From Enterobacter hormaechei ATCC 49162 (GTDB taxonomy: Bacteria; Pseudomonadota; Gammaproteobacteria; Enterobacterales; Enterobacteriaceae): 64,000 nucleotides of DNA. Of the stretch, positions 1 to 64,000 are shown in pieces (the stretch's first letter is position 1; every line of letters starts with the position of its first letter). The stretch is from NCBI RefSeq assembly GCF_001875655.1, contig NZ_MKEQ01000001.1, positions 682,001 to 746,000 of the forward strand, in the 5' to 3' direction. A model generated the notes under the pieces. The model was not told the DNA's origin. It worked only from the letters and a program-made list of their open reading frames with translations, and did not search any database. The position numbers and the translations under genes were made by a program.

Positions 1-121
1 GAATGTTGACCAGGGTGATTGTCGTGCCTTCCGCCTTCGCGAGGTTGACCGCGTGGCGTACCGCTTTATCGCTCAAATCCATTTCAAACACGTCAACAGG
101 CATCAAAATTTTCTTATACAT
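1..121 (-). CDS. uspG: universal stress protein, UspG type (5' part only)
   Basis: Only the first 40 codons lie in the window; the gene runs off the left edge. The N-terminus [13 protein letters not shown] and the following [15 protein letters not shown] closely resemble E. coli UspG ([24 protein letters not shown]). UspG is a small cytoplasmic universal-stress-protein-fold protein that binds nucleotide and is linked to stress survival. The ATG at 121 (reverse strand) is the only start that gives this N-terminus. The gene is divergent from ydfZ, with about 290 bp between them. Assignment to UspG rather than another Usp paralog rests on these 40 residues. Confidence 0.8.
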
Positions 122-299
122 AAGCCTGACTCCTTTTCCGATGAAGGGTTATTTTCTGCTTCCAGAATGGCATTGCGGAGATAAACAAAACCTAAACACT
201 TACGTTCGTAAACTATCAAATAAGGAAAATAACTGTCCGCTTTGTAAAGCGATGTCCTGAACCGTCAGCGCCATCATGAAATAAGAAAAAAGTGTGAGC

Positions 300-342
300 T
301 TGATCAAAAACAAATAATTCAGTTTAAGAGAGGCGTATTAAT
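300..342 (+). promoter_or_regulatory. FNR-dependent promoter of ydfZ
   Basis: TTGATCAAAAACAA at 300-313 matches the FNR consensus TTGAT-N4-ATCAA at 9 of 10 positions. A -10-like TATTAA lies at 336-341. This places the FNR dyad centre near -41.5 relative to a start at about 348, the geometry of a class II FNR-activated promoter. E. coli ydfZ is known to be FNR-activated. The start site itself is inferred. Confidence 0.75.
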
Positions 343-408
343 AGTGCCCCGTGAACGGCAGCCGTTGAATTAGCGCCGTAACGGATAAGTGCAAGAGGAG
401 AAAATACC

Positions 409-612
409 ATGATGACATACGACCGTAACCGAAATGCAATCACCACTGGCAGCCGCGTTATGATTAGCGGCACAGGTCAGTTCGGCGTGATTAAAGCGAT
501 CCACAGCGACGGCCTGAATGCCGAGCAGGTGCGTCGTGGTAAAACGGTTGAAGTGGAAGGATGCGAAGGTAAGTTCGAACCGATTGAGCTGATTCGCCTG
601 GGAATGCACTAA
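409..612 (+). CDS. ydfZ: YdfZ family protein (putative selenium-associated)
   Basis: 67 residues, the same length as E. coli YdfZ, with the family signatures [28 protein letters not shown] and the C-terminal LIRLGMH. The short basic beta-rich protein is probably cytoplasmic. E. coli YdfZ has been described as a selenium-binding protein, but its physiological role is not established. The ATG at 409 follows a GAGGAG-like ribosome binding site; a second ATG at 412 would give 66 residues. The gene stands alone behind an FNR site and is followed by a strong hairpin shared with the convergent ydfI. Confidence 0.9.
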
Positions 613-622
613 GCTGTTCCCC

Positions 623-650
623 GACATGCCGCCGCGAACGGCGGCATGTC
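623..650. terminator. hairpin between convergent ydfZ and ydfI
   Basis: A perfect 11-bp inverted repeat (GACATGCCGCC / GGCGGCATGTC) with loop GCGAAC lies between the ydfZ stop (612) and the ydfI stop (657). There is no T tract on either side, so it is a stem that could act as an RNA 3' end for either gene rather than a canonical intrinsic terminator. Confidence 0.5.
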
Positions 651-656
651 ATCGCG

Positions 657-2120
657 TCAGAGCCGGGCTGCGTACTCAGCAACCGTGGCCTTCGCGCCTT
701 TTTGCAGCAACGTGTGATAGGCCTGCATCACGGCATCAACAAACACCGCGTCCTTCGGCAACTCATTACCGAAAATAGCCTCAATGCCCAACAGCGCGCT
801 AACCCGGCTTTCGCCTTCAGCGCTACCGTTTACCGCCGCCTGAATCACCGCCAGCTGCGGATCGCTCACCTCAATGGCGTTACCCTGCTCATCCACACCG
901 CCGACATAGCGCATCCAGCCTGCCACACCCAGGGCCAGCAGCGGGAAAGGTTTCTGGTGGACAAGGTGCCAGCGCACGGAATCGAGCATACGCTGCGGCA
1001 ATTTCTGGCTGCCGTCCATGGCAATTTGCCAGGTCCGGTGACGCAGTGCCGGATTGCTGTAGCGCGCGATAAGCTGGTCAGCATAGCGACCTAAATCCAC
1101 ACCCTTCACTTTCAGCGTCGGCGCCTGCTCTTTCAGCATCAGCGCATGTGCGGCTGCGCGGTAATGTTCATCTTCCATGCAGTCGTTAATGTGCTGATAA
1201 CCGGCCAGGTAGCCGAGATACGCCAGGAAGGAGTGGCTGCCGTTAAGCATACGCAGCTTCATCTCTTCAAAGGGAATGACATCAGAAACCAGTTCCGCAC
1301 CCGCCTTTTCCCATGCTGGACGGCCAGCAACAAAGTTGTCCTCAATCACCCACTGGCGGAACGGCTCGCAGGCCACGCCTGCCGGATCGCGTACGCCGGT
1401 CAGCTGTTCAATTTTATCCAGCGTTTCAGCCGTAACGGCGGGCACAATACGATCCACCATGGTTGACGGGAAGGTGACGTTCGCTTCAATCCAGTCCGCC
1501 AGTTCGCCGTCAACAGCGCGCGCGTAGGCACAGGTCACGTTGCGCATCACGTGGCCGTTCTCCGGCATGTTATCGCATGACATCACGCTGAATGCCGGTA
1601 GCCCCGCCGCCTTACGCCGCGCCAGCGCTTCAACCACCACGCCCGGCGCGGATTTTGGCTGATGCGGGTTTTGCAGGTCTGCAACGATTAACGGATGATC
1701 GAGCATCAGTTGTCCGCTTGCCGGAGAGTGGCAATACCCTTTTTCGGTGATGGTCAGGGAAACAATGGCAACCTGCGGTTCGCACAACGCCGCCAGCACG
1801 GTTTCCAGCCCGTCGACCTGCGCGTGCAGGGCGTTTTTGACGACGCCGACCACGCGCGCCGTCCAGGCATCGGCAGACATCTCTGCCACGGTATAAAGGT
1901 TATCCTGTGCCTTGAGATCGGCAATCTGCTGTTCGCCGCCAATCAGGTTAACTTCGCAGTAACCCCAGTCGCTGCCCTGTTCTGCGGCGAGTATATCGGT
2001 GTACACCGCCTGGTGCGCACGGTGAAACGCGCCAAAGCCTAAATGAACAATGCGTGCCTTGAGGCTGTCGCGATCGTACTGCGGACGCGTCGCCTTCGCC
2101 TGTAATAACCGGTTTTCCAT
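657..2120 (-). CDS. ydfI: mannitol dehydrogenase-family oxidoreductase YdfI
   Basis: 487 residues, close to E. coli YdfI (486), with near-identical blocks such as [35 protein letters not shown] and [20 protein letters not shown]. The family (mannitol/fructuronate/altronate-type long-chain dehydrogenases) uses NAD(P)H. It has an N-terminal Rossmann domain ([10 protein letters not shown] near residues 30-40) and a C-terminal helical catalytic domain with the K-x5-N-x2-H type motif (KLRMLNGSH). The substrate is probably a sugar acid or ketose: the neighbours are an MFS transporter and the RspA/RspB dehydratase-dehydrogenase pair, so interconversion of a hexuronate derivative is a reasonable inference. 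It is transcribed in the same direction as ydfJ-rspB-rspA, but a 222-bp gap with repeated motifs suggests its own promoter. Confidence 0.92.
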
Positions 2121-2276
2121 GATTGAGACTCGTTAAGTAATGAACGCTGTGATCCGCTGCCGCTCCTTATCAGAGCGGCAGCGCCTGCTGACTACACCAA
2201 CTAGAATGGCAGTCGGAGTCAAAAAACGCTGCCATTAACCATACTGATACGTCGTTTTCAGATCTTGATTTACATT

Positions 2277-2321
2277 AACTTTTCGCCATGTGGTGTGACA
2301 TCAGTGAAAAGTTGTGTGACA
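2277..2321. promoter_or_regulatory. repeat-rich regulatory region upstream of ydfI
   Basis: Two direct copies of GTGTGACA lie at 2293-2300 and 2314-2321, exactly 21 bp apart (two helical turns). They are interleaved with an inverted repeat AACTTTTC (2277-2284) / GAAAAGTT (2306-2313). The region sits between the end of ydfJ and the start of ydfI, both on the reverse strand, so it may be an operator for ydfI or the ydfJ transcript end. The binding protein is unknown. Confidence 0.35.
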
Positions 2322-2342
2322 GGTAGCGCAAGATGTAAACCA

Positions 2343-3722
2343 TCAGCGGCGTGAAGAGAGCGCGCCATAGGCCACCGCTTCCTTATGGGTTGCTTCGGCT
2401 GCATCTTCGGCTTCACTCAAATCGCGGTCGCGCACTTCCGGCATCATCAGAGCGGAAATCAGCCCAATCAGCGAGTACGCCACCAGCATCGCGACAATCG
2501 GCCACCAGGACCCGGTCATGTTGCAGAAGATCCCCGCCAGTACCGGACCAAAGCCCACAGCAACCAGACCGCCCGCCTCTTTCGAGATCGCCATGCGGGT
2601 AAAGCGATTCCGCGAACCAAACATTTCCGCCATGGTGATGTTTTCCAGCGCGAACAGCCCGAGCACCGCAAAGTTATGAATCACGATGATAGAGAGCATA
2701 ATCACGCCCGGCGCGTAACTCTTGTCGACGATAATCGACAGCATCGGGTAAGCCAGAATGATGGCTGAAATGTTAAGGATGATATACGGCAGACGGCGCC
2801 CCACTTTATCGGACAGCCAGCCCAGCAGCGGGATTGAGAGGAAGCCCAGAATCGAACTGATCATCAGCGCATCGGTTGGGATCGCCTTATCAAAGAGCAG
2901 CGTCTGCACCAGATACCCGGCAAGGAAAGTCTGGATCAGCCCGGAGTTACCCGCCTGACCAAAGCGCAGCCCGGTAGCCAGCCAGAAGGATTTGCTCTTA
3001 AACATCGCGCCTAACGAGGTATCCTGCGCGGCAACCGGTGTCACGGTTTCGGCGTCGTTAACCTTCTCAAACACCGGGCTCTCTTTAAGGTTCATACGCA
3101 GCCAGATGGCGAAGATCATCACTACAACGCTGGCGAGGAACGGCACGCGCCAGCCCCAGGCAATAAGTTCTTCACGATCGAGAGCAAAGAACATCACAGC
3201 CCAGATCGCCGTGGCGCTCAGCGTCCCGCAGTTGGTTCCCATCGCCACCAGCGAAGAGATGATGCCGCGTTTGCCCTTCGGCGCATACTCCGCCAGCATG
3301 GTGCCTGCGCCCGAGATTTCCGCGCCCGCGCCCAGCCCCTGAATAATACGCAACGTTACCAGTAGCACCGGTGCGAAAATCCCGATCTGCGCGTAGGTCG
3401 GCAATACGCCGATTAAGGTGGTGCAGATCCCCATCATGGTGATGGTGATAAACAGCACTTTTTTACGACCAATGCTGTCTCCCATTCTGCCGAAGATAAA
3501 CGCCCCGACGATACGCGCGATGTAACCTGCGCCGTAGGTGCCCATCGCCAGGATCAGCGCCATGGCCGCGGACTGTTCAGGGAAGAAAATTTCATGGAAC
3601 ACCAGCGCGGCACCCAGGGAGTAAAGCTGGAAATCCATAAACTCCAGGGCGGTGCCCAGCCAGCCAGATACGGCGGCTTTCACCAGATCTGACGTACTTC
3701 TTTGAGGTTGTGCTTGAGTCAT
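2343..3722 (-). CDS. ydfJ: MFS transporter YdfJ (metabolite:H+ symporter family)
   Basis: 459 residues with twelve predicted membrane segments. The metabolite:proton symporter signature appears in the first cytoplasmic loop (GRMGDSIGRKKVLF), and the N-terminus is SGWLGTALEFMDFQLYSLGAALVF. It matches the YdfJ family. In E. coli K-12 the corresponding gene is broken by the Qin prophage, whereas here it is full length. The likely cargo is an organic acid or sugar acid, inferred from its place between ydfI and rspBA on the same strand. The gap to rspB is 73 bp, so it could be read from the rspA promoter. Confidence 0.88.
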   Translation of the reverse strand: MTQAQPQRSTSDLVKAAVSGWLGTALEFMDFQLYSLGAALVFHEIFFPEQSAAMALILAMGTYGAGYIARIVGAFIFGRMGDSIGRKKVLFITITMMGICTTLIGVLPTYAQIGIFAPVLLVTLRIIQGLGAGAEISGAGTMLAEYAPKGKRGIISSLVAMGTNCGTLSATAIWAVMFFALDREELIAWGWRVPFLASVVVMIFAIWLRMNLKESPVFEKVNDAETVTPVAAQDTSLGAMFKSKSFWLATGLRFGQAGNSGLIQTFLAGYLVQTLLFDKAIPTDALMISSILGFLSIPLLGWLSDKVGRRLPYIILNISAIILAYPMLSIIVDKSYAPGVIMLSIIVIHNFAVLGLFALENITMAEMFGSRNRFTRMAISKEAGGLVAVGFGPVLAGIFCNMTGSWWPIVAMLVAYSLIGLISALMMPEVRDRDLSEAEDAAEATHKEAVAYGALSSRR

Positions 3723-3795
3723 AATGGCTATCTCTGAAAGGTAAGATGCGTACCACTTAGAGCCTGTCTTCGCAGGCTCTTAACCGCGTGAATTA

Positions 3796-4815
3796 TTATT
3801 GGTCGAACGTGAGCAAGACTTTGCAGCACTGCCGCTGGTCTTTTTCAAACAGTTCGATGGCGTCTGTAACGTGGTGATAGTCAAATGTATGGGTGACCAG
3901 TTTTTCAGGGTCGATCAGCCCTTTTTCCAGCCAGTCAATGACCACCGGGAATTTGTTGGCATTCAGGCGCGAAGAGAAGATCGCCAGCTCTTTGCCGGTG
4001 ATCCCCTGCTGCACGATCTGGCTCGGGTCGCTGGAGAAGCCCATCAGCACGATGCGCGCCGCCGGAGACGCCAGCGTAATCGCTTCCTGCAAAATGGACG
4101 GATGACAGGCAGCATCGATGATTAACGTCGGCTTGATCCCTTTTTCATCCAGCGCGGCCTGTAAAGACTGCTCGCCGTTGTTGAAGACCCAGTCCGCGCC
4201 GCTGCGTTGCGCCATCGCCAGCCGCTCATCAATGCGATCGATAACGATGACCTGCTTCACCTTGTAAACGCCCTTCAGCGCCTGCACGGTGACCAGCCCC
4301 ATTGGGCCTGCGCCGTAGATCAGCGCCACATCCTGTTCGGTCGGTTTCGCCTGTCCCGTCACGTTAGCGGCAATGGTGAATGGCTCTACCATCACCGCGT
4401 GTTGGTCAGGAATGGCGTCCGGGATGTGCCAGGCATTTTTCGCCGGGACGACGGCGTATTCGCTGAAACCACCGTCGCGATGGACGCCCAGCACCACCAG
4501 CGAGGTGCAAACGTTCGGTTTACCGACGGAACAGGGGTAGCACTGCCCGCAGCTGATCACCGGATCAACCGAAACGCGCTGGCCCAGACGGGTGCTCTCC
4601 ACGCCCTCACCCACAGCGTCAATCTCGCCAAAGAACTCATGACCAATCACGCGCGGGTATTTCGCAAACGGGTTATGTCCGCGATAGATATGGCTGTCGG
4701 AACCACAGATCCCGGCCAGCTTAATTTTGACGCGGACTTCCCCTGCGCCCGGCAACGGAAGAGGACGCTCCTCGATTACCAGCGCATTCGGCTGTTGGAT
4801 CACTACGCTTTTCAT
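3796..4815 (-). CDS. rspB: zinc-binding alcohol dehydrogenase RspB
   Basis: 339 residues from the ATG at 4815, equal to E. coli RspB; an extra in-frame ATG lies at 4818. The start at 4815 gives a better distance from GAGGAG. This is a medium-chain zinc dehydrogenase: catalytic zinc ligands in GICGSDSH and GHEFFGEIDAVGEGV, a structural zinc loop CGQCYPCSVGKPNVC, and the NAD-binding GAGPMGLVTVQ. It is probably cytoplasmic, acting on a polyol or sugar acid. It lies 14 bp after rspA and is almost certainly cotranscribed. E. coli rspAB was first noted as starvation-sensing; the physiological substrate is unresolved. Confidence 0.93.
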   Translation of the reverse strand: MKSVVIQQPNALVIEERPLPLPGAGEVRVKIKLAGICGSDSHIYRGHNPFAKYPRVIGHEFFGEIDAVGEGVESTRLGQRVSVDPVISCGQCYPCSVGKPNVCTSLVVLGVHRDGGFSEYAVVPAKNAWHIPDAIPDQHAVMVEPFTIAANVTGQAKPTEQDVALIYGAGPMGLVTVQALKGVYKVKQVIVIDRIDERLAMAQRSGADWVFNNGEQSLQAALDEKGIKPTLIIDAACHPSILQEAITLASPAARIVLMGFSSDPSQIVQQGITGKELAIFSSRLNANKFPVVIDWLEKGLIDPEKLVTHTFDYHHVTDAIELFEKDQRQCCKVLLTFDQ

Positions 4816-4829
4816 CATTCGCTCCTCGT

Positions 4830-6044
4830 TTACCAGTTCCAGAGGGTGCCGTCTTCCAGACGGGCTACCGGCAGACAGGCCGGTTCGTACGGGTATTTCG
4901 CCGCCAGCTTCTCATCAAATTCAATGCCCAGCCCTGGCTTGTCGCCCGGGTGCATATAGCCGTTATCGAAGCGCCAGCTGTGCGGGAACACTTCCAGCAT
5001 CTGCTCTGAATAACCCATATACTCCTGAACGCCGAAGTTCGGTACCCACAGGTCAAAATGCAGCGCCGCGGCGTGGCAAATCGGCGACAGATCCGACGGG
5101 CCATGTGAACCGGTACGCACCTGGTAGAGTGAGGCAAAGTCCGCAATGCGACGCATCCCGGTGATGCCGCCCGCATGGGTTAGGGTGGCGCGGATATAGT
5201 CAATGAGCTGCTCTTCAATCAGCTGCTTGCAGTCCCAGATGCTATTAAATACTTCACCCACCGCAATTGGCGTGACGGTGTGCTGGCGGATCAGGCGGAA
5301 ACATTCCTGGTTTTCCGCAGGCGTTGGGTCTTCCATCCAGAACATACGGAATTCTTCGATGCTCTTGCCGAACCGCGCCGCTTCGATGGGCGTCAGACGG
5401 TGGTGCATGTCGTGCAGGAGATGTTCATTAAAGCCGAATTTACTGCGCACCGCGTCGAACAGTTTGGGTGTGAAATCGAGATATTTCTCGGTGGACCACA
5501 GCTGTTCTTCCGGCCAGGCGCCTTTAGTCGCAGGCTCGTACGCCAGCCCTTTCCCTTTAGCCATGCCGTAGGTGGTTTTCATTCCCGGCACGCCGCACTG
5601 CACGCGAATCGCCTTGAAGCCCATCTCTTTATGACGGGCATAATCTTCCAGCACGTCGTCAATGGTGTGTCCGGTAGTGTGACAATAAACCATCACCCCT
5701 TCCCGGGATGCCCCGCCCAGAAGCTGGTAGAGCGGCATGTTCGCGGCTTTCGCTTTTATGTCCCACAGCGCCATATCCACGGCAGAAATCGCTGACATCG
5801 TGACCGGACCACGACGCCAGTACGCGCCTTTATAGAAGAACTGCCAGATATCTTCGATGCGGTGCGCATCGCGGCCAATCAGCTGCGGGCACAGGTGATC
5901 TTTCAGGTAAGAGGCAACGGAAAGTTCACGTCCGTTCAGCGTGGCATCACCCAGCCCGACAATGCCCTCATCGGTCGTGATTTTAAGGGTGACAAAGTTA
6001 CGCCCCGGGCAGGTGACAAATACTTCAGCCCCGACAATCTTCAT
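4830..6044 (-). CDS. rspA: mannonate dehydratase-family protein RspA (enolase superfamily)
   Basis: 404 residues with the mannonate dehydratase-type enolase fold: N-terminal capping domain, then a barrel. It contains [13 protein letters not shown], the metal-ligand regions ([31 protein letters not shown]) and the catalytic [13 protein letters not shown] loop. It matches E. coli RspA along its length. Family members dehydrate D-mannonate or D-gluconate weakly, so the real substrate is uncertain. The start at 6044 has AGGA about 8 nt upstream. It is first in an rspA-rspB unit. The E. coli GntR-type repressor rspR is not in this window. Confidence 0.93.
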
Positions 6045-6097
6045 AATCCATTTCCTTACATCGTTCGTTGTGATGCAGGAAATTTACGCAACTACAC

Positions 6098-6115
6098 TAC
6101 TACCATACAAGTATA
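6098..6115 (-). promoter_or_regulatory. possible rspA promoter and operator
   Basis: On the reverse strand a -10-like TATACT (6110-6115) runs directly into TTGTATGGTAGTA (6098-6110), a sequence of the style bound by GntR/FadR-family repressors. It lies about 55-70 bp upstream of rspA. E. coli rspAB is repressed by the GntR-family protein RspR, so an operator here is plausible, but the match is by eye only. Confidence 0.3.
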
Positions 6116-6330
6116 ATGATCGTAAAATCAGCGAACGATCACACATTGGGGACACAAATACGCAACCACAGCGTTGAACAATCTCTCGTTTCGTGAGGAT
6201 TGATTTAGACATCCTGCGCGATAATGTTCACATCGTTCCCATACCTGCCGCGCGGGTATGACACCCTTTCGGATTGGTGTAGAATCCAACGGGGTAATCC
6301 GATTGTCTGCACCCGTTTAAAGGAAACGCT

Positions 6331-6669
6331 ATGACTACATTAAGCAAACGCCTTTGTCTGACAGCCGTACTGGCACTGTCATCGTTCGCCTTTGCCGCAA
6401 CGGCATCAGCCGAAACCAGCAAACTCATCATTGAGTCTGGTGACAGCGCGCAAAGCCGTCAGAACGCCGCCATGGACAAAGAACAATGGAATGACACCCG
6501 CAGCCTGCGTCAGAAAGTGAATAAGCGCGTGGAGAAAGAGTGGGATAAAGAAGACGTCGCGTTTGATGCCCGCGACAAATGCCAGCAAAGTGCCAACGTC
6601 AACGCTTACTGGGAGCCTAACACCCTGCGCTGTCTGGATCGTCGTACTGGCCGCACGGTAGCACCGTAA
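6331..6669 (+). CDS. ynfB: UPF0482 periplasmic protein YnfB
   Basis: 112 residues with a clear signal peptide (basic start TTLSKR, hydrophobic core, cleavage around TASA-ET near residue 28). The mature part is rich in charged residues ([15 protein letters not shown]) and has two cysteines (KCQQS, LRCLDRR) that could form a disulfide. Length and order match E. coli YnfB (113 residues), whose function is unknown. The ATG follows AAAGGAAA. Its stop codon overlaps the speG start by one base (TAATG), as expected for a translationally coupled pair. The ynfA gene that precedes ynfB in E. coli is absent here. Confidence 0.9.
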
Positions 6670-7229
6670 TGTCGACGCTGTGTGACGTTAAGCTCCGTCC
6701 GCTGGAGCGCGAAGATTTACGCTTTGTTCACCAGCTCGACAACAATGCCAGCGTGATGCGTTACTGGTTTGAAGAGCCTTACGAGGCCTTTGTCGAGCTG
6801 TCCGATCTCTACGATAAGCATATCCACGATCAGAGTGAACGCCGCTTTGTGGTGGAGCGCGAAGGTGAAAAAGCCGGGCTGGTTGAACTGGTTGAGATCA
6901 ACCACGTTCACCGTCGGGCGGAATTTCAGATTATTATTTCACCGGAACATCAGGGGAAAGGTCTGGCGTCGCGGGCGGCAAAGCTGGCGATGGATTACGG
7001 GTTTAACGTCCTGAATCTCTACAAGCTTTATCTCATCGTCGACAAAGAGAACGAAAAAGCGATTGACATCTACCGTAAGCTGGGCTTTATGGTGGAAGGT
7101 GAACTGATCCATGAGTTCTTTATTAACGGCGAATACCGTAACACCATCCGCATGTGCATATTCCAGCATCAGCATCTGGCCGGGCATAAGTCCTCTTCCG
7201 CCAGTCTGCTTAAACCCACCGCGCAGTAA
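6669..7229 (+). CDS. speG: spermidine N1-acetyltransferase SpeG
   Basis: 186 residues, a GNAT-fold acetyltransferase matching E. coli Spe[34 protein letters not shown] at the start, the acetyl-CoA binding loop [20 protein letters not shown], and [15 protein letters not shown]. It transfers acetyl from acetyl-CoA to spermidine in the cytoplasm, lowering polyamine toxicity. It is coupled to ynfB by a one-base overlap. The transcript appears to end immediately, because the terminator stem encloses the stop codon. The spermidine exporter mdtIJ lies 29 kb away in the same window. Confidence 0.97.
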
Positions 7230-7242
7230 CCTGCGCGGTTTT
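7218..7242 (+). terminator. speG terminator overlapping the stop codon
   Basis: ACCGCGCAG and CTGCGCGGT form a perfect 9-bp stem with a TAAC loop, followed by TTTT. The speG stop codon TAA (7227-7229) lies in the loop, so the last codons form the 5' arm. Confidence 0.85.
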
Positions 7243-7246
7243 ACGC

Positions 7247-7957
7247 TCAATAATATTCAATGCTGTTTTTGATGGTGTACTTGCGCTCCACGGCAGGTTT
7301 GACGCTGTCATCGGTGATCACCAGCTCACAGCTCACCGGGTTGTTGTGGCGATCGTAATCACAACTCTGCTTTACATTGCCCATCGGCTTATCGTTCAAC
7401 AGGCTTACCGCCGTATAATCCATGCGCTTGTGCAGATCTTTCGACGGCATCGACTTGACCGATAAACGCTGGTCGCCGGAGACCGTGGTTTTACCCAACG
7501 GGTAGCCGTCGGCGTCATACTGATACTTCACTTCCATCTCTTTGCTGTGCGCGGCAACCACAAACCCGTTATCGTCGGTGTCCCACGTCAAACCAGCGGA
7601 CGGCAGTTCCGCCAGCTGACATTTTCCCTGCAACTTCACCTTCTGCTGCTGGGTTTCCGCATCGACGTAGTAGTTAGCATCCAGCACCAGCGCAACGCCC
7701 GTATTCGCTTCGAGATCGTGCAGTTCAAGCGTATCGAAACACCCTTCCGTCGACATCGTTCCGGTCACGCGTTTAGAGACTTCCCCCTTATCGTTGAACA
7801 GCGTCTGGGTAAAGTCTTTCACCGGGCCGCGCAGTGGATCAAAGTCAAACTCGTTCGAAAAGCTCGCCATCTCCGGCGTAAATGACAGCGGCGCGGTGTC
7901 GTTGTCGCATCCCACCAGTACCGTTGCCAGTAGCGTTATCGCTGCGTATTTGTTCAC
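7247..7957 (-). CDS. ynfC: YnfC family lipoprotein
   Basis: 236 residues, strongly similar to E. coli YnfC (SFTPEMASFSNEFDFDPLRG, GKCQLAELPSAGLTW). The N-terminus has a short hydrophobic segment ending in the lipobox LVGC (Cys17), so it should be lipidated and anchored in the cell envelope. The function is unknown. The start is GTG at 7957; an overlapping ATG runs into a stop. It is convergent with speG across the terminator. Confidence 0.9.
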   Translation of the reverse strand: MNKYAAITLLATVLVGCDNDTAPLSFTPEMASFSNEFDFDPLRGPVKDFTQTLFNDKGEVSKRVTGTMSTEGCFDTLELHDLEANTGVALVLDANYYVDAETQQQKVKLQGKCQLAELPSAGLTWDTDDNGFVVAAHSKEMEVKYQYDADGYPLGKTTVSGDQRLSVKSMPSKDLHKRMDYTAVSLLNDKPMGNVKQSCDYDRHNNPVSCELVITDDSVKPAVERKYTIKNSIEYY

Positions 7958-8150
7958 ATCATTTACCGTTCAGAGAGAGATACCATCATATTAGCAAATA
8001 CAGCAACTTACATAACAGCACTTCATTTGACTCTTTGCGCTGTATAAATCCGTCGTTTGCATTGACGAGACTTGCCAAAGTGGCTACTTTGGGCGCGGAA
8101 TATTCCACACTATTATAAAATCAGATTTTTAAATTTTTTGGGTTAACATC

Positions 8151-9002
8151 ATGATTTACGACTGTTTTTTGTACTATGACGAAGATATGTTGCTCGACAT
8201 CAGATTACATACTCTCGCTGATGTCGTTGACCGTTTTGTCATCGTAGAAGCAACTCACTCTTTTACGGGCATACCGCGAGAATTGCATTTCGATATTACG
8301 AAATTTGCCAAATTCAAAGACAAAATTATTTACGTGCCTTTTGACGCGCAGCCTATTTTAAGCCGCGCGGATAACCAGGTTGATGCCTGGGCAAATGAAG
8401 CAGCGCTTCGCAACTCCATTATGAACGGGTTAAAAGACGCGGCAGACGACGATCTGATCCTGGTGTCGGACGTGGACGAAATCTTCTCTCCTGATACGGT
8501 CAGGGCCATTAACCCGCGCGCGCTCTGCACCACCATTCATCAGAACGTGTTCAACTATCAGTTTAATCTTCAGGTTCATAACACGGACGGTACGCCGAGA
8601 AAATGTACCTTGCCCCGCGCGACTTCCTTTTACAACCTTAAGCATTTCTTCCACGGCGAACCTGAATCTTTCAGGAACTGGAAGCGTGCGCGCAAAGATA
8701 AAAACTGGTCATGGTTTAAATGGAACTGGCTAAAAATCAATAATAAGATTGTGAAAGATGGCGGCTGGCATTTCTCATGGGTAATGACCCCAGAAAGAAT
8801 TTCCGAAAAAATGTCTACCATTTCCCATACCGAATACGATCTGCCGGAATTTAATAACCCGGAACATATTATGAAGGTTATTACCAACGCGGAAGATATC
8901 TGGGGACGAGACCGAAAACTGGTTAAGCAAGAGGTATCAAAACGCACCCTGCCTTCTTATCTGGTCGACAATCAGCACCATTATTCGCAATTTATTTTAT
9001 GA
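8151..9002 (+). CDS. glycosyltransferase family 17-type protein
   Basis: 283 residues. The N-terminus (YDCFLYYDEDMLLDIRLH, FVIVEATHSFTG) and a DxD-like DVDE at about 107-110 are characteristic of glycosyltransferase family 17, whose eukaryotic member is the bisecting beta-1,4-GlcNAc transferase. A soluble, nucleotide-sugar-dependent enzyme is expected; donor and acceptor cannot be read from the sequence. It is inserted between ynfC and ynfD, which are neighbours in E. coli. Its DNA and upstream region are visibly AT-richer than the flanks, suggesting transfer. No lipopolysaccharide or capsule genes lie nearby. The ribosome binding site is weak. Confidence 0.75.
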   Translation: MIYDCFLYYDEDMLLDIRLHTLADVVDRFVIVEATHSFTGIPRELHFDITKFAKFKDKIIYVPFDAQPILSRADNQVDAWANEAALRNSIMNGLKDAADDDLILVSDVDEIFSPDTVRAINPRALCTTIHQNVFNYQFNLQVHNTDGTPRKCTLPRATSFYNLKHFFHGEPESFRNWKRARKDKNWSWFKWNWLKINNKIVKDGGWHFSWVMTPERISEKMSTISHTEYDLPEFNNPEHIMKVITNAEDIWGRDRKLVKQEVSKRTLPSYLVDNQHHYSQFIL

Positions 9003-9104
9003 CGCAGGCAGGGTTCCAGGACAATTCAGAAACAGAGACCCAAAAACAAAAGCTTACCCTAACCCTGCTATGCTTACAGTCTACACAGTGAAAAGGAGCT
9101 ACAG

Positions 9105-9410
9105 ATGAAACGGTTACCCTGGATTACCGCCCTGCTGTTAATGAGTGCTTCACCCGCTATTCTTGCGGCCCCGGACTCCTGCGAGCGCGTGAAAAGTGAC
9201 ATTCAGCAGAAGATTATCAACAACGGCGTGCCGGAGTCTGGCTTTACCCTGAACATCGTCCCGAACGATCAGGCCGATCAGCCGGATGCGCAGGTCGTTG
9301 GGCATTGTGCCAATGATACTTTCAAAATTTTGTACACCCGCACCAGTAGCGGCAACTACCCGGTAAGCGGGGCAGGTACGCAAGAGAATGCGCCCGCTGA
9401 GCCTCAATGA
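9105..9410 (+). CDS. ynfD: DUF1161 periplasmic protein YnfD
   Basis: 101 residues, very similar to E. coli YnfD: CERVKSDIQQKIINNGVPESGFTL, NDQADQPDAQVVGHCANDT. A signal peptide of about 22 residues ends at ILAA-AP. Two cysteines (Cys26 region and GHC) probably form a disulfide in the periplasm. The function is unknown. A good AAGGAG ribosome binding site precedes the ATG. Confidence 0.92.
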   Translation: MKRLPWITALLLMSASPAILAAPDSCERVKSDIQQKIINNGVPESGFTLNIVPNDQADQPDAQVVGHCANDTFKILYTRTSSGNYPVSGAGTQENAPAEPQ

Positions 9411-9433
9411 TTTTTCCACTCAATACCCCTGAA

Positions 9434-9447
9434 TTGACTAGGATTAA
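9434..9447 (+). promoter_or_regulatory. candidate FNR site upstream of the dms-type operon
   Basis: TTGACTAGGATTAA matches TTGAT-N4-ATCAA at 8 of 10 positions. It lies about 100 bp before the ynfF start. Related E. coli operons (dmsABC, ynfEFGH) are FNR-activated. A TAACAC at 9469-9474 could serve as a poor -10. Confidence 0.45.
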
Positions 9448-9540
9448 TATTTAATACCTCCAAATAAGTAACACTCCCCCCATCATTAGCCCGGTTGTAG
9501 TCACGGGTGAAAATAATTATTAACAATGATGGGGTGAGTC

Positions 9541-11980
9541 ATGTCCGAAGTTGAACATCACGGCGGGATAAGCCGTCGAGCTCTGGTTAAATCTACTGCC
9601 ATAGGATCCCTGGCGCTTGCCGCCGGTGGGATCACATTACCTTTTGGTCTGAAAAGCGCCGCCGCCGCAGTGCAGACCGCTATTCAGCCCGCAGAAGATA
9701 AAGTCGTCTGGGGTGCCTGCTCGGTGAACTGCGGTAGCCGCTGCGCGCTGCGTCTGCACGTTCGCGATGACGAAGTCTATTGGGTTGAAACGGATAACAC
9801 CGGCGAGGACATTTACGGCAACCATCAGGTTCGCGCCTGCCTGCGAGGCCGTTCAATTCGCCGTCGCATTAATCATCCAGACCGTCTGAACTATCCGATG
9901 AAACGCGTGGGCAAACGCGGAGAAGGCAAGTTTGAGCGTATTACCTGGGAAGAAGCGCTGGACACCATCGCCGCGAGCCTGAAAAGCGTGGTCGAAAAAT
10001 ACGGCAACGAAGCGGTCTACATTAACTACTCCTCCGGGATTGTAGGCGGCAACATCACCCGCTCCTCCCCTTACGCCTCGCTGGTCGCGCGCCTGATGAA
10101 CTGCTACGGCGGCTTCCTCAGCCACTACGGCACCTACAGCACCGCGCAGATTGCCTGCGCAATGCCCTACACCTACGGCAGCAACGATGGCAACAGCACA
10201 TCGGATATCGAAAATACCAAACTGGTCGTGATGTTCGGCAATAATCCAGCGGAAACGCGCATGAGCGGCGGCGGGATCACTTACTACCTCGAGCAGGCGC
10301 GCGAACGGTCAAACGCGCGGATGATCGTTATCGATCCGCGCTACACCGACACTGCCGCAGGGCGTGAAGACGAGTGGATCCCCATTCGTCCAGGCACCGA
10401 TGCCGCACTGGTGGCGGGTATTGCATGGGTGCTGATTAATGAAAACCTCGTCGATCAACCTTTCCTCGATAAATACTGCGTGGGTTATGACGAAAAAAAC
10501 CCTGCCGGAAGGCGCTCCTGCTAATGGTCATTACAAAGCCTATATTCTCGGCCAGGGTGATGACAAAACCGCGAAAACCCCTGAGTGGGCGTCACGCATT
10601 ACGGGCATCCCCGCCGATCGCATCATTAAGCTGGCCCGTGAAATCGGTTCGGCGAAACCAGCCTACATTTGCCAGGGCTGGGGCCCGCAGCGTCAGGCTA
10701 ACGGCGAGCAAACGTCCCGCGCCATCGCCATGCTGCCGATCCTGACGGGTAACGTTGGCATTAACGGTGGTAACAGCGGCGCGCGCGAATCAACCTACAC
10801 CATCACCATCGAACGTATGCCGCTGCCGGAAAATCCGGTGAAAACGCAAATTTCCTGCTTCAGCTGGACGGATGCCATTGCCCGTGGACCGGAGATGACC
10901 GCCCTGCGCGACGGCGTACGCGGCAAGGATAAGCTCGATGTGCCGATCAAGTTCATCTGGAACTACGCGGGCAATACCATCATCAACCAGCACTCCGATA
11001 TTAACAAAACCCACGACATATTGCAGGACGAGAGTAAGTGCGAAACGATCGTCGTCATCGACAACTTCATGACCTCGTCCGCGAAGTATGCCGATATTGT
11101 TCTGCCGGACCTGATGACCGTTGAGCAGGAAGATATCATCCCCAACGATTACGCCGGCAACATGGGGTACCTGATTTTCCTCCAGCCGGTGACCGCACCG
11201 AAGTTCGAGCGTAAGCCTATTTACTGGATCATGAGCGAGGTGGCGAAACGCCTCGGCCCGGATATCCATCAGAAATTCACCGAAGGCCGTACGCAGGAGC
11301 AGTGGTTGCGCTACCTGTACGCCAAAATGGTCGCCAAAGATCCGCTGCTGCCGTCCTACGACGCGCTGAAAAAAATGGGTATTTATAAGCGCAAAGATCC
11401 TAATGGACATTTTGTGGCCTACAAAAAATTCCGTGACGATCCGGATGCCAATCCGCTGAAAACCCCGTCCGGGAAGATCGAGATCTACTCCAGCAAGCTG
11501 GCGGATATTGCAGCAACCTGGGAACTGCAAAAAGACGAAACCATCACCCCCCTGCCGGTCTATACCTCAACCTTCGAAGGCTGGGACGCGCCCGAGCGCA
11601 GCAAATTCCCGCTGCAACTGTTCGGTTTCCACTTCAAAGCGCGGATCCACTCCAGCTACGGCAACGTGGACGTGCTCCAGGCCGCCTGTCGCCAGGAGGT
11701 GTGGCTTAACCCTGTGGATGCAGAGAAACGCGGTATCAAAAACGGGGATATGGTGCGCGTCTTCAACGACCGCGGCGAAGTGCGCATTGCCGCGAAAGTG
11801 ACGCCACGCATCATGCCGGGGGTGAGCGCGATGGGCCAGGGCGCCTGGCATGACGCCAACATGAACGGCGATCGTGTCGATCACGGCTCCTGCATTAATA
11901 CCCTGACCACGCACCGCCCGTCACCGCTGGCGAAAGGCAACCCGCAGCACACGAACCTGGTGCAGATCGAGAAGGCATAA
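9541..11980 (+). pseudogene. ynfF: DMSO reductase-type catalytic subunit (YnfF/DmsA family), frameshifted
   Basis: Read through one correction, this encodes about 812 residues, the normal length of a DmsA/YnfF catalytic subunit. Features: a Tat signal (SRRALVK at residues 11-17), a [4Fe-4S] set C60-x3-C64-x3-C68...C100, a candidate molybdenum-ligand serine near residue 200, and bis-MGD-binding blocks. The C-terminal half resembles YnfF most (SAKPAYICQGWGPQR, FERKPIYW). The first frame stops at 10524 and the second continues to 11980. The break is at seven A residues (10493-10499), where the family sequence DEKTLP needs six. Either the gene is inactive, the base is an assembly error, or slippage restores it. 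The downstream subunits and chaperone are intact. E. coli has two copies (ynfE, ynfF); here there is one. Confidence 0.85.
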
Positions 11981-11990
11981 GGATTAACCG

Positions 11991-12608
11991 ATGACAACCC
12001 AGTATGGATTTTTTATTGATTCCAGCCGCTGCACCGGGTGCAAAACCTGCGAGCTGGCCTGCAAGGATTACAAAGACTTAACCCCGGACGTCAGCTTCCG
12101 TCGTATTTATGAATACGCGGGCGGCGACTGGCAGGAGGACAACGGCGTCTGGCATCAGAATGTCTTCGCCTATTACCTGTCGATTGCCTGCAACCACTGC
12201 GAAGATCCGGCCTGTACCAAGGTCTGTCCGAGCGGGGCAATGCACAAGCGCGATGACGGTTTTGTGGTGGTGAACGAGGATGTCTGCATCGGCTGTCGCT
12301 ACTGCCACATGGCCTGTCCGTACGGCGCGCCGCAGTACAACGCCGCCAAAGGCCACATGACCAAGTGCGACGGCTGCCACAGCCGCGTGGCGGACGGCAA
12401 AAAGCCCATCTGCGTCGAGTCCTGCCCGCTGCGCGCGCTGGACTTTGGCCCGATTGAGGAGCTGCGCAAAAAACACGGCCAGCTTGCTGCCGTCGCGCCG
12501 CTGCCGTCTGCGTACTTCACGAAGCCGAGTATTGTGATCAAACCTAACGCCAACAGCCGTCCGACGGGTGACACCACCGGCTACCTGGCAAACCCGAAGG
12601 AGGTGTGA
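11991..12608 (+). CDS. ynfG: DMSO reductase-type iron-sulfur subunit (DmsB/YnfG)
   Basis: 205 residues with four ferredoxin-type cysteine clusters: CTGCKTCELAC near residue 14, CNHCEDPACTKVCPSG near 67, CIGCRYCHMACPYG near 99, and CDGCHSRVADGKKPICVESCPLRAL near 126. It carries electrons between the membrane anchor YnfH and the molybdenum subunit on the periplasmic side. It has no Tat signal and would be exported as a complex with the A subunit. It starts 10 bp after the ynfF stop, behind AAGGATT, and ends one base before ynfH, so the operon is coupled. Confidence 0.95.
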   Translation: MTTQYGFFIDSSRCTGCKTCELACKDYKDLTPDVSFRRIYEYAGGDWQEDNGVWHQNVFAYYLSIACNHCEDPACTKVCPSGAMHKRDDGFVVVNEDVCIGCRYCHMACPYGAPQYNAAKGHMTKCDGCHSRVADGKKPICVESCPLRALDFGPIEELRKKHGQLAAVAPLPSAYFTKPSIVIKPNANSRPTGDTTGYLANPKEV

Positions 12609-12609
12609 G

Positions 12610-13464
12610 ATGGGAAGTGGATGGCATGAATGGCCGCTGGTGATCTTCACCGTTTTCGGGCAGTGCGTGGCTGGCGCGTTAATCGTAATGGGCTTCGTCT
12701 GGCTTAAGGAAAACGATGACAAGGCCAGAATGCGCATTGTGCGCAGCCTGTTTTTGCTTTGGGTGGTAATGGGTATTGGCTTTATGGCCTCGGTACTGCA
12801 TCTTGGCTCTCCGCTGCGTGCCTTCAACTCGCTTAACCGCGTGGGAGCGTCAGCGCTGAGTAATGAGATCGCGGCGGGTTCGATCTTCTTTGCCGCAGGC
12901 GGTTTCTGGTGGCTGGTGTCGGTTATCGGTAAAATGCCCCCTGCTTTAGGCAAAATCTGGCTGGTTGTCAGCCAGATCCTGGGCATTGTTTTTGTCTGGG
13001 CCATGACCCGGGTTTATCAGATTGAGACCGTCCCGACCTGGTACACGGGTTACACCACGCTGAGCTTCTTCCTGACGATGGTTCTTGCTGGTCCTCTGTT
13101 GGCCGCGCTACTGCTTCACGTTGCAAACGTGACATACAAAGCTAGCCTTGCCGCGTCTGCCAGCGTACTGGCGCTCATTGTCTGCGTGGCGGTCGTCGTG
13201 TTGCAAAGCACTACGCTGGGGACGATACAGAGTTCCATCCAGCAGGCCAACGCGCTGCTACCGGATTATGGTTCACTTCAGGTATGGCGCATCGCGCTGC
13301 TGGCGGCGGGTTTAGGCTGCTGGATCTGCCCGCTTATTCGTCGTCAGGCGCCGAAAACGCTCGGCCTGTTTGCAGGTGTCGTGCTGGTGGTGCTGGCTGA
13401 GCTTATTGGCCGTGGGCTATTTTATGGTCTGCATATGACCGCAGGGTTAGCAATTGCAGGTTAA
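12610..13464 (+). CDS. ynfH: DMSO reductase-type membrane anchor (DmsC/YnfH)
   Basis: 284 residues from the ATG at 12610, behind AGGAGGTGTGAG. This start gives MGSGWHEWPLVIFTVFGQCV, matching the N-terminus of E. coli DmsC. The protein is very hydrophobic, with about eight membrane segments. It anchors the A-B subunits and oxidises menaquinol. The conserved HLGSPLRAFNSLNRVGASALSNEI block early in the protein is the family hallmark. The start is one base after ynfG. Confidence 0.93.
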   Translation: MGSGWHEWPLVIFTVFGQCVAGALIVMGFVWLKENDDKARMRIVRSLFLLWVVMGIGFMASVLHLGSPLRAFNSLNRVGASALSNEIAAGSIFFAAGGFWWLVSVIGKMPPALGKIWLVVSQILGIVFVWAMTRVYQIETVPTWYTGYTTLSFFLTMVLAGPLLAALLLHVANVTYKASLAASASVLALIVCVAVVVLQSTTLGTIQSSIQQANALLPDYGSLQVWRIALLAAGLGCWICPLIRRQAPKTLGLFAGVVLVVLAELIGRGLFYGLHMTAGLAIAG

Positions 13465-13508
13465 CACCGGTGTGCGGGGCTACCCGCGCACAAGTAAGGA
13501 AAGTTGTA

Positions 13509-14123
13509 ATGAATGACGTATCACATCGCGAATCGTTCGCGTTCAGCGCCCGGGTACTGGGCGCGCTGTTTTATTTCGCGCCAGACAGCGAGCAGACCGC
13601 CCCGCTGGTGAGTGCCCTGACCGCAGGTGACTGGGTTCAGGACTGGCCGCTGGCGGAGGAAAGCCTGCTGCCCGTCGCCGATATGTTTAAGACGCCGTCG
13701 GACGAAGCGTTGAAAGATGCCTGGCAGCGTCTGTTTATTGGCCCGTATGCCCTGCCCGCCCCCCCATGGGGCTCCGTCTGGCTTGATCGCGAGTCCGTGC
13801 TGTTTGGCGAGTCGACCCTCGCGTTGCGTCAGTGGATGCGTGAAAACCATATCGCCTTTGAGATGCAGCAGAATGAGCCAGAAGATCATTTTGGTACGTT
13901 GCTGATGCTGGCGGCATGGCTTGCCGAGAACGGTCGCGAAACAGAACGCGACCAGCTTCTTGCCTGGCATCTGCTGCCATGGAGTACGCGTTTCCTGACC
14001 GTATTCGTTGAAAACGCGGCCCATCCGTTCTACAAGGCGCTGGGTAAACTTGCCCGGTTGACGCTGGCAGACTGGCAGTCCACTTTGCTGATTCCGATTG
14101 CCGAAAAAACGCTGTACCGATAA
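13509..14123 (+). CDS. dmsD: Tat proofreading chaperone DmsD
   Basis: 204 residues from the ATG at 13509, equal in length to E. coli DmsD. Conserved: ARVLGALFYFAP, AWQRLFIGPYALPAPPWGSVWLDRESVLFG, and EPEDHFGTLLMLAAWL. This all-helical TorD-family chaperone binds the twin-arginine leader of the DmsA/YnfF subunit until cofactor loading is complete. TAAGGA lies about 10 nt before the ATG. It is the last gene of the reductase operon. That it is intact argues that the operon was recently, or still is, functional despite the ynfF frameshift. Confidence 0.95.
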   Translation: MNDVSHRESFAFSARVLGALFYFAPDSEQTAPLVSALTAGDWVQDWPLAEESLLPVADMFKTPSDEALKDAWQRLFIGPYALPAPPWGSVWLDRESVLFGESTLALRQWMRENHIAFEMQQNEPEDHFGTLLMLAAWLAENGRETERDQLLAWHLLPWSTRFLTVFVENAAHPFYKALGKLARLTLADWQSTLLIPIAEKTLYR

Positions 14124-14198
14124 CAGCGACTGGCTTGTACATTCGTTGTGCAAGCCAGGTTCGCACATTTTTGCTGCAACACAACGTCACAACTGCTA

Positions 14199-14218
14199 TA
14201 CTGTATATAATTACAGTA
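14199..14218 (+). promoter_or_regulatory. LexA (SOS) box of yebG
   Basis: TACTGTATATAATTACAGTA is a near-perfect LexA operator (CTGT-N8-ACAG with AT-rich centre). It overlaps a TATAAT -10 at 14206-14211 and ends 14 bp before the yebG ATG. Confidence 0.95.
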
Positions 14219-14232
14219 TACGGGAGTGCACA

Positions 14233-14544
14233 ATGGCTGTTGAAACAAAATTTGTTGTCGTAAGAAAAGGTGAAGAGAAAATGACATTTGCCAGTAAGAA
14301 AGAGGCTGACGCTCACGACAAACTGCTTGATATGGCAGAAGCGTTCACCGACTGGCTGTTGCAAAGCGGAATGCAGATGGATGAAACGCAGGCGGAAAAC
14401 CTTGGTCTGTATCTCGCCGAGCAGAAAGAGTCCGTGCAGCATATCCTGCGTACCAGCAAGCTTCCTGAGCAGAACGCAGCAACGGATAAAACAGTGTCAG
14501 AGGCGGATGGCAGCAAAAAAATCCGGGCTGTTAAAGCCGCCTGA
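14233..14544 (+). CDS. yebG: SOS-inducible protein YebG
   Basis: 103 residues from the ATG at 14233: MAVETKFVVVRKGEEKMTFASKKEADAHDKLLDMAE, matching the start of E. coli YebG (96 residues). It is a small charged cytoplasmic protein induced by DNA damage; its biochemical role is unknown. A consensus LexA box sits directly upstream and a GC-rich terminator downstream, so it is a single-gene SOS unit. In E. coli yebG lies elsewhere, so its place after dmsD marks the start of the accessory block. Confidence 0.93.
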   Translation: MAVETKFVVVRKGEEKMTFASKKEADAHDKLLDMAEAFTDWLLQSGMQMDETQAENLGLYLAEQKESVQHILRTSKLPEQNAATDKTVSEADGSKKIRAVKAA

Positions 14545-14569
14545 TCGTCAGACCATCACCTGTCCTGCC

Positions 14570-14604
14570 GCCGCGGGCCGGAAACGGCTCGCGGCTTTAT
14601 TATT
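14570..14604 (+). terminator. yebG intrinsic terminator
   Basis: GCCGCGGGCCG and CGGCTCGCGGC form an 11-bp stem with one mismatch and a GAAA tetraloop, followed by TTTATTATT. Confidence 0.85.
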
Positions 14605-14656
14605 GCCGTCTTACAGAATCTGACAGGCATCAACCGTAGTCCTGAAATACCTTCTG

Positions 14657-14971
14657 TTAACGCGATTTGTCCGCCTCAACGTTTACGCTGATATTCAGCC
14701 TTTTTGCTTCCATGGTTAACATTGTTTTGGCCAGGGCCATATCACCACCGTGCACTTTATCTATCAGATCCTGTACAAGGGACATCATGAGGAAATTTTG
14801 ATTTGCAGGACAGAATTCCGTCATAGTGATCCCATTATCCTTCAGGCGTTGATGCGCTGCCGTCTCTGTCTCTGCAATTATTTCAGCCACCTTCTCGTGC
14901 ATCATCTCGATCTGCTCGAAAACAACGCGGTTAATCATTTCAATCTGTTCTGGCGTAAAATTCGGTTCCAT
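14657..14971 (-). CDS. hypothetical protein, helical
   Basis: 104 residues. It is not recognised. The composition suggests an all-helical soluble protein with an acidic N-terminal half (EQIEMINRVVFEQIEMMHEKVAEIIAETET) and no signal peptide or membrane segment. GAGGGA lies at good distance before the ATG at 14971, which supports it as a real gene. It starts 38 bp after the end of catA on the same strand and may share its transcript. Methionine content is unusually high for a protein of this size (about 10%). Confidence 0.6.
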   Translation of the reverse strand: MEPNFTPEQIEMINRVVFEQIEMMHEKVAEIIAETETAAHQRLKDNGITMTEFCPANQNFLMMSLVQDLIDKVHGGDMALAKTMLTMEAKRLNISVNVEADKSR

Positions 14972-15009
14972 TATTTTCCCTCGTCAGGCGTTTGTTAAAA
15001 ACACGTGAA

Positions 15010-15687
15010 TCACACGTCGAGCGCTTCTGACTGGTGCGGTAAATTATCACACAGCGCTTGCAACTCGTTGATCAGCCTTGCCACGTGGAAGCCATCACAG
15101 ACAGAATGATGAACCTGAACGGCGAAAGGCAACAAGACTTTCCCATCCTGGTTATAGTATTTTCCAAACGTGAACATGGGCGCAAAAAAATTCCGCATGT
15201 TAGCGACGTTGACGTTAAAACTGCTAAAACTGACCCACGGAATATCCGATATAAAGAATATATTCTCCCTGGACTCTTCCTTTGGCCAGTAAGCAAGGAT
15301 ATTGCCGTAACGGGCGACATCTTCTGCATAAACGTGCTGAAAACGGTCAATATTCCCATCGTAATGACTCCACAACGATGAAAATGTCTCCGTTTCTTTA
15401 TGGAAAAGGGTATAGCTTGGATGAACCTCATTCCATATTACAAGCTCATCATCCTTCATAGCCATACGGAATTCCGGATGCCGGTTTACGACGTGAGAAA
15501 TAAGGGAAATAATCGCAGGATAAAATTTCCAGCCAACCTCTTTGATGTGTTTCAGCAGTACGGTAATGTCCAGCTGAACCGTCTGGTTAAATGTGGATTG
15601 AGCGAAGCCCTGAAATACTTCAAAGTGTTCCTTTCTTGCCCAACGTGATAAGTCAACTACCGTATATTCTGGCGTTATTTTTGTCAT
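15010..15687 (-). CDS. catA: type A chloramphenicol acetyltransferase
   Basis: 225 residues with the full CAT signature: RKEHFEVFQ and NQTVQLDIT near the N-terminus, [47 protein letters not shown], and the catalytic [11 protein letters not shown] motif (the HHxxxDG histidine). It is a trimeric cytoplasmic enzyme that acetylates the 3-hydroxyl of chloramphenicol using acetyl-CoA. Compared with the Tn9 CATI enzyme, as remembered, it is clearly homologous but divergent. No transposase, integrase or other resistance gene is adjacent, so it looks like a resident chromosomal gene. The ATG follows TAAGG. Confidence 0.9.
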
Positions 15688-15773
15688 TTCATAGCCTTAG
15701 TTGAGCTGCGCTATATAAAATAGTAGCGTATCACAAACGCAGGGGCTGTATAGGCCGTAGCGCAAAGGGCACC

Positions 15774-16658
15774 CTAAATTTTCAGCGTATCAATCACCGC
15801 TCTCAGCGCCGGGGACACGTTGCGGTGTGGATAATAAAGGTAAAGCCCGTCCATCCGCAGGCTGTAGCGCTGCAAGACGCGTATCAGCGCGCCACGCTCC
15901 AGATCGTCAGCCACCAGCTCAACCGGGACATAGGCCAGCCCGAGTCCCAGCCGGGCCGCGTCGGCCTCCATATAGCTGTCGGAAAAGGCCCATTGCCCTT
16001 CAGGGCGGTGAGTAACTCGCTTCCCGTCCTGAACAAGCTCCCATTGATAGTGGTTACCGTCGGCAAACTGGTAGGCAATGCAGGGATGCGCATCCAGATC
16101 GGCGGGCGTCTGCGGGAAACCATAGCGCCGAAAATGCGCCGGAGCGGCAACCACAGCCATCTCCATATCGGGCGTGATGCGCACGGCAATCATGCCTTGT
16201 CCCACCTCCGGCCCAAGCCGGACGCCCGCGTCGAATCGCTCGGCAATGATATCCACGAACCGGCTCTCATTCATCAATTCCAGACGGATATCCGGGTAAC
16301 GCTGTTTGAAGATAGCGAGCTTTGGCAGCAGGCATTTTTCGATGGCGTGCTGGCTGGCATTAATGCGCACCGTGCCGGATGGCGTCTGGCGGTAATGCGC
16401 CAGTCTGGTCAGCCCGGTATCGAGCGCATCAAAGGCTGAACCAGCGGTCTGGTAAAGTTGCTCCCCGGCGTGGGTCAGCGACAGTTTGCGCGTGGTACGC
16501 ACCAGAAGCCGAACGCCCAGCCGCTCTTCCAGCTCGCGAACCGATCGACTGATCCCGGATTGTGCCAGCCCTAGCCGTTGCGCGGCTGCCGTGAAGCTCC
16601 CCTCCCGCACCACCTGGATAAACAGATACAGCTCATTGTAGTTTTCCCGCTTCGCCAT
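15774..16658 (-). CDS. LysR-family transcriptional regulator
   Basis: 294 residues from the ATG at 16658; a preceding ATG at 16661 is too close to the GAGG site. The N-terminal winged helix-turn-helix is LYLFIQVVREGSFTAAAQRLGLAQSGISRSVRELEERLGVRLLVRTTRKLSLT. The C-terminal part is a periplasmic-binding-fold effector domain. It is divergent from the alpha/beta hydrolase gene across about 110 bp that contain a LysR-type dyad. Control of that hydrolase and perhaps the following MFS gene is the natural inference. The ligand is unknown. Confidence 0.88.
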   Translation of the reverse strand: MAKRENYNELYLFIQVVREGSFTAAAQRLGLAQSGISRSVRELEERLGVRLLVRTTRKLSLTHAGEQLYQTAGSAFDALDTGLTRLAHYRQTPSGTVRINASQHAIEKCLLPKLAIFKQRYPDIRLELMNESRFVDIIAERFDAGVRLGPEVGQGMIAVRITPDMEMAVVAAPAHFRRYGFPQTPADLDAHPCIAYQFADGNHYQWELVQDGKRVTHRPEGQWAFSDSYMEADAARLGLGLAYVPVELVADDLERGALIRVLQRYSLRMDGLYLYYPHRNVSPALRAVIDTLKI

Positions 16659-16684
16659 CATGCCTCATCCATTTATCACAATAT

Positions 16685-16699
16685 GCTATTAATCCTAGC
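16685..16699. promoter_or_regulatory. LysR-type dyad between divergent genes
   Basis: GCTATTAATCCTAGC is an interrupted palindrome (GCTA-N7-TAGC) of the T-N11-A style used by LysR regulators. It lies 27 bp upstream of the regulator start and 74 bp upstream of the hydrolase start. Confidence 0.4.
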
Positions 16700-16772
16700 A
16701 ATTTTCAGCCTCTAATCAGCACTATTTCTGCTAACTATAATGACCGCATTACAACAACACACGGTACCTCTT

Positions 16773-17900
16773 ATGAAAACATTCCCCCAAAAACTGTCCG
16801 TTGCGCTACTGCTATGCGCATCATTAAGTGGAGTGACAACAATGAGTTATGCAGAAACACGTAATCCTGACGCCCCCGTTTCGATGGTGACAACCTGGGA
16901 TAAAACCTTCGCCGAGAGCGATAAAGTCGACCACCGCAAGGTGACATTCGAGAACCGATACGGGATCACCCTCGTGGGCGATCTGTACATTCCCAGGAAC
17001 AGCGGCGACCAGAAGCTGGCGGCGATTGCCGTCAGTGGACCGTTCGGTGCGGTTAAAGAACAATCCAGCGGTCTCTACGCCCAGACTCTGGCTGAGCAGG
17101 GGTTTGTGACCCTGGCCTTCGACCCCTCCTACACGGGTGAAAGTGGCGGTCAGCCGCGTAACGTTGCCTCCCCTGACATCAACACCGAAGACTTTAGCGC
17201 CGCAGTGGATTTCCTCGGATTACAGAAAGAAGTCGACCGTAACCGTATCGGCATTCTCGGCATCTGCGGCTGGGGCGGTATGGCGCTGAACGCGGCATCC
17301 ATGGATACCCGCGTGAAGGCGGTCGCCACCAGCGTAATGTACGATATGAGCCGCGCAATGGGTCACGGCGTGGGCGACGGGAAAGATCGTTATTCAGCGG
17401 CGGATCGTCGGGCCGTGTTGCAGTATCTGAATGCGCAACGCTGGAAAGATGCTGAACGCGGTGCCTTCGCCCATGGCGGCCACGATATTCATGTCGATGA
17501 AACCGGTAAGGTGACGGCGACCGGGCGTATTCTGCCGGAAACATTGCCCGCCGATCCGCATCCGGTACTGAAAGAGTTCTATGACTACTACCGTATGCCG
17601 CGCGGCTTCCATGCCCGTTCCGTAAACTCCACCGGCGCATGGACCGCGACCATGCCGTTGTCCTTTATGAATATGCCGCTGCTGAGCTATGCCGGGGAGA
17701 TCACCATCCCAACGCTGATTGTGACCGGTGAAAATGCGCACTCACGTTATTTTGCGGAAGATGCGTTTAACGCTGTCGGCAGCAAACAGAAGGAACTGGT
17801 GATTGTTCCCGGTGCGAATCACGTTGATCTCTACGATAACGTTGCAGGAAAAATCCCGTTCGCGCAGTTTGAGCATTTCTTCAAAACCAGTCTGAATTAA
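16773..17900 (+). CDS. secreted alpha/beta hydrolase
   Basis: 375 residues if started at the ATG at 16773, which gives a plausible signal peptide (MKTFPQKLSVALLLCASLSG...SYA-ET). An alternative ATG at 16842 has a better ribosome binding site (GTGGAG, 8 nt) but would remove the signal. Alpha/beta hydrolase fold: strands around YGITLVGDLYIPRN, the nucleophile elbow GICGWGG (Cys about residue 165), and the late histidine in VPGANHVDLYD. A cysteine nucleophile recalls dienelactone hydrolase-like families. The substrate is unknown. It is divergent from a LysR gene and ends at a good terminator. Confidence 0.8.
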   Translation: MKTFPQKLSVALLLCASLSGVTTMSYAETRNPDAPVSMVTTWDKTFAESDKVDHRKVTFENRYGITLVGDLYIPRNSGDQKLAAIAVSGPFGAVKEQSSGLYAQTLAEQGFVTLAFDPSYTGESGGQPRNVASPDINTEDFSAAVDFLGLQKEVDRNRIGILGICGWGGMALNAASMDTRVKAVATSVMYDMSRAMGHGVGDGKDRYSAADRRAVLQYLNAQRWKDAERGAFAHGGHDIHVDETGKVTATGRILPETLPADPHPVLKEFYDYYRMPRGFHARSVNSTGAWTATMPLSFMNMPLLSYAGEITIPTLIVTGENAHSRYFAEDAFNAVGSKQKELVIVPGANHVDLYDNVAGKIPFAQFEHFFKTSLN

Positions 17901-17907
17901 TTCTCTT

Positions 17908-17938
17908 AGCCCCCGGCAATCCAGGGGGCTTATCTTCT
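17908..17938 (+). terminator. terminator after the hydrolase gene
   Basis: AGCCCCC and GGGGGCT form a perfect 7-bp stem with a 9-nt loop, followed by the pyrimidine-rich TTATCTTCT. Confidence 0.8.
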
Positions 17939-17958
17939 CTTCGCCGTGAATTACACCT

Positions 17959-19143
17959 ATGTCTACACTCAATCAACCTTCATCCCGTGATGCTGAGCCT
18001 GCACACTGGGGCGGTATTTTTGCCATGACCCTGTGCGTTTTTGTCCTCATTGCCTCGGAATTTATGCCCGTCAGTCTGCTTACGCCCCTCGCCAGAGATT
18101 TAGGGGTAACGGAGGGGATGGCAGGCCAGGGGATCGCTATCTCTGGTGCGCTGGCTGTCCTGACCAGCCTTTTTCTTTCCCGGCTTGCCGGGAATATGAA
18201 TCGCAAACATCTTCTTTCAGGCATGACCGTCCTGATGGCGCTGTCAGGGATCATTATCGCCTTCGCCCCAAACGCTCTGATGTATATGGCAGGCCGGGCG
18301 CTGATCGGCATCGCCATCGGCGGTTTCTGGTCGATGTCTGCTGCCACCGCGATACGGCTAGTGCCTCAGCATCAGGTCCCTCGTGCGCTGGCGATTTTCA
18401 ACGGCGGCAACGCGCTGGCGACGGTGGTCGCCGCCCCGCTGGGCAGTTATCTCGGCTCGACCATTGGCTGGCGCGGCGCGTTTCTTTGCCTGGTTCCCGT
18501 GGCGATTGTGGCATTCATCTGGCAATATTTTAGCCTGCCTGATATGGCCGGAAACCAGGGCCAGTCGCCACGTAAAAGTGTATTTCGCCTGTTCCACCAG
18601 CCTGCGGTTTCTGTGGGTCTGATGGCATGCGGCCTGTTCTTCATGGGACAGTTTGCCTTATTTACCTATGTGCGCCCCTTCCTCGAAACCGTCACCCACG
18701 TCAGTCCTTCCGGCTTATCGCTGATCCTGCTCACCATCGGTATCGCAGGTTTCATCGGCACGCTGATCGTCGCGCGGGTCCTGAATGCCGCGTTTTACCT
18801 CACCTTAATGGCCATACCGCTACTAATGGCGGTGATTGCGGGGGTATTAATCCTGACCGGGAACAGCCTGTGGATCGTGGCCCTGCTGTCAGGCTTCTGG
18901 GGAATGCTGGCAACTGCGGCCCCCACGGGATGGTGGACGTGGCTCGCCCGTACGTTACCGGAAGATGCCGAGGCTGGCGGTGGGCTGATGGTCGCGGTGA
19001 TCCAACTCGCCATTGCGCTTGGCTCCACGGCGGGTGGCGTGGTGTTTGATACCTTTGGCTGGCAGAGTACCTTCGCTTTAAGCGGCATATTACTCCTGAG
19101 CGCAATGGCGCTGACTTTTACGGCGTCGCGTATTCCGAAATAA
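17959..19143 (+). CDS. MFS efflux transporter (NepI/AraJ-like)
   Basis: 394 residues, twelve predicted membrane helices. The N-terminal half FVLIASEFMPVSLLTPLARDLGVTEGMAGQ, the motif IGGFWSMSAATAIRLVP and the C-terminal VAVIQLAIALGSTAGGVVFD are typical of the DHA1 efflux group that includes NepI (purine ribonucleoside efflux) and AraJ. The substrate is not deducible; similarity to NepI is moderate. It begins about 20 bp after the hydrolase terminator, so it may be expressed by read-through or from its own promoter. A functional link to the LysR/hydrolase pair is likely but unproven. Confidence 0.82.
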   Translation: MSTLNQPSSRDAEPAHWGGIFAMTLCVFVLIASEFMPVSLLTPLARDLGVTEGMAGQGIAISGALAVLTSLFLSRLAGNMNRKHLLSGMTVLMALSGIIIAFAPNALMYMAGRALIGIAIGGFWSMSAATAIRLVPQHQVPRALAIFNGGNALATVVAAPLGSYLGSTIGWRGAFLCLVPVAIVAFIWQYFSLPDMAGNQGQSPRKSVFRLFHQPAVSVGLMACGLFFMGQFALFTYVRPFLETVTHVSPSGLSLILLTIGIAGFIGTLIVARVLNAAFYLTLMAIPLLMAVIAGVLILTGNSLWIVALLSGFWGMLATAAPTGWWTWLARTLPEDAEAGGGLMVAVIQLAIALGSTAGGVVFDTFGWQSTFALSGILLLSAMALTFTASRIPK

Positions 19144-19289
19144 GGCATTATATTAACAAGGTTATTTTATTTAATTACAAAACCTCGCATACCTCCTGTT
19201 GAAATAATAATTAAGCAATATCCTGGTCAGCCAGCGACATCGCTTTGTTAGCGTGAGAATTCAGGCAAAGCTCAAACCGGAGGTATTCT

Positions 19290-20039
19290 TTGCTGATTAA
19301 ATTAAAGAAAGAACGCACGCATCAGGAGGATCGCCGTCTTGCACTCTGGCTGGCCACCTCCGCGGGACTGCTGAATGCCATTGCGCTGGGTGCGTTCGGC
19401 TTTTTTCCCTCTCATATGACGGGCAATACTTCGCAGTTATCCAGCGAAGTTTCTTCTACCGATCTCAGCGATATTCTGTTTTTTGGCGCTATTATTCTCT
19501 CGTTTGTCACCGGCGCCATTGTTGCGCGGATTATTGTTATCTGGGGGATTATCCACAACGTCCGACTGGTATTCAGCCAGGTTCTGTTGGTTGAAGGGCT
19601 ATTACTGGTCGGGGTATCCCTGTACGAAATGTATTTCCACTCCTCCGCCACGAATCAGGAGATCATTATTTTCCTGTGCGGGTTAATGGGAATTCATAAT
19701 TCCACCTCCACTCAGCTGTCCGGCGGTCGGGTGAGATCCACGCACATTACCGGCACGCTAACCGACGCAGGCATTTCGCTGGCCTCGGTTATGGTCGCCA
19801 TGCTGCGCCGGGACTATTCCAAAGACACGGCCGCGCAAAAAAGCCAGCTCACAACCCATCTAACCACCCTTTTCTCCTTTATTACCGGCGGGATCGCGGG
19901 GCTGATCCTGTTCAGAGCGTTTGGATTCCACGCGATGCTGGCGCTGGGCCTGTTACTGGTCTTCGTCGCCGCCTTCTCTATCGTCCGCATCTCGTGGCGT
20001 GTGCGAAAGGTGCGCGCTGCGCTCAGTCGACAGGTGTAA
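19290..20039 (+). CDS. DUF1275 (YoaK-type) membrane protein
   Basis: 249 residues. Start is TTG at 19290, supported by GGAGG six bases upstream; no suitable ATG exists nearby. About six membrane segments, with the DUF1275 hallmarks TSAGLLNAIALGAFGFFPSHMTGN, GLMGIHNSTS and THITGTLTDAG. The family is widespread and of unknown function. It stands alone, with about 150 bp upstream and 250 bp downstream to the next gene. Confidence 0.85.
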   Translation: MLIKLKKERTHQEDRRLALWLATSAGLLNAIALGAFGFFPSHMTGNTSQLSSEVSSTDLSDILFFGAIILSFVTGAIVARIIVIWGIIHNVRLVFSQVLLVEGLLLVGVSLYEMYFHSSATNQEIIIFLCGLMGIHNSTSTQLSGGRVRSTHITGTLTDAGISLASVMVAMLRRDYSKDTAAQKSQLTTHLTTLFSFITGGIAGLILFRAFGFHAMLALGLLLVFVAAFSIVRISWRVRKVRAALSRQV

Positions 20040-20111
20040 TCATCCCGCCTTACGTGACGTTGTCACATAAAGCGGACTTCTTTAAGACTATTCTGCCTGC
20101 CCGCTGACAGC

Positions 20112-20126
20112 CCTTATGCCATAAGG
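20112..20126. repeat. 15-bp palindrome upstream of the osmU-type operon
   Basis: CCTTATG-C-CATAAGG is a perfect 7-bp inverted repeat with a one-base centre, 163 bp before the permease start. It could be an operator. A TATAGG near 20202-20207 is a possible -10 downstream of it. Both are by-eye observations. Confidence 0.35.
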
Positions 20127-20289
20127 CTTCATACAGGTTGTCACTAATTTCATAGGGTTACTGATTTCCCCCCGCCGCTGGAACCCTTCCGTTTCGCTTG
20201 CTATAGGTGAAGTACCCCTGCCGAAACATGGCATAACAACAGGCAACCGATGGTTGCTATAACGCATGCGCACAGGGAGACACACCGCA

Positions 20290-21000
20290 ATGCACCCATT
20301 AGTTAAACGCTCGCTGCTTTTTGTCGGCGCAATTCTCGTGGTTCTCGCTCTCCTCACCTGGGGAATCGGACTGGAGACGATTAAGGCGCGCCAGGTTGAC
20401 CTGCTCTACCTTGGGCAACAGCACCTCATTCTGGTCTTTTCATCAATGTTCTTTGCCCTGTTGGTGGGCATTCCAAGCGGCATTCTGCTAAGCCGTCCGG
20501 CCGCGCGTGGTATCGCCGAATATGTTATGCAAATCTTTAACGTAGGCAACACCCTGCCGCCGCTGGCCGTTCTGGCACTGGCGATGGTGGTGATTGGCAT
20601 CGGTGATAAACCGGCCATTATCGCTCTCTTTCTGGCCTCTCTGCTGCCGATTGTGCGTAACACCTATGCCGGGCTGTGCTCTGTTCCCGCATCGTTGCTG
20701 GAAGCGGCCAACGGCATCGGCATGACCAAATGGCAGCGCCTGCGTCAGGTCGAACTCCCTAACGCCTGGCCGGTAATGCTCTCCGGTATCCGCATTGCCA
20801 CTGCGATTAACGTCGGTACTGCACCACTGGCATTCCTGATTGGCGCCAGCAGCTACGGTGAGCTGATTTTCCCGGGTATTTATCTCAATGATTTCCCGAC
20901 GCTGATCCTGGGCGCGGCGGCCACCGCCCTGTTCGCTCTGATTCTGGATACGCTGCTGGCGGCACTGGGTCGACTGCTCAGCCCGCATCTCGCGCGATAA
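20290..21000 (+). CDS. osmoprotectant ABC transporter permease (OsmU system, OsmY-type)
   Basis: 236 residues from the ATG at 20290, chosen over the ATG at 20266 because GGGAG lies nine bases upstream of it. Five to six membrane helices with a binding-protein-dependent transport permease loop (EAANGIGMTKWQRLRQVELPNAWPVMLSGIR). First gene of a permease / binding protein / permease / ATPase operon. Its composition and place near dmsD and clcB match the Salmonella OsmU glycine-betaine/choline-sulfate system; there this subunit is called OsmY (not the unrelated E. coli osmY). Cytoplasmic membrane. Confidence 0.85.
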   Translation: MHPLVKRSLLFVGAILVVLALLTWGIGLETIKARQVDLLYLGQQHLILVFSSMFFALLVGIPSGILLSRPAARGIAEYVMQIFNVGNTLPPLAVLALAMVVIGIGDKPAIIALFLASLLPIVRNTYAGLCSVPASLLEAANGIGMTKWQRLRQVELPNAWPVMLSGIRIATAINVGTAPLAFLIGASSYGELIFPGIYLNDFPTLILGAAATALFALILDTLLAALGRLLSPHLAR

Positions 21001-21018
21001 TTATAACAAGGAGCTTCT

Positions 21019-21918
21019 ATGAGACTGTTTTCCGGCCTGACGGCGCTGTGCGCCGCTGCGCTCTTCTCCAGCCAGGCGCTCGCCGCGCCGCTGATCCTGG
21101 CGACCAAGAGCTTTACCGAGCAGCACATTCTTTCGGCCATGACCGTGCAATATCTGCAAAAGAAAGGGTTTCAGGTTCAGCCGCAGACCAATATTGCGAC
21201 GGTGATTTCCCGTAACGCGATGATCAACAAGCAGATTGATATGACCTGGGAGTACACCGGTACGTCGCTGATCATCTTCAACCACATCAATAAACGCATG
21301 TCGCCGCAGGAGTCATACGAGACGGTTAAGCGCCTTGACGCGAAGCACGGCCTGGTGTGGCTTAAACCTGCCGATATGAACAATACCTATGCCTTTGCCA
21401 TGCAGCGTAAGCGCGCCGAGGCTGAACATATCAACACCATGTCAGAGATGGTGTCAAAGATTGAGCAGATCCGTAAAACCGATCCGGATAACAACTGGCT
21501 GCTGGGCCTTGACCTGGAATTTGCCGGGCGTAGCGACGGGATGAAACCGTTGCAGGCGGCCTACAACATGGAGCTGGACCGTCCGCAGATCCGCCAGATG
21601 GATCCGGGGCTGGTCTATAACGCGGTGCGCGACGGGTTTGTCGATGCAGGGCTGATCTACACCACCGACGGACGCGTGAAGGGCTTCGATCTGAAAGTGC
21701 TGGAAGACGATAAAGGCTTTTTCCCGAGTTACGCCGTGACGCCAGTTGTACGTAAAGACACGCTGGAGGCCAACCCGGGGCTGGCAGAGGCGCTGAACAC
21801 CCTCTCAGCCCAGCTGAATAACGACGTTATCACCGAACTGAATAAGAAGGTGGATATCGACCATCAGTCACCGCAGCAGGTCGCCCGTGATTTCCTGCGT
21901 AGCAAACAGTTGCTGTAG
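21019..21918 (+). CDS. osmX: osmoprotectant ABC transporter periplasmic binding protein (OsmX-type)
   Basis: 299 residues with a signal peptide cleaved near ALA-AP (about residue 23). It belongs to the glycine betaine/choline-binding OpuAC/OsmX family: [39 protein letters not shown] and [30 protein letters not shown]. It would capture compatible solutes in the periplasm. The gene starts 18 bp after the first permease behind AAGGAG and ends 8 bp before the second. Confidence 0.9.
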
Positions 21919-21926
21919 GAGGCGCT

Positions 21927-22573
21927 ATGGAGACGATTCACTATATTCTCGACAACTGGGACTATCTCTTAACCCTGACGCTGCAACATCTGTGGCTGGT
22001 GGCACTCGCCGTGGGCCTGGCGATTATTATTGGTGTGCCGCTGGGCATTTTAATTGTTCGCCATAAATGGCTGGCAACGCCGGTGCTGGGGATTGCCACC
22101 ATTGTGCTCACCATCCCGTCTATTGCGCTTTTCGGCCTGATGATCCCGCTCTTTTCGCTGATCGGTCAGGGCATTGGCGCCCTGCCCGCGATTACGGCGG
22201 TATTCCTCTATTCGCTGCTGCCCATTGTGCGCAACACCCACACGGCACTCGACAGCCTGCCGCCGGGCCTCCGTGAAGCAGGACGCGGCATCGGCATGAC
22301 CTTCTGGCAGCGTCTGCGCTGGGTGGAAATCCCGATGGCGCTGCCGGTGATTTTTGGCGGCATCCGCACCGCCGTGGTGATGAACATCGGCGTCATGGCA
22401 ATTGCCGCCGTGATTGGCGCGGGCGGTCTGGGCCTGCTGCTGCTTAACGGTATTGGCGGGAGTGATATTCGTATGTTGATTGCGGGCGCGCTGATGATTT
22501 GTCTTTTAGCGATTGTGCTCGACTGGTTGCTGCACCGTTTGCAGGTGGTACTGACTCCGAAGGGGATTCGATA

Positions 22574-22574
<1 letters not shown>
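21927..22574 (+). CDS. osmW: osmoprotectant ABC transporter permease (OsmW-type)
   Basis: 215 residues, five to six membrane helices, permease loop REAGRGIGMTFWQRLRWVEIPMALPVIFGGIRTAVVMNIG. It pairs with the first permease to form the membrane channel. AGGAGG overlaps the end of osmX. Its stop shares one base with the ATPase start (TAATG), showing translational coupling. Confidence 0.9.
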
Positions 22575-23722
<1,148 letters not shown>

Positions 23723-23959
23723 GCACCAGAACCGAATCGAGGGCTATTAAAACATAGTAGCCCTTCGTGCCGCGTCATCATTCCAGCAGGAAAAATAGTT
23801 AAGATCTTAAATTCCTCCTTCAGAGATCTGTAAGGTAATATCCTCTGAAACAAAACTTTTCCCCACTAACCACTCGAACCGAAGCGCCTGATTTTTGCTT
23901 AGATTATAACCCCCAATACCACACGTTTCGCCTGTTCACTTGTAACATACTGAATACGC

Positions 23960-24427
23960 CTACCAGCGAAGCTCTGACGTTAGCATGAAGGTTATAGACC
24001 TCACGCTATCCGCCACATCATAATTAATTTGCATACTGGCAGGAATATCGTAATCCTTTACCTCATAAAGGTCTGTCCAGCCATAATCCTTATTCATAAC
24101 AGTGTAAGGCGGCGCACTTCGTAGAGGCTTACCAAGATTTTCATTAACCCATGTGCGTGACATAGATGCCTGCAAAGGTGCTGGTAGTTCATTAGGAAAT
24201 GTCCAACTGGACGCAGGTTCGTGCTGAATTCTGAGTGTGACAGATTTCAGTATCCGGCCCTCCCGCCAGAAAGAAAGAAAAATTCCTTCATGAGCCATTT
24301 CGAGATTAATGGTTGGCGTTCCAGAAGCTCCCTTAGGAGGAGACTTATACGGAATTAAATCCTTATCAAGCATAAATTGATAAGATTTACCCAGACTATT
24401 TATCAGCGCTTCAACGTTTACCGTCAT
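23960..24427 (-). CDS. immunity protein for the adjacent effector (DUF6392-like)
   Basis: 155 residues, cytoplasmic, no signal peptide. The N-terminus (VNVEALINSLGKSYQFMLDKDLIPYKSPPKG) and LEMAHEGIFLSFWREGRILKSVTLRIQ resemble the DUF6392 family, found downstream of S-type pyocin/PAAR toxins and considered their immunity proteins. Its ATG overlaps the toxin stop by four bases (ATGA), a coupling that keeps toxin and antidote together. Specificity for this toxin is inferred from position. Confidence 0.75.
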   Translation of the reverse strand: MTVNVEALINSLGKSYQFMLDKDLIPYKSPPKGASGTPTINLEMAHEGIFLSFWREGRILKSVTLRIQHEPASSWTFPNELPAPLQASMSRTWVNENLGKPLRSAPPYTVMNKDYGWTDLYEVKDYDIPASMQINYDVADSVRSITFMLTSELRW

Positions 24428-26100
24428 TTGTATAACCCCGTTTCAGTGTTTATTTTATGCATTTTTACCCTTGCTGCTTCGATCTGGATTTCGGTCGCTC
24501 CATGTTCTTTCAATGCCGGTTTTATGGCATCTAGATTGCGGTCAGCTGCTGCCCTGAGGTTCCTCGAGTCAAGCTCAATTTGTATAGGCGTATTACGTCC
24601 ACCATATGTCTCGCTTATTTTTTGATGCATATTTTTCGGGATTACGATGGCAGCAACTTTATCAGTCAGCGCAAGTATTTCGTCATCGTCTAGCAACGGA
24701 TAATTGGCTCTCAGACAGGCATCAACGGCAGCTCTTGACGGCATATGATCCGCCTCATATTTCCCCTGCCGCGAACGGCGTTTAAAGTCACTGTATAGCT
24801 CGACTTCCAGAAACTCCACCGGCGGTTTGCTCAGGTAGATATACATCGGCGGCTGATCAGGGAACGGCAGGATCAGAATGTAATCCGCGAAACTCTTTTC
24901 CGCCGGTGCCGGGCTGGTGGTCGCCGTTATTCTGGTGTTATCCGGCAGAGGGTCAACAACCACCGGGTTCGGCAGTACCGGCCGCGCCTGGTTGCCGGTA
25001 TTCCACGGCGTTTTCGTGTCTGTCCGGTCAGGCGTCCAGACGATGGTGATACGTGGTTCTTCCTCCGTGGTGAAGGTGTACGCCTGCTGTCTGCTGTCAT
25101 ACTCCATTTTTCTGACGCGCACACTGTCCCGGCCAGGTGGTGTGTGCCATCCATGCGGCACCGGGTTCCCCCTGCTGTCGTTCTCCCACGTATAGCGAAC
25201 ACGGCTCGGGGCTTCGTTCATCTGCTCCAGGCGCATACGGTCAATGAAGTCCTGTTCGCCGTCATTCAGCCTGCCGGGCATCATCCCCACCAGCAGACCT
25301 GCCACGGGTGCACCGGGTCCGGCAACAGCGCCACGCACAGCCCAGGTGCCGTAAGTCAGTACCCTGCCGCTTATCAGCTCCAGCAGGCTTGCGCCTGCCG
25401 TGGCCGTCTGCGCCCGTGCAGCAGCAGACGCGACGGCAACGGCGGCCTGGTAATCCAGTTCCTCATGGTTGCCGTTCCACCAGCGCCAGAGAGCGCTGCG
25501 CCTCTTCGGTCCGGGAATATCTTCCGGCTTTTTCTTTTTAGCAGTCTGTGCGTGCTGCGGAGCATCTGAGTCGGTTGCGGAGTCGCTGGCGGGCATGGTC
25601 TGAAAAAATGCCATATCGGCAAAATTCGTGTGGGGTTCGCGCTGGTCACCGGCATCATTGCAGCCATCGCCGCGCAGACAGGATTTTGCGAATACCCGGT
25701 TGCGCTCCCTTTCCTCCTCCCTGCGCTTTTCTTCGGCCTGCTTTTTCGCTGCCAGCTTTGCGGCGTGTTCTTCCCTAGCAACATCAACCGGGTCACGTCC
25801 ACGTCCCAGCCACTGACCGGCCGGGGCAATCACCCTGTTCGAACCCGGTGGACACCCACAATGCACTTCTGACCCATGAACGGCTACGGGTACACCGTGA
25901 AAACTTACGCGTGGCTCACCTGATACGATCACTCCCCGTTTTCCGCATCTGGGGCAGGGGGTGGTTTTATCACCTACCCTGAGAATTCTGCGGCCAAATT
26001 CAGTGCTGTCCGTGATGGAAGCAATACATCTGGCGCCGGTGGTTGTCCTGTCATTTTCGAGTGCCTGCCCCCGTCCATAATTATCGGTACGGTATCCCAT
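24424..26100 (-). CDS. PAAR-domain type VI secretion effector with pyocin-S region and nuclease-like C-terminus
   Basis: 558 residues in three parts. Residues about 35-95: a PAAR tip domain (RVGDKTTPCPRCG, VHGSEVHCGCPPGSNRVIA). Residues about 106-137: a charged helix rich in Ala, Lys, Glu. Residues about 240-430: an S-type pyocin-like region (GRLNDGEQDFIDRMRLEQMNEAPSRVRYTW, ITIVWTPD). The last about 120 residues contain EADHMPS (His452) and IPKNMHQKISETYGGRN (His492), a spacing that suggests an HNH-type metal nuclease; this last step is inference. It would ride on the VgrG spike and kill competitors. No type VI structural genes are in the window, so it is an orphan cargo gene. It lies between the osmU-type operon and clcB. 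Confidence 0.8.
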   Translation of the reverse strand: MGYRTDNYGRGQALENDRTTTGARCIASITDSTEFGRRILRVGDKTTPCPRCGKRGVIVSGEPRVSFHGVPVAVHGSEVHCGCPPGSNRVIAPAGQWLGRGRDPVDVAREEHAAKLAAKKQAEEKRREEERERNRVFAKSCLRGDGCNDAGDQREPHTNFADMAFFQTMPASDSATDSDAPQHAQTAKKKKPEDIPGPKRRSALWRWWNGNHEELDYQAAVAVASAAARAQTATAGASLLELISGRVLTYGTWAVRGAVAGPGAPVAGLLVGMMPGRLNDGEQDFIDRMRLEQMNEAPSRVRYTWENDSRGNPVPHGWHTPPGRDSVRVRKMEYDSRQQAYTFTTEEEPRITIVWTPDRTDTKTPWNTGNQARPVLPNPVVVDPLPDNTRITATTSPAPAEKSFADYILILPFPDQPPMYIYLSKPPVEFLEVELYSDFKRRSRQGKYEADHMPSRAAVDACLRANYPLLDDDEILALTDKVAAIVIPKNMHQKISETYGGRNTPIQIELDSRNLRAAADRNLDAIKPALKEHGATEIQIEAARVKMHKINTETGLYK

Positions 26101-26367
26101 TTGCGCATATTCTCTATCCCTGGAAAATGGATCTCATTTTACCACCGCCGCCATCAGAGTAAAAACGTTTGATTTCAATAGATTAAACATTGAAACACCC
26201 TTGAGATTATCCTGCATTTATTAAGCTAACCGCAGCCCTGTTTATTCCCTTCCAAATCCGCACGCATACCTTTTGCTAACCTCACGTTTTCCCATCACAA
26301 TATTGTTTTGTTCTCACGTAATCACGACCTCATGCAACGTCTTCACGCATACCCCGACATCCGCGCG

Positions 26368-27642
26368 ATGTTTCGCCGTCTCCTGATTGCTACCGTCACC
26401 GGCGTGCTGGCGGCGCTGGCCGTTGCGGTGTTCCGCCACAGCATGTATCTGCTGGAGTGGCTGTTCCTCAGCAACGAAAGCGGAAGCCTGGTGAACGCCG
26501 CAGCCGCGTTATCGCCCTGGCGCCGGGCACTGACGCCTGCGCTGGGTGGTCTGGCCGCGGGAATGCTGCTGTGGGGATGGCAGCGCATGACGGCCCAACG
26601 TCCCCACGCACCCACCGATTATATGGAAGCGCTGGAGACGGGTGACGGGCAGTTTGATTACGGCGCCAGCCTGGTGAAATCCCTTGCGTCGCTGCTGGTG
26701 GTCGCCAGCGGCAGCGCTATTGGTCGTGAAGGCGCCATGATCCTGCTCGCCGCCCTCGCCGCATCCTTTTTTGCACAACGTTGTACGCCGAAATCGGAAT
26801 GGAAACTGTGGATCGCCTGCGGTGCCGCCGCCGGGATGGCCAGCGCCTATCATGCGCCGCTCGCGGGCAGCCTGTTTATTGCAGAGATCCTGTTTGGCAC
26901 GCTGATGCTGGCCTCCCTCGGCCCGGTGGTGATTGCTGCTGTGGTGGCCCTGCTTACCACGCGACTGTTAAGTCCCGGCGCAAACACGCTTTATGCGGTG
27001 CACCTGAGTGAGACATTAACAGCCGCAGATTACGCGCTGATAGTTGGCGTGGGTCTGCTGGCTGGCGTTTGCGGCCCGCTGTTGATGTGGCTCATGGCGG
27101 CCAGCCACAGGCTGTTTCTGCGCCTTAAACTTTCACCGCCGTGGCAGCTGGCGCTGGGAGGGCTGATTGTCGGACTGCTGTCGCTGCTGACGCCGAAGGT
27201 ATGGGGGAATGGCTACAGCGTGGTTCAGGCGTTTTTGCAGTCGCCGCCGCTGCTGTCGGTGATTGCCGGGGTCTTTATCTGCAAGCTGCTGGCGGTGCTG
27301 GCAAGCAGCGGATCCGGCGCACCGGGAGGCGTGTTCACGCCGACCTTGTTCGTCGGTATGGCGACGGGAATGCTGTTTGCACAGATAGTTGCGCTGTGGT
27401 TTCCCGGGTCTGAGACGGCGATCCTGCTTGGGCTGGCGGGAATGGCGACGCTGCTCGCCGCCACAACGCATGCGCCAATCATGTCGGCCTTGATGGTATG
27501 TGAAATGACCGGGCAGTATTTTTTACTTCCCGGTTTGCTGGTTGCCTGTGTTGTGGCGTCGGTATTATCGAGAACGCTACGCCACGACTCGATCTACGGC
27601 CAGCATACCGCCGAAAGCCGAGAGATCGATGTAGTGCGCTAA
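26368..27642 (+). CDS. clcB: voltage-gated chloride channel/antiporter ClcB
   Basis: 424 residues from the ATG at 26368, aligning with the E. coli ClcB start MFHRLLIATV; an ATG at 26332 ([12 protein letters not shown]...) and a TTG at 26308 are in-frame alternatives with no better ribosome binding site. CLC family: [10 protein letters not shown] (GxGxEGP-like filter segment with the gating glutamate), [35 protein letters not shown]. About ten to twelve membrane helices. ClcB supports extreme acid resistance by chloride/proton exchange. The last 66 bp overlap the 3' end of bioD2 on the opposite strand. Confidence 0.92.
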
Positions 27643-28272
27643 TTCGCGCTGCTCGGCGCGAGGCAGATAAGGCAGCTCGCCCACCAGCGGGCCAGGCAGT
27701 TTTTTGCTCAGCACGTCGATGATTTCAGCGTAGTGCGCAAGGCCCGGGTTAATACGGTTCGCCACCCAACCAATCAGCGGCAGGCCGTCATTGGCGATAG
27801 CCTGTGCCGTCAGCAAGGCATGGTTGATGCATCCTTCCTGAATGCCCACAACCATAATCACCGGCAATTGCTCCTGCACCACCCACTCGGAAAGGGGACG
27901 TAAATCGTTCATCAGGCTGCGCCAGCCGCCGGTCCCTTCAAAGACAACGTGGTCAACCTTTTCACTCAGATTTGCCAGGCCATCAGAAAGCAGGCTGTAG
28001 TTGATAAGCCCACTATGGGCAACGCTGCTTTCCTCTTCGCTTAACGCGATAGGATTGACAGCATCATAAGGCAGGTCCAGAGACGAGACGCTTTGCAGAA
28101 CCAGGGCGTCCTTATTGCGCAGCCCTTCCGGCGTCTCTTTACTGCCTTTTGCAACCGGCTTGTATCCTGCAACGCGTTTACCGCTTGCCGCCAGGGCCTG
28201 AAGTAGCGCGCGGGATACGACTGTCTTCCCGACAGACGTATCCGTACCAGTAATAAAGAAACGCTTAAGCAT
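27577..28272 (-). CDS. bioD2: dethiobiotin synthase paralog BioD2 (YnfK)
   Basis: 231 residues with the dethiobiotin synthetase P-loop [33 protein letters not shown] and the late [13 protein letters not shown] segment. The enzyme ATP-dependently closes the ureido ring of dethiobiotin. It is the second BioD paralog of enterobacteria, not part of the bio operon. Single gene behind GGTGGAA. Its 3' end runs 66 bp into clcB. Confidence 0.95.
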
Positions 28273-28405
28273 GACTCATTCCACCTCTTGGGTATGCTTC
28301 AAAAAAAATATAAACCAGGTAAATAATTCAGTGGGGAAAGTCTACGGGAAGCATGCGCTACCCGGCTTGAGATAGCGCAATTTTTCGTACATCTCTGGAA
28401 AAGAG

Positions 28406-29626
28406 TTAGCCCTGAAGCAAGCGAATCAGCAACGAGCCGTTGTACATCGCATCTTTTACCAGCGCGGCACCGGCCATCGTGCCCTGGTTGGAAAATTGCG
28501 TACTCTCGACCACGATATTTTTGCTATAAGCGGGCAGCGCCTGCTGGTTGATGCAGGCGGAAATCGCCGGAAAGAGGATATCCGCCGCCTGGCTGAGCGG
28601 GGAGCCAATCAATATTTTTTGCGGGTTAAACAGGTTCACCATAATGGCCAGAATGCGCCCGACATTATTGCCCACGCCGGTAATGATGTCCTTCGCCAGC
28701 AGATCGCCCTGCCTTGCCGCCGTGCACAGGGCGTCGACGCTCAGCGGTTGCCCGTGCAGCGTGGAGCTCATCGACTGGCTGAGCCGCACCTGCGCCAGTT
28801 CCAGCACGCTTTCGACGCTGGCAATTGTCTCCAGACAGCCATGGTTACCGCAGTAGCAGCGTTTTCCGTACGGATCGACCTGCGTATGGCCGATCTCCAC
28901 CAGGCTACTGCTGCCAGCATGCAACAGACGCCCGTCGGTGATCACACCAGCGCCAACGTTGTGGTCAATCACCACCTGAATCACGTCCCGCGCGCCACGG
29001 GAGGCGCCAAACAGCGCCTCCGCCATTGTCCAGGCGCTGATATCATGCTGAATATAGACCGGCACACCGGTGTGGTTTTCCAGCACTTCGCCCAGCGGCA
29101 TCTCTTTGACGTTTTCATAAAACGGCATGCGGTGCACAATGCCATTTTCAGTATCAATAATTCCCGGCAGGGTGATCGCAATCGCGGTTAAACGTTCAAG
29201 GCGCTGCTGATGACGAATAAAGAACTGGTCGATATGGGTCAGAATGGCATCGAGAAGGGGTTGCTCTGCATCGAGCGGGAGGTCCAGCCGGTCTTCCACC
29301 ACCAGCTTGCTGCTGAGGTCGCGTAGCGCCAGGAAGATCTCCCCACGGCTGATGCGCAGTGACAAATAATGCCAGGCTTCCGTTTCCACCACCAGCCCGA
29401 CCGCCGGACGGCCACGGCTGCCCGGCTCCTGAATTTCTGTCTCCTGGACCAGATGGGCTTCCAGCATTTCGCGGACAATCTTGGTAATACTGGCGGGTGC
29501 CAGTTGTGCCAGGCGCGAAAGATCGATACGCGAAACCGGACCAAGCTGATCAATCAGGCGATAAACGGCGCCCGCGTTGGTCTGCTTGATCTGATCGATA
29601 TGCCCTGGCTGACTATCAGCAACCAC
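28406..29626 (-). CDS. mlc: global sugar-metabolism repressor Mlc (DgsA)
   Basis: 406 residues from the GTG at 29626, exactly the E. coli length and start (VxAxxQPGHIDQIKQTNAGAVYRLIDQLGPVSRIDLSRL), with AGGGAG seven bases upstream. N-terminal winged helix-turn-helix; C-terminal ROK domain with the zinc-binding HTQVDPYGKRCYCGNHGCLETIAS. Mlc represses PTS genes such as ptsG and manXYZ and is sequestered by unphosphorylated EIICB-Glc at the membrane. Confidence 0.96.
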   Translation of the reverse strand: MVADSQPGHIDQIKQTNAGAVYRLIDQLGPVSRIDLSRLAQLAPASITKIVREMLEAHLVQETEIQEPGSRGRPAVGLVVETEAWHYLSLRISRGEIFLALRDLSSKLVVEDRLDLPLDAEQPLLDAILTHIDQFFIRHQQRLERLTAIAITLPGIIDTENGIVHRMPFYENVKEMPLGEVLENHTGVPVYIQHDISAWTMAEALFGASRGARDVIQVVIDHNVGAGVITDGRLLHAGSSSLVEIGHTQVDPYGKRCYCGNHGCLETIASVESVLELAQVRLSQSMSSTLHGQPLSVDALCTAARQGDLLAKDIITGVGNNVGRILAIMVNLFNPQKILIGSPLSQAADILFPAISACINQQALPAYSKNIVVESTQFSNQGTMAGAALVKDAMYNGSLLIRLLQG

Positions 29627-29747
29627 CTCGTACTCCCTTATTTTCGAGCTTCGAAATAAACTGAGGGCTATGGTGAAGCACTTCAATGGCTGACGTCAAA
29701 TTTTTACTTAGCCATGTGATTTACTGCACATTTTTGCCCGCTTTTCC

Positions 29748-30653
29748 CTATAAATAACGCCCGTGAGAAGCGGTAATTAACTGTTCTTTGAAACGCTGTG
29801 CCGCATGGCTCTGCTCATGATGTTTAGACCACACCAGCCACATCTCCGAGACCGCATCCTGCTCGGCAATCGTCACCCAGCGCATTTCCGGCAGTTGCAC
29901 CCGTTTAAACGAGGCCGGAAGAATCGACACGCCAAGCCCTGCGGCAACGAGACCAATGATCGTCATGGCTTCCCCCACCTCCTGCGCGATAGTCGGGACA
30001 AGGCCATATCGCCGCATCAGACCCAGAATATCGTCGTACAGCCCGGTACCTACCTGTGGATCAAAAAAGACAAACGGCTCTTTCGCCAGTTCAGCCAGCG
30101 TGACGCTGTGCTGCGCGGCGAGCGGATGATCCCGGGGGATCATCGCCATCAGCGGTTCGCGCAGGATCACCTGCCACGCCAGGGTATCGGGCAACTGGGT
30201 GTTACGCATCAGCCCCAGGTCGAGCGAGCCTTCATTAAGCGGCGCTATTTGCTCCCGGGTATTTATTTCGCGCGTCTGAATATGCACATCCGGAAAGTGA
30301 CGGCGAAACGAGGATAGCGTTTCTGAAACGGCGCTGATAAAGGGGGCCGATGACGTAAAGCCGATGCGCAACTCCCCCGCCTCACCGAGATAAAGCCGTT
30401 CCGCTCTGGCGGCGGCGTCCTGCACCATGCTCAGGATCTGTCGACTATCAGCGAGAAACTGTTTTCCCGCCGCCGTCAGGCTCACGCTGCGGTTGGTTCG
30501 CGCCAGCAGACGCGCCCCTACCTGCTGCTCCAGGATCTGGATCTGCTGGCTTAGCGGTGGCTGGGAGATATTCAGCCTGGCCGCCGCACGACCAAAATGC
30601 AGTTCTTCGGCAACGGCGACAAAATAGCGCAGATGGCGCAGCTCGATATTCAT
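29748..30653 (-). CDS. ynfL: LysR-family regulator YnfL
   Basis: 301 residues, a strong match to E. coli YnfL (MNIELRHLRYFVAVAEELHFGRAAARLNISQPPLSQQIQ; TGLYDDILGLMRRYGL). N-terminal helix-turn-helix, C-terminal effector domain. It is divergent from ynfM, separated by 122 bp, and is probably its regulator. The effector is unknown. Confidence 0.92.
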   Translation of the reverse strand: MNIELRHLRYFVAVAEELHFGRAAARLNISQPPLSQQIQILEQQVGARLLARTNRSVSLTAAGKQFLADSRQILSMVQDAAARAERLYLGEAGELRIGFTSSAPFISAVSETLSSFRRHFPDVHIQTREINTREQIAPLNEGSLDLGLMRNTQLPDTLAWQVILREPLMAMIPRDHPLAAQHSVTLAELAKEPFVFFDPQVGTGLYDDILGLMRRYGLVPTIAQEVGEAMTIIGLVAAGLGVSILPASFKRVQLPEMRWVTIAEQDAVSEMWLVWSKHHEQSHAAQRFKEQLITASHGRYL

Positions 30654-30775
30654 ATTTATAAAGTATCATTTGAGATTATTAATATATTAGACAGAATATT
30701 TACATTTGTCCTACCCTAATCTTGTGGTCATACCCGTCACCAGAAACCACGGGGATGTATAAGCAAGGATTATGT

Positions 30776-32029
30776 GTGAGCCGTACAACAACTATTGATA
30801 TCGCACCGGCCAGCGACATCGATGATTTACCCGCAGCACCGCAGCCGGTTCAGTTTATAAAACGTGGTACTCCCCAGTTTATGCGCGTCACGCTGGCGCT
30901 CTTCTCAGCGGGTCTCGCCACTTTCGCCCTGCTCTACTGCGTTCAGCCGATCCTGCCCGTTTTGTCGCATGAATTTGGCGTGTCGCCAGCCAGCAGCAGT
31001 ATTTCGCTCTCCATTTCAACCGGGATGCTGGCGATTGGTCTGCTGTTCACCGGGCCACTTTCGGATGCCATCGGGCGTAAGCAGGTCATGGTAACGGCGC
31101 TCATGCTGGCATCCGTGTGCACCTTGCTTTCTACCATGATGACCAGCTGGCACGGCATTCTGGTCATGCGCGCGCTGATTGGATTATCCCTCAGCGGCGT
31201 GGCGGCGGTCGGGATGACCTATCTCAGCGAGGAGATCCACCCGAGTTTCGTGGCCTTCTCCATGGGGCTGTACATCAGCGGGAACTCTATCGGCGGGATG
31301 AGCGGACGCCTGCTCAGCGGTGTGTTTACTGATTTCTTTAACTGGCGCATTGCGCTGGCCGTTATCGGCTGCTTCGCCCTTGCTTCGGCGCTGATGTTCT
31401 GGAAAATTCTGCCGGAATCGCGTCATTTCCGCCCAACCTCCCTGCGTCCGAAGACGTTGTTTATCAACTTTCGCCTGCACTGGCGCGATCAGGGGCTACC
31501 CCGTTTGTTCCTGACCGGCTTCCTGCTGATGGGGTCGTTCGTGACGCTGTTTAACTACATTGGCTATCGATTGATGCTTTCCCCGTGGCATCTTAGTCAG
31601 GCATTGGTGGGTTTGCTCTCTGTGGCGTATCTCACCGGGACATGGAGTTCGCCAAAAGCGGGCGCCATGACCGCGCGCTTCGGCCGTGGTCCGGTGATGC
31701 TGGTTTCCACCGCCGTGATGCTGTTCGGACTGCTGATGACGCTTTTCTCTTCTCTGTGGCTGATTTTTGCCGGAATGCTACTCTTCTCTGCTGGCTTCTT
31801 TGCCGCGCATTCCGTTGCCAGCAGCTGGATTGGCCCGCGCGCGCGCCGCGCTAAAGGTCAGGCTTCGTCCCTGTATCTGTTCAGTTACTATCTCGGTTCC
31901 AGCATTGCCGGTACGCTCGGCGGGGTGTTCTGGCATCACTACGGCTGGAACGGCGTGGGCGGATTTATCGCGCTGATGCTGTGCGCGGCGTTGCTGGTGG
32001 GCGCGAGCCTGCATAACCGTCTGAAATAG
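30776..32029 (+). CDS. ynfM: MFS transporter YnfM
   Basis: 417 residues from the GTG at 30776, exactly the E. coli length and start (SRTTT), with AAGGA about eight bases upstream. Twelve membrane helices. DHA1-type motifs GPLSDAIGRKQVMVTALML and YLSEEIHPSFVAFSMGLYISGNSIGGMSGR. E. coli YnfM is a putative efflux pump, reported as an arabinose or drug exporter candidate; the substrate here is not known. Divergent from ynfL, and followed by a strong terminator that closes the backbone segment before the hcp module. Confidence 0.93.
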   Translation: MSRTTTIDIAPASDIDDLPAAPQPVQFIKRGTPQFMRVTLALFSAGLATFALLYCVQPILPVLSHEFGVSPASSSISLSISTGMLAIGLLFTGPLSDAIGRKQVMVTALMLASVCTLLSTMMTSWHGILVMRALIGLSLSGVAAVGMTYLSEEIHPSFVAFSMGLYISGNSIGGMSGRLLSGVFTDFFNWRIALAVIGCFALASALMFWKILPESRHFRPTSLRPKTLFINFRLHWRDQGLPRLFLTGFLLMGSFVTLFNYIGYRLMLSPWHLSQALVGLLSVAYLTGTWSSPKAGAMTARFGRGPVMLVSTAVMLFGLLMTLFSSLWLIFAGMLLFSAGFFAAHSVASSWIGPRARRAKGQASSLYLFSYYLGSSIAGTLGGVFWHHYGWNGVGGFIALMLCAALLVGASLHNRLK

Positions 32030-32041
32030 ATTAACTTTATC

Positions 32042-32076
32042 CCCCGCATGAACGTAATTGTGCGGGGCTTGTTTTT
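32042..32076 (+). terminator. ynfM terminator
   Basis: CCCCGCA and TGCGGGG form a perfect 7-bp stem with a 12-nt loop, followed by CTTGTTTTT. Confidence 0.88.
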
Positions 32077-32083
32077 GACGTTA

Positions 32084-32112
32084 ATTATGCTTAATTTAAA
32101 ATTAAGCATAAT
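32084..32112. repeat. perfect 12-bp AT-rich inverted repeat upstream of hcp
   Basis: ATTATGCTTAAT and ATTAAGCATAAT are perfect complements around TTAAA. The element lies right after the ynfM terminator and 88 bp before the hcp start. It is AT-rich with no T tract, so it looks more like an operator or a junction scar than a terminator. Confidence 0.5.
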
Positions 32113-32200
32113 CAATGTGTTATTACCATTTCGTGTATTTATCACCCTTCCCTCTCTCTGTAAGCTCATCGACTCCATTCTATGAAAAGAGGGATTTAAA

Positions 32201-32683
32201 ATGGCTATTCCAGGCAACATGTGGTTGTACGATGACGGTGGTGCACTGATCAAAGGCGGTTGCGACGTACAGCAGAGGGAGTACAGCATTGAATTTAAAG
32301 GTTTTCACCATAATCTTTCCACGCCGACCGATAATCTGACAGGTAAACCTACAGGTAAGCGCATCCACTCCCCGATGATGATTGTTAAGGAATTCGATTA
32401 CTCATCACCCTATCTCTATAAAGCAGTCGCCACTGGTCAAGCTCTGCAAAAAGCCGAACTCAAGTTCTACAAGATTAATGATGCAGGTCTGGAAGCGGAG
32501 TACTTCAATATTCTTCTCGAGGACGTGCGGATTGTTTCGGTATCACCTGCAATGGCCGCGCCGGGCGACAATAATAACAACCACCTCGAAACGGTTGAAT
32601 TGCGCTACGAGAAAATCACATGGAAACATAACGATGGAAATATCATTTTCTCTGACGCATGGAATGAGCGGGCGACAGCGTAA
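32201..32683 (+). CDS. hcp: type VI secretion tube protein Hcp
   Basis: 160 residues, full length for the Hcp family: MAIPGNMWLYDDGGALIKGGCDV, the beta-barrel core HSPMMIVKEFDYSSPYLYKAVATGQALQKAELKFYKIND, and the C-terminal LRYEKITWKHNDGNIIFSDAW. Hexameric rings form the inner tube expelled by the T6SS, and small effectors travel inside the ring. No other structural T6SS gene lies nearby, so this is an orphan hcp that brings its own downstream cargo. It is preceded by an inverted repeat. Confidence 0.92.
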   Translation: MAIPGNMWLYDDGGALIKGGCDVQQREYSIEFKGFHHNLSTPTDNLTGKPTGKRIHSPMMIVKEFDYSSPYLYKAVATGQALQKAELKFYKINDAGLEAEYFNILLEDVRIVSVSPAMAAPGDNNNNHLETVELRYEKITWKHNDGNIIFSDAWNERATA

Positions 32684-32696
32684 CTGGGGTATAGGT

Positions 32697-33146
32697 ATGG
32701 ATACAACGGAAGAGATTAACGGAACTTATTTCTACAGAGGCCATTCAAACGTCACTCCGGGCGAGTTACTTGAGATTATTTTTCTGGAGGAATTCTGTAT
32801 GGAGTTGGGGATAGATGCCGTTTCTGGTGCGGCTATTTTGGGTGGGCAACCGTGGCTAGGTACTCGGGCAAAACCTAAAGGCGCTACTCTGGGGACAAGC
32901 GTTGTTTCAAAGTACGCTCGAATAATTTTACGGGACGCACGTCTTCCTTTCGGGATAAAGATCCCCACACCCGTTGGAGTCAGGATGCAGTCAACTAACA
33001 AACTTGCGGCAGTCATTGGCCGCTACATTCCCTGGTTGGGGTGGGCCTCCCTTGCACTTACCCTTCATCGAGTTTCAACGCGTACGCAAGAAAAATACAA
33101 TTTAATTGCACGACCAAAAGATCGCATAGCGTGGACATCTTTCTAA
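32697..33146 (+). CDS. putative Hcp-carried effector, unknown family
   Basis: 149 residues from the ATG at 32697, which has GGGGT upstream and starts 13 bp after the hcp stop; an earlier in-frame ATG at 32664 lies within hcp. Not assigned to a named toxin family. Visible features: N-terminal YFYRGHSNVTPGELLEIIFLEEF; a glycine-rich central part (SGAAILGGQPWLGTRAKPKGATLG); a hydrophobic stretch near residues 115-133 (VIGRYIPWLGWASLALTL); and a basic C-terminus. The hydrophobic segment would fit a membrane-active toxin. The effector role is inferred from its position between hcp and a coupled DUF1493 gene. Confidence 0.6.
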   Translation: MDTTEEINGTYFYRGHSNVTPGELLEIIFLEEFCMELGIDAVSGAAILGGQPWLGTRAKPKGATLGTSVVSKYARIILRDARLPFGIKIPTPVGVRMQSTNKLAAVIGRYIPWLGWASLALTLHRVSTRTQEKYNLIARPKDRIAWTSF

Positions 33147-33475
33147 TGAGTATTGTAGACGACGTATTATTTATGTTTCGGGATGAAATTCCAGGCTATC
33201 TGGATGACCATTGGAAAGAGGTTCCGCTTGAACTCGATTCTGATTTATTCGGTTCACCCGGCGATGACCTTCACGATGCGTTAAACCGGTACGAGAAAGA
33301 GTTTAACGTGGATTTATCTGGTGTTAACTGGTCTCGTTATTTCCCCTGGCAGAACACACCATTACTACAGCGCTGGTTTAAGCTTAAACGGGAAGAGGTG
33401 GAAGCAACCCGCATCCCGTTAACCGTAAGAATGTTTGCTGAGTCCGCAAAAGCTGGAAAATGGCTCTACGACTGA
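33146..33475 (+). CDS. DUF1493-family protein, probable immunity partner
   Basis: 109 residues from the ATG at 33146. The first base overlaps the previous stop (TAATG), so it is translationally coupled to the putative effector. It is acidic, with LDSDLFGSPGDDLHDALNRYEKEFNVDLSGVNWSRYFP and LTVRMFAESAKAGKW, typical of DUF1493 proteins, which have an acyl-carrier-like fold and often lie beside T6SS cargo genes. Immunity is inferred from arrangement only. Confidence 0.7.
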   Translation: MSIVDDVLFMFRDEIPGYLDDHWKEVPLELDSDLFGSPGDDLHDALNRYEKEFNVDLSGVNWSRYFPWQNTPLLQRWFKLKREEVEATRIPLTVRMFAESAKAGKWLYD

Positions 33476-33481
33476 ATTGAT

Positions 33482-33498
33482 AGGGGCTTCACGCCCCT
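33482..33498 (+). terminator. hairpin at the end of the hcp module
   Basis: AGGGGC-TTCAC-GCCCCT, a perfect 6-bp stem directly after the DUF1493 gene. No T run follows, so termination strength is doubtful. Confidence 0.4.
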
Positions 33499-33575
33499 GA
33501 CATCAAAAGTGCACGGTTCCTCTTTAAATCGCGTTACACTCCCCAGACACTTTCAACCGAACGAGAACAATAACT

Positions 33576-35063
33576 ATGCAGAAAAACGTTTCTTATCAAC
33601 AACTCACCCGCACCTTCCAGCGCCTCTCCCGCTTCTCTCACCTCTCCTCCATCGCCAGCTGGGACATGTTTACCATGATGCCGCCCGGCGGCAGCGCCGC
33701 GCGCGGTGAAGCGCTGGCGGAGATGAGCGTTCTGCAACATCAGATCCTGACCGATAAAAAAGTGGGTGAATGGCTGGCGGCGGCGGCAGACGAAGATCTG
33801 AACGACGTTGAGCAGGCCAACCTGCGTGAAATGACGCGCCACTACCAGCAGGCCACTTTACTGCCGGAATCGCTGGTGGAGGCCAAATCGCTGGCGGGCA
33901 GCAAGTGTGAACACGCCTGGCGCACTCAGCGTCCGGCCAACGACTGGCTGGGTTTTTCAGCCAACCTGAAAGAGGTGGTGAAACTCAGTCGTGAAGAAGC
34001 CCGCCTGCGCGCCGAGGCCAAAGGCTGTACGCCTTACGACGCGCTGCTGGATATTTTCGAACCCGACATGACCAGCGCCCGCCTGGATGGGCTATTTGGC
34101 GATCTGAAGTCCTGGCTGCCGGAGTTACTGGCAAAGGTTGTGGAAAAACAGGCGCAACGATCGTTCGTTCCGCCACAGGGTCCCTTCCCGACCGCCACCC
34201 AGCGCGAGCTGGGCCTGGAAGCGATGAAAATGCTTGGCTTCGATTTTAACGGCGGTCGTCTGGACGTAAGCGCCCACCCGTTCTGCGGCGGCGTGCCGGA
34301 AGATGTGCGTATTACCACGCGTTACGACGAAGATGAACTCCTCAGCGCGCTTTTCGGCGTGATCCACGAAACCGGACATGCCCGCTACGAGCAAAACCTT
34401 CCGCGAGCGTGGGCCGGTCAGCCCGTTGCGCTGGCGCGCTCTACGGCGATCCATGAATCCCAGAGTCTGTTCTTTGAAATGCAGCTGGGCCGCAGCGACG
34501 CTTTCCTTAAGCATCTGCTTCCGGCGGTGCATGCCCGTTTCGGCAGTCAGGCGGCATTCAGTGAAGAGAATTTTATTGGCTGGAACCAGCGGGTTAAGCC
34601 GGGATACATCCGCGTTGATGCGGATGAAGTGAGCTACCCGGCACACGTGGTGCTGCGCTATGAGATCGAACGCGCGCTGATCAATGGCGAAATTGAAGTG
34701 GATGACATTCCCGCGTTATGGGATGAGAAAATGCAGGCATGGCTTGGGTTATCCACCAAAGATAACTATCGCAACGGCTGTATGCAGGATATCCACTGGA
34801 CCGACGGCGGTTTTGGCTACTTCCCGTCTTACACGCTGGGAGCAATGTATGCGGCACAGCTGTTCCATGCCGCTAAAACTGCGCTGCCCGGGTTGCAGGC
34901 ATCCATTGCCGCGGGTGACTTCTCGGCGCTGTTCGACTGGCTGCGTCAGAATATCTGGCAGCACGGCAGCCGTTTCAGCACATCGCAGTTAATCACTCAG
35001 GCCACGGGTGAAGATCTGAACATCCGTTACTTCCGCGAACACCTGACGTCCCGCTACCTGTAA
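33576..35063 (+). CDS. M32 family carboxypeptidase (carboxypeptidase Taq type)
   Basis: 495 residues, normal length for the family. Zinc site HETGH (residues 264-268) with the downstream glutamate in AIHESQSLFFEMQLGR. Other family blocks: WDMFTMMPPGGSAARGEALAEMSVL, and IHWTDGGFGYFPSYTLGAMYAAQLF near the C-terminus. A cytoplasmic metallocarboxypeptidase of broad specificity that removes C-terminal residues. Absent from E. coli K-12 at this place. A GC-rich hairpin follows. Confidence 0.93.
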   Translation: MQKNVSYQQLTRTFQRLSRFSHLSSIASWDMFTMMPPGGSAARGEALAEMSVLQHQILTDKKVGEWLAAAADEDLNDVEQANLREMTRHYQQATLLPESLVEAKSLAGSKCEHAWRTQRPANDWLGFSANLKEVVKLSREEARLRAEAKGCTPYDALLDIFEPDMTSARLDGLFGDLKSWLPELLAKVVEKQAQRSFVPPQGPFPTATQRELGLEAMKMLGFDFNGGRLDVSAHPFCGGVPEDVRITTRYDEDELLSALFGVIHETGHARYEQNLPRAWAGQPVALARSTAIHESQSLFFEMQLGRSDAFLKHLLPAVHARFGSQAAFSEENFIGWNQRVKPGYIRVDADEVSYPAHVVLRYEIERALINGEIEVDDIPALWDEKMQAWLGLSTKDNYRNGCMQDIHWTDGGFGYFPSYTLGAMYAAQLFHAAKTALPGLQASIAAGDFSALFDWLRQNIWQHGSRFSTSQLITQATGEDLNIRYFREHLTSRYL

Positions 35064-35070
35064 CCGAACG

Positions 35071-35091
35071 CGCCGGGGTGCTGCCCCGGCG
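35071..35091 (+). terminator. GC-rich hairpin after the M32 carboxypeptidase
   Basis: CGCCGGGG-TGCTG-CCCCGGCG is a perfect 8-bp stem eight bases after the stop. Only TTGT follows. It lies just before the RstA box of asr. Confidence 0.6.
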
Positions 35092-35094
35092 TTG

Positions 35095-35163
35095 TACATA
35101 TGGTTACACGCCGATACCAATCACTCACGGAAACCCCGAATTTACAGGGATATAGTCATCTCA
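35095..35163 (+). promoter_or_regulatory. RstA-dependent promoter of asr
   Basis: TACATATGGTTACA (35095-35108) is a perfect match to the RstA box TACATNTNGTTACA. A -10-like TATAGT lies at 35151-35156, placing the box centre near -61. E. coli asr is activated by RstA under acid conditions. Confidence 0.85.
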
Positions 35164-35212
35164 ACGGCCCCGCAGTGGGGTTAAATGAGAAACCAAATTC
35201 GAGGGTATGAAA

Positions 35213-35518
35213 ATGAAAAAAGTATTAGCTCTGGTTGTTGCCGCTGCTATGGGTCTGTCTTCTGCTGCATTCGCGGCTGAAACTACCGCCACCGCAGCGC
35301 CTGCGGCATCCACCGCGGCTCCGGCCAAAACGGTTCACCATAAAAAACATCACAAAGCGGCTAAACCAGCGGCAGAACAGAAAGCGCAGGCCGCGAAAAA
35401 GCACCACAAAAAAGCGGCTAAACCTGCGGTAGAGCAGAAAGCCCAGGCAGCTAAAAAGCATCACAAAAAAGCGGCAAAACACGAAGCGGCTAAACCTGCT
35501 GCACAGCCAGCAGCGTAA
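35213..35518 (+). CDS. asr: acid shock protein Asr
   Basis: 101 residues from the ATG at 35213; GAGGG lies seven bases upstream, and the earlier ATG at 35207 is too close to it. Signal peptide [20 protein letters not shown]. The mature part is extremely basic and low-complexity (Lys, His, Ala), with two copies of a 19-residue unit. Asr is processed in the periplasm and is needed for growth at moderate acidity; it is probably intrinsically disordered. Followed by two hairpins. Confidence 0.95.
35357..35470 (+). repeat. two tandem 57-bp units inside asr
   Basis: Units 35357-35413 and 35414-35470 each encode [19 protein letters not shown] with only a few base differences. Copy number of this unit probably varies among strains through slippage. 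Confidence 0.8.
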
Positions 35519-35533
35519 GAGTACAAGCTTAAC

Positions 35534-35551
35534 CGTGCCCTTCGGGGCACG
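35534..35551 (+). terminator. first hairpin after asr
   Basis: CGTGCCC-TTCG-GGGCACG: perfect 7-bp stem with a stable UUCG tetraloop, no T run. Probably a transcript-stabilising stem. Confidence 0.55.
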
Positions 35552-35561
35552 TTGGTAAACC

Positions 35562-35597
35562 GGCGCTGAACGGGTTTGCGGTCAGCGCCGTTTTTTT
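35562..35597 (+). terminator. asr intrinsic terminator
   Basis: GGCGCTGA and TCAGCGCC form a perfect 8-bp stem followed by GTTTTTTT. A canonical terminator between asr and ydgU. Confidence 0.9.
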
Positions 35598-35610
35598 ATC
35601 CGGAGGGCGT

Positions 35611-35694
35611 ATGCTGCGGCGCTATCGGTTTGAGTTCATTCTTATCCTGCTAATTTTATGCGCGCTCATCGCCAGCCACTTTTATCTTTCCTGA
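35611..35694 (+). CDS. ydgU: small membrane protein YdgU
   Basis: 27 residues, the same length as E. coli YdgU, with the pattern MLRRYRFEF, then a single hydrophobic helix, then SHFYLS. Basic residues at the N-terminus favour a cytoplasmic N-terminus. GGAGGG precedes the ATG by a few bases. It sits between asr and ydgD, as in E. coli. The function is unknown; read-through past the asr terminator could express it. Confidence 0.85.
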   Translation: MLRRYRFEFILILLILCALIASHFYLS

Positions 35695-35796
35695 ATGTAG
35701 CACGCTGATTTTACTCCCACTTTCTCGCCGTCGCGTCTATAGTATTTTCATAGGGTTCACTTTTAATAATCATAATTACCCCCACCAGAGTGTGAT

Positions 35797-36618
35797 ATGC
35801 GTAAATCTGTTGTGTTATTACTTGGAACGTTTAGCCTTTTTGCTGGCTTTTCACATGCGGATGATGGCGATGATGACGCCATTAGCGCTAAAGAGGTAAA
35901 GACGCTGTTTTTTGGTCATGACGATCGTACGCGTGTCACCGATCCTACCGACTCGCCCTGGGATGCCATCGGGCAACTGGAAACCGCCAGCGGCAACTTA
36001 TGTACCGCAACCCTCATTACGCCACGCCTTGCGCTGACGGCGGGTCATTGCCTGTTAATGCCGCCTGAAGGTAAACCGGATAAAGCGATCGCCCTGCGCT
36101 TTGTGTCGCAAAAAGGGATATGGCGCTACGAAATTCACGGTATTGAGGGACGGGTAGATCCGTCGCTCGGTAAACGCTTAAAACCGGATGGCGACGGCTG
36201 GATTGTGCCGCCCGGGGCGGCATCCTGGGATTTCGGGCTGATCGTTTTACGTTATCCGCCGTCCGGGATCACCCCGCTGCCGCTCTTTGATGGCGATAAA
36301 GCCGCGCTCACCGCCGCCCTGAAAGCCGCCGATCGGAAGGTGACGCAGTCAGGCTACCCTGTTGATCACCTTGATTCGTTGTACACCCATACGGACTGCG
36401 TGGTGACGGGCTGGGCGCAAAACAGCGTGCTGTCGCATCAGTGCGATACGCTACCGGGTGATAGCGGATCGCCCCTGATGTTAAAAACCGATAACGGCTG
36501 GCAGCTGATTGGCGTTCAAAGCTCTGCTCCGGCAGCGAAAGACCGCTGGCGCGCCGATAACCGGGCGTTATCGGTGACCGGTTTTCGCGACAGGCTGGAA
36601 GCCCTGGCGCAACAGTAG
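35797..36618 (+). CDS. ydgD: trypsin-like serine protease YdgD
   Basis: 273 residues with a signal peptide (about 20 residues ending at SHA-DD). Catalytic triad regions: His in LTAGHC, Asp in the SWDFGLIVL segment, Ser in [10 protein letters not shown] cysteine pair in [18 protein letters not shown] matches the trypsin His-loop disulfide. It should be periplasmic or secreted; the natural substrate is unknown. It ends five bases before the convergent mdtI. Confidence 0.92.
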
Positions 36619-36623
36619 GTCAC

Positions 36624-36953
36624 TCAGGCCAGTTTAATCATGATCATGCCAGCGTGCAGTAATGCCAGCCCTATCCAGCCTTTATTGTTTAAACGCTGCC
36701 CGAACATAATCCAGCCTGCCGCGAGGGTGGCGGCAATACCGAAGCCCCCCCACAGCGCATAGGCCACGGACAGATCGATGCCTTTCACCGCCTGTGACAG
36801 GGCGCTAAACGCCCCCAGAACCGCGGCAATCGATAACAGGCCGTAGACTTTGCGACGAAAACCGTCGGAGAACTTCAGAAAGACGTTGGCAATAATTTCC
36901 AGAACGATGGCGAAAGCCAGCCAGGCCGCGTGGATCCATTCAAACTGCTGCAT
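36624..36953 (-). CDS. mdtI: spermidine exporter subunit MdtI
   Basis: 109 residues, four membrane helices of the small multidrug resistance family. [32 protein letters not shown] carries the conserved membrane glutamate. Matches E. coli MdtI in length and sequence. It works as a heterodimer with MdtJ to export spermidine. Its start overlaps the 3' end of mdtJ by 14 bp. Confidence 0.95.
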
Positions 36954-37302
36954 GGGTCTGCTCCTTCTGCTGTTTTGCCGGTTTGCGTGTACCCGATTTA
37001 ATCAGCACGATACCTGCGACCAGGGTTGTCAGCCCGGCAATTTTCATTGTCGTCAGGGTTTCATCAAATAACATGACGCTGAACAGCGTAATCAATAAAA
37101 TGCCAATACCTTCCCACAATGCGTATGCCACGCCCAGCGCGATTTTTTTAACCGCGAAAGAGAGGAAAATATAGGAAAGCGTAATCATGACCAGCATTAA
37201 AATAAATCCGGTGCTGCCATCACTCACGCTTGCCCATTTCATCGACAAGGTGCCGGTAATTTCAGCGACGATAGCCAGAGCTAATAAAATCCAGTAAAAC
37301 AT
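36940..37302 (-). CDS. mdtJ: spermidine exporter subunit MdtJ
   Basis: 120 residues from the ATG at 37302, with AGGAG upstream; this start gives [25 protein letters not shown], matching E. coli MdtJ. Four membrane helices of the SMR family, including the conserved Glu in helix 1. The C-terminal tail is basic ([13 protein letters not shown]). Cotranscribed with mdtI. Confidence 0.95.
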
Positions 37303-37722
37303 GTTTTTCTCCTGCTTGAGAATATAATCCATCGCGGCTCGCTGCGAACAGCAAACCCAAAAAATTGGGAATTAAATCAGTTAGCTAAGCGCATAGCGCC
37401 AGCTCAGGCAGAAGACGTGACTATAGCGCGGAACGCCAGTGTTGCTCACCAGAAAGCAGGCAGAGGGAGGTAGAAAACAGAGCAGAGTTGTTTGAAAAAT
37501 ACGTCCTGAACAAATTGTCCATAAAATTACAATTATCCGCGGTGTTGCTTCTCGTCTTTGCGGATGAAAATTGTCCTCGGTAGTTGAACACGCCTGATTT
37601 GTATCATAAGCCAGGAATTTACTCAAAGCCTTTTCATTTCTTTACCCAGTCTGTTTGATTTTGGTTAGTTTTTTTAATCCGCTTTCCCCTTTATTATAAA
37701 TAAAAACTTCTCAGGAACGTCC
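37303..37722. other. 420-bp intergenic region mdtJ-tqsA
   Basis: The divergent promoter region for mdtJI and tqsA. No convincing gene. CCCAA-AAAA-TTGGG (37356-37369) is a short inverted repeat near mdtJ. On the tqsA side, TATAAA within TTATTATAAATAAAAAC is a possible -10. An 81-codon frame on the reverse strand (37381-37626) has no ribosome binding site or recognisable content. Confidence 0.5.
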
Positions 37723-38763
37723 ATGGCTAAACCCATTATCACCCTCAACGGGCTTAAGATTGTCATCATGCTGGGAATGCTGGTGATCATTTTGACCGGC
37801 GTTCGTTTTGCGGCCGATATCATCGTGCCCTTTATCCTGGCGCTTTTTATCGCGGTGATCCTCAATCCACTGGTGCAGCGAATGGTGCGGCTGCGCATCC
37901 CGCGCGTGCTGGCGATTAGCCTGCTTATCAGTATTATTATCGTCGCGATGGTGCTGTTAGTCGCCTATCTGGGCACTTCCCTGAACGAACTGGCGCGGAC
38001 GCTGCCGACATACCGTTCTTCCCTGGCGACTCCGCTGCTGCAAATTGAACCCTGGCTGCAACGCGCGGGTATTGAGGTCTCGGTTGAGGAACTGCTTAAA
38101 TACGTCGATCCGAATGCTGCCATGACGATTGTCACCAGCCTGCTGGCGCAACTCTCTAACGCCATGACCTCGATTTTCCTGCTGTTCCTGACGGTCGTGT
38201 TTATGCTGCTGGAAGTTCCTCAACTGCCTGCAAAGCTCCAGCACATCATGGTGCGTCCGGTAGAGGGAATGGGCGCCATACAGCGCGCGCTCGACAGCGT
38301 TTCACGCTATCTGGTGCTGAAAACGGCCATCAGTCTGGTGACGGGGTTAGTGGTCTGGGGGATGCTCGCCGCGCTGGATGTGCGTTTTGCCTTCGTCTGG
38401 GGTCTGCTGGCCTTTGCGCTCAACTATATTCCTAACATCGGCTCCGTGCTGGCGGCGATCCCCCCTATCCTTCAGGTGCTGGTTTTCAGCGGTTTGTATG
38501 ATGCCCTGATTCTGCTGGCAGGCTATCTGGTGATTAACCTTGTTTTCGGGAACATTCTTGAACCACGGATAATGGGACGCGGGCTGGGGCTTTCTACACT
38601 TGTTGTGTTCCTGTCCCTGATTTTCTGGGGCTGGCTGCTGGGGCCTGTCGGCATGCTGCTCTCCGTTCCGCTGACAATTATTGTCAAAATTGGCCTGGAG
38701 CAGACCGCCGGTGGACAAAGTATCGCTGTACTGCTGAGCGACATGAGCCATAAGGCCGATTAA
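37723..38763 (+). CDS. tqsA: autoinducer-2 exporter TqsA (AI-2E family)
   Basis: 346 residues (E. coli 344). The N-terminus [23 protein letters not shown] and the C-terminal [39 protein letters not shown] are nearly identical to E. coli TqsA. About seven to eight membrane helices. It exports the quorum signal AI-2 and affects biofilm formation. AGGAA precedes the ATG. The stop overlaps the convergent dehydrogenase gene by four bases. This is where synteny with E. coli (tqsA-pntB) breaks. Confidence 0.95.
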
Positions 38764-39707
38764 TTGTCCATCGACAGCATGGGCTTGCCCGTTCTTCCCG
38801 CTTCGCGATAGTTACCCAATGCCCGCTGCCATGCCGACAGCGGGTAGAGGGTAACTTCGCTGCACTGGCTGGCGCGCAGTTTAGGCCAGATGCGCCGAAA
38901 CTCCGCCTGCCACGCCTCAGCGCTGAGCGCGTCCAGGTAGTTACGAATGTGAAACCACGCCACCCGCGGCAAGGCCCGCTGCTGCCGGAACGTCTGCCCG
39001 GAGAGCAGCCCGTAGCAGACAAACGTGCCGCTTTCAGGCATCACGTTCAGGATCGTCTCCGCCAGGCTGCCGCCCGTGGCGTCGTACACCACCTCTGCCC
39101 GCGCGGCGGCGGCGTTGACGGCGGCCGTATCATGTTGCGCAATCGGGACGATCCCCAGTTCAGCCAGACGTTGAGCGTGGACGGGCGAACGATGGATCCC
39201 GTAAACCGCCTCTGCCCCCGCCTGGCGTGCCCATTGCCCGAGCAGAACGGCGCAGTCAGAACCGGCAGCGGTGAGCAGCACCGTTTTCCCGACCGGAGGA
39301 TAGCGGTCCAGCATCATCTGTGCGGCAAGCGGGTTGATATACGCCCGCGCGGCAAGAAGCGAGTCGACGTCGTCCGGGACGGGAACCGCATACGCCACCG
39401 GGCAATCGACATAACGCTGCCAGGTACCCTGCCCCCGTAACGGCAGTACCCGCCTGCCCAGCAGCGCCGGGTAAGCGGCGGGCGCTTCGGTCACTATTCC
39501 GACGCCCTCATAACCGGCTACCGCAGGCAGCGGCGTGCGATGGCGATACGCCCCGGTGATGGGGATGAGATCGGAGGCGTTAACCGGAGAAAAGAGCATG
39601 CGCACACGTATCTCTTCCGGCTGTCGCGGCGACAATGGCGTGGTTTCCGCTTGCAGCACCGATTCAGGCTCACCAAACCGGCGATACCAGAGGGCCAGAT
39701 TACGCAT
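38760..39707 (-). CDS. medium-chain dehydrogenase/reductase, quinone/enoyl reductase-like
   Basis: 315 residues from the ATG at 39707; a longer start at 39740 would lie further inside the upstream gene. MDR fold without the zinc-ligand cysteines: [35 protein letters not shown], and a Rossmann segment [31 protein letters not shown]. It resembles trans-2-enoyl-thioester reductases and quinone oxidoreductases using NADPH. The substrate is unknown. Its start overlaps the end of the LLM oxidoreductase gene by eight bases, so the two form an operon. Confidence 0.8.
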
Positions 39708-40734
39708 TGCGATCGCGCCATCCCATTTCCGGTGCGACATGTTTCAGGATGGACTCAATGACATGGGCGTTGTATTCCACGCCCAGCTGATTCGGCACGG
39801 TAAGTAACAGCGTATCCGCTTCCGCGATCGCTTCATCTTTTTTCAACTGGTCAATCAGCTTGTCTGGCTCTGCGGCGTAGCTGCGTCCGAAAATGGCCCG
39901 CGTTTTCTCATCCAGATAGCCCACGCTGTCGCTCTCATTGCGGCTTGAACCGAAATACATCCGGTCGCGATCGTCCATCAGGGCAAAAATACTGCGGCTG
40001 ACCGAAACGCGTGGCTGACGCGTATGCCCGGCCTCAGCCCAGGCCTGTCGGTAGGCACGGATCTGTTTTGCCTGCTGAATATGGAACGGCTCGCCGGTTT
40101 CATCATCTTTCAGCGTTGAGCTTTGCAGGTTCATCCCCAGTTTTGCCGCCCATACTGCCGTTGCATTAGAGCCAGCCCCCCACCAGATACGATCGCGTAA
40201 GCCTTCTGAATGCGGCTCCAGACGCAGCAATCCCGGCGGGTTTGGGAACATCGGCTGTGGGTTAGGCTTCGCAAACCCCTCACCGCGTAATACATCAAGC
40301 AGTACCTCAGTGTGGCGGCGCGCCATATCAGATTCATTTTCCCCTTCCTGCGGCACGTAACCAAAATAACGCCAGCCATCAATCACCTGCTCCGGGGAAC
40401 CCCGGCTGATACCAAGCTGTAATCGCCCGCCGGAGATGAGATCTGCCGCGCCAGCATCTTCCGCCATATACAGCGGATTTTCATACCGCATGTCGATCAC
40501 GCCCGTCCCGATTTCGATGCGTTTGGTTTTTGCGCCTATCGCCGCCAGCAAGGGGAATGGCGAACTGAGCTGGCGGGCAAAGTGGTGCACACGGAAATAA
40601 GCGCCGTCCGCGCCCAGCTCTTCGGCGGCGACCGCCAGATCGATGGACTGTAGCAGCGTGTCAGCCGCGGTTTGCGTGCCGGACTGGGGTGACGGCGTCC
40701 AGTGACCAAACGACAAAAATCCGATCTTTTTCAT
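39700..40734 (-). CDS. LLM-class flavin-dependent oxidoreductase
   Basis: 344 residues, luciferase-like monooxygenase fold: IGFLSFGHWTPSP start, AEELGADGAYFRVHHFARQLSSPFPLLAAIGAKTKRIEIGTGVIDMRYENPLYMAEDAGAADLISGGRLQLGISRG. An FMN/F420-type barrel enzyme. The substrate is unknown. AGGATA precedes the ATG. It is cotranscribed with the following dehydrogenase. Confidence 0.85.
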   Translation of the reverse strand: MKKIGFLSFGHWTPSPQSGTQTAADTLLQSIDLAVAAEELGADGAYFRVHHFARQLSSPFPLLAAIGAKTKRIEIGTGVIDMRYENPLYMAEDAGAADLISGGRLQLGISRGSPEQVIDGWRYFGYVPQEGENESDMARRHTEVLLDVLRGEGFAKPNPQPMFPNPPGLLRLEPHSEGLRDRIWWGAGSNATAVWAAKLGMNLQSSTLKDDETGEPFHIQQAKQIRAYRQAWAEAGHTRQPRVSVSRSIFALMDDRDRMYFGSSRNESDSVGYLDEKTRAIFGRSYAAEPDKLIDQLKKDEAIAEADTLLLTVPNQLGVEYNAHVIESILKHVAPEMGWRDRNA

Positions 40735-40940
40735 AGTGGAGTATCCTGATAAAGCATTGCGTTATCCCTACTCTACGCATTAACGGATGAGAATAAATGG
40801 TGATTATTTCACGGAATGCTTCAAATAAACTGACAGAGATACGCAGATGACACGCATCCTTCCCGCAGAGGAGGCATTCTCCTGGCATCTCATAATGGGA
40901 TATAGTGTGAGTTATCTTTTTTTAACAGGTAACATCAGCA

Positions 40941-41288
40941 ATGGCTCTGATCCCCAAAAACTACGCACGGCTGGAAAGCGGCTACCGTGAAAAAGCGCTA
41001 AAAATCTACCCCTGGGTTTGTGGACGCTGCTCGCGTGAGTTTGTTTATTCAAATCTTCGTGAACTCACGGTTCACCATATCGACCACGATCACACCAATA
41101 ACCCGGAAGATGGCAGTAACTGGGAACTGTTGTGCCTGTTTTGTCACGACCACGAACACTCAAAGTACACCGAAGCGGATCAGTATGGCACCACCGTTGT
41201 CGCGGGTGAGGATGCGCAAAAAGACGTGGGTGTCGCCACGTTTAACCCCTTTGCCGATCTCAAGGCGATGATGAACAAGAAGAAGTAA
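40941..41288 (+). CDS. yajD: HNH nuclease family protein YajD
   Basis: 115 residues, almost identical to E. coli YajD (IPKNYARLESGYREKALKIYPWVCGRCSREFVYSNLRELTVHHIDHDHTNNPEDGSNWELLCLFCHDHEH). HNH motif with four zinc cysteines in CGRC and CLFCHDHEH and the catalytic HHIDHDH. In E. coli the gene lies elsewhere in the chromosome. The cellular role is unknown. Confidence 0.95.
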   Translation: MALIPKNYARLESGYREKALKIYPWVCGRCSREFVYSNLRELTVHHIDHDHTNNPEDGSNWELLCLFCHDHEHSKYTEADQYGTTVVAGEDAQKDVGVATFNPFADLKAMMNKKK

Positions 41289-41452
41289 TATCGACGGCTT
41301 CACTGCCCATACCTGTCGTATGGGCACTTATATTCCTTCAACATTTCATTAAATACCCTTTCCGCCAGCTTTGCCTCGCCGCCATTCTGGACATAACCCT
41401 CTCCCTCCTGCCCCCTCCTCGTTCCCCCTTGATCTTTGCTATCAACATACAA

Positions 41453-41472
41453 TACTGTATATAAATACAGCA
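41453..41472 (+). promoter_or_regulatory. LexA (SOS) box of the umuC locus
   Basis: TACTGTATATAAATACAGCA contains CTGT-N8-ACAG with an AT-rich core and overlaps a TATAAA -10. It lies 20 bp before the umuD remnant and 64 bp before umuC. Confidence 0.92.
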
Positions 41473-41491
41473 TCAATTAACGGTGATCATA

Positions 41492-41533
41492 ATGCAGTTT
41501 TTCACACCAACTGGCGATACCAGAGCGAGCTGA
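41492..41533 (+). pseudogene. umuD: 13-codon umuD remnant in frame before umuC
   Basis: ATG to TGA encodes MQFFTPTGDTRAS. The first codons (ATG-x-TTT-TTC) match the start of the intact umuD at 52.6 kb (M-x-F-F-x-P). The last nine bases GCGAGCTGA differ by one base from that gene's GCAAGCTGA. The stop is followed by two bases and the umuC ATG, the same spacing as TGA-NN-start behind the intact umuD. This fits an in-frame internal deletion of umuD. It may still couple umuC translation as a leader. Confidence 0.75.
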
Positions 41534-41535
41534 CC

Positions 41536-42801
41536 ATGTTTGCACTGTGTGATGTGAACGCTTTCTATGCGTCCTGTGAAACGGTTTTTCGCCCGGATCT
41601 GAAGGGACGGCCAGTAGTGGTGTTGTCCAATAACGACGGGTGCGTCATCTCTCGCTCCGCTGAAGCCAAACCCTTTGTGAAAATGGGTGAACCGTACTTC
41701 AAACAGAAAGATCGCTTCAGGCATCATGGCGTGGTTTGTTTCAGCAGTAATTATGAACTTTACGCGGATATGTCCAACCGGGTCATGAACACGCTTGAAG
41801 CGATGTCGCCTCGTAGCGAAATATACTCAATTGATGAGATCTTTTGCGATCTTACCGGGGTGCGTAATTGTCGCGATCTTGCCGATTTTGGGCATGAAAT
41901 GAGAGCGACCGTTCTGCAACACACCCATCTGACCGTCGGGGTGGGTATCGCCCCCACAAAGACGCTGGCGAAACTGGCAAATCACGCAGCGAAACGCTGG
42001 CAACTCCAGACGAGAGGCGTTGTTGATTTGTCCAATGTGGATCGTCAGAGAAAGCTGATGGCGGCGCTTCCCGTCGAAGAAGTGTGGGGTGTAGGACGTC
42101 GCATAGCGAAGAAGCTTGAAATAATGGGGATTAAGACCGTCCTGCAACTGGCAGACACCGATATCCGGTTCATCAGAAAACATTTTAATGTCGTGCTGGA
42201 GAGAACGGTGCGTGAATTACGGGGGGAGCCGTGTCTTGAACTGGAAGAGTTTGCCCCGGTAAAGCAAGAAATCGTCTGTTCGCGCTCGTTTGGCGAACGC
42301 ATCACGGAATATGAAGATGTACGCCAGGCCATCTGTAGCTATGCCGCCCGGGCAGCAGAAAAACTTCGCAATGAGCATCAGCATTGCCGATTTATCTCCG
42401 TATTTGTTAAAACCTCACCCTTCGCCCTTAACGAACCGTATTATGGCAATAGCGCGTCGGTAAAACTGCTCACCCCAACCCAGGATAGCCGGGACATTAT
42501 CGGCGCAGCTGTTCGTTGTCTGGATGCGGTCTGGAAGAAGGGTCATCGGTACCAGAAAGCCGGAGTGATGCTGGGAGATTTTTATAGCCAGGGCGTCGCG
42601 CAACTTAATCTGTTCGACGATAACGCCCCCAGGAAAAACAGCCAAAAGTTAATGGATGTATTAGACCATCTGAATGCTGAAAATGGCCGTGGCACGCTCT
42701 ACTTCGCGGGACAGGGTATACAGCAGCCGTGGCAGATGAAACGGGAAATGCTTTCACCCCGCTATACCACCCGATTCGCTGATCTTCTTACTGTTAAGTG
42801 A
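41536..42801 (+). CDS. umuC: DNA polymerase V catalytic subunit UmuC
   Basis: 421 residues from the ATG at 41536 (E. coli UmuC is 422). Y-family polymerase: FALCDVNAFYASCETVFRPDLKGRPVVVLSNNDGC (first catalytic Asp and steric gate region), EIYSIDEIFCDLTG (catalytic SIDE), VGVGIAPTKTLAKLANHAAKRW, then helix-hairpin-helix and little-finger domains; beta-clamp-type motif QLNLFDD near the end. It performs error-prone bypass of DNA lesions as UmuD'2C during the SOS response. A LexA box lies upstream, but its partner umuD is reduced to a remnant here; an intact umuD is about 9.4 kb away. Confidence 0.95.
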   Translation: MFALCDVNAFYASCETVFRPDLKGRPVVVLSNNDGCVISRSAEAKPFVKMGEPYFKQKDRFRHHGVVCFSSNYELYADMSNRVMNTLEAMSPRSEIYSIDEIFCDLTGVRNCRDLADFGHEMRATVLQHTHLTVGVGIAPTKTLAKLANHAAKRWQLQTRGVVDLSNVDRQRKLMAALPVEEVWGVGRRIAKKLEIMGIKTVLQLADTDIRFIRKHFNVVLERTVRELRGEPCLELEEFAPVKQEIVCSRSFGERITEYEDVRQAICSYAARAAEKLRNEHQHCRFISVFVKTSPFALNEPYYGNSASVKLLTPTQDSRDIIGAAVRCLDAVWKKGHRYQKAGVMLGDFYSQGVAQLNLFDDNAPRKNSQKLMDVLDHLNAENGRGTLYFAGQGIQQPWQMKREMLSPRYTTRFADLLTVK

Positions 42802-42904
42802 TATTAACAATTGCTGCTAAGTTGTAAATTTCCCCTTGCCGGACAGGACAAATCGGTTATCGTGCCAGGCAACTTTTCAGCAATAAAAGACAGTGGGATG
42901 CGCT

Positions 42905-43924
42905 ATGGCGATTTTTGATGGTCACAATGACCTGTTGCTTAATTTATGGCTTCACCATCGCCAGGATCCGGTAACGGCCTTCTTCTCCGGCATTGAAAAC
43001 GGCCATCTTGATTACCCGCGCATGCAGCAAGGCGGATTTTCCGGTGGTCTGTTCGCGCTGTTCGTGCCACCGCAGGCGTATATCGCCCGCATGGCGCCAC
43101 AATACGCCAGCGAGCCGTGGCAGCCTGTCGACATTCTCTGGCAGCAGCTGACGATCCTTAAGCAGCTTGTCGCCCACTCCGATGGCCGGGCGCGATTGTG
43201 CCTGAGCGCGGCGGATATCGAACGCTGTCGTCAGGATAAAGTGCTGGCGATGGTGGCGCATATTGAGGGCGCGGGGGGTTTTGACGGCGAGGGAGAGGAT
43301 CTCCAGGCTTTTTATGCCGCTGGAGTGCGCAGCATTGGACCTTTCTGGAACATTGCTAACCGTTTCGGCACCGGCGTTAACGGGGCGTTTCCCGGCAGCC
43401 CGGACAGTGGCCCAGGACTCACCGCCGAGGGTATCGCCCTCATTAAACACGCTAACGCCCTGAACATGCTGATTGACGTTTCGCATATGAATGAAAAGGC
43501 GTTCTGGGATACCGCTCGTCATTCCTCTTCACCGCTGGTCGCTACCCATTCCAACGCCCATACGCTGTGCCCGCAACCGCGCAATCTGACCGATCACCAG
43601 CTGCTGGCTATCCGCGACAGCGGCGGTGTGGCAGGCGTCAATTTCGGCAACGCGTTTCTGCGCGCCGACGGTAAACGCGATAGCGACACCCCGCTGAGCA
43701 CGATCGTTCGCCATATCGACTATCTTATTAACATCATGGGTGACGATCATGTCGCGCTGGGCTCCGATTTTGACGGTATTACGTTGCCTGATGATTTACG
43801 CGATGTGAGTGGTTTGCCACGGCTAATCAGCGCGTTACGTGACAGCGGCTATGATCAATTTGTGCTGAATAAGCTGCTGTGGGGCAACTGGCAAAAGGTA
43901 TTACAAAATGTTTGGCAACAATAG
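42905..43924 (+). CDS. M19 family membrane dipeptidase
   Basis: 339 residues from the ATG at 42905; a GTG at 42893 is an in-frame alternative. Renal-dipeptidase-type zinc enzyme: FDGHNDLLL (first zinc ligands HxD), VAHIEGAGGF (bridging Glu), IDVSHMNEKAFWD, VATHSNAHTL, and LGSDFDGI. No clear signal peptide. It lies directly upstream of pqqA on the same strand, an arrangement common in pqq-bearing enterobacteria. A role in recycling peptide fragments from PqqA processing is possible but is inference. Confidence 0.87.
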   Translation: MAIFDGHNDLLLNLWLHHRQDPVTAFFSGIENGHLDYPRMQQGGFSGGLFALFVPPQAYIARMAPQYASEPWQPVDILWQQLTILKQLVAHSDGRARLCLSAADIERCRQDKVLAMVAHIEGAGGFDGEGEDLQAFYAAGVRSIGPFWNIANRFGTGVNGAFPGSPDSGPGLTAEGIALIKHANALNMLIDVSHMNEKAFWDTARHSSSPLVATHSNAHTLCPQPRNLTDHQLLAIRDSGGVAGVNFGNAFLRADGKRDSDTPLSTIVRHIDYLINIMGDDHVALGSDFDGITLPDDLRDVSGLPRLISALRDSGYDQFVLNKLLWGNWQKVLQNVWQQ

Positions 43925-44062
43925 GTTACGTTGTAAACAATACGTTAATTCCTTACATCTTTCGGGTTGAGCTTTGCCCTCCTGTGACGCATTATTTGAT
44001 GACCATCACAAAACTGGCACAAACAATGGCGTTGGTGCTGCATTTTTAAAGAGGAAAAAACG

Positions 44063-44134
44063 ATGTGGAAGAAACCTGCTTTTATTGATTTACGTCTTGG
44101 CCTGGAAGTGACCCTGTACATTTCCAACCGCTAA
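44063..44134 (+). CDS. pqqA: PQQ precursor peptide PqqA
   Basis: 23 residues, [23 protein letters not shown]. It contains the E-x3-Y pair (Glu15, Tyr19) whose side chains are crosslinked by PqqE and become the PQQ skeleton. GAGG lies about nine bases upstream. A terminator-like hairpin follows, so pqqA is probably made in excess over pqqB-F. Confidence 0.97.
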
Positions 44135-44140
44135 TCACTC

Positions 44141-44167
44141 TGCCCGCCATCCGTGCGGGCATTTTTG
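44141..44167 (+). terminator. terminator/attenuator between pqqA and pqqB
   Basis: TGCCCGC and GCGGGCA form a perfect 7-bp stem with a 7-nt loop, followed by TTTTTG. It begins six bases after the pqqA stop. Partial termination would give a short abundant pqqA transcript and a longer pqqA-F transcript. Confidence 0.8.
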
Positions 44168-44189
44168 TTCGACTACCTGGCCTATCTTC

Positions 44190-45107
44190 ATGTTTATAAA
44201 AGTCCTCGGTTCCGCCGCTGGCGGCGGTTTCCCCCAGTGGAACTGTAACTGCGCCAACTGTCAGGGTTTGCGCAACGGCACCCTTCAGGCGACCCCTCGC
44301 ACCCAGTCGTCGATCATCGTCAGCGATAACGGCAAAGAGTGGGTGCTGTGTAACGCCTCGCCCGATATCAGCCAGCAGATTGCCCATACGCCAGAACTCA
44401 ATAAGAAAGAGGTTCTGCGCGGCACGCATATTGGCGGCATTATTCTCACCGATAGCCAGATTGACCACACCACCGGGCTGCTTAGCCTGCGCGAGGGGTG
44501 TCCGCATCAGGTATGGTGTACGCCGGAGGTGCATGAAGATCTTTCTACCGGATTCCCGATTTTTACCATGCTCCGGCACTGGAACGGCGGCCTGATTCAT
44601 CACCCGATCGTGCCGCTCACCGCCTTTAGCGTGGAAGCCTGCCCTGATTTGCAGTTTACCGCTGTCCCCATCGCCAGTAACGCGCCGCCCTATTCGCCAT
44701 GGCGCGACCGCCCGCTGCCGGGGCATAACGTGGCGCTGTTTATCGAAAACCGCCGCAACGGTCAGACGCTGTTCTACGCGCCGGGTCTCGGTGAACCCGA
44801 TGACGCTATCCTGCCGTGGCTTAAAAAAGCGGACTGTCTGCTGATTGACGGCACCGTCTGGCAGGACGATGAACTCCAGGCCGCTGGCGTCGGGCGCAAT
44901 ACCGGCCGCGACATGGGCCATCTGGCGCTCGGCGATGAACACGGCATGATGGCGCTGCTGGCCTCGCTGCCAGCAAAGCGCAAGATTCTGATCCACATTA
45001 ATAACACCAACCCGATCCTTAACGAGCAGTCGCCGCAGCGTCACGCCCTCGCACAGCAGGGAATAGAAGTGAGCTGGGACGGGATGAACATCACGCTTCA
45101 GGACTAA
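44190..45107 (+). CDS. pqqB: PQQ biosynthesis protein PqqB
   Basis: 305 residues, metallo-beta-lactamase fold: [25 protein letters not shown] (zinc-binding cysteines), [19 protein letters not shown] (the altered HxHxDH region SQIDHT), [12 protein letters not shown]. PqqB is an iron-dependent hydroxylase acting on the Glu-Tyr-derived intermediate before PqqC. Two bases separate it from pqqC. Confidence 0.97.
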
Positions 45108-45109
45108 CT

Positions 45110-45865
45110 ATGCACATTCGCGAAACGCTCTCGCCGCAAGAGTTTGAGCACGCCCTTCGGGCGAAAGGCGCCTACTATCATATTCACCATCCGTACCATA
45201 TCGCGATGCATAACGGCGAGGCCAGCCGCGAGCAGATCCAGGGCTGGGTGGCGAACCGGTTTTACTACCAGACGACGATCCCGCTGAAAGACGCGGCAAT
45301 TATGGCGAACTGCCCGGATCCGCACACGCGTCGTAAATGGGTGCAGCGGATCCTCGATCACGACGGCAGCAACGGTCATGACGGCGGTATCGAAGCCTGG
45401 CTACAGCTGGGCGAAGCCGTGGGGCTGAGCCGCGACGACTTAATCAGCGAACGCCACGTGCTGCCCGGCGTCCGTTTCGCCGTCGACGCTTACGTTAACT
45501 TCGCCCGCCGCGCCAACTGGCAGGAGGCGGCATGCAGCTCGCTCACCGAACTGTTTGCCCCGCAAATCCATCAGTCGCGTCTCGACAGCTGGCCGCAACA
45601 CTATCCGTGGATCAAAGAGGAAGGCTATTTTTATTTCCGCAGCCGCCTCAGCCAGGCCAGCCGCGACGTTGAACACGGTCTGGAGCTGGCGAAGCGTTAC
45701 TGCGATAGCGCAGAAAAGCAGAATCGGATGCTGGAGATCCTTCAGTTCAAACTCGATATCCTGTGGTCGATGCTCGACGCGATGACCATGGCCTACGCGC
45801 TACAGCGTCCGCCTTATCACACGGTCACCGACAAAGCGGCCTGGCACACAACCCGACTGGTATAA
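45110..45865 (+). CDS. pqqC: pyrroloquinoline-quinone synthase PqqC
   Basis: 251 residues, all-helical cofactorless oxidase that catalyses the last ring closure and eight-electron oxidation to PQQ. Family blocks: [78 protein letters not shown], and [32 protein letters not shown]. The length equals the Klebsiella protein. AGGA overlaps the pqqB 3' end. Confidence 0.97.
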
Positions 45866-47275
<1,410 letters not shown>

Positions 47276-47280
47276 CGACA

Positions 47281-49557
47281 ATGACCACCCGCATCGTGGA
47301 ACTGGCAGGCGGTTTACGCGCAACGCTGGTGCATCAGCCACAGGCGACACGCGCGGCGGCGCTGGCGCGCGTGAGCGCCGGAAGCCATCACGAGCCACCG
47401 CGTTTCGCCGGTCTTGCGCATTTACTTGAGCACCTGCTGTTCCGCGGTAGCCAGCGCTATCAGGGCGATGATCGACTCATGGCCTGGGTCCAGCGCCAGG
47501 GCGGGAGCGTCAATGCCACCACGCTGGCTCGCCACAGCGCCTTTTTCTTTGACGTTGCCGCCGATAACCTGTCCGACGGCGTCGCGCGGCTGCGGGATAT
47601 GTTGCAGGCGCCGCTGCTTTCACGCCATGACATACAGCGCGAAGTGGCGGTCATTGATGCGGAAAACCGGCTCATTCAGCAACATGATGCCACCAGGCGC
47701 GAAGCGGCGGCGCGCCACGCGATGGAAGAACCTGCGGTTTTTCGCCGTTTTCAGGTGGGCAGCAAGGATTCTCTGGGGCAGGACACGCTATCGCTGCAAA
47801 CCGCGTTGCGCGACTTTCATCGCCGCTATTATGTGGCCGGACACCTGCAATTGTGGCTGCAAGGGCCGCAAACGCTGGATGCGCTGGCCGAGCTTGCCCG
47901 TACGTTTGCGTCAGGTTTTGCGTCAGATGGCATGCCTGAAACCGCTCCCCCGTTGCGTCTTAGCGCTGAAGCAGAGTATCAGCTGGCGGTGACGGAGCGA
48001 CCCGCACTGTGGCGCTGTCCGTTAATTCGAAAAAGTGACAACGTCACCTTGCTTCAGGAGTTTTTACTGGACGACGCCCCCGGAAGCCTGATTGCCGAAC
48101 TGCGGACGCGCGGGCTGGCAGAAGAGGTAGCCCTGAACTGGCTTTATCAGGATGACGAGTACGGCTGGCTGGCGCTAACGGTTGACGGCGAACGGCCCGA
48201 GGACATAGACCCGCATATTACCCACTGGCTACAGGCGCTACAGCAAACGACGGATGAGCAGCAGCGGCATTACCATCGGCTGGCACAGCGGCGTTTCAGC
48301 GCCCTGCCGACGCTCGAGCAGCTGCGCCAGCGGGCGTTTGGTTTTGCGCCCGGCGCGGCGCCCGCGGGTTTTTCCGCCTTCTGTGCCGATTTACTGGCGG
48401 CGCCAGTCTCGTATCTGGCCTGCAAAAAAATGGAAACCGCTGAAATTATCGCCAGCCAGGGTTTTTCCCTGCCGCTTAGCCCCTGGCGTCGCCAGCCGGT
48501 TGCAGATGATAGCCCTATCGCGTTTTCCTTCTACCCACAGACTGCCAGGTATGCTGCGCCAGCCCCGACGTCAGAAGCCGCTCCGCTGCTGCATTTATCG
48601 GCGCAAACACAACCGCCAACGCTGATCCTGCGCAGGCCTTTTTATTCGCGCGTGGAACGGGCACAGGGGGTGGCGATGGGCAAACAGTTACGCCCGCTTC
48701 TTGCTGAACTGCGCCATATCGACGGCAGCGGCGAGTGGCAAGCGGTTGACGGCAGCTGGCAGCTGACCCTGCGGCTTCCTGACGCCATGGTGACGGCGGA
48801 ACGCATCATCGGGGCGATTATCGAGCGCCTCGCCCACCTCGCTCCGGCGATTACGCCCGCGCCAGAAGGCATTGCCATCCGTGAGTTGCTTCAGCAATTG
48901 CCTGAACGTCTGGCATCCGATCCGCCACGGGACGGCTGGCTGGCGGCGTTAGCTGGCGGCAGCGCCGGACACGCGCACCGGTTAGCCCGGCAGCTTAGCC
49001 TGCTCGGGGCGCCGGTTAACGCTACGCCGACGCCGCTAAACGGTTGTCCCGGCGGGATCGAACACATTCCGCACGCCAGCGCGGATTCGGCGCTGCTGGT
49101 GTTTATTCCCCTGCCGCCGGGTGCGTCGCTCGCCGCGCTGCGGCTGCTGGCGCTATGCTGCGAACCACAATTTTTCCAGCGCCTGCGCGTGGAACAGCAG
49201 ATTGGCTACGTGGTTAGCTGTCGTTATCAGCGTATTGCCGATCGCGATGGCCTGCTGCTGGCGTTGCAGTCGCCTGACCGTTCTCCCCTGAATCTGTTGG
49301 GTTGCTGTAAACGATTTTTGCGTGAGCTGACGCTGTGCGATGAAGCGACGTTCAGCGTGTTGAGACAGCAGCTGGCGACGCAGATCCCCTCACCGATGGA
49401 TGCCAGCGCCACGGCAGTGGCCGCCCTGCGCCAGCGCTACGGTTTACCGGTGTTAACGCCGCAGGCTATTGATGCCCTGCAACCTGACGAGATAATCGCG
49501 CTATGGCGCGAGATGACGCGCCGTCGCCGACGCTGGCGGGTGCTTTTCACGGGCTGA
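47281..49557 (+). CDS. pqqF: PqqF M16-family zinc protease
   Basis: 758 residues. The inverted zinc motif HLLEH lies near residue 43, with RHSAFFFDVAADNL and REVAVIDAENRLI downstream supplying the distal glutamate. M16/insulinase architecture with N- and C-terminal halves. It cleaves PqqA or the crosslinked product, probably to release the Glu-Tyr unit. Last gene of the pqq operon, five bases after pqqE. Confidence 0.95.
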   Translation: MTTRIVELAGGLRATLVHQPQATRAAALARVSAGSHHEPPRFAGLAHLLEHLLFRGSQRYQGDDRLMAWVQRQGGSVNATTLARHSAFFFDVAADNLSDGVARLRDMLQAPLLSRHDIQREVAVIDAENRLIQQHDATRREAAARHAMEEPAVFRRFQVGSKDSLGQDTLSLQTALRDFHRRYYVAGHLQLWLQGPQTLDALAELARTFASGFASDGMPETAPPLRLSAEAEYQLAVTERPALWRCPLIRKSDNVTLLQEFLLDDAPGSLIAELRTRGLAEEVALNWLYQDDEYGWLALTVDGERPEDIDPHITHWLQALQQTTDEQQRHYHRLAQRRFSALPTLEQLRQRAFGFAPGAAPAGFSAFCADLLAAPVSYLACKKMETAEIIASQGFSLPLSPWRRQPVADDSPIAFSFYPQTARYAAPAPTSEAAPLLHLSAQTQPPTLILRRPFYSRVERAQGVAMGKQLRPLLAELRHIDGSGEWQAVDGSWQLTLRLPDAMVTAERIIGAIIERLAHLAPAITPAPEGIAIRELLQQLPERLASDPPRDGWLAALAGGSAGHAHRLARQLSLLGAPVNATPTPLNGCPGGIEHIPHASADSALLVFIPLPPGASLAALRLLALCCEPQFFQRLRVEQQIGYVVSCRYQRIADRDGLLLALQSPDRSPLNLLGCCKRFLRELTLCDEATFSVLRQQLATQIPSPMDASATAVAALRQRYGLPVLTPQAIDALQPDEIIALWREMTRRRRRWRVLFTG

Positions 49558-49596
49558 CCGGAATCGCCGCTTTTTCCTGTGCGTAATTTAAGCCAT

Positions 49597-49622
49597 AAAA
49601 AAGCCCCGTTCTAAGACGGGGC
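49597..49622 (-). terminator. terminator of the PQQ dehydrogenase gene
   Basis: On the reverse strand GCCCCGT-CTTAGA-ACGGGGC is followed by TTTTTT. On the forward strand it follows pqqF but has no T tract there. Confidence 0.88.
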
Positions 49623-49641
49623 CTGGCAGCTTATTTCGCTG

Positions 49642-52071
49642 TTACTTATCCAGCGCGTAGGCAATCACGTAGTCACCGCGATCCGGCGACTGGCGAGCAC
49701 CGCCAGCAGAGATCAGAATGTACTGTTTGCCGGTTTTCGGTGATACATAGCTGATCGGTCCGCCCTGGCTACCCACAGGGAGACGCGCTTTCCACACCTC
49801 TTCCCCCGTAGAGGAATCAAAGGCGCGCAGATAATAATCCTGGGTTCCCGCAATGAAAACCAGACCGCCCTGCGTGGCCAGCGTACCGCCCAGCGTCGGC
49901 ATACCGACAGGCATTGGCATACGCATTTTTACCCCAAACGGGCCGGTATCCTGAACAGTCCCGACCGGCACCTGCCAGACGATTTTCTGCGTTTTCAGGT
50001 CAATGGCGGAGAGGGAGCCAAACGGTGGTTTCTGGCACGGAATGCCCAGCGGTGACATGAAACGGTTTTTGTTGACCGAATACGGCGTTCCTTTCATCGG
50101 AACGGCGCCCATCCCGGCGTTCACGGCTTCACCGCCCGTGTTTGCCACCGCGCTTTGCGGATCCTGTTTAATCAACTGGACCCACAGACCCAGACGCATG
50201 TCATTGACGAAGATATACTGGTTGTTTGGATCGGTGGACAGACTGCCCCAGTTCATTCCCCCCAGCGAGCCAGGGAAGCTCAGGGAAATGTCGGTTCCCG
50301 GCATCGTGTACAGACCGTCATAACGCATCGATTTGAAGCTGATACGACAGGCCAGCTGGTCAAACGGCGTTGCCCCCCACATATCCGATTCTTTCAGGGT
50401 TTCCGCGCCAATCTGCGGCATCCCCACAGAGCGCGGCTGCGTTGCCGGGTACTGTTCACGTGGAATATCCGCTGGTTTTACCGGAACTTCTTTCACTTCA
50501 GTGAGCGGTTTACCCGTCAGGCGATCAAGAACGTAAATTTGCCCCGCTTTGGTGCCCACCACTACCGCGGGCTTGTTGCCCTCTTTCGTCGGGAAATCAA
50601 CCAGGCTCGGCTGCATCGGAATATCGAAATCCCAGAGGTCGTTATGCACGGTCTGGTATACCCACTTCTCTTTCCCGGTGGTCGCATCCAGCGCGAGGAT
50701 TGAGGTGGCGTATTTGTGATCTTCCGGAATACGGTCCGCGCCCCACAGGTCGACAGAGGAACTTCCCATCGGGATAAATACGGTATTCATTGAGGCATCC
50801 CAGGACATAGGGGCCCAGGAGTTTGCGGAGCTACGTTTGTAGTGTTCGCCCGGTTTCAGAACATAGTTCGGATCCGGATTACGCGGGTCGAACGCCCAGC
50901 GCAGCTGGCCGGTGATCACGTCATAACCACGAATTACGCCTCCCGGCATATCGGTGCTGACGTTATCCGCAACGCGGCCACCAACGACAACCGTGGTACC
51001 CGCCAGCGTCGGGGCCGACGTCAACACGTAGGTTGGATCTGACGCATCGCCCATCCCTTCATGCAGGTCAACGCTGCCGTGAGTGCCGAAGTCCGGGCAG
51101 AATTTGCCGTTATCGGCGTCTAACGCGATCAGCTTACCGTCAATGGTATTCATCAGGATACGACGCTGGCATGCCGCGCCCGGTGCGACCTGCGCAGGCA
51201 GAACCGGCGTGGAACCTGCTACCGTTGGCTGTGCCAGCGGTTTGGTGGCATCAAAGTACGCCAGGCCACGGCAGCGCATCCAGATTGCAGACTTAGCGTT
51301 GATTTCCGCTTTCCAGATCGCTTTCCCGCTGTCGGCATCCACGGCAATCACGTTGTTATGCGGCGTACACAGGAAGACACGATCGCCAACCTGTAGCGGC
51401 GTTTGCTGATCTTCTGCGCCGTTGCCGTCCGGACTTTCCGGTACGTCACCGGTATGGAAGGTCCAGACCGGTTTCAGGTTTTTCACATTGTCACGGGTTA
51501 TCTGGTCCAGCGCCACAAAACGACTGCCGCCAGCCGTATTACCGTAGTGATCCCAGTTCTGCTGTTTCGCCTCGTCTTTTACCGGCACCAGGGGGCGTTT
51601 TTCACCGCTAAACGGCACGGTCGGATGGGGTTGAAACATCTGAACAAAGGTGACACCCATGGCGACAATAAGCACCGCGCAGACCCCCATCGCCCCTTTT
51701 GTGGAGGACGGTTTTCCTTCACGCTTGCGCAGTGCAGGCCAGGTGGCGGCTGCCAGCACCATCAGCCCGGCAGGTACCATTAAACGGGAAACCAGCGGCC
51801 AGAAGTCTAGCCCGGCATCGAAAAATGCCCAAATCAGGGTGCCAAGAAACACCAGGGCAAACAGCCCCACGGCAGAGGACTTGCGGCGGAAGAACTGGAT
51901 CGCAGAGAGCAGCGTGATAACCCCGGCAATGAGAAAGTACCAACTCCCCCCCAGAGAAACCAGTTTGAAACCGCCGATGGCAAAAAACAGCCCCGTCACA
52001 AGAAGTATCACGCCCACCAGCAGGCACCACAGGCCTACCCAGCCGGATGGGCGGGGATTATTGTCTGACAT
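49642..52071 (-). CDS. membrane-bound PQQ-dependent dehydrogenase (glucose/quinate/shikimate family, Gcd-like)
   Basis: 809 residues: about five N-terminal membrane helices (to about residue 145), then an eight-bladed PQQ propeller. Blocks: WDHYGNTAGGSRFVALDQITRDNVKNLKPVWTFHTGD, LCTPHNNVIAVDADSGK, VYQTVHNDLWDFDIPMQPSLVDFP, SDMWGATPFDQLACRISF, and the C-terminal GGLVFIAGTQDYYLRAFDSSTGEEVWKARLPVGSQGG. It is closer, as remembered, to the Acinetobacter-type enzyme than to E. coli Gcd, so the substrate (glucose, other aldose, quinate) is open. It oxidises the substrate in the periplasm and passes electrons to ubiquinone. Placement beside pqqA-F supplies its cofactor. Convergent with pqqF. Confidence 0.9.
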   Translation of the reverse strand: MSDNNPRPSGWVGLWCLLVGVILLVTGLFFAIGGFKLVSLGGSWYFLIAGVITLLSAIQFFRRKSSAVGLFALVFLGTLIWAFFDAGLDFWPLVSRLMVPAGLMVLAAATWPALRKREGKPSSTKGAMGVCAVLIVAMGVTFVQMFQPHPTVPFSGEKRPLVPVKDEAKQQNWDHYGNTAGGSRFVALDQITRDNVKNLKPVWTFHTGDVPESPDGNGAEDQQTPLQVGDRVFLCTPHNNVIAVDADSGKAIWKAEINAKSAIWMRCRGLAYFDATKPLAQPTVAGSTPVLPAQVAPGAACQRRILMNTIDGKLIALDADNGKFCPDFGTHGSVDLHEGMGDASDPTYVLTSAPTLAGTTVVVGGRVADNVSTDMPGGVIRGYDVITGQLRWAFDPRNPDPNYVLKPGEHYKRSSANSWAPMSWDASMNTVFIPMGSSSVDLWGADRIPEDHKYATSILALDATTGKEKWVYQTVHNDLWDFDIPMQPSLVDFPTKEGNKPAVVVGTKAGQIYVLDRLTGKPLTEVKEVPVKPADIPREQYPATQPRSVGMPQIGAETLKESDMWGATPFDQLACRISFKSMRYDGLYTMPGTDISLSFPGSLGGMNWGSLSTDPNNQYIFVNDMRLGLWVQLIKQDPQSAVANTGGEAVNAGMGAVPMKGTPYSVNKNRFMSPLGIPCQKPPFGSLSAIDLKTQKIVWQVPVGTVQDTGPFGVKMRMPMPVGMPTLGGTLATQGGLVFIAGTQDYYLRAFDSSTGEEVWKARLPVGSQGGPISYVSPKTGKQYILISAGGARQSPDRGDYVIAYALDK

Positions 52072-52102
52072 AAAAATGAATCTCCTGATTACTTTATAAA
52101 AT

Positions 52103-52138
52103 CAGGGTTTTATTGACCGCCACGATGCTAAAACCCTG
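52103..52138. promoter_or_regulatory. 10-bp inverted repeat upstream of the PQQ dehydrogenase
   Basis: CAGGGTTTTA (52103-52112) and TAAAACCCTG (52129-52138) are perfect complements separated by 16 bp. The element lies 32 bp before the start codon. It may be an operator or a 5' leader stem-loop. Confidence 0.45.
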
Positions 52139-52211
52139 CATAACGCTAATTGTTCGTGTGCGAATCATAAATTAAAATTATAATGTAGACAAAATGTATT
52201 CTGCCGGAAGA

Positions 52212-52232
52212 CACCTTACAGAGCGCAAACAC
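52212..52232 (-). pseudogene. umuC: umuC 5' remnant behind intact umuD
   Basis: Two bases after the umuD stop (TGA-TC-) comes GTG TTT GCG CTC TGT AAG GTG, reading MFALCKV. The intact umuC at 41.5 kb begins MFALCDV with the same spacing behind the umuD remnant. Similarity is lost after these seven codons. This fits a deletion of nearly all of umuC from an ancestral umuDC operon. Confidence 0.75.
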
Positions 52233-52234
52233 GA

Positions 52235-52654
52235 TCAGCTTGCGGATTTCACGATATACGTCACCACCCCAAAGATATCGAGCGTATCGTCGCTGCCGAC
52301 AATAATCGGTGAATAGGCGCTGTTCATGGGGTTGAGTTGAATATTGGGACGTAGCTGGAGGCGCTTCACGGTAAATTCGCCCTCTACCGCCGCAATCACG
52401 ATATCGCCATGCTCAGGCTTGCGGGAACTGTCCACCACCAGCAAATCACCGTTATTGATCCCCCCTTCTATCATCGAGTCACCGGCGGCTTTGACAAAGT
52501 AAGTGGAGCTGGGATGGGCGACTAATAGCTCGTTTAAATCGATACGCCGCTCTACATAATCCGCTGCCGGGCTGGGGAAGCCGCACTGTACTAAGTCGCT
52601 GAAAAGTGGAATAGCAACGATTTCACGCAACTCTGCGGGTTTGAAAAAGATCAT
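52235..52654 (-). CDS. umuD: DNA polymerase V accessory subunit / self-cleaving UmuD
   Basis: 139 residues from the ATG at 52654 (same as E. coli), with GGAGG seven bases upstream. Cleavage site Cys24-Gly25 in [13 protein letters not shown], nucleophile Ser60 in AGDSMIEGG, general-base Lys97 in [13 protein letters not shown]. RecA filaments trigger self-cleavage to UmuD', which joins UmuC. It has its own LexA box but no umuC downstream, only a seven-codon remnant. The only umuC in the window is about 9.4 kb away. Confidence 0.95.
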
Positions 52655-52979
52655 GATAAACACCTCCATACTGTTTTTATATACAGTAGTTTTAACGGAG
52701 GTATCGATCAAGCCATGTCAGCGTAAGCGGCTGGCTACGGCTTAACCGCTTCGCTTATAAGCCCCTATTGCAATGAAGATTATTTGCTTTGTAAATTTTT
52801 ACGCATGGGCAAGCTTAACGCGTCATAAAACATCACTACACCATCACTTATCACTGACTTATAAATGCACAAAAGATAAATACACATCACTGCATAATCA
52901 CTACCTGTTGACTTTACATTTAGACTAACGCATATTTTACAGCACAAATTAACAAGACAATTTTTGGAGGACGTTTCCC
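52655..52979. other. 325-bp divergent promoter region umuD / RHH gene
   Basis: Holds the umuD ribosome binding site and LexA box at the left end. The rest is AT-rich with short repeats of ATCACT/TCACTGC-like sequence around 52838-52902, and carries the upstream region of the ribbon-helix-helix gene. An 82-codon reverse-strand frame (52780-53028) overlaps that gene and has no support. Confidence 0.5.
52669..52688 (-). promoter_or_regulatory. LexA (SOS) box of umuD
   Basis: TACTGTTTTTATATACAGTA: CTGT-N8-ACAG with AT-rich core, overlapping a TATAAA -10 on the reverse strand, 15 bp before the umuD start. Its core differs from the box at the umuC locus. Confidence 0.92.
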
Positions 52980-53180
52980 ATGCCAGCCCGTGATTATCCC
53001 GATAAACGTGTTGCTCGCGGTGTAGCAAAGGAGGCCGAACTCAGGATGTTAAGCGCGCGCATCGATCCTGCGCTGATGGAGTACATCCGCATTACTGCGT
53101 ATGAAACACGGAAAAGTAAGCAGGAAATCGTGGCGGAAGCGTTAGCGCTTCACCGGCAAAGAAGTCAGATGGGATCGTAA
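52980..53180 (+). CDS. ribbon-helix-helix small DNA-binding protein
   Basis: 66 residues. ARIDPALMEYIRITAYETRKSKQEIVAEALALHRQR fits the Arc/CopG/ParG-type ribbon-helix-helix pattern: a short strand, then two helices. The first 20 residues are basic and probably disordered. GGAGG lies nine bases before the ATG. Small proteins of this type are antitoxins, partition factors or autoregulators, but no toxin or partition partner is adjacent. A strong terminator follows. Confidence 0.7.
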   Translation: MPARDYPDKRVARGVAKEAELRMLSARIDPALMEYIRITAYETRKSKQEIVAEALALHRQRSQMGS

Positions 53181-53181
53181 A

Positions 53182-53217
53182 CAGCAAAAGCCCGAAAAAT
53201 CCTCCGGGCTTTTGCTG
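53182..53217. terminator. bidirectional terminator RHH gene / pdxI
   Basis: CAGCAAAAGCCCG and CGGGCTTTTGCTG form a perfect 13-bp stem with a 10-nt loop. The AAAA/TTTT part lies in the stem, so it can work in both directions. It separates the convergent RHH gene and pdxI. Confidence 0.85.
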
Positions 53218-53226
53218 CTGTCAGGG

Positions 53227-54093
53227 TTAATCCGCCAGCGAATTTAACGTCTCCAGCGCCTCAGGCGGCAATACCAGATCGGCAGCCGCCAGGTTTTCAC
53301 GCAGATGCGCCACCGAAGATGTTCCCGGGATCAAGAGGATATTTGGCGAGCGTTGCAGCAGCCATGCCAGCGCTACCTGCATCGGCGTCGCGCCCAGGGA
53401 ATCCGCCACCGCCTGTAGCCCGGAAGATTGCAGAGGTGTGAAACCACCCAGCGGGAAGAACGGCACCCAGGCAATCCCCTGCTGCGCCAGCGAATCAACC
53501 AGCGCATCGTCACCGCGATTCACAACGTTGTACATGTTCTGTACGCACACCACGGAAACCATCTTCTGCGCTTCAGCGACCTGCGAAGCGGTGACGTTGC
53601 TCAGCCCAATATGGCGAACCAGCCCCTGCTGTTGCAGCTCTGCGAGGGTGCTCAGCGGCGCGGCAATCGAGCCTTCCGCCGGTCCGTGGGCGCTAAACAT
53701 GATCCGCAGGTTAACCACGTCCAGCACATCCCGTTTCAGGTTACGCAGGTTGTCATGCACCGCCTGCGTCAACTCCTGCGCGGAAAACGCCGGTAGCCAG
53801 GAGGCGTCCTCGCCGCGTCGGGCACCGATCTTGGTCACAATCGTGAGATCGTCCCGGTACGGATGAAGCGCCTCGCAGATAAGCTGGTTGGTCACATGAG
53901 GGCCGTAAAAATCACTGGTATCAATGTGATTCACGCCCGACGCCACCGCTTCGCGCAGCACCGCCAGCGCCGCATTTTTGTCTTTTAGCGGACCAAAAAC
54001 GCCAGGCCCGGCAAGCTGCATCGCGCCATAGCCAAATCGTTTAACCGTACGCGTGCCGAGCGTGAACGTTCCGCTTTTATCTATGCTGCTCAT
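53227..54093 (-). CDS. pdxI: aldo/keto reductase, pyridoxal reductase PdxI (YdbC)
   Basis: 288 residues from the ATG at 54093, behind AGGAAGG; a longer start at 54108 overlaps that site. It matches E. coli YdbC/PdxI: FGYGAMQLAGPGVFGP, NHIDTSDFYGPHVTNQLI (catalytic Asp and Tyr), TKIGARRGEDASWLPAF, HIGLSNVTASQVAEAQK, IPGTSSVAHLRENL. NADPH-dependent reduction of pyridoxal to pyridoxine. Single gene. Confidence 0.92.
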   Translation of the reverse strand: MSSIDKSGTFTLGTRTVKRFGYGAMQLAGPGVFGPLKDKNAALAVLREAVASGVNHIDTSDFYGPHVTNQLICEALHPYRDDLTIVTKIGARRGEDASWLPAFSAQELTQAVHDNLRNLKRDVLDVVNLRIMFSAHGPAEGSIAAPLSTLAELQQQGLVRHIGLSNVTASQVAEAQKMVSVVCVQNMYNVVNRGDDALVDSLAQQGIAWVPFFPLGGFTPLQSSGLQAVADSLGATPMQVALAWLLQRSPNILLIPGTSSVAHLRENLAAADLVLPPEALETLNSLAD

Positions 54094-54238
54094 GCTGACC
54101 TTCCTCATAAAAAATGATCCGGATTTACAACAGGTTCCGCGACGAAACCATTAGTTAAGCAATAGTAAAATTAAAGTTTAAATTCGCTACGACGATAGTA
54201 TTGATGTAACCCTGCCTCTTCTCTTACGGATGACCGCC

Positions 54239-55900
54239 ATGCTGAAAAATCTGCACGTGATTACCGGGATTATCTTTGCCCTCACCATATTCTGTCTGCT
54301 GCAAGTTGTCACGGGAGGGTTGTTCTACTCTGCCGTTAACAACGATCGGCAAAACTTTCAAAACTCCGGGGTGCTCAATGCCCAACAGGAGAGCCTGAGC
54401 GACAGCGTTAACACGCTGGTAAAAACGCGCGTTACCGTCACCCGCGTGGCGATCCGCTACCTGAAAAACCAGCGCGATCCGGCGTCCCTCGCAGCGATCA
54501 ACACCCTGCTGGGGACCGCTAACGCCTCGCTGACCAAAGCCGAAGACTATTATAAAAACTGGCAGGCGATCCCGCAGGTAAAGGGCCAGAATAGCGCGCT
54601 CACCGAAGAGATGCAGAAAGCGTGGAAGAAAATGCACGAGGTGATGCGCTTGTCCATTGAGTATCTGCGCGCCGATAACTATCAGGCCTATGGCGACCTT
54701 GACGCCCAGCAGGCACAGGATGAGATGGAGGCAGTCTATACCCGCTGGCGCGCCGAAAACAACGTTCTGCTGAAAGCCGCCGCCGAAGAGAACCAGAGCA
54801 GCTTTACCCAGATGCAGTGGACGCTGGCGGCAATCTTCCTGACCGTGATCGCCGTGCTGGTGGTGATCTGGCAGGGTTTACAGCACCTGCTCCTGAAACC
54901 GCTCAACGCCATCATGAACCATATTCGCACCATCGCGAGCGGCGATCTGACGCAAAACGTCGCGATGTCCGGGCGCAACGAGATGGGCCAGCTGGCCGCA
55001 GGTCTGCACGAGATGCAGCAGTCGCTGGTGAGCACCGTCAGCGCCGTGCGCGGCAGCACAGATTCCATCTACACGGGCGCGGGGGAAATTGCCGCCGGGA
55101 GTAACGACCTCTCCGCCCGCACCGAGCAGCAGGCAGCCTCGCTGGAAGAGACCGCCGCCAGCATGGAAGAGCTGACGGCCACGGTGAAACAGAACTCGGA
55201 TAACGCCCGACAGGCGACGCTGCTGGCGAAAAATGCGTCTGAAACCGCCGCGCGCGGCGGCCAGGTCGTGGATAACGTGGTGCGTACCATGAATGACATT
55301 GCCGACAGTTCGCAGCAAATCGCGCATATCACCGGCGTTATCGATAGCATTGCCTTCCAGACCAACATTCTGGCGCTCAACGCGGCGGTTGAAGCCGCCC
55401 GTGCCGGAGAACAAGGTCGCGGCTTTGCGGTCGTGGCAGGTGAAGTACGGACGCTGGCCAGCCGCAGCGCGCAGGCGGCGAAAGAGATCAAAGGGCTGAT
55501 TGAAAACTCCGTCAGCCGGGTGAATACCGGCTCGGAACAGGTGAGCGAGGCGGGTGCGACCATGAAAGAGATCGTCGCGGCCGTGACGCGCGTAACCGAT
55601 ATTATGGGGGAGATCGCGTCGGCGTCTGACGAGCAGAGCCGCGGTATTGAACAGGTCAGCCTGGCGGTCTCGCAGATGGACAGCGTGACGCAGCAAAACG
55701 CCGCGCTGGTGCAGGAGTCGGCAACGGCGGCGGCGGCGCTGGAAGATCAGTCTGAACAGCTGCGCCAGGCCGTGGCGGCATTCCGGCTGAATACTCAGGG
55801 ATCGCCGGTGGCTCGCCCTGAAAACGTGAAAACGCCCGTGCTGCTGCGCCCGTCAGTGGCAGGCGCGAACGCATCCGACGCAAACTGGGAAACCTTCTGA
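54239..55900 (+). CDS. methyl-accepting chemotaxis protein, Tsr-like
   Basis: 553 residues from the ATG at 54239, which aligns with the Tsr start MLKxxxxVT; an ATG at 54230 adds three residues. TM1 about residues 7-30; a four-helix TarH-type periplasmic sensor with RVTVTRVAIRYLKNQ; TM2 about 190-212; HAMP; methylation helices; the highly conserved hairpin IDSIAFQTNILALNAAVEAARAGEQGRGFAVVAGEVRTLA; and the terminal NWETF pentapeptide that recruits CheR/CheB. A high-abundance-type receptor; the ligand is unknown. It has no chemotaxis gene neighbours. Confidence 0.9.
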   Translation: MLKNLHVITGIIFALTIFCLLQVVTGGLFYSAVNNDRQNFQNSGVLNAQQESLSDSVNTLVKTRVTVTRVAIRYLKNQRDPASLAAINTLLGTANASLTKAEDYYKNWQAIPQVKGQNSALTEEMQKAWKKMHEVMRLSIEYLRADNYQAYGDLDAQQAQDEMEAVYTRWRAENNVLLKAAAEENQSSFTQMQWTLAAIFLTVIAVLVVIWQGLQHLLLKPLNAIMNHIRTIASGDLTQNVAMSGRNEMGQLAAGLHEMQQSLVSTVSAVRGSTDSIYTGAGEIAAGSNDLSARTEQQAASLEETAASMEELTATVKQNSDNARQATLLAKNASETAARGGQVVDNVVRTMNDIADSSQQIAHITGVIDSIAFQTNILALNAAVEAARAGEQGRGFAVVAGEVRTLASRSAQAAKEIKGLIENSVSRVNTGSEQVSEAGATMKEIVAAVTRVTDIMGEIASASDEQSRGIEQVSLAVSQMDSVTQQNAALVQESATAAAALEDQSEQLRQAVAAFRLNTQGSPVARPENVKTPVLLRPSVAGANASDANWETF

Positions 55901-55936
55901 GTGACAGGCGGGCGAGCATATCGCCCGCCTTCCTGA

Positions 55937-56500
55937 TTAGCGGCTGCGCTTGGCGTGGCGCTCCCAGTTATCTCGCTTCGCGTCATCTGACTTACGCAAC
56001 GAGACATAGCATGCTCCGCTGCCGCCGTGATACGGCTGCGCTTCGCAAAAGGCCTGTACTTCGTCGAACTCGGTCAGCCAGCGCGCAAGATAGCTGCGCA
56101 CCACGTTAGGGTGTGATTGCTGTTCGCGCCCTTTACCATGGACGATGATCAGGTTGCGTAGCCCGTCACGTCCGGCCTGGCGAATAAAGGAATACACCAG
56201 CTGGCGGCATTGCTCCGCAGGCTGGCGTAACAGCGTTAAGCTGGCCTGACGGGAATATTTGCCGGAACGCAGCTTATCGAACACTCCCTGCTGTACCCCT
56301 TCGCGCTGGAACATCAGCGGCTCGTCAAGGGGCAACAGTTCCAGAAACCCCAGCGTCAGAAAGTTATCGAGCTGCTCAGTATCGATTTCCTGACGCGCCC
56401 GCGTGTTACGGCTCTGCTGCCAGTGAATATCCGTGCAGCGCTTGAGCGGCTGGACATCCTCCATGGCGTCAAGAAAAAGTGATTTGTCGTCAGGGTTCAT
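55937..56500 (-). CDS. smrA: Smr-domain DNA endonuclease-like protein SmrA (YdaL)
   Basis: 187 residues from the ATG at 56500, equal to E. coli SmrA, with GGAGG seven bases upstream. N-terminal DDKSLFLDAMEDVQPLKR; C-terminal Smr domain with the LDNFLTLGF-type start, LIIVHGKG (HGxG motif) and HHGGSGACYV-like PYHGGSGACYV. E. coli SmrA has nicking activity. Single gene, upstream of mcaS. Confidence 0.92.
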   Translation of the reverse strand: MNPDDKSLFLDAMEDVQPLKRCTDIHWQQSRNTRARQEIDTEQLDNFLTLGFLELLPLDEPLMFQREGVQQGVFDKLRSGKYSRQASLTLLRQPAEQCRQLVYSFIRQAGRDGLRNLIIVHGKGREQQSHPNVVRSYLARWLTEFDEVQAFCEAQPYHGGSGACYVSLRKSDDAKRDNWERHAKRSR

Positions 56501-56680
56501 GGAAATCCTCCGGCTACATCTGAGTGATGTACTATACCTGCGCCCGCTGCGGGTCTCAATCACCCGGGCAAGGGTTCAAATAATAGTCCAGAAAACAGAT
56601 TAATCACGGACGCTATATATTTCATCCGACCTTAACTTAAATTTCAGTTACCATTAATTAAAAAATTTACGTTAAAAAAT

Positions 56681-56696
56681 CGTGAAATCAATCACT
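56681..56696 (+). promoter_or_regulatory. candidate CRP site upstream of mcaS
   Basis: CGTGAAATCAATCACT contains GTGA-N6-TCAC, a good CRP core. The centre is about 50 bp before the inferred mcaS start. E. coli mcaS is CRP-activated. Confidence 0.65.
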
Positions 56697-56739
56697 CAAC
56701 GCCCTTCTCTTTTAAGAAAAAGCTGTTATAACTTAATAA

Positions 56740-56836
56740 ACCTGCCCAATGGATAATGCATGTAGGGTCCGCCAAAGGATGCACAACTGTGTGTACTGTG
56801 GAGTCTGTCTGATGTCGGACAGACTCTATTTTTTTA
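56740..56836 (+). ncRNA. mcaS: small RNA McaS
   Basis: The 3' two thirds (GGATGCAC...CTGTGTGTACTGTGGAGTCTGTC, then GGACAGACTCTATTTTTTTAT) closely match E. coli McaS as remembered, and it lies between smrA and abgR as in E. coli. GAGTCTGTC/GGACAGACTC plus seven T residues is its terminator. TATAAC at 56727-56732 is a suitable -10, placing the start near 56739-56740. McaS is an Hfq-binding RNA that represses csgD, activates flhDC and pga, and titrates CsrA. The 5' region differs from the E. coli sequence, so target pairing there may differ. Confidence 0.85.
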
Positions 56837-56851
56837 TTGTTATTATTTTTA

Positions 56852-57757
56852 TTAAATTAATTTTCTGGCTTCCCTTCTGAACTGCGTAATTAATGATTCG
56901 GCAAGCGGTGTCTGACGAGAATCGCGTCGCTGAATTAAATAATATGCGGCTTTAGGCAGGGATTCGACAACCGGCAACATTATCAGACGGTGCGCCAGAA
57001 GCGGATCGCACCCCAGCTCCTGCGGTAAAATACTGATGAAATCGCTTTGTGCGACAAGGCTAATACAAGAGGAAAAAGTCTCACAGACAACCCCAATGCG
57101 CGGTATTAGAGAGCGGTGGTTAAAGGTATCCTGTAACTGCTTATAATAACTTCCCCGAGGGGTAGGCATTGTCCAGTTATATTGCAGAAGCTCATGAATT
57201 GAAGTCGCCCCTGTCGCCGGATGTCCTGCCCGGCAAAATACGGCAAAAGGTTTTTCAAACAGCTTTTCAAAAGTAAATTCGTGATCGTACGGCCCCTGAT
57301 AATAGGTGTTGATGGTAAAGTCCAGCTCACCCTGCCGTAATTCATTAATCATCGACACCAGTTGGCCCTCCATAATCCGGACGTTGACCTGAGGATGCTG
57401 GGCATGAAAGCGCGTAATCACGGCTGGCATCAGGCTGCGCGAAATGCTGGCCCCCATTCCAATATTGATCTGCCCGGCAAGTTCGCCCTGCCGCTGGCGG
57501 ATGTCATCCTGCGCCGCCCGTAGCTCCTCCAGAATCAAATTAGCGCGGTGGTAAAACCCTTCCCCACACTCGGTCAGCGCGACGCCTTTACTCCGGCGCA
57601 CAAACAGCTGGGCCGCCATGCCCTCTTCCAGCTCTTTGATGGATTTGGTCAGCGCGGGCTGCGAAAGATTCAGCGTCCGGCTGGCGCCGCGAATACTGCC
57701 CTGACGGGCCACTTCGACAAACGCCCTGATTTGATGAAATTTAATCTGAAATGACAT
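56852..57757 (-). CDS. abgR: LysR-family regulator AbgR
   Basis: 301 residues matching E. coli AbgR: FQIKFHQIRAFVEVARQGSIRGASRTLNLSQPALTKSIKELEEGMAAQLFVRRSKGV and LVSMINELRQGELDFTINTYYQGPYDHEFTFEKLFEK. N-terminal helix-turn-helix, C-terminal effector domain. Divergent from abgABT, which it is expected to control from the 175-bp intergenic region. It is convergent with mcaS, whose terminator lies about 15 bp away. Confidence 0.95.
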   Translation of the reverse strand: MSFQIKFHQIRAFVEVARQGSIRGASRTLNLSQPALTKSIKELEEGMAAQLFVRRSKGVALTECGEGFYHRANLILEELRAAQDDIRQRQGELAGQINIGMGASISRSLMPAVITRFHAQHPQVNVRIMEGQLVSMINELRQGELDFTINTYYQGPYDHEFTFEKLFEKPFAVFCRAGHPATGATSIHELLQYNWTMPTPRGSYYKQLQDTFNHRSLIPRIGVVCETFSSCISLVAQSDFISILPQELGCDPLLAHRLIMLPVVESLPKAAYYLIQRRDSRQTPLAESLITQFRREARKLI

Positions 57758-57932
57758 AACGCGACCGATAACCGTTGTTTATCAGAGTAAAGAAACTGTC
57801 ATCTACTTTAATGGAAACGGATGTGCGAGGGTAATTCCTGAACGGTTAAAACTGTGAAAAATCGCTCAGTGATAAGTAAAAACTATCACAGCGTGAAGCA
57901 GTTCACATATTTTAATGATGACAGGAAAGGAT

Positions 57933-59243
57933 ATGAGTTCACTGGCGCAGTACATCCAGACATTGGTCCCACAACTGAGCGCATGGCGTCGCGATTTTCA
58001 CCATTTTGCGGAATCCGGCTGGGTGGAGTTTCGCACCGCGGCAAAAGTGGCGGAGATCCTGGATCACCTGGGTTATGAACTGGCTATGGGCCGCGACGTG
58101 GTCGACGCCGAAAGCCGGATGGGGTTGCCTGATCACGCCGCGCTGGAGAGCGCGTTTTCCCGCGCGCGCGAACAAGGCGCGCCGGAGAAATGGCTCGCGC
58201 CGTTCGAAGGCGGGTTCACCGGCATTGTCGCGACCCTGAATACCGGTCGCCCCGGCCCGACGCTGGCCTTTCGCGTGGACATGGACGCGCTTGATCTGAG
58301 CGAAGCGCATGACGACAGCCACCGTCCATACCGCGACGGTTTTGCCTCCTGCAACCCGGGCATGATGCACGCCTGTGGTCACGACGGGCATACCACCATT
58401 GGTCTGGGGCTGGCGCAGGTGCTTAAGCAGCACGAAGCGCAGCTCAACGGCACCATCAAACTGATCTTCCAGCCTGCCGAAGAGGGTACGCGCGGTGCGC
58501 GCGCCATGGTTGCCGCAGGGGCGCTGGACGGCGTGGACTACTTTACCGCCATTCATATTGGCACCGGCGTGCCGAAAGGGACGGTGATCTGCGGCAGCGA
58601 TAACTTTATGGCGACAACCAAATTTGACGTGCGCTTTACCGGGGTCGCCGCACATGCTGGCGGTAAACCGGAAGCGGGCCGTAACGCCCTGCTCGCGGCT
58701 GCCCAGGCCGCTATCGCGCTGCATGGCATCGCGCCACACAGCGAAGGCGCGTCCCGGGTTAACGTCGGGGTCATGCAGGCGGGCAGCGGACGCAACGTGG
58801 TGCCGGCTGATGCGTTGCTTAAGGTTGAAACCCGCGGGGAAAGCGAGGCGATTAATCATTATGTCTTCGATCGCGCACAGGCGGTGATTACCGGCGCGGC
58901 AGCCCTCTACGGCGTAACAGCCGGGATTAAGCTGATGGGGGCGGCGACCTCCAGTGCCCCTTCCCCGGCCTGGGTCGATTATCTGCGCGAACAGGCAAGC
59001 CAGGTGCCCGGCGTGACTCATGCCATTGATAAAGTCAAAGCGCCTGCGGGCTCCGAAGATGCCACGCTGATGATGGCCCGCGTACAGCAGAACGGCGGTA
59101 TGGCCTCTTATATGGTCTTCGGCACGGAACTGAGCGCCGGACATCACAACGAAAAATTCGATTTTGATGAGCAGGTGATGAACGTTGCCATCGAAACGCT
59201 GGCGCGAACTGCGCTTAATTTCCCGTGGACGCGAGGTGTGTAA
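57933..59243 (+). CDS. abgA: p-aminobenzoyl-glutamate hydrolase subunit A
   Basis: 436 residues from the ATG at 57933 (same as E. coli), with AGGAAAGG upstream. M20 amidohydrolase: metal-binding [30 protein letters not shown], late [12 protein letters not shown]. It forms the active enzyme with AbgB, splitting p-aminobenzoyl-glutamate (a folate breakdown product) into p-aminobenzoate and glutamate. One-base stop/start overlap with abgB. Confidence 0.96.
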
Positions 59244-60688
59244 TGCAGGAGAACTACGCTTTTATCGCTGATGCCATCGACACGCGATGTCAGACGTTTA
59301 CCGATATTGCCGACGACATCTGGGACCATCCCGAAACGCGCTTTGAAGAGTTCTGGTCCGCCGAACGGCTCGCCAGCGCGCTGGAAGCCGAGGGCTTTAC
59401 CCTGACGCGGGAAGCCGGAGGCATTCCCAACGCCTTTATTGCCAGCTACGGCAGCGGCAAGCCCGTTATCGCTCTTCTGGGCGAATATGATGCCCTGGCG
59501 GGATTAAGCCAGCAGGCACACTGCGCGACGGCGCAATCCGCCACCCCGGGGGCGAACGGACACGGCTGCGGGCATAACCTGTTAGGCACGGCGGCCTTTG
59601 CCGGTGCGGTGGCGGTGAAAAGCTGGCTGGAACAGCACGGCGGAAGCGGAACGGTACGATTCTACGGTTGCCCCGGCGAAGAAGGCGGCTCCGGTAAAAC
59701 CTTTATGGTCCGTGAAGGGTTATTTGACGACGTGGACGCAGCCGTGACCTGGCACCCGGAAGCCTTCGCTGGCATGTTTAACGTGAGCACGCTGGCCAAT
59801 ATTCAGGCCGCCTGGCGGTTTAAGGGGATCGCAGCCCATGCGGCAAACTCGCCGCATCTGGGACGCAGCGCGCTGGATGCCGTGACGCTGATGACCACCG
59901 GCACAAACTTCCTCAACGAACACATCATTGAAAAAGCGCGCGTACATTACGCCATCACCGATACCGGCGGGATTTCGCCCAACGTGGTGCAGGCCCAGGC
60001 CGAGGTACTGTATCTGATCCGCGCCCCGGAGATGGCCGACGCGCAACAAATCTACGCGCGCATCGAGAAAATCGCCCAGGGTGCGGCGATGATGACCGAA
60101 ACCACCGTCGAGTGTCGCTTTGATAAAGCCTGCTCCAGCTATCTGCCGAACCGTACGCTCGAAGCGGCGATGTACCGCGCATTGCAGCATTACGGCACGC
60201 CGGTCTGGACGGAAGAAGAACGCGCGTTCGCCCGTGAGATCCGCGCCACGCTCACGCCAGACGACCTGCAAAACAGCCTGAAAAACATTGCTGCAACGGG
60301 GGGCGAAGAAGGGAAAGCCTTTGCCCGACGCCATCAGGAGACGCTGCTGGTGGATGAAGTTGCCCCTTATGCCATCACCGATAACGTGCTGGCAGGCTCC
60401 ACCGACGTGGGGGATGTCAGCTGGAAGATGCCCGTCGCCCAGTGCTTTAGCCCCTGCTTTACCGTCGGCACGCCGTTGCATACCTGGCAATTAGTGGCGC
60501 AGGGGCGTACCTCCATTGCCCATAAAGGCATGCTGCTGGCCGGAAAAGTGATGGGCGCGACCGCGCTGCATCTGCTTCAGGATGCCGACCTGCTGCGAAA
60601 ATGCCGGGAAGAGTTCGAACAACACATAACAGAAAAACCGTACGCGTGTCCGATCCCGCAGGGCGTGACACCGTCACTTTTAAAATAA
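59243..60688 (+). CDS. abgB: p-aminobenzoyl-glutamate hydrolase subunit B
   Basis: 481 residues from the ATG at 59243 (same as E. coli). M20 family: [64 protein letters not shown], and a late [10 protein letters not shown]. Partner of AbgA; both subunits are needed for activity. Translationally coupled to abgA. Confidence 0.96.
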
Positions 60689-60732
60689 AAAAACACAACA
60701 CAACAACACAACAACAGTCCCGAGGAACGCCC

Positions 60733-62259
60733 ATGAGTATGTCTTCCATACCTTCGCATTCCCCATCCGGTAAGCTCTATGGCTGGGTTGAAAGGATCGG
60801 CAATAAAGTGCCGCACCCTTTCCTGCTTTTTATCTATTTAATTGTCATCCTGATGGTCGCGACGGCTGTGCTGTCCGCCTTTGAGGTGAGCGTGCGCAGC
60901 CCGGCCGACGGCAGCATGGTGGCAGTGAAAAACCTGCTCAGCGTTGAAGGGTTGCACTGGTTTTTGCCGAACGTGATTAAAAACTTCAGCGGTTTTGCGC
61001 CGCTGGGCGCCATTCTCGCCCTGGTGTTAGGGGCGGGACTGGCCGAGCGCGTGGGCCTGCTGCCCGCGCTGATGGTGAAGATGGCTTCGCACGTCAGCGC
61101 GCGTTATGCCAGCTATATGGTGCTGTTCATAGCCTTCTTCAGCCATATCTCGTCCGACGCGGCGCTGGTGATCATGCCGCCGATGGGGGCGCTGATTTTC
61201 CTCGCCGTCGGTCGTCATCCTGTTGCGGGCCTGCTGTCGGCGATTGCGGGCGTTGGCTGCGGGTTTACCGCTAACCTGCTCATTGTGACCACCGATGTGC
61301 TGCTCTCCGGCATCAGCACGGAGGCAGCCAGGACCATCGATGCGGCGATGCACGTCAGCGTGATCGACAACTGGTACTTTATGGCCAGTTCGGTGATTGT
61401 TCTGACGATTGTCGGGGGGCTGATTACCGATAAGATCATTGAGCCGCGTCTGGGTAAATGGGAAGGCCGGAGCGATGAAAAACTTGAGACGCTGAGCAAA
61501 GAGCAGCAGTTCGGCCTGCGCGTCGCCGGGATTGTCTCGCTGGCGTTCATTGCGGTGGTGGCGCTGATGGTGGTGCCGGAGAATGGCGTGCTGCGCGATC
61601 CGATCAAACACACCGTCCTGCCCTCGCCGTTTATTCAGGGCATTGTGCCGCTGATAATTCTTTTCTTCTTCGTCGTTTCGCTCGCGTACGGCATCGCTAC
61701 CGGGAAAATCCGTCGTCAGGGGGATCTGCCACACCTGATGATCGAGCCGATGAAAGAGATGGCGGGTTTCATCGTAATGGTGTTCCCGCTGGCACAATTT
61801 GTGGCCATGTTTAACTGGAGCAACATGGGCAAGTTTATGGCCGTGAGCCTGACAGACGCGCTGGAGGCGGCGGGGTTGAGCGGCGTTCCGGCGTTTGTCG
61901 GGCTGGCGCTGCTGTCGTCCCTGCTGTGCATGTTTATTGCCAGCGGGTCGGCCATCTGGTCGATTCTGGCGCCCATCTTTGTCCCCATGTTTATGATGCT
62001 CGGCTTCCATCCGGCATTCGCCCAGGTCCTGTTCCGTGTCGCCGACTCCTCGGTGATCCCGCTGGCGCCCGTGTCACCCTTCGTTCCGCTGTTTCTAGGT
62101 TTCCTGCAACGCTACAGACCGGAGGCTAAACTGGGTACCTACTATTCGCTGGTCCTGCCCTATCCGCTTATCTTTTTAGGGGTATGGCTGGTGATGCTGG
62201 TGGCGTGGTATCTTGTCGGCCTGCCGATTGGACCGGGTGTTTACCCGAGGCTGAACTAA
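60733..62259 (+). CDS. abgT: p-aminobenzoyl-glutamate transporter AbgT
   Basis: 508 residues from the ATG at 60733 (same as E. coli), starting MSMSSIPSHSPSGKLYGWVERIGNKVPHP. About nine membrane helices with two hairpin loops. Conserved SHISSDAALVIMPPMGALIF and MFIASGSAIWSILAPIFVPMFMMLGFHPAFAQ. Imports p-aminobenzoyl-glutamate by proton or sodium symport. GAGGAA precedes the start. Third gene of abgABT. Confidence 0.96.
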   Translation: MSMSSIPSHSPSGKLYGWVERIGNKVPHPFLLFIYLIVILMVATAVLSAFEVSVRSPADGSMVAVKNLLSVEGLHWFLPNVIKNFSGFAPLGAILALVLGAGLAERVGLLPALMVKMASHVSARYASYMVLFIAFFSHISSDAALVIMPPMGALIFLAVGRHPVAGLLSAIAGVGCGFTANLLIVTTDVLLSGISTEAARTIDAAMHVSVIDNWYFMASSVIVLTIVGGLITDKIIEPRLGKWEGRSDEKLETLSKEQQFGLRVAGIVSLAFIAVVALMVVPENGVLRDPIKHTVLPSPFIQGIVPLIILFFFVVSLAYGIATGKIRRQGDLPHLMIEPMKEMAGFIVMVFPLAQFVAMFNWSNMGKFMAVSLTDALEAAGLSGVPAFVGLALLSSLLCMFIASGSAIWSILAPIFVPMFMMLGFHPAFAQVLFRVADSSVIPLAPVSPFVPLFLGFLQRYRPEAKLGTYYSLVLPYPLIFLGVWLVMLVAWYLVGLPIGPGVYPRLN

Positions 62260-62268
62260 GGAGTATTG

Positions 62269-62784
62269 ATGCTGAGATTACTCGAAGACAAGATTGCGAC
62301 ACCCCTGGGGCCGCTGTGGGTTATCACGGATGAAGCGTTTAATCTGCGGGCTGTTGAGTGGGAAGAGCACAGCGACCGGATGGTTGAGCTGCTCAACATC
62401 CATTATCGTGCCGAGGGTTACGAGCGCATCACCGCCCGTAATCCTGGCGGGCTGAGCGATAAACTGACGGCCTACTTCGAGGGCGATCTCGGCATTATTA
62501 ATACCCTGCCAACCGCCACGGCGGGCACCCCTTTTCAGCGCGAGGTGTGGCAGGCGCTGCGTAATATTCCCTGCGGGCAGGTGATGCACTACGGTCAGCT
62601 GGCAGAGCAGCTTGGCCGTGCCGGTGCGGCGCGCGCGGTCGGTGCGGCAAATGGCTCTAACCCCGTCAGCATTGTGGTGCCTTGCCATCGCGTGATTGGG
62701 CGCAACGGCACCCTGACCGGCTATGCCGGGGGCGTACAGCGCAAAGAGTGGCTGCTGCGTCACGAAGGGTATTTTCTGCTGTAA
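62269..62784 (+). CDS. ogt: O6-alkylguanine-DNA alkyltransferase Ogt
   Basis: 171 residues from the ATG at 62269 (same as E. coli), with TAAGGAG upstream. Active-site [13 protein letters not shown] with the acceptor cysteine, helix-turn-helix [21 protein letters not shown]. Constitutive suicide repair of O6-methylguanine and O4-methylthymine. It starts nine bases after abgT and is probably partly cotranscribed with it. Confidence 0.97.
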
Positions 62785-62934
62785 TTCCCAGGCTTTTTGT
62801 GCTTAATTTTCTTCCTGTTAGACCAATAATCCTTAATCAATCTGTGGAATTTCAAGGAGATGGCAGCACGTTGCCGTCTCTTGTCTTTATTGGGGGTTTG
62901 CCAGGCTTACGTCCTTACCAAAAAGATGTTAAAA

Positions 62935-62948
62935 TTGACCAATATCAA
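62935..62948 (+). promoter_or_regulatory. FNR autoregulatory site upstream of fnr
   Basis: TTGACCAATATCAA matches TTGAT-N4-ATCAA at 9 of 10 positions, 20 bp before the fnr ATG, as in the autorepressed E. coli fnr promoter. Confidence 0.88.
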
Positions 62949-62967
62949 TTAAGGCTTGAGCAAACCT

Positions 62968-63720
62968 ATGATCCCGGAAAAGCGAATTATACGACGCATT
63001 CAGTCTGGCGGTTGTGCTATCCATTGCCAGGATTGCAGCATCAGCCAGCTCTGTATCCCGTTTACCCTGAATGAGCATGAACTCGATCAGCTTGACAATA
63101 TCATCGAGCGCAAAAAGCCTATTCAGAAAGGGCAGACGCTGTTTAAGGCGGGAGACGAACTGAAATCGCTCTATGCTATCCGTTCTGGCACCATCAAAAG
63201 CTACACTATTACCGAACAGGGCGACGAGCAGATCACCGGCTTCCATCTGGCAGGCGATTTAGTCGGCTTTGACGCCATCGGCAGTGGCCATCACCCGAGC
63301 TTTGCTCAGGCGCTGGAAACCTCTATGGTCTGCGAAATCCCGTTTGAGACGCTGGACGATCTGTCCGGTAAGATGCCGAACCTGCGTCAGCAGATGATGC
63401 GTCTGATGAGCGGTGAGATCAAAGGCGATCAGGATATGATCCTGCTGCTTTCCAAAAAGAATGCCGAAGAGCGTCTGGCCGCGTTTATCTATAACCTCTC
63501 TCGCCGTTTCGCGGAACGGGGCTTCTCCCCACGCGAATTCCGCCTGACCATGACGCGCGGTGATATTGGTAACTATCTGGGCCTGACCGTGGAAACCATC
63601 AGCCGTCTGCTGGGTCGCTTCCAGAAGAGTGGCATGCTGGCGGTTAAAGGTAAGTACATCACCATCGAAAACGGTGAAGCGCTGGCCATTCTGGCGGGTC
63701 ACTCGCGCAACGTGGCATAA
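62968..63720 (+). CDS. fnr: anaerobic global regulator FNR
   Basis: 250 residues from the ATG at 62968 (same as E. coli); a TTG at 62956 is an in-frame alternative. Iron-sulfur ligands Cys20, Cys23, Cys29 in [11 protein letters not shown], and Cys122 in SMVCEIP. CRP-type beta-roll, dimer helix, and DNA-binding helix [15 protein letters not shown]. The oxygen-sensitive [4Fe-4S] form activates anaerobic genes; candidate targets in this window are ydfZ and the dms-type operon. Confidence 0.98.
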
Positions 63721-63855
63721 CTCTCCCGGATATCCCATGCCAGGTCGATAAATTTTCATGATTATTGATCTGGCAAAACTTCCCCCCTGTTTCATTCAAG
63801 ATATATAGGTTACTCTTTTACTTACAGACTGTGGTGACAGTAGTAAGGAGACCTG

Positions 63856-64000
63856 TATGGCAAAGTATCAAAACATGCTGGTGGCTATCGATCCTAATCA
63901 GGACGATCAGCCGGCATTACGACGTGCTGTGTATTTACATCAACGGATTGGTGGCAAAATTAAAGCTTTTTTGCCGATTTATGACTTCTCATACGAGATG
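63856..64000 (+). CDS. uspE: universal stress protein E, 5' part
   Basis: The first 48 codons, running off the right edge. [23 protein letters not shown] and [20 protein letters not shown] are essentially the E. coli UspE start. TAAGGAG lies upstream. UspE is a tandem two-domain universal stress protein; only the start of domain 1 is visible. Confidence 0.95.

Follow-up and report, generated by a model that had tools for sequence, protein, structure and literature searches.

A putative split DNA polymerase V of mixed ancestry in Enterobacter hormaechei

The subunits of DNA polymerase V (pol V) are normally encoded by one operon. UV-induced and most chemically induced mutagenesis of E. coli is due to pol V according to the part of PMC4552617 available to us, which also gives LexA control and UmuC levels. 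In Acinetobacter baumannii, umuD and umuC are unlinked and conserved in all strains (PMC3224125), and the umuC genes are under UmuDAb and DdrR (PMC7273328); the excerpts of these two papers at hand do not mention a reciprocal loss, a leader or a mixed origin of the genes in this species. The umuC-type genes rulB, rumB and umuC are hotspots of insertions that leave rulA/umuD intact (PMC4542609 and PMC4458695, in excerpt). No report of a split or orphan umuC in Enterobacterales was found in the literature, judged by titles and abstract openings among the matches listed, most subscription papers lying outside the search, and mixed UmuD-UmuC pairs are not treated in the available part of PMC6495647.

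The window, as we call the whole 64,000-nucleotide stretch of Enterobacter hormaechei ATCC 49162 DNA analyzed here, encodes the same two protein families as E. coli umuDC/pol V (UmuD'2C), with LexA-type boxes and with the cleavage and catalytic residues of UmuD. In contrast to the single umuDC transcript of E. coli, its umuD and umuC belong to two opposite transcripts 9.4 kb apart, apparently differ in ancestry, and umuC follows a 13-codon umuD remnant that forms a leader. The genes are unlinked like those of A. baumannii, where control is exerted by UmuDAb/DdrR, in the accessible text, and not by LexA. The window shares with the excerpted descriptions of umuC-interrupting elements (rulB/ICEPan type) a cut umuC-type gene adjoining an intact, LexA-controlled umuD-type gene; the interrupting DNA consists there of integron-like elements or islands, whereas the window adds a second umuC without its own umuD. 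Insertions in umuC and unlinked umuD/umuC in Acinetobacter are already known, and the window split adds a variant. We favor, with a probability of about 0.7, the hypothesis that the pol V of the window is split and mixed in ancestry, its orphan genes being kept as the only pol V of the genome and their products forming UmuD'2C in trans. Such a sole pol V would be a natural test of the importance of the operon, of the specificity of UmuD-UmuC pairing and of UmuC dose control.

The two halves of the locus

The complete umuC gene (41536-42801, + strand) codes for a 421-residue protein that matches NCBIfam NF002955 over residues 1-421 (845.1 bits, cut-off 431) and carries SIDE and QLNLF, which we take to be functional motifs. 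A loop near codon 50 is one residue shorter (AEAKPFVKMG) than in L126 (AEAKALGVKMG). The short loop is common to G053, RIT693, G005 and the Leclercia-type G002; its interpretation as damage was rejected because it is a lineage trait, present in the intact operon of G053 too. Upstream of the leader and umuC lies a LexA-type box, TACTGTATATAAATACAGCA (41453-41472, + strand), with no mismatch to the pattern (0/100 shuffles). A -35-like TTGATC (41429-41434, + strand, read by eye) is found 18 bases upstream of the TACTGT of this box, and an identical element with the same spacing precedes the intact umuD of G053.

The leader is a 13-codon frame, MQFFTPTGDTRAS, followed by a stop (41492-41533, + strand) that ends 2 bases upstream of the umuC start; the same remnant is present in G027. 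In the close umuDC operon of G053, the intact umuD starts with ATGCAGTTTTTCACACC and ends with GCGAGCTGA. These ends match MQFFTPTGDTRAS, so the frame is read as both ends of umuD fused in frame by an internal deletion. At the level of sequence, the comparison shows an internal deletion that eliminated the presumed incoming umuD and spared its promoter as well as the start and stop, now a 13-codon leader. This remnant, a LexA box with its leader, is a direct sign of the loss of the other half and was absent from an earlier note on this DNA, which had proposed that two umuDC operons lost opposite halves.

The umuD gene (52235-52654, - strand) is complete, with 139 codons (NCBIfam NF007621, 159.7 bits, cut-off 110). 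Its product aligns to E. coli UmuD (8gmt) over residues 1-137 and retains C24-G25, presumably the cleavage site, and S60 and K97, presumably the catalytic residues; the 8gmt chain has A at position 97. Both constituents of a pol V, a UmuC-family catalytic subunit and a UmuD with cleavage and catalytic residues, are thus recognizable in the window. The LexA pattern search placed a box, TACTGTATATAAAAACAGTA, at 52669-52688 (- strand), and a -35-like TTGATC read by eye (52706-52711, - strand) lies 17 bases upstream of its TACTGT. The description of umuD as intact and LexA-controlled in the earlier note agrees with this complete frame and its box. With up to 2 mismatches allowed, the window contains 3 palindromes that fit the pattern, counted as 6 matches over both strands, against 0 in 100 shuffles. 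Two of the three belong to umuD and umuC, and these boxes predict LexA control of both genes. The third palindrome (14199-14218) is upstream of a YebG gene (14233-14544, Pfam PF07130), which brings the SOS-type genes of the window to at least three.

On the - strand, umuD is followed by TGA-TC-GTGTTTGCGCTCTGT-AAGGTGTC, where similarity to umuC ends after GTGTTTGCGCTCTGT. The latter corresponds to codons 1-5 of umuC (GTG TTT GCG CTC TGT, MFALC; 52218-52232, - strand), read as a relic of a resident operon. This succession of umuD, TGA-TC, a umuC start and divergence had been noticed before, with seven umuC codons; five remain. Among the umuC starts of 74 intact operons, at least 12 agree with the relic at 14/15 bases; agreement is 13/15 (counted by hand) for the same-locus operons of G028 and G060 and 12/15 for the window's own umuC. 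Matching several lineages, the 15 bases alone cannot assign the relic to one. It is read as umuC because of its position and because window 52212-52801, which comprises relic, umuD and promoter, aligns to the intact umuCD of G060 (81.0%) and G028 (80.7%). The TC spacer and the GTG start are also present in G060, and sister G027 has GTGTTTG alone left at this position. A chance match to umuC codons was ruled out by the position and by the 81% alignment running through the relic; relatives do have umuC similarity at 52.2 kb.

The umuC relic behind umuD and the umuD remnant before umuC indicate that both genes were once present twice. They speak against a single operon split by insertion or inversion, in which umuD and umuC would be original partners, a scenario that would suit two LexA boxes differing at only 2/20 bases. 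The earlier note had used the difference between the boxes as an argument against such a split: the difference exists, the argument is weak at 2 bases, and the case is carried instead by the trees and the flanking DNA. With discordant trees and AU tests rejecting a common lineage (see below), we regard the single-operon origin as barely conceivable. A PF00817 profile search of the whole genome gave two matches, the window umuC and a 355-residue frame presumed to be DinB; the genome has no second umuC by this search, which answers the earlier question of another umuDC elsewhere.

Ancestry of the genes and rearrangement of the locus

The locus is framed by yajD, coding for an HNH nuclease (40941-41288, + strand; NCBIfam NF008448), present in 60/61 genomes of the genus, and by the gene of an aldo/keto reductase (AKR) family oxidoreductase (53227-54108, - strand; NCBIfam NF007695), present in 44/61 genomes at E <= 1e-100. 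Between the umu halves lies a block (42905-52071) with genes for an M19 dipeptidase, pqq functions and a PQQ-dependent dehydrogenase, five of which were assigned by Pfam. PqqC is patchy, occurring in 7/61 genomes of the genus, in 6 of them between yajD and the AKR gene. The five block genes tested by Pfam include no phage family, the ground on which a prophage between the halves was rejected, and no recombinase. Misassembly is unlikely because G027 has an identical layout at 95% identity.

Relatives carry intact operons at this locus in either orientation. Written in window orientation, G060 and G028 have yajD(+) ... umuC(-)umuD(-) ... AKR(-), and G053 has yajD(+) ... umuD(+)umuC(+) ... AKR(-). 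The window combines the umuC of the G053-type layout with the umuD of the G060/G028-type layout, with the pqq block between them. Both orientations thus exist at the yajD-AKR locus, and no genome with both operons complete there, the kind of ancestor envisaged in the earlier note, was seen.

Phylogenetic analysis separates the two genes. In the UmuC tree (75 rows), the window and G027 join G053 (99/76), followed by RIT693 (100/96) and G005 (97/97). The UmuD tree (76 rows and 139 columns, bootstrap not settled) places them with the same-locus operons of G028 and G060 (99/90). AU tests, with groups chosen after inspection of the trees and sequences with internal stops excluded from the comparison set, reject the placement of the window UmuC with G028 and G060 (p 0.000117) and of the window UmuD with G053 (p 0.0155). 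UmuD and UmuC of the window are by these phylogenies predicted to descend from two different operon lineages. Synteny and trees together show that a putative resident operon, umuC(-)umuD(-), once occupied the yajD-AKR locus. The reciprocal loss from two umuDC operons is supported by these trees, by the intact same-locus operons and by the lack of another umuC in the genome in the profile search; the grouping of UmuD with G028/G060, apart from the UmuC lineage of the window, is the outcome of the phylogenetic comparison suggested earlier. Residues V13 and K79 of UmuD in the window and G027, noticed post hoc, resemble the UmuD lineage of the other operon type; an adaptation to the new UmuC partner is possible.

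Acquisition of a lone umuD next to an orphan umuC, with no resident operon, could be imagined in a genus where umuDC genes are widespread on mobile DNA. The window umuD, however, adjoins the AKR gene in the orientation seen in the intact G060 and G028 operons, its alignment to these operons extends across the promoter, and a umuC start follows it, which makes this course of events highly improbable.

The breakpoint of the resident operon coincides with the edge of the pqq block. In blastn, the shared block stops at window 52211 in G027, G029, G037 and G039, and alignments with the intact G060, G028 and G053 operons start at window 52212. The resident umuC is cut at this edge, so its loss probably accompanied the insertion of the block. 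From the shared breakpoint, we infer that an incoming block with a + oriented umuDC and pqq genes would have removed the resident umuC past codon 5. Beyond the edge, G027 carries 199 extra bases, similar by eye to the interval of G029, which suggests that some DNA is missing from the window at this point.

Selection and joint fate of the orphan genes

A comparison of the window with G027, which has the split in common with it, gives dN/dS values of 0.055 (umuC) and 0.058 (umuD), with 0.039-0.093 for seven neighboring genes. Six Leclercia-type genomes (15 pairs) have values of 0.054-0.101 for umuC and 0-0.048 for umuD. Purifying selection acts on both orphans. G027 has an additional complete operon, so that constraint there is no proof that a split pair works alone.

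Six genomes have pqq at the locus. Both halves are kept in the window genome (G000) and in G027; the other four, G022, G029, G037 and G039, have lost umuC, of which ~70 bases of the 3' end are left in G022, G029 and G037 and ~30 bases in G039. Their umuD is absent at the locus in G029, G037 and G039 and internally deleted in G022. All four possess complete umuDC operons elsewhere, and their losses may therefore reflect redundancy; these joint losses could also be few events. Between yajD and the dipeptidase gene, at the place of the window umuC, G029, G022 and G037 (loci L191, L193 and L194) have ~550 bases resembling a small - strand gene, followed by the last ~70 bases of umuC.

The four sisters that are already without umuC, with umuD lost or truncated, would fit the view that both window genes are leftovers being lost and present through recency alone. 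Full-length frames, dN/dS of ~0.06, two retained LexA promoters and the absence of another umuC in the genome by the profile search stand against it and render it very unlikely.

Under the preferred split pol V, both orphans would be kept because together they are the sole pol V of the genome, a view supported by dN/dS and joint retention or loss. DNA damage would generate RecA*, leading to LexA cleavage and firing of both promoters. UmuD would be made at one place and cleaved by RecA* to UmuD', UmuC would be made at the other and translated behind the leader, and UmuD'2C would assemble in trans. The products of two LexA-driven transcripts most likely form a hybrid pol V in this manner, which would be expected to assemble and to carry out RecA-dependent lesion bypass. 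With assembly in trans, the UmuD:UmuC ratio would depend on two promoters and the leader, not on one operon, and the dose of UmuC is predicted to be set by the leader. Dosage and timing might in this way be uncoupled, as the earlier note proposed.

Recurrence of splits and leaders upstream of umuC

Among the matches listed, paired by position, 55/61 genomes of the genus have 104 full-length umuC genes, 90 with umuD just upstream and 14 without. Four of the 14 were dropped: one umuC in G027 (position 1164922) and two in G037, which by eye have a diverged UmuD-like frame directly upstream, and that of G058, an operon with one transcript direction, an extra 550-residue ORF and a single LexA box near umuD. 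The umuC of G003 looks frameshifted and is outside the count. Splits are found in 10/61 genomes of the genus: G000, G027, G005, G002, G004, G012, G044, G052, G055 and G046. The split gene is the sole full-length umuC among the matches listed in G000, G002, G052, G055 and G046.

In all ten genomes left after these exclusions, the split umuC shares its contig with an unpaired umuD. This association, together with the shared fate of both genes in the six genomes that carry pqq at the locus, argues against the alternative that the orphans are kept but are not partners, UmuD acting alone (e.g. on other polymerases) and UmuC with another UmuD-like protein. The window genome does have another UmuD-like frame (46%, C1:1644513) that could pair with UmuC, the genus also has unpaired umuD without unpaired umuC (25 umuD vs 14 umuC among the matches listed, truncated ones included), and UmuD binding to other polymerases is named in the available part of PMC3901139. 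We consider a separate use of the two proteins unlikely and keep the partnership in trans as the better explanation.

G005 is, judging from AU tests (p 0.0187 and 0.00026), a second putative hybrid that combines a window-type umuC with a umuD grouping with the Leclercia-type orphans; a fragment of another umuC adjoins it. In G046, an in-frame internal deletion has shortened the umuD upstream of umuC to 114 residues. Convergent to this umuC is a complete umuD under LexA control with 34 umuC-like codons behind it. This looks like an early stage of a split. Three genomes outside the genus are also split. Enterobacteriaceae bacterium RIT693 has a 58-codon in-frame umuD remnant upstream of umuC and, 32 bases past umuC and convergent to it, 28 codons of another umuC with a complete umuD. 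In Tatumella morbirosei, umuC and umuD are convergent, each with a LexA-type box, and there is no recognizable remnant. Beyond a weak match (23-26% identity) and the RIT693 fragment, these two genomes give no further match to the UmuC profile. In Kluyvera sichuanensis, umuD and umuC are on one strand with 10 kb separating them, and the genome has a second operon; the intervals of K. sichuanensis and G044 look metabolic, as judged by eye.

Seven lineages are counted (G000/G027, G005, the Leclercia-type group, G046, RIT693, Tatumella and Kluyvera). Parsimony on the UmuC tree, which covers 6/7 of them, requires at least 5 changes with regain allowed and six, counted by hand, if loss is final. Like the window, the other splits have umuC without a complete umuD before it, an own LexA box and a complete umuD on the contig. 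Unlike it, their halves are 0.2 to ~60 kb apart, convergent or on the same strand, and their umuD remnants are either of another kind or absent. A LexA-type box 50-80 bases upstream of umuC occurs in 1/392 family genomes, the window's own; this set, with 5 genomes of the window's genus and 0 of Leclercia type, was tested for the 50-80 base spacing alone and is uninformative on other spacings. The repeated splits are natural replicates. A broader idea, possible but rather doubtful, regards the subunits of pol V as modules: a umuDC arriving beside or inside a resident umuC would lose its umuD and hand its UmuC to the resident UmuD, giving a hybrid mutasome with UmuC on a separate LexA promoter via a short leader, and about seven such origins would have arisen in Enterobacterales because the arrangement lets the dose and timing of UmuC evolve independently of UmuD.

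A recognizable umuD remnant stays in the umuD frame in five lineages (window/G027, RIT693, G046, Kluyvera and G005). The frame of G005 has lost the former umuD stop and ends ~20 bases inside umuC. In the seven Leclercia-type genomes inspected by eye (the six counted and G003), the leaders are 16 codons long, 5/7 with an earlier ATG in another frame as well, and their descent from umuD is uncertain. Leaders fall in the set range of a shuffle test in 5/6 lineages, G005 being the exception; an inherited umuD stop makes such matches likely anyway. The leaders would fit translational coupling with umuC, which is only suggestive since shuffles reach the set range at 0.04-0.26 each.

Other arrangements were observed along the way. 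In G058 (locus L227), the first umuC codons are copied at the left end of the 550-residue ORF between umuD and umuC, and the stop of this ORF overlaps with the start of umuC, a pattern that would fit a duplication of the umuC start during insertion. The umuC of G038 is apparently broken into residues 1-148 and 144-419, ~260 kb apart (C1:2296319 and C1:2037090), and umuD precedes the first piece. The two G037 umuC genes (C1:4832961 and 4880375) score equally and lie 47 kb apart, each behind its diverged UmuD-like frame and with no LexA-type box close by; a similar one is found in G027 (C1:1164922).
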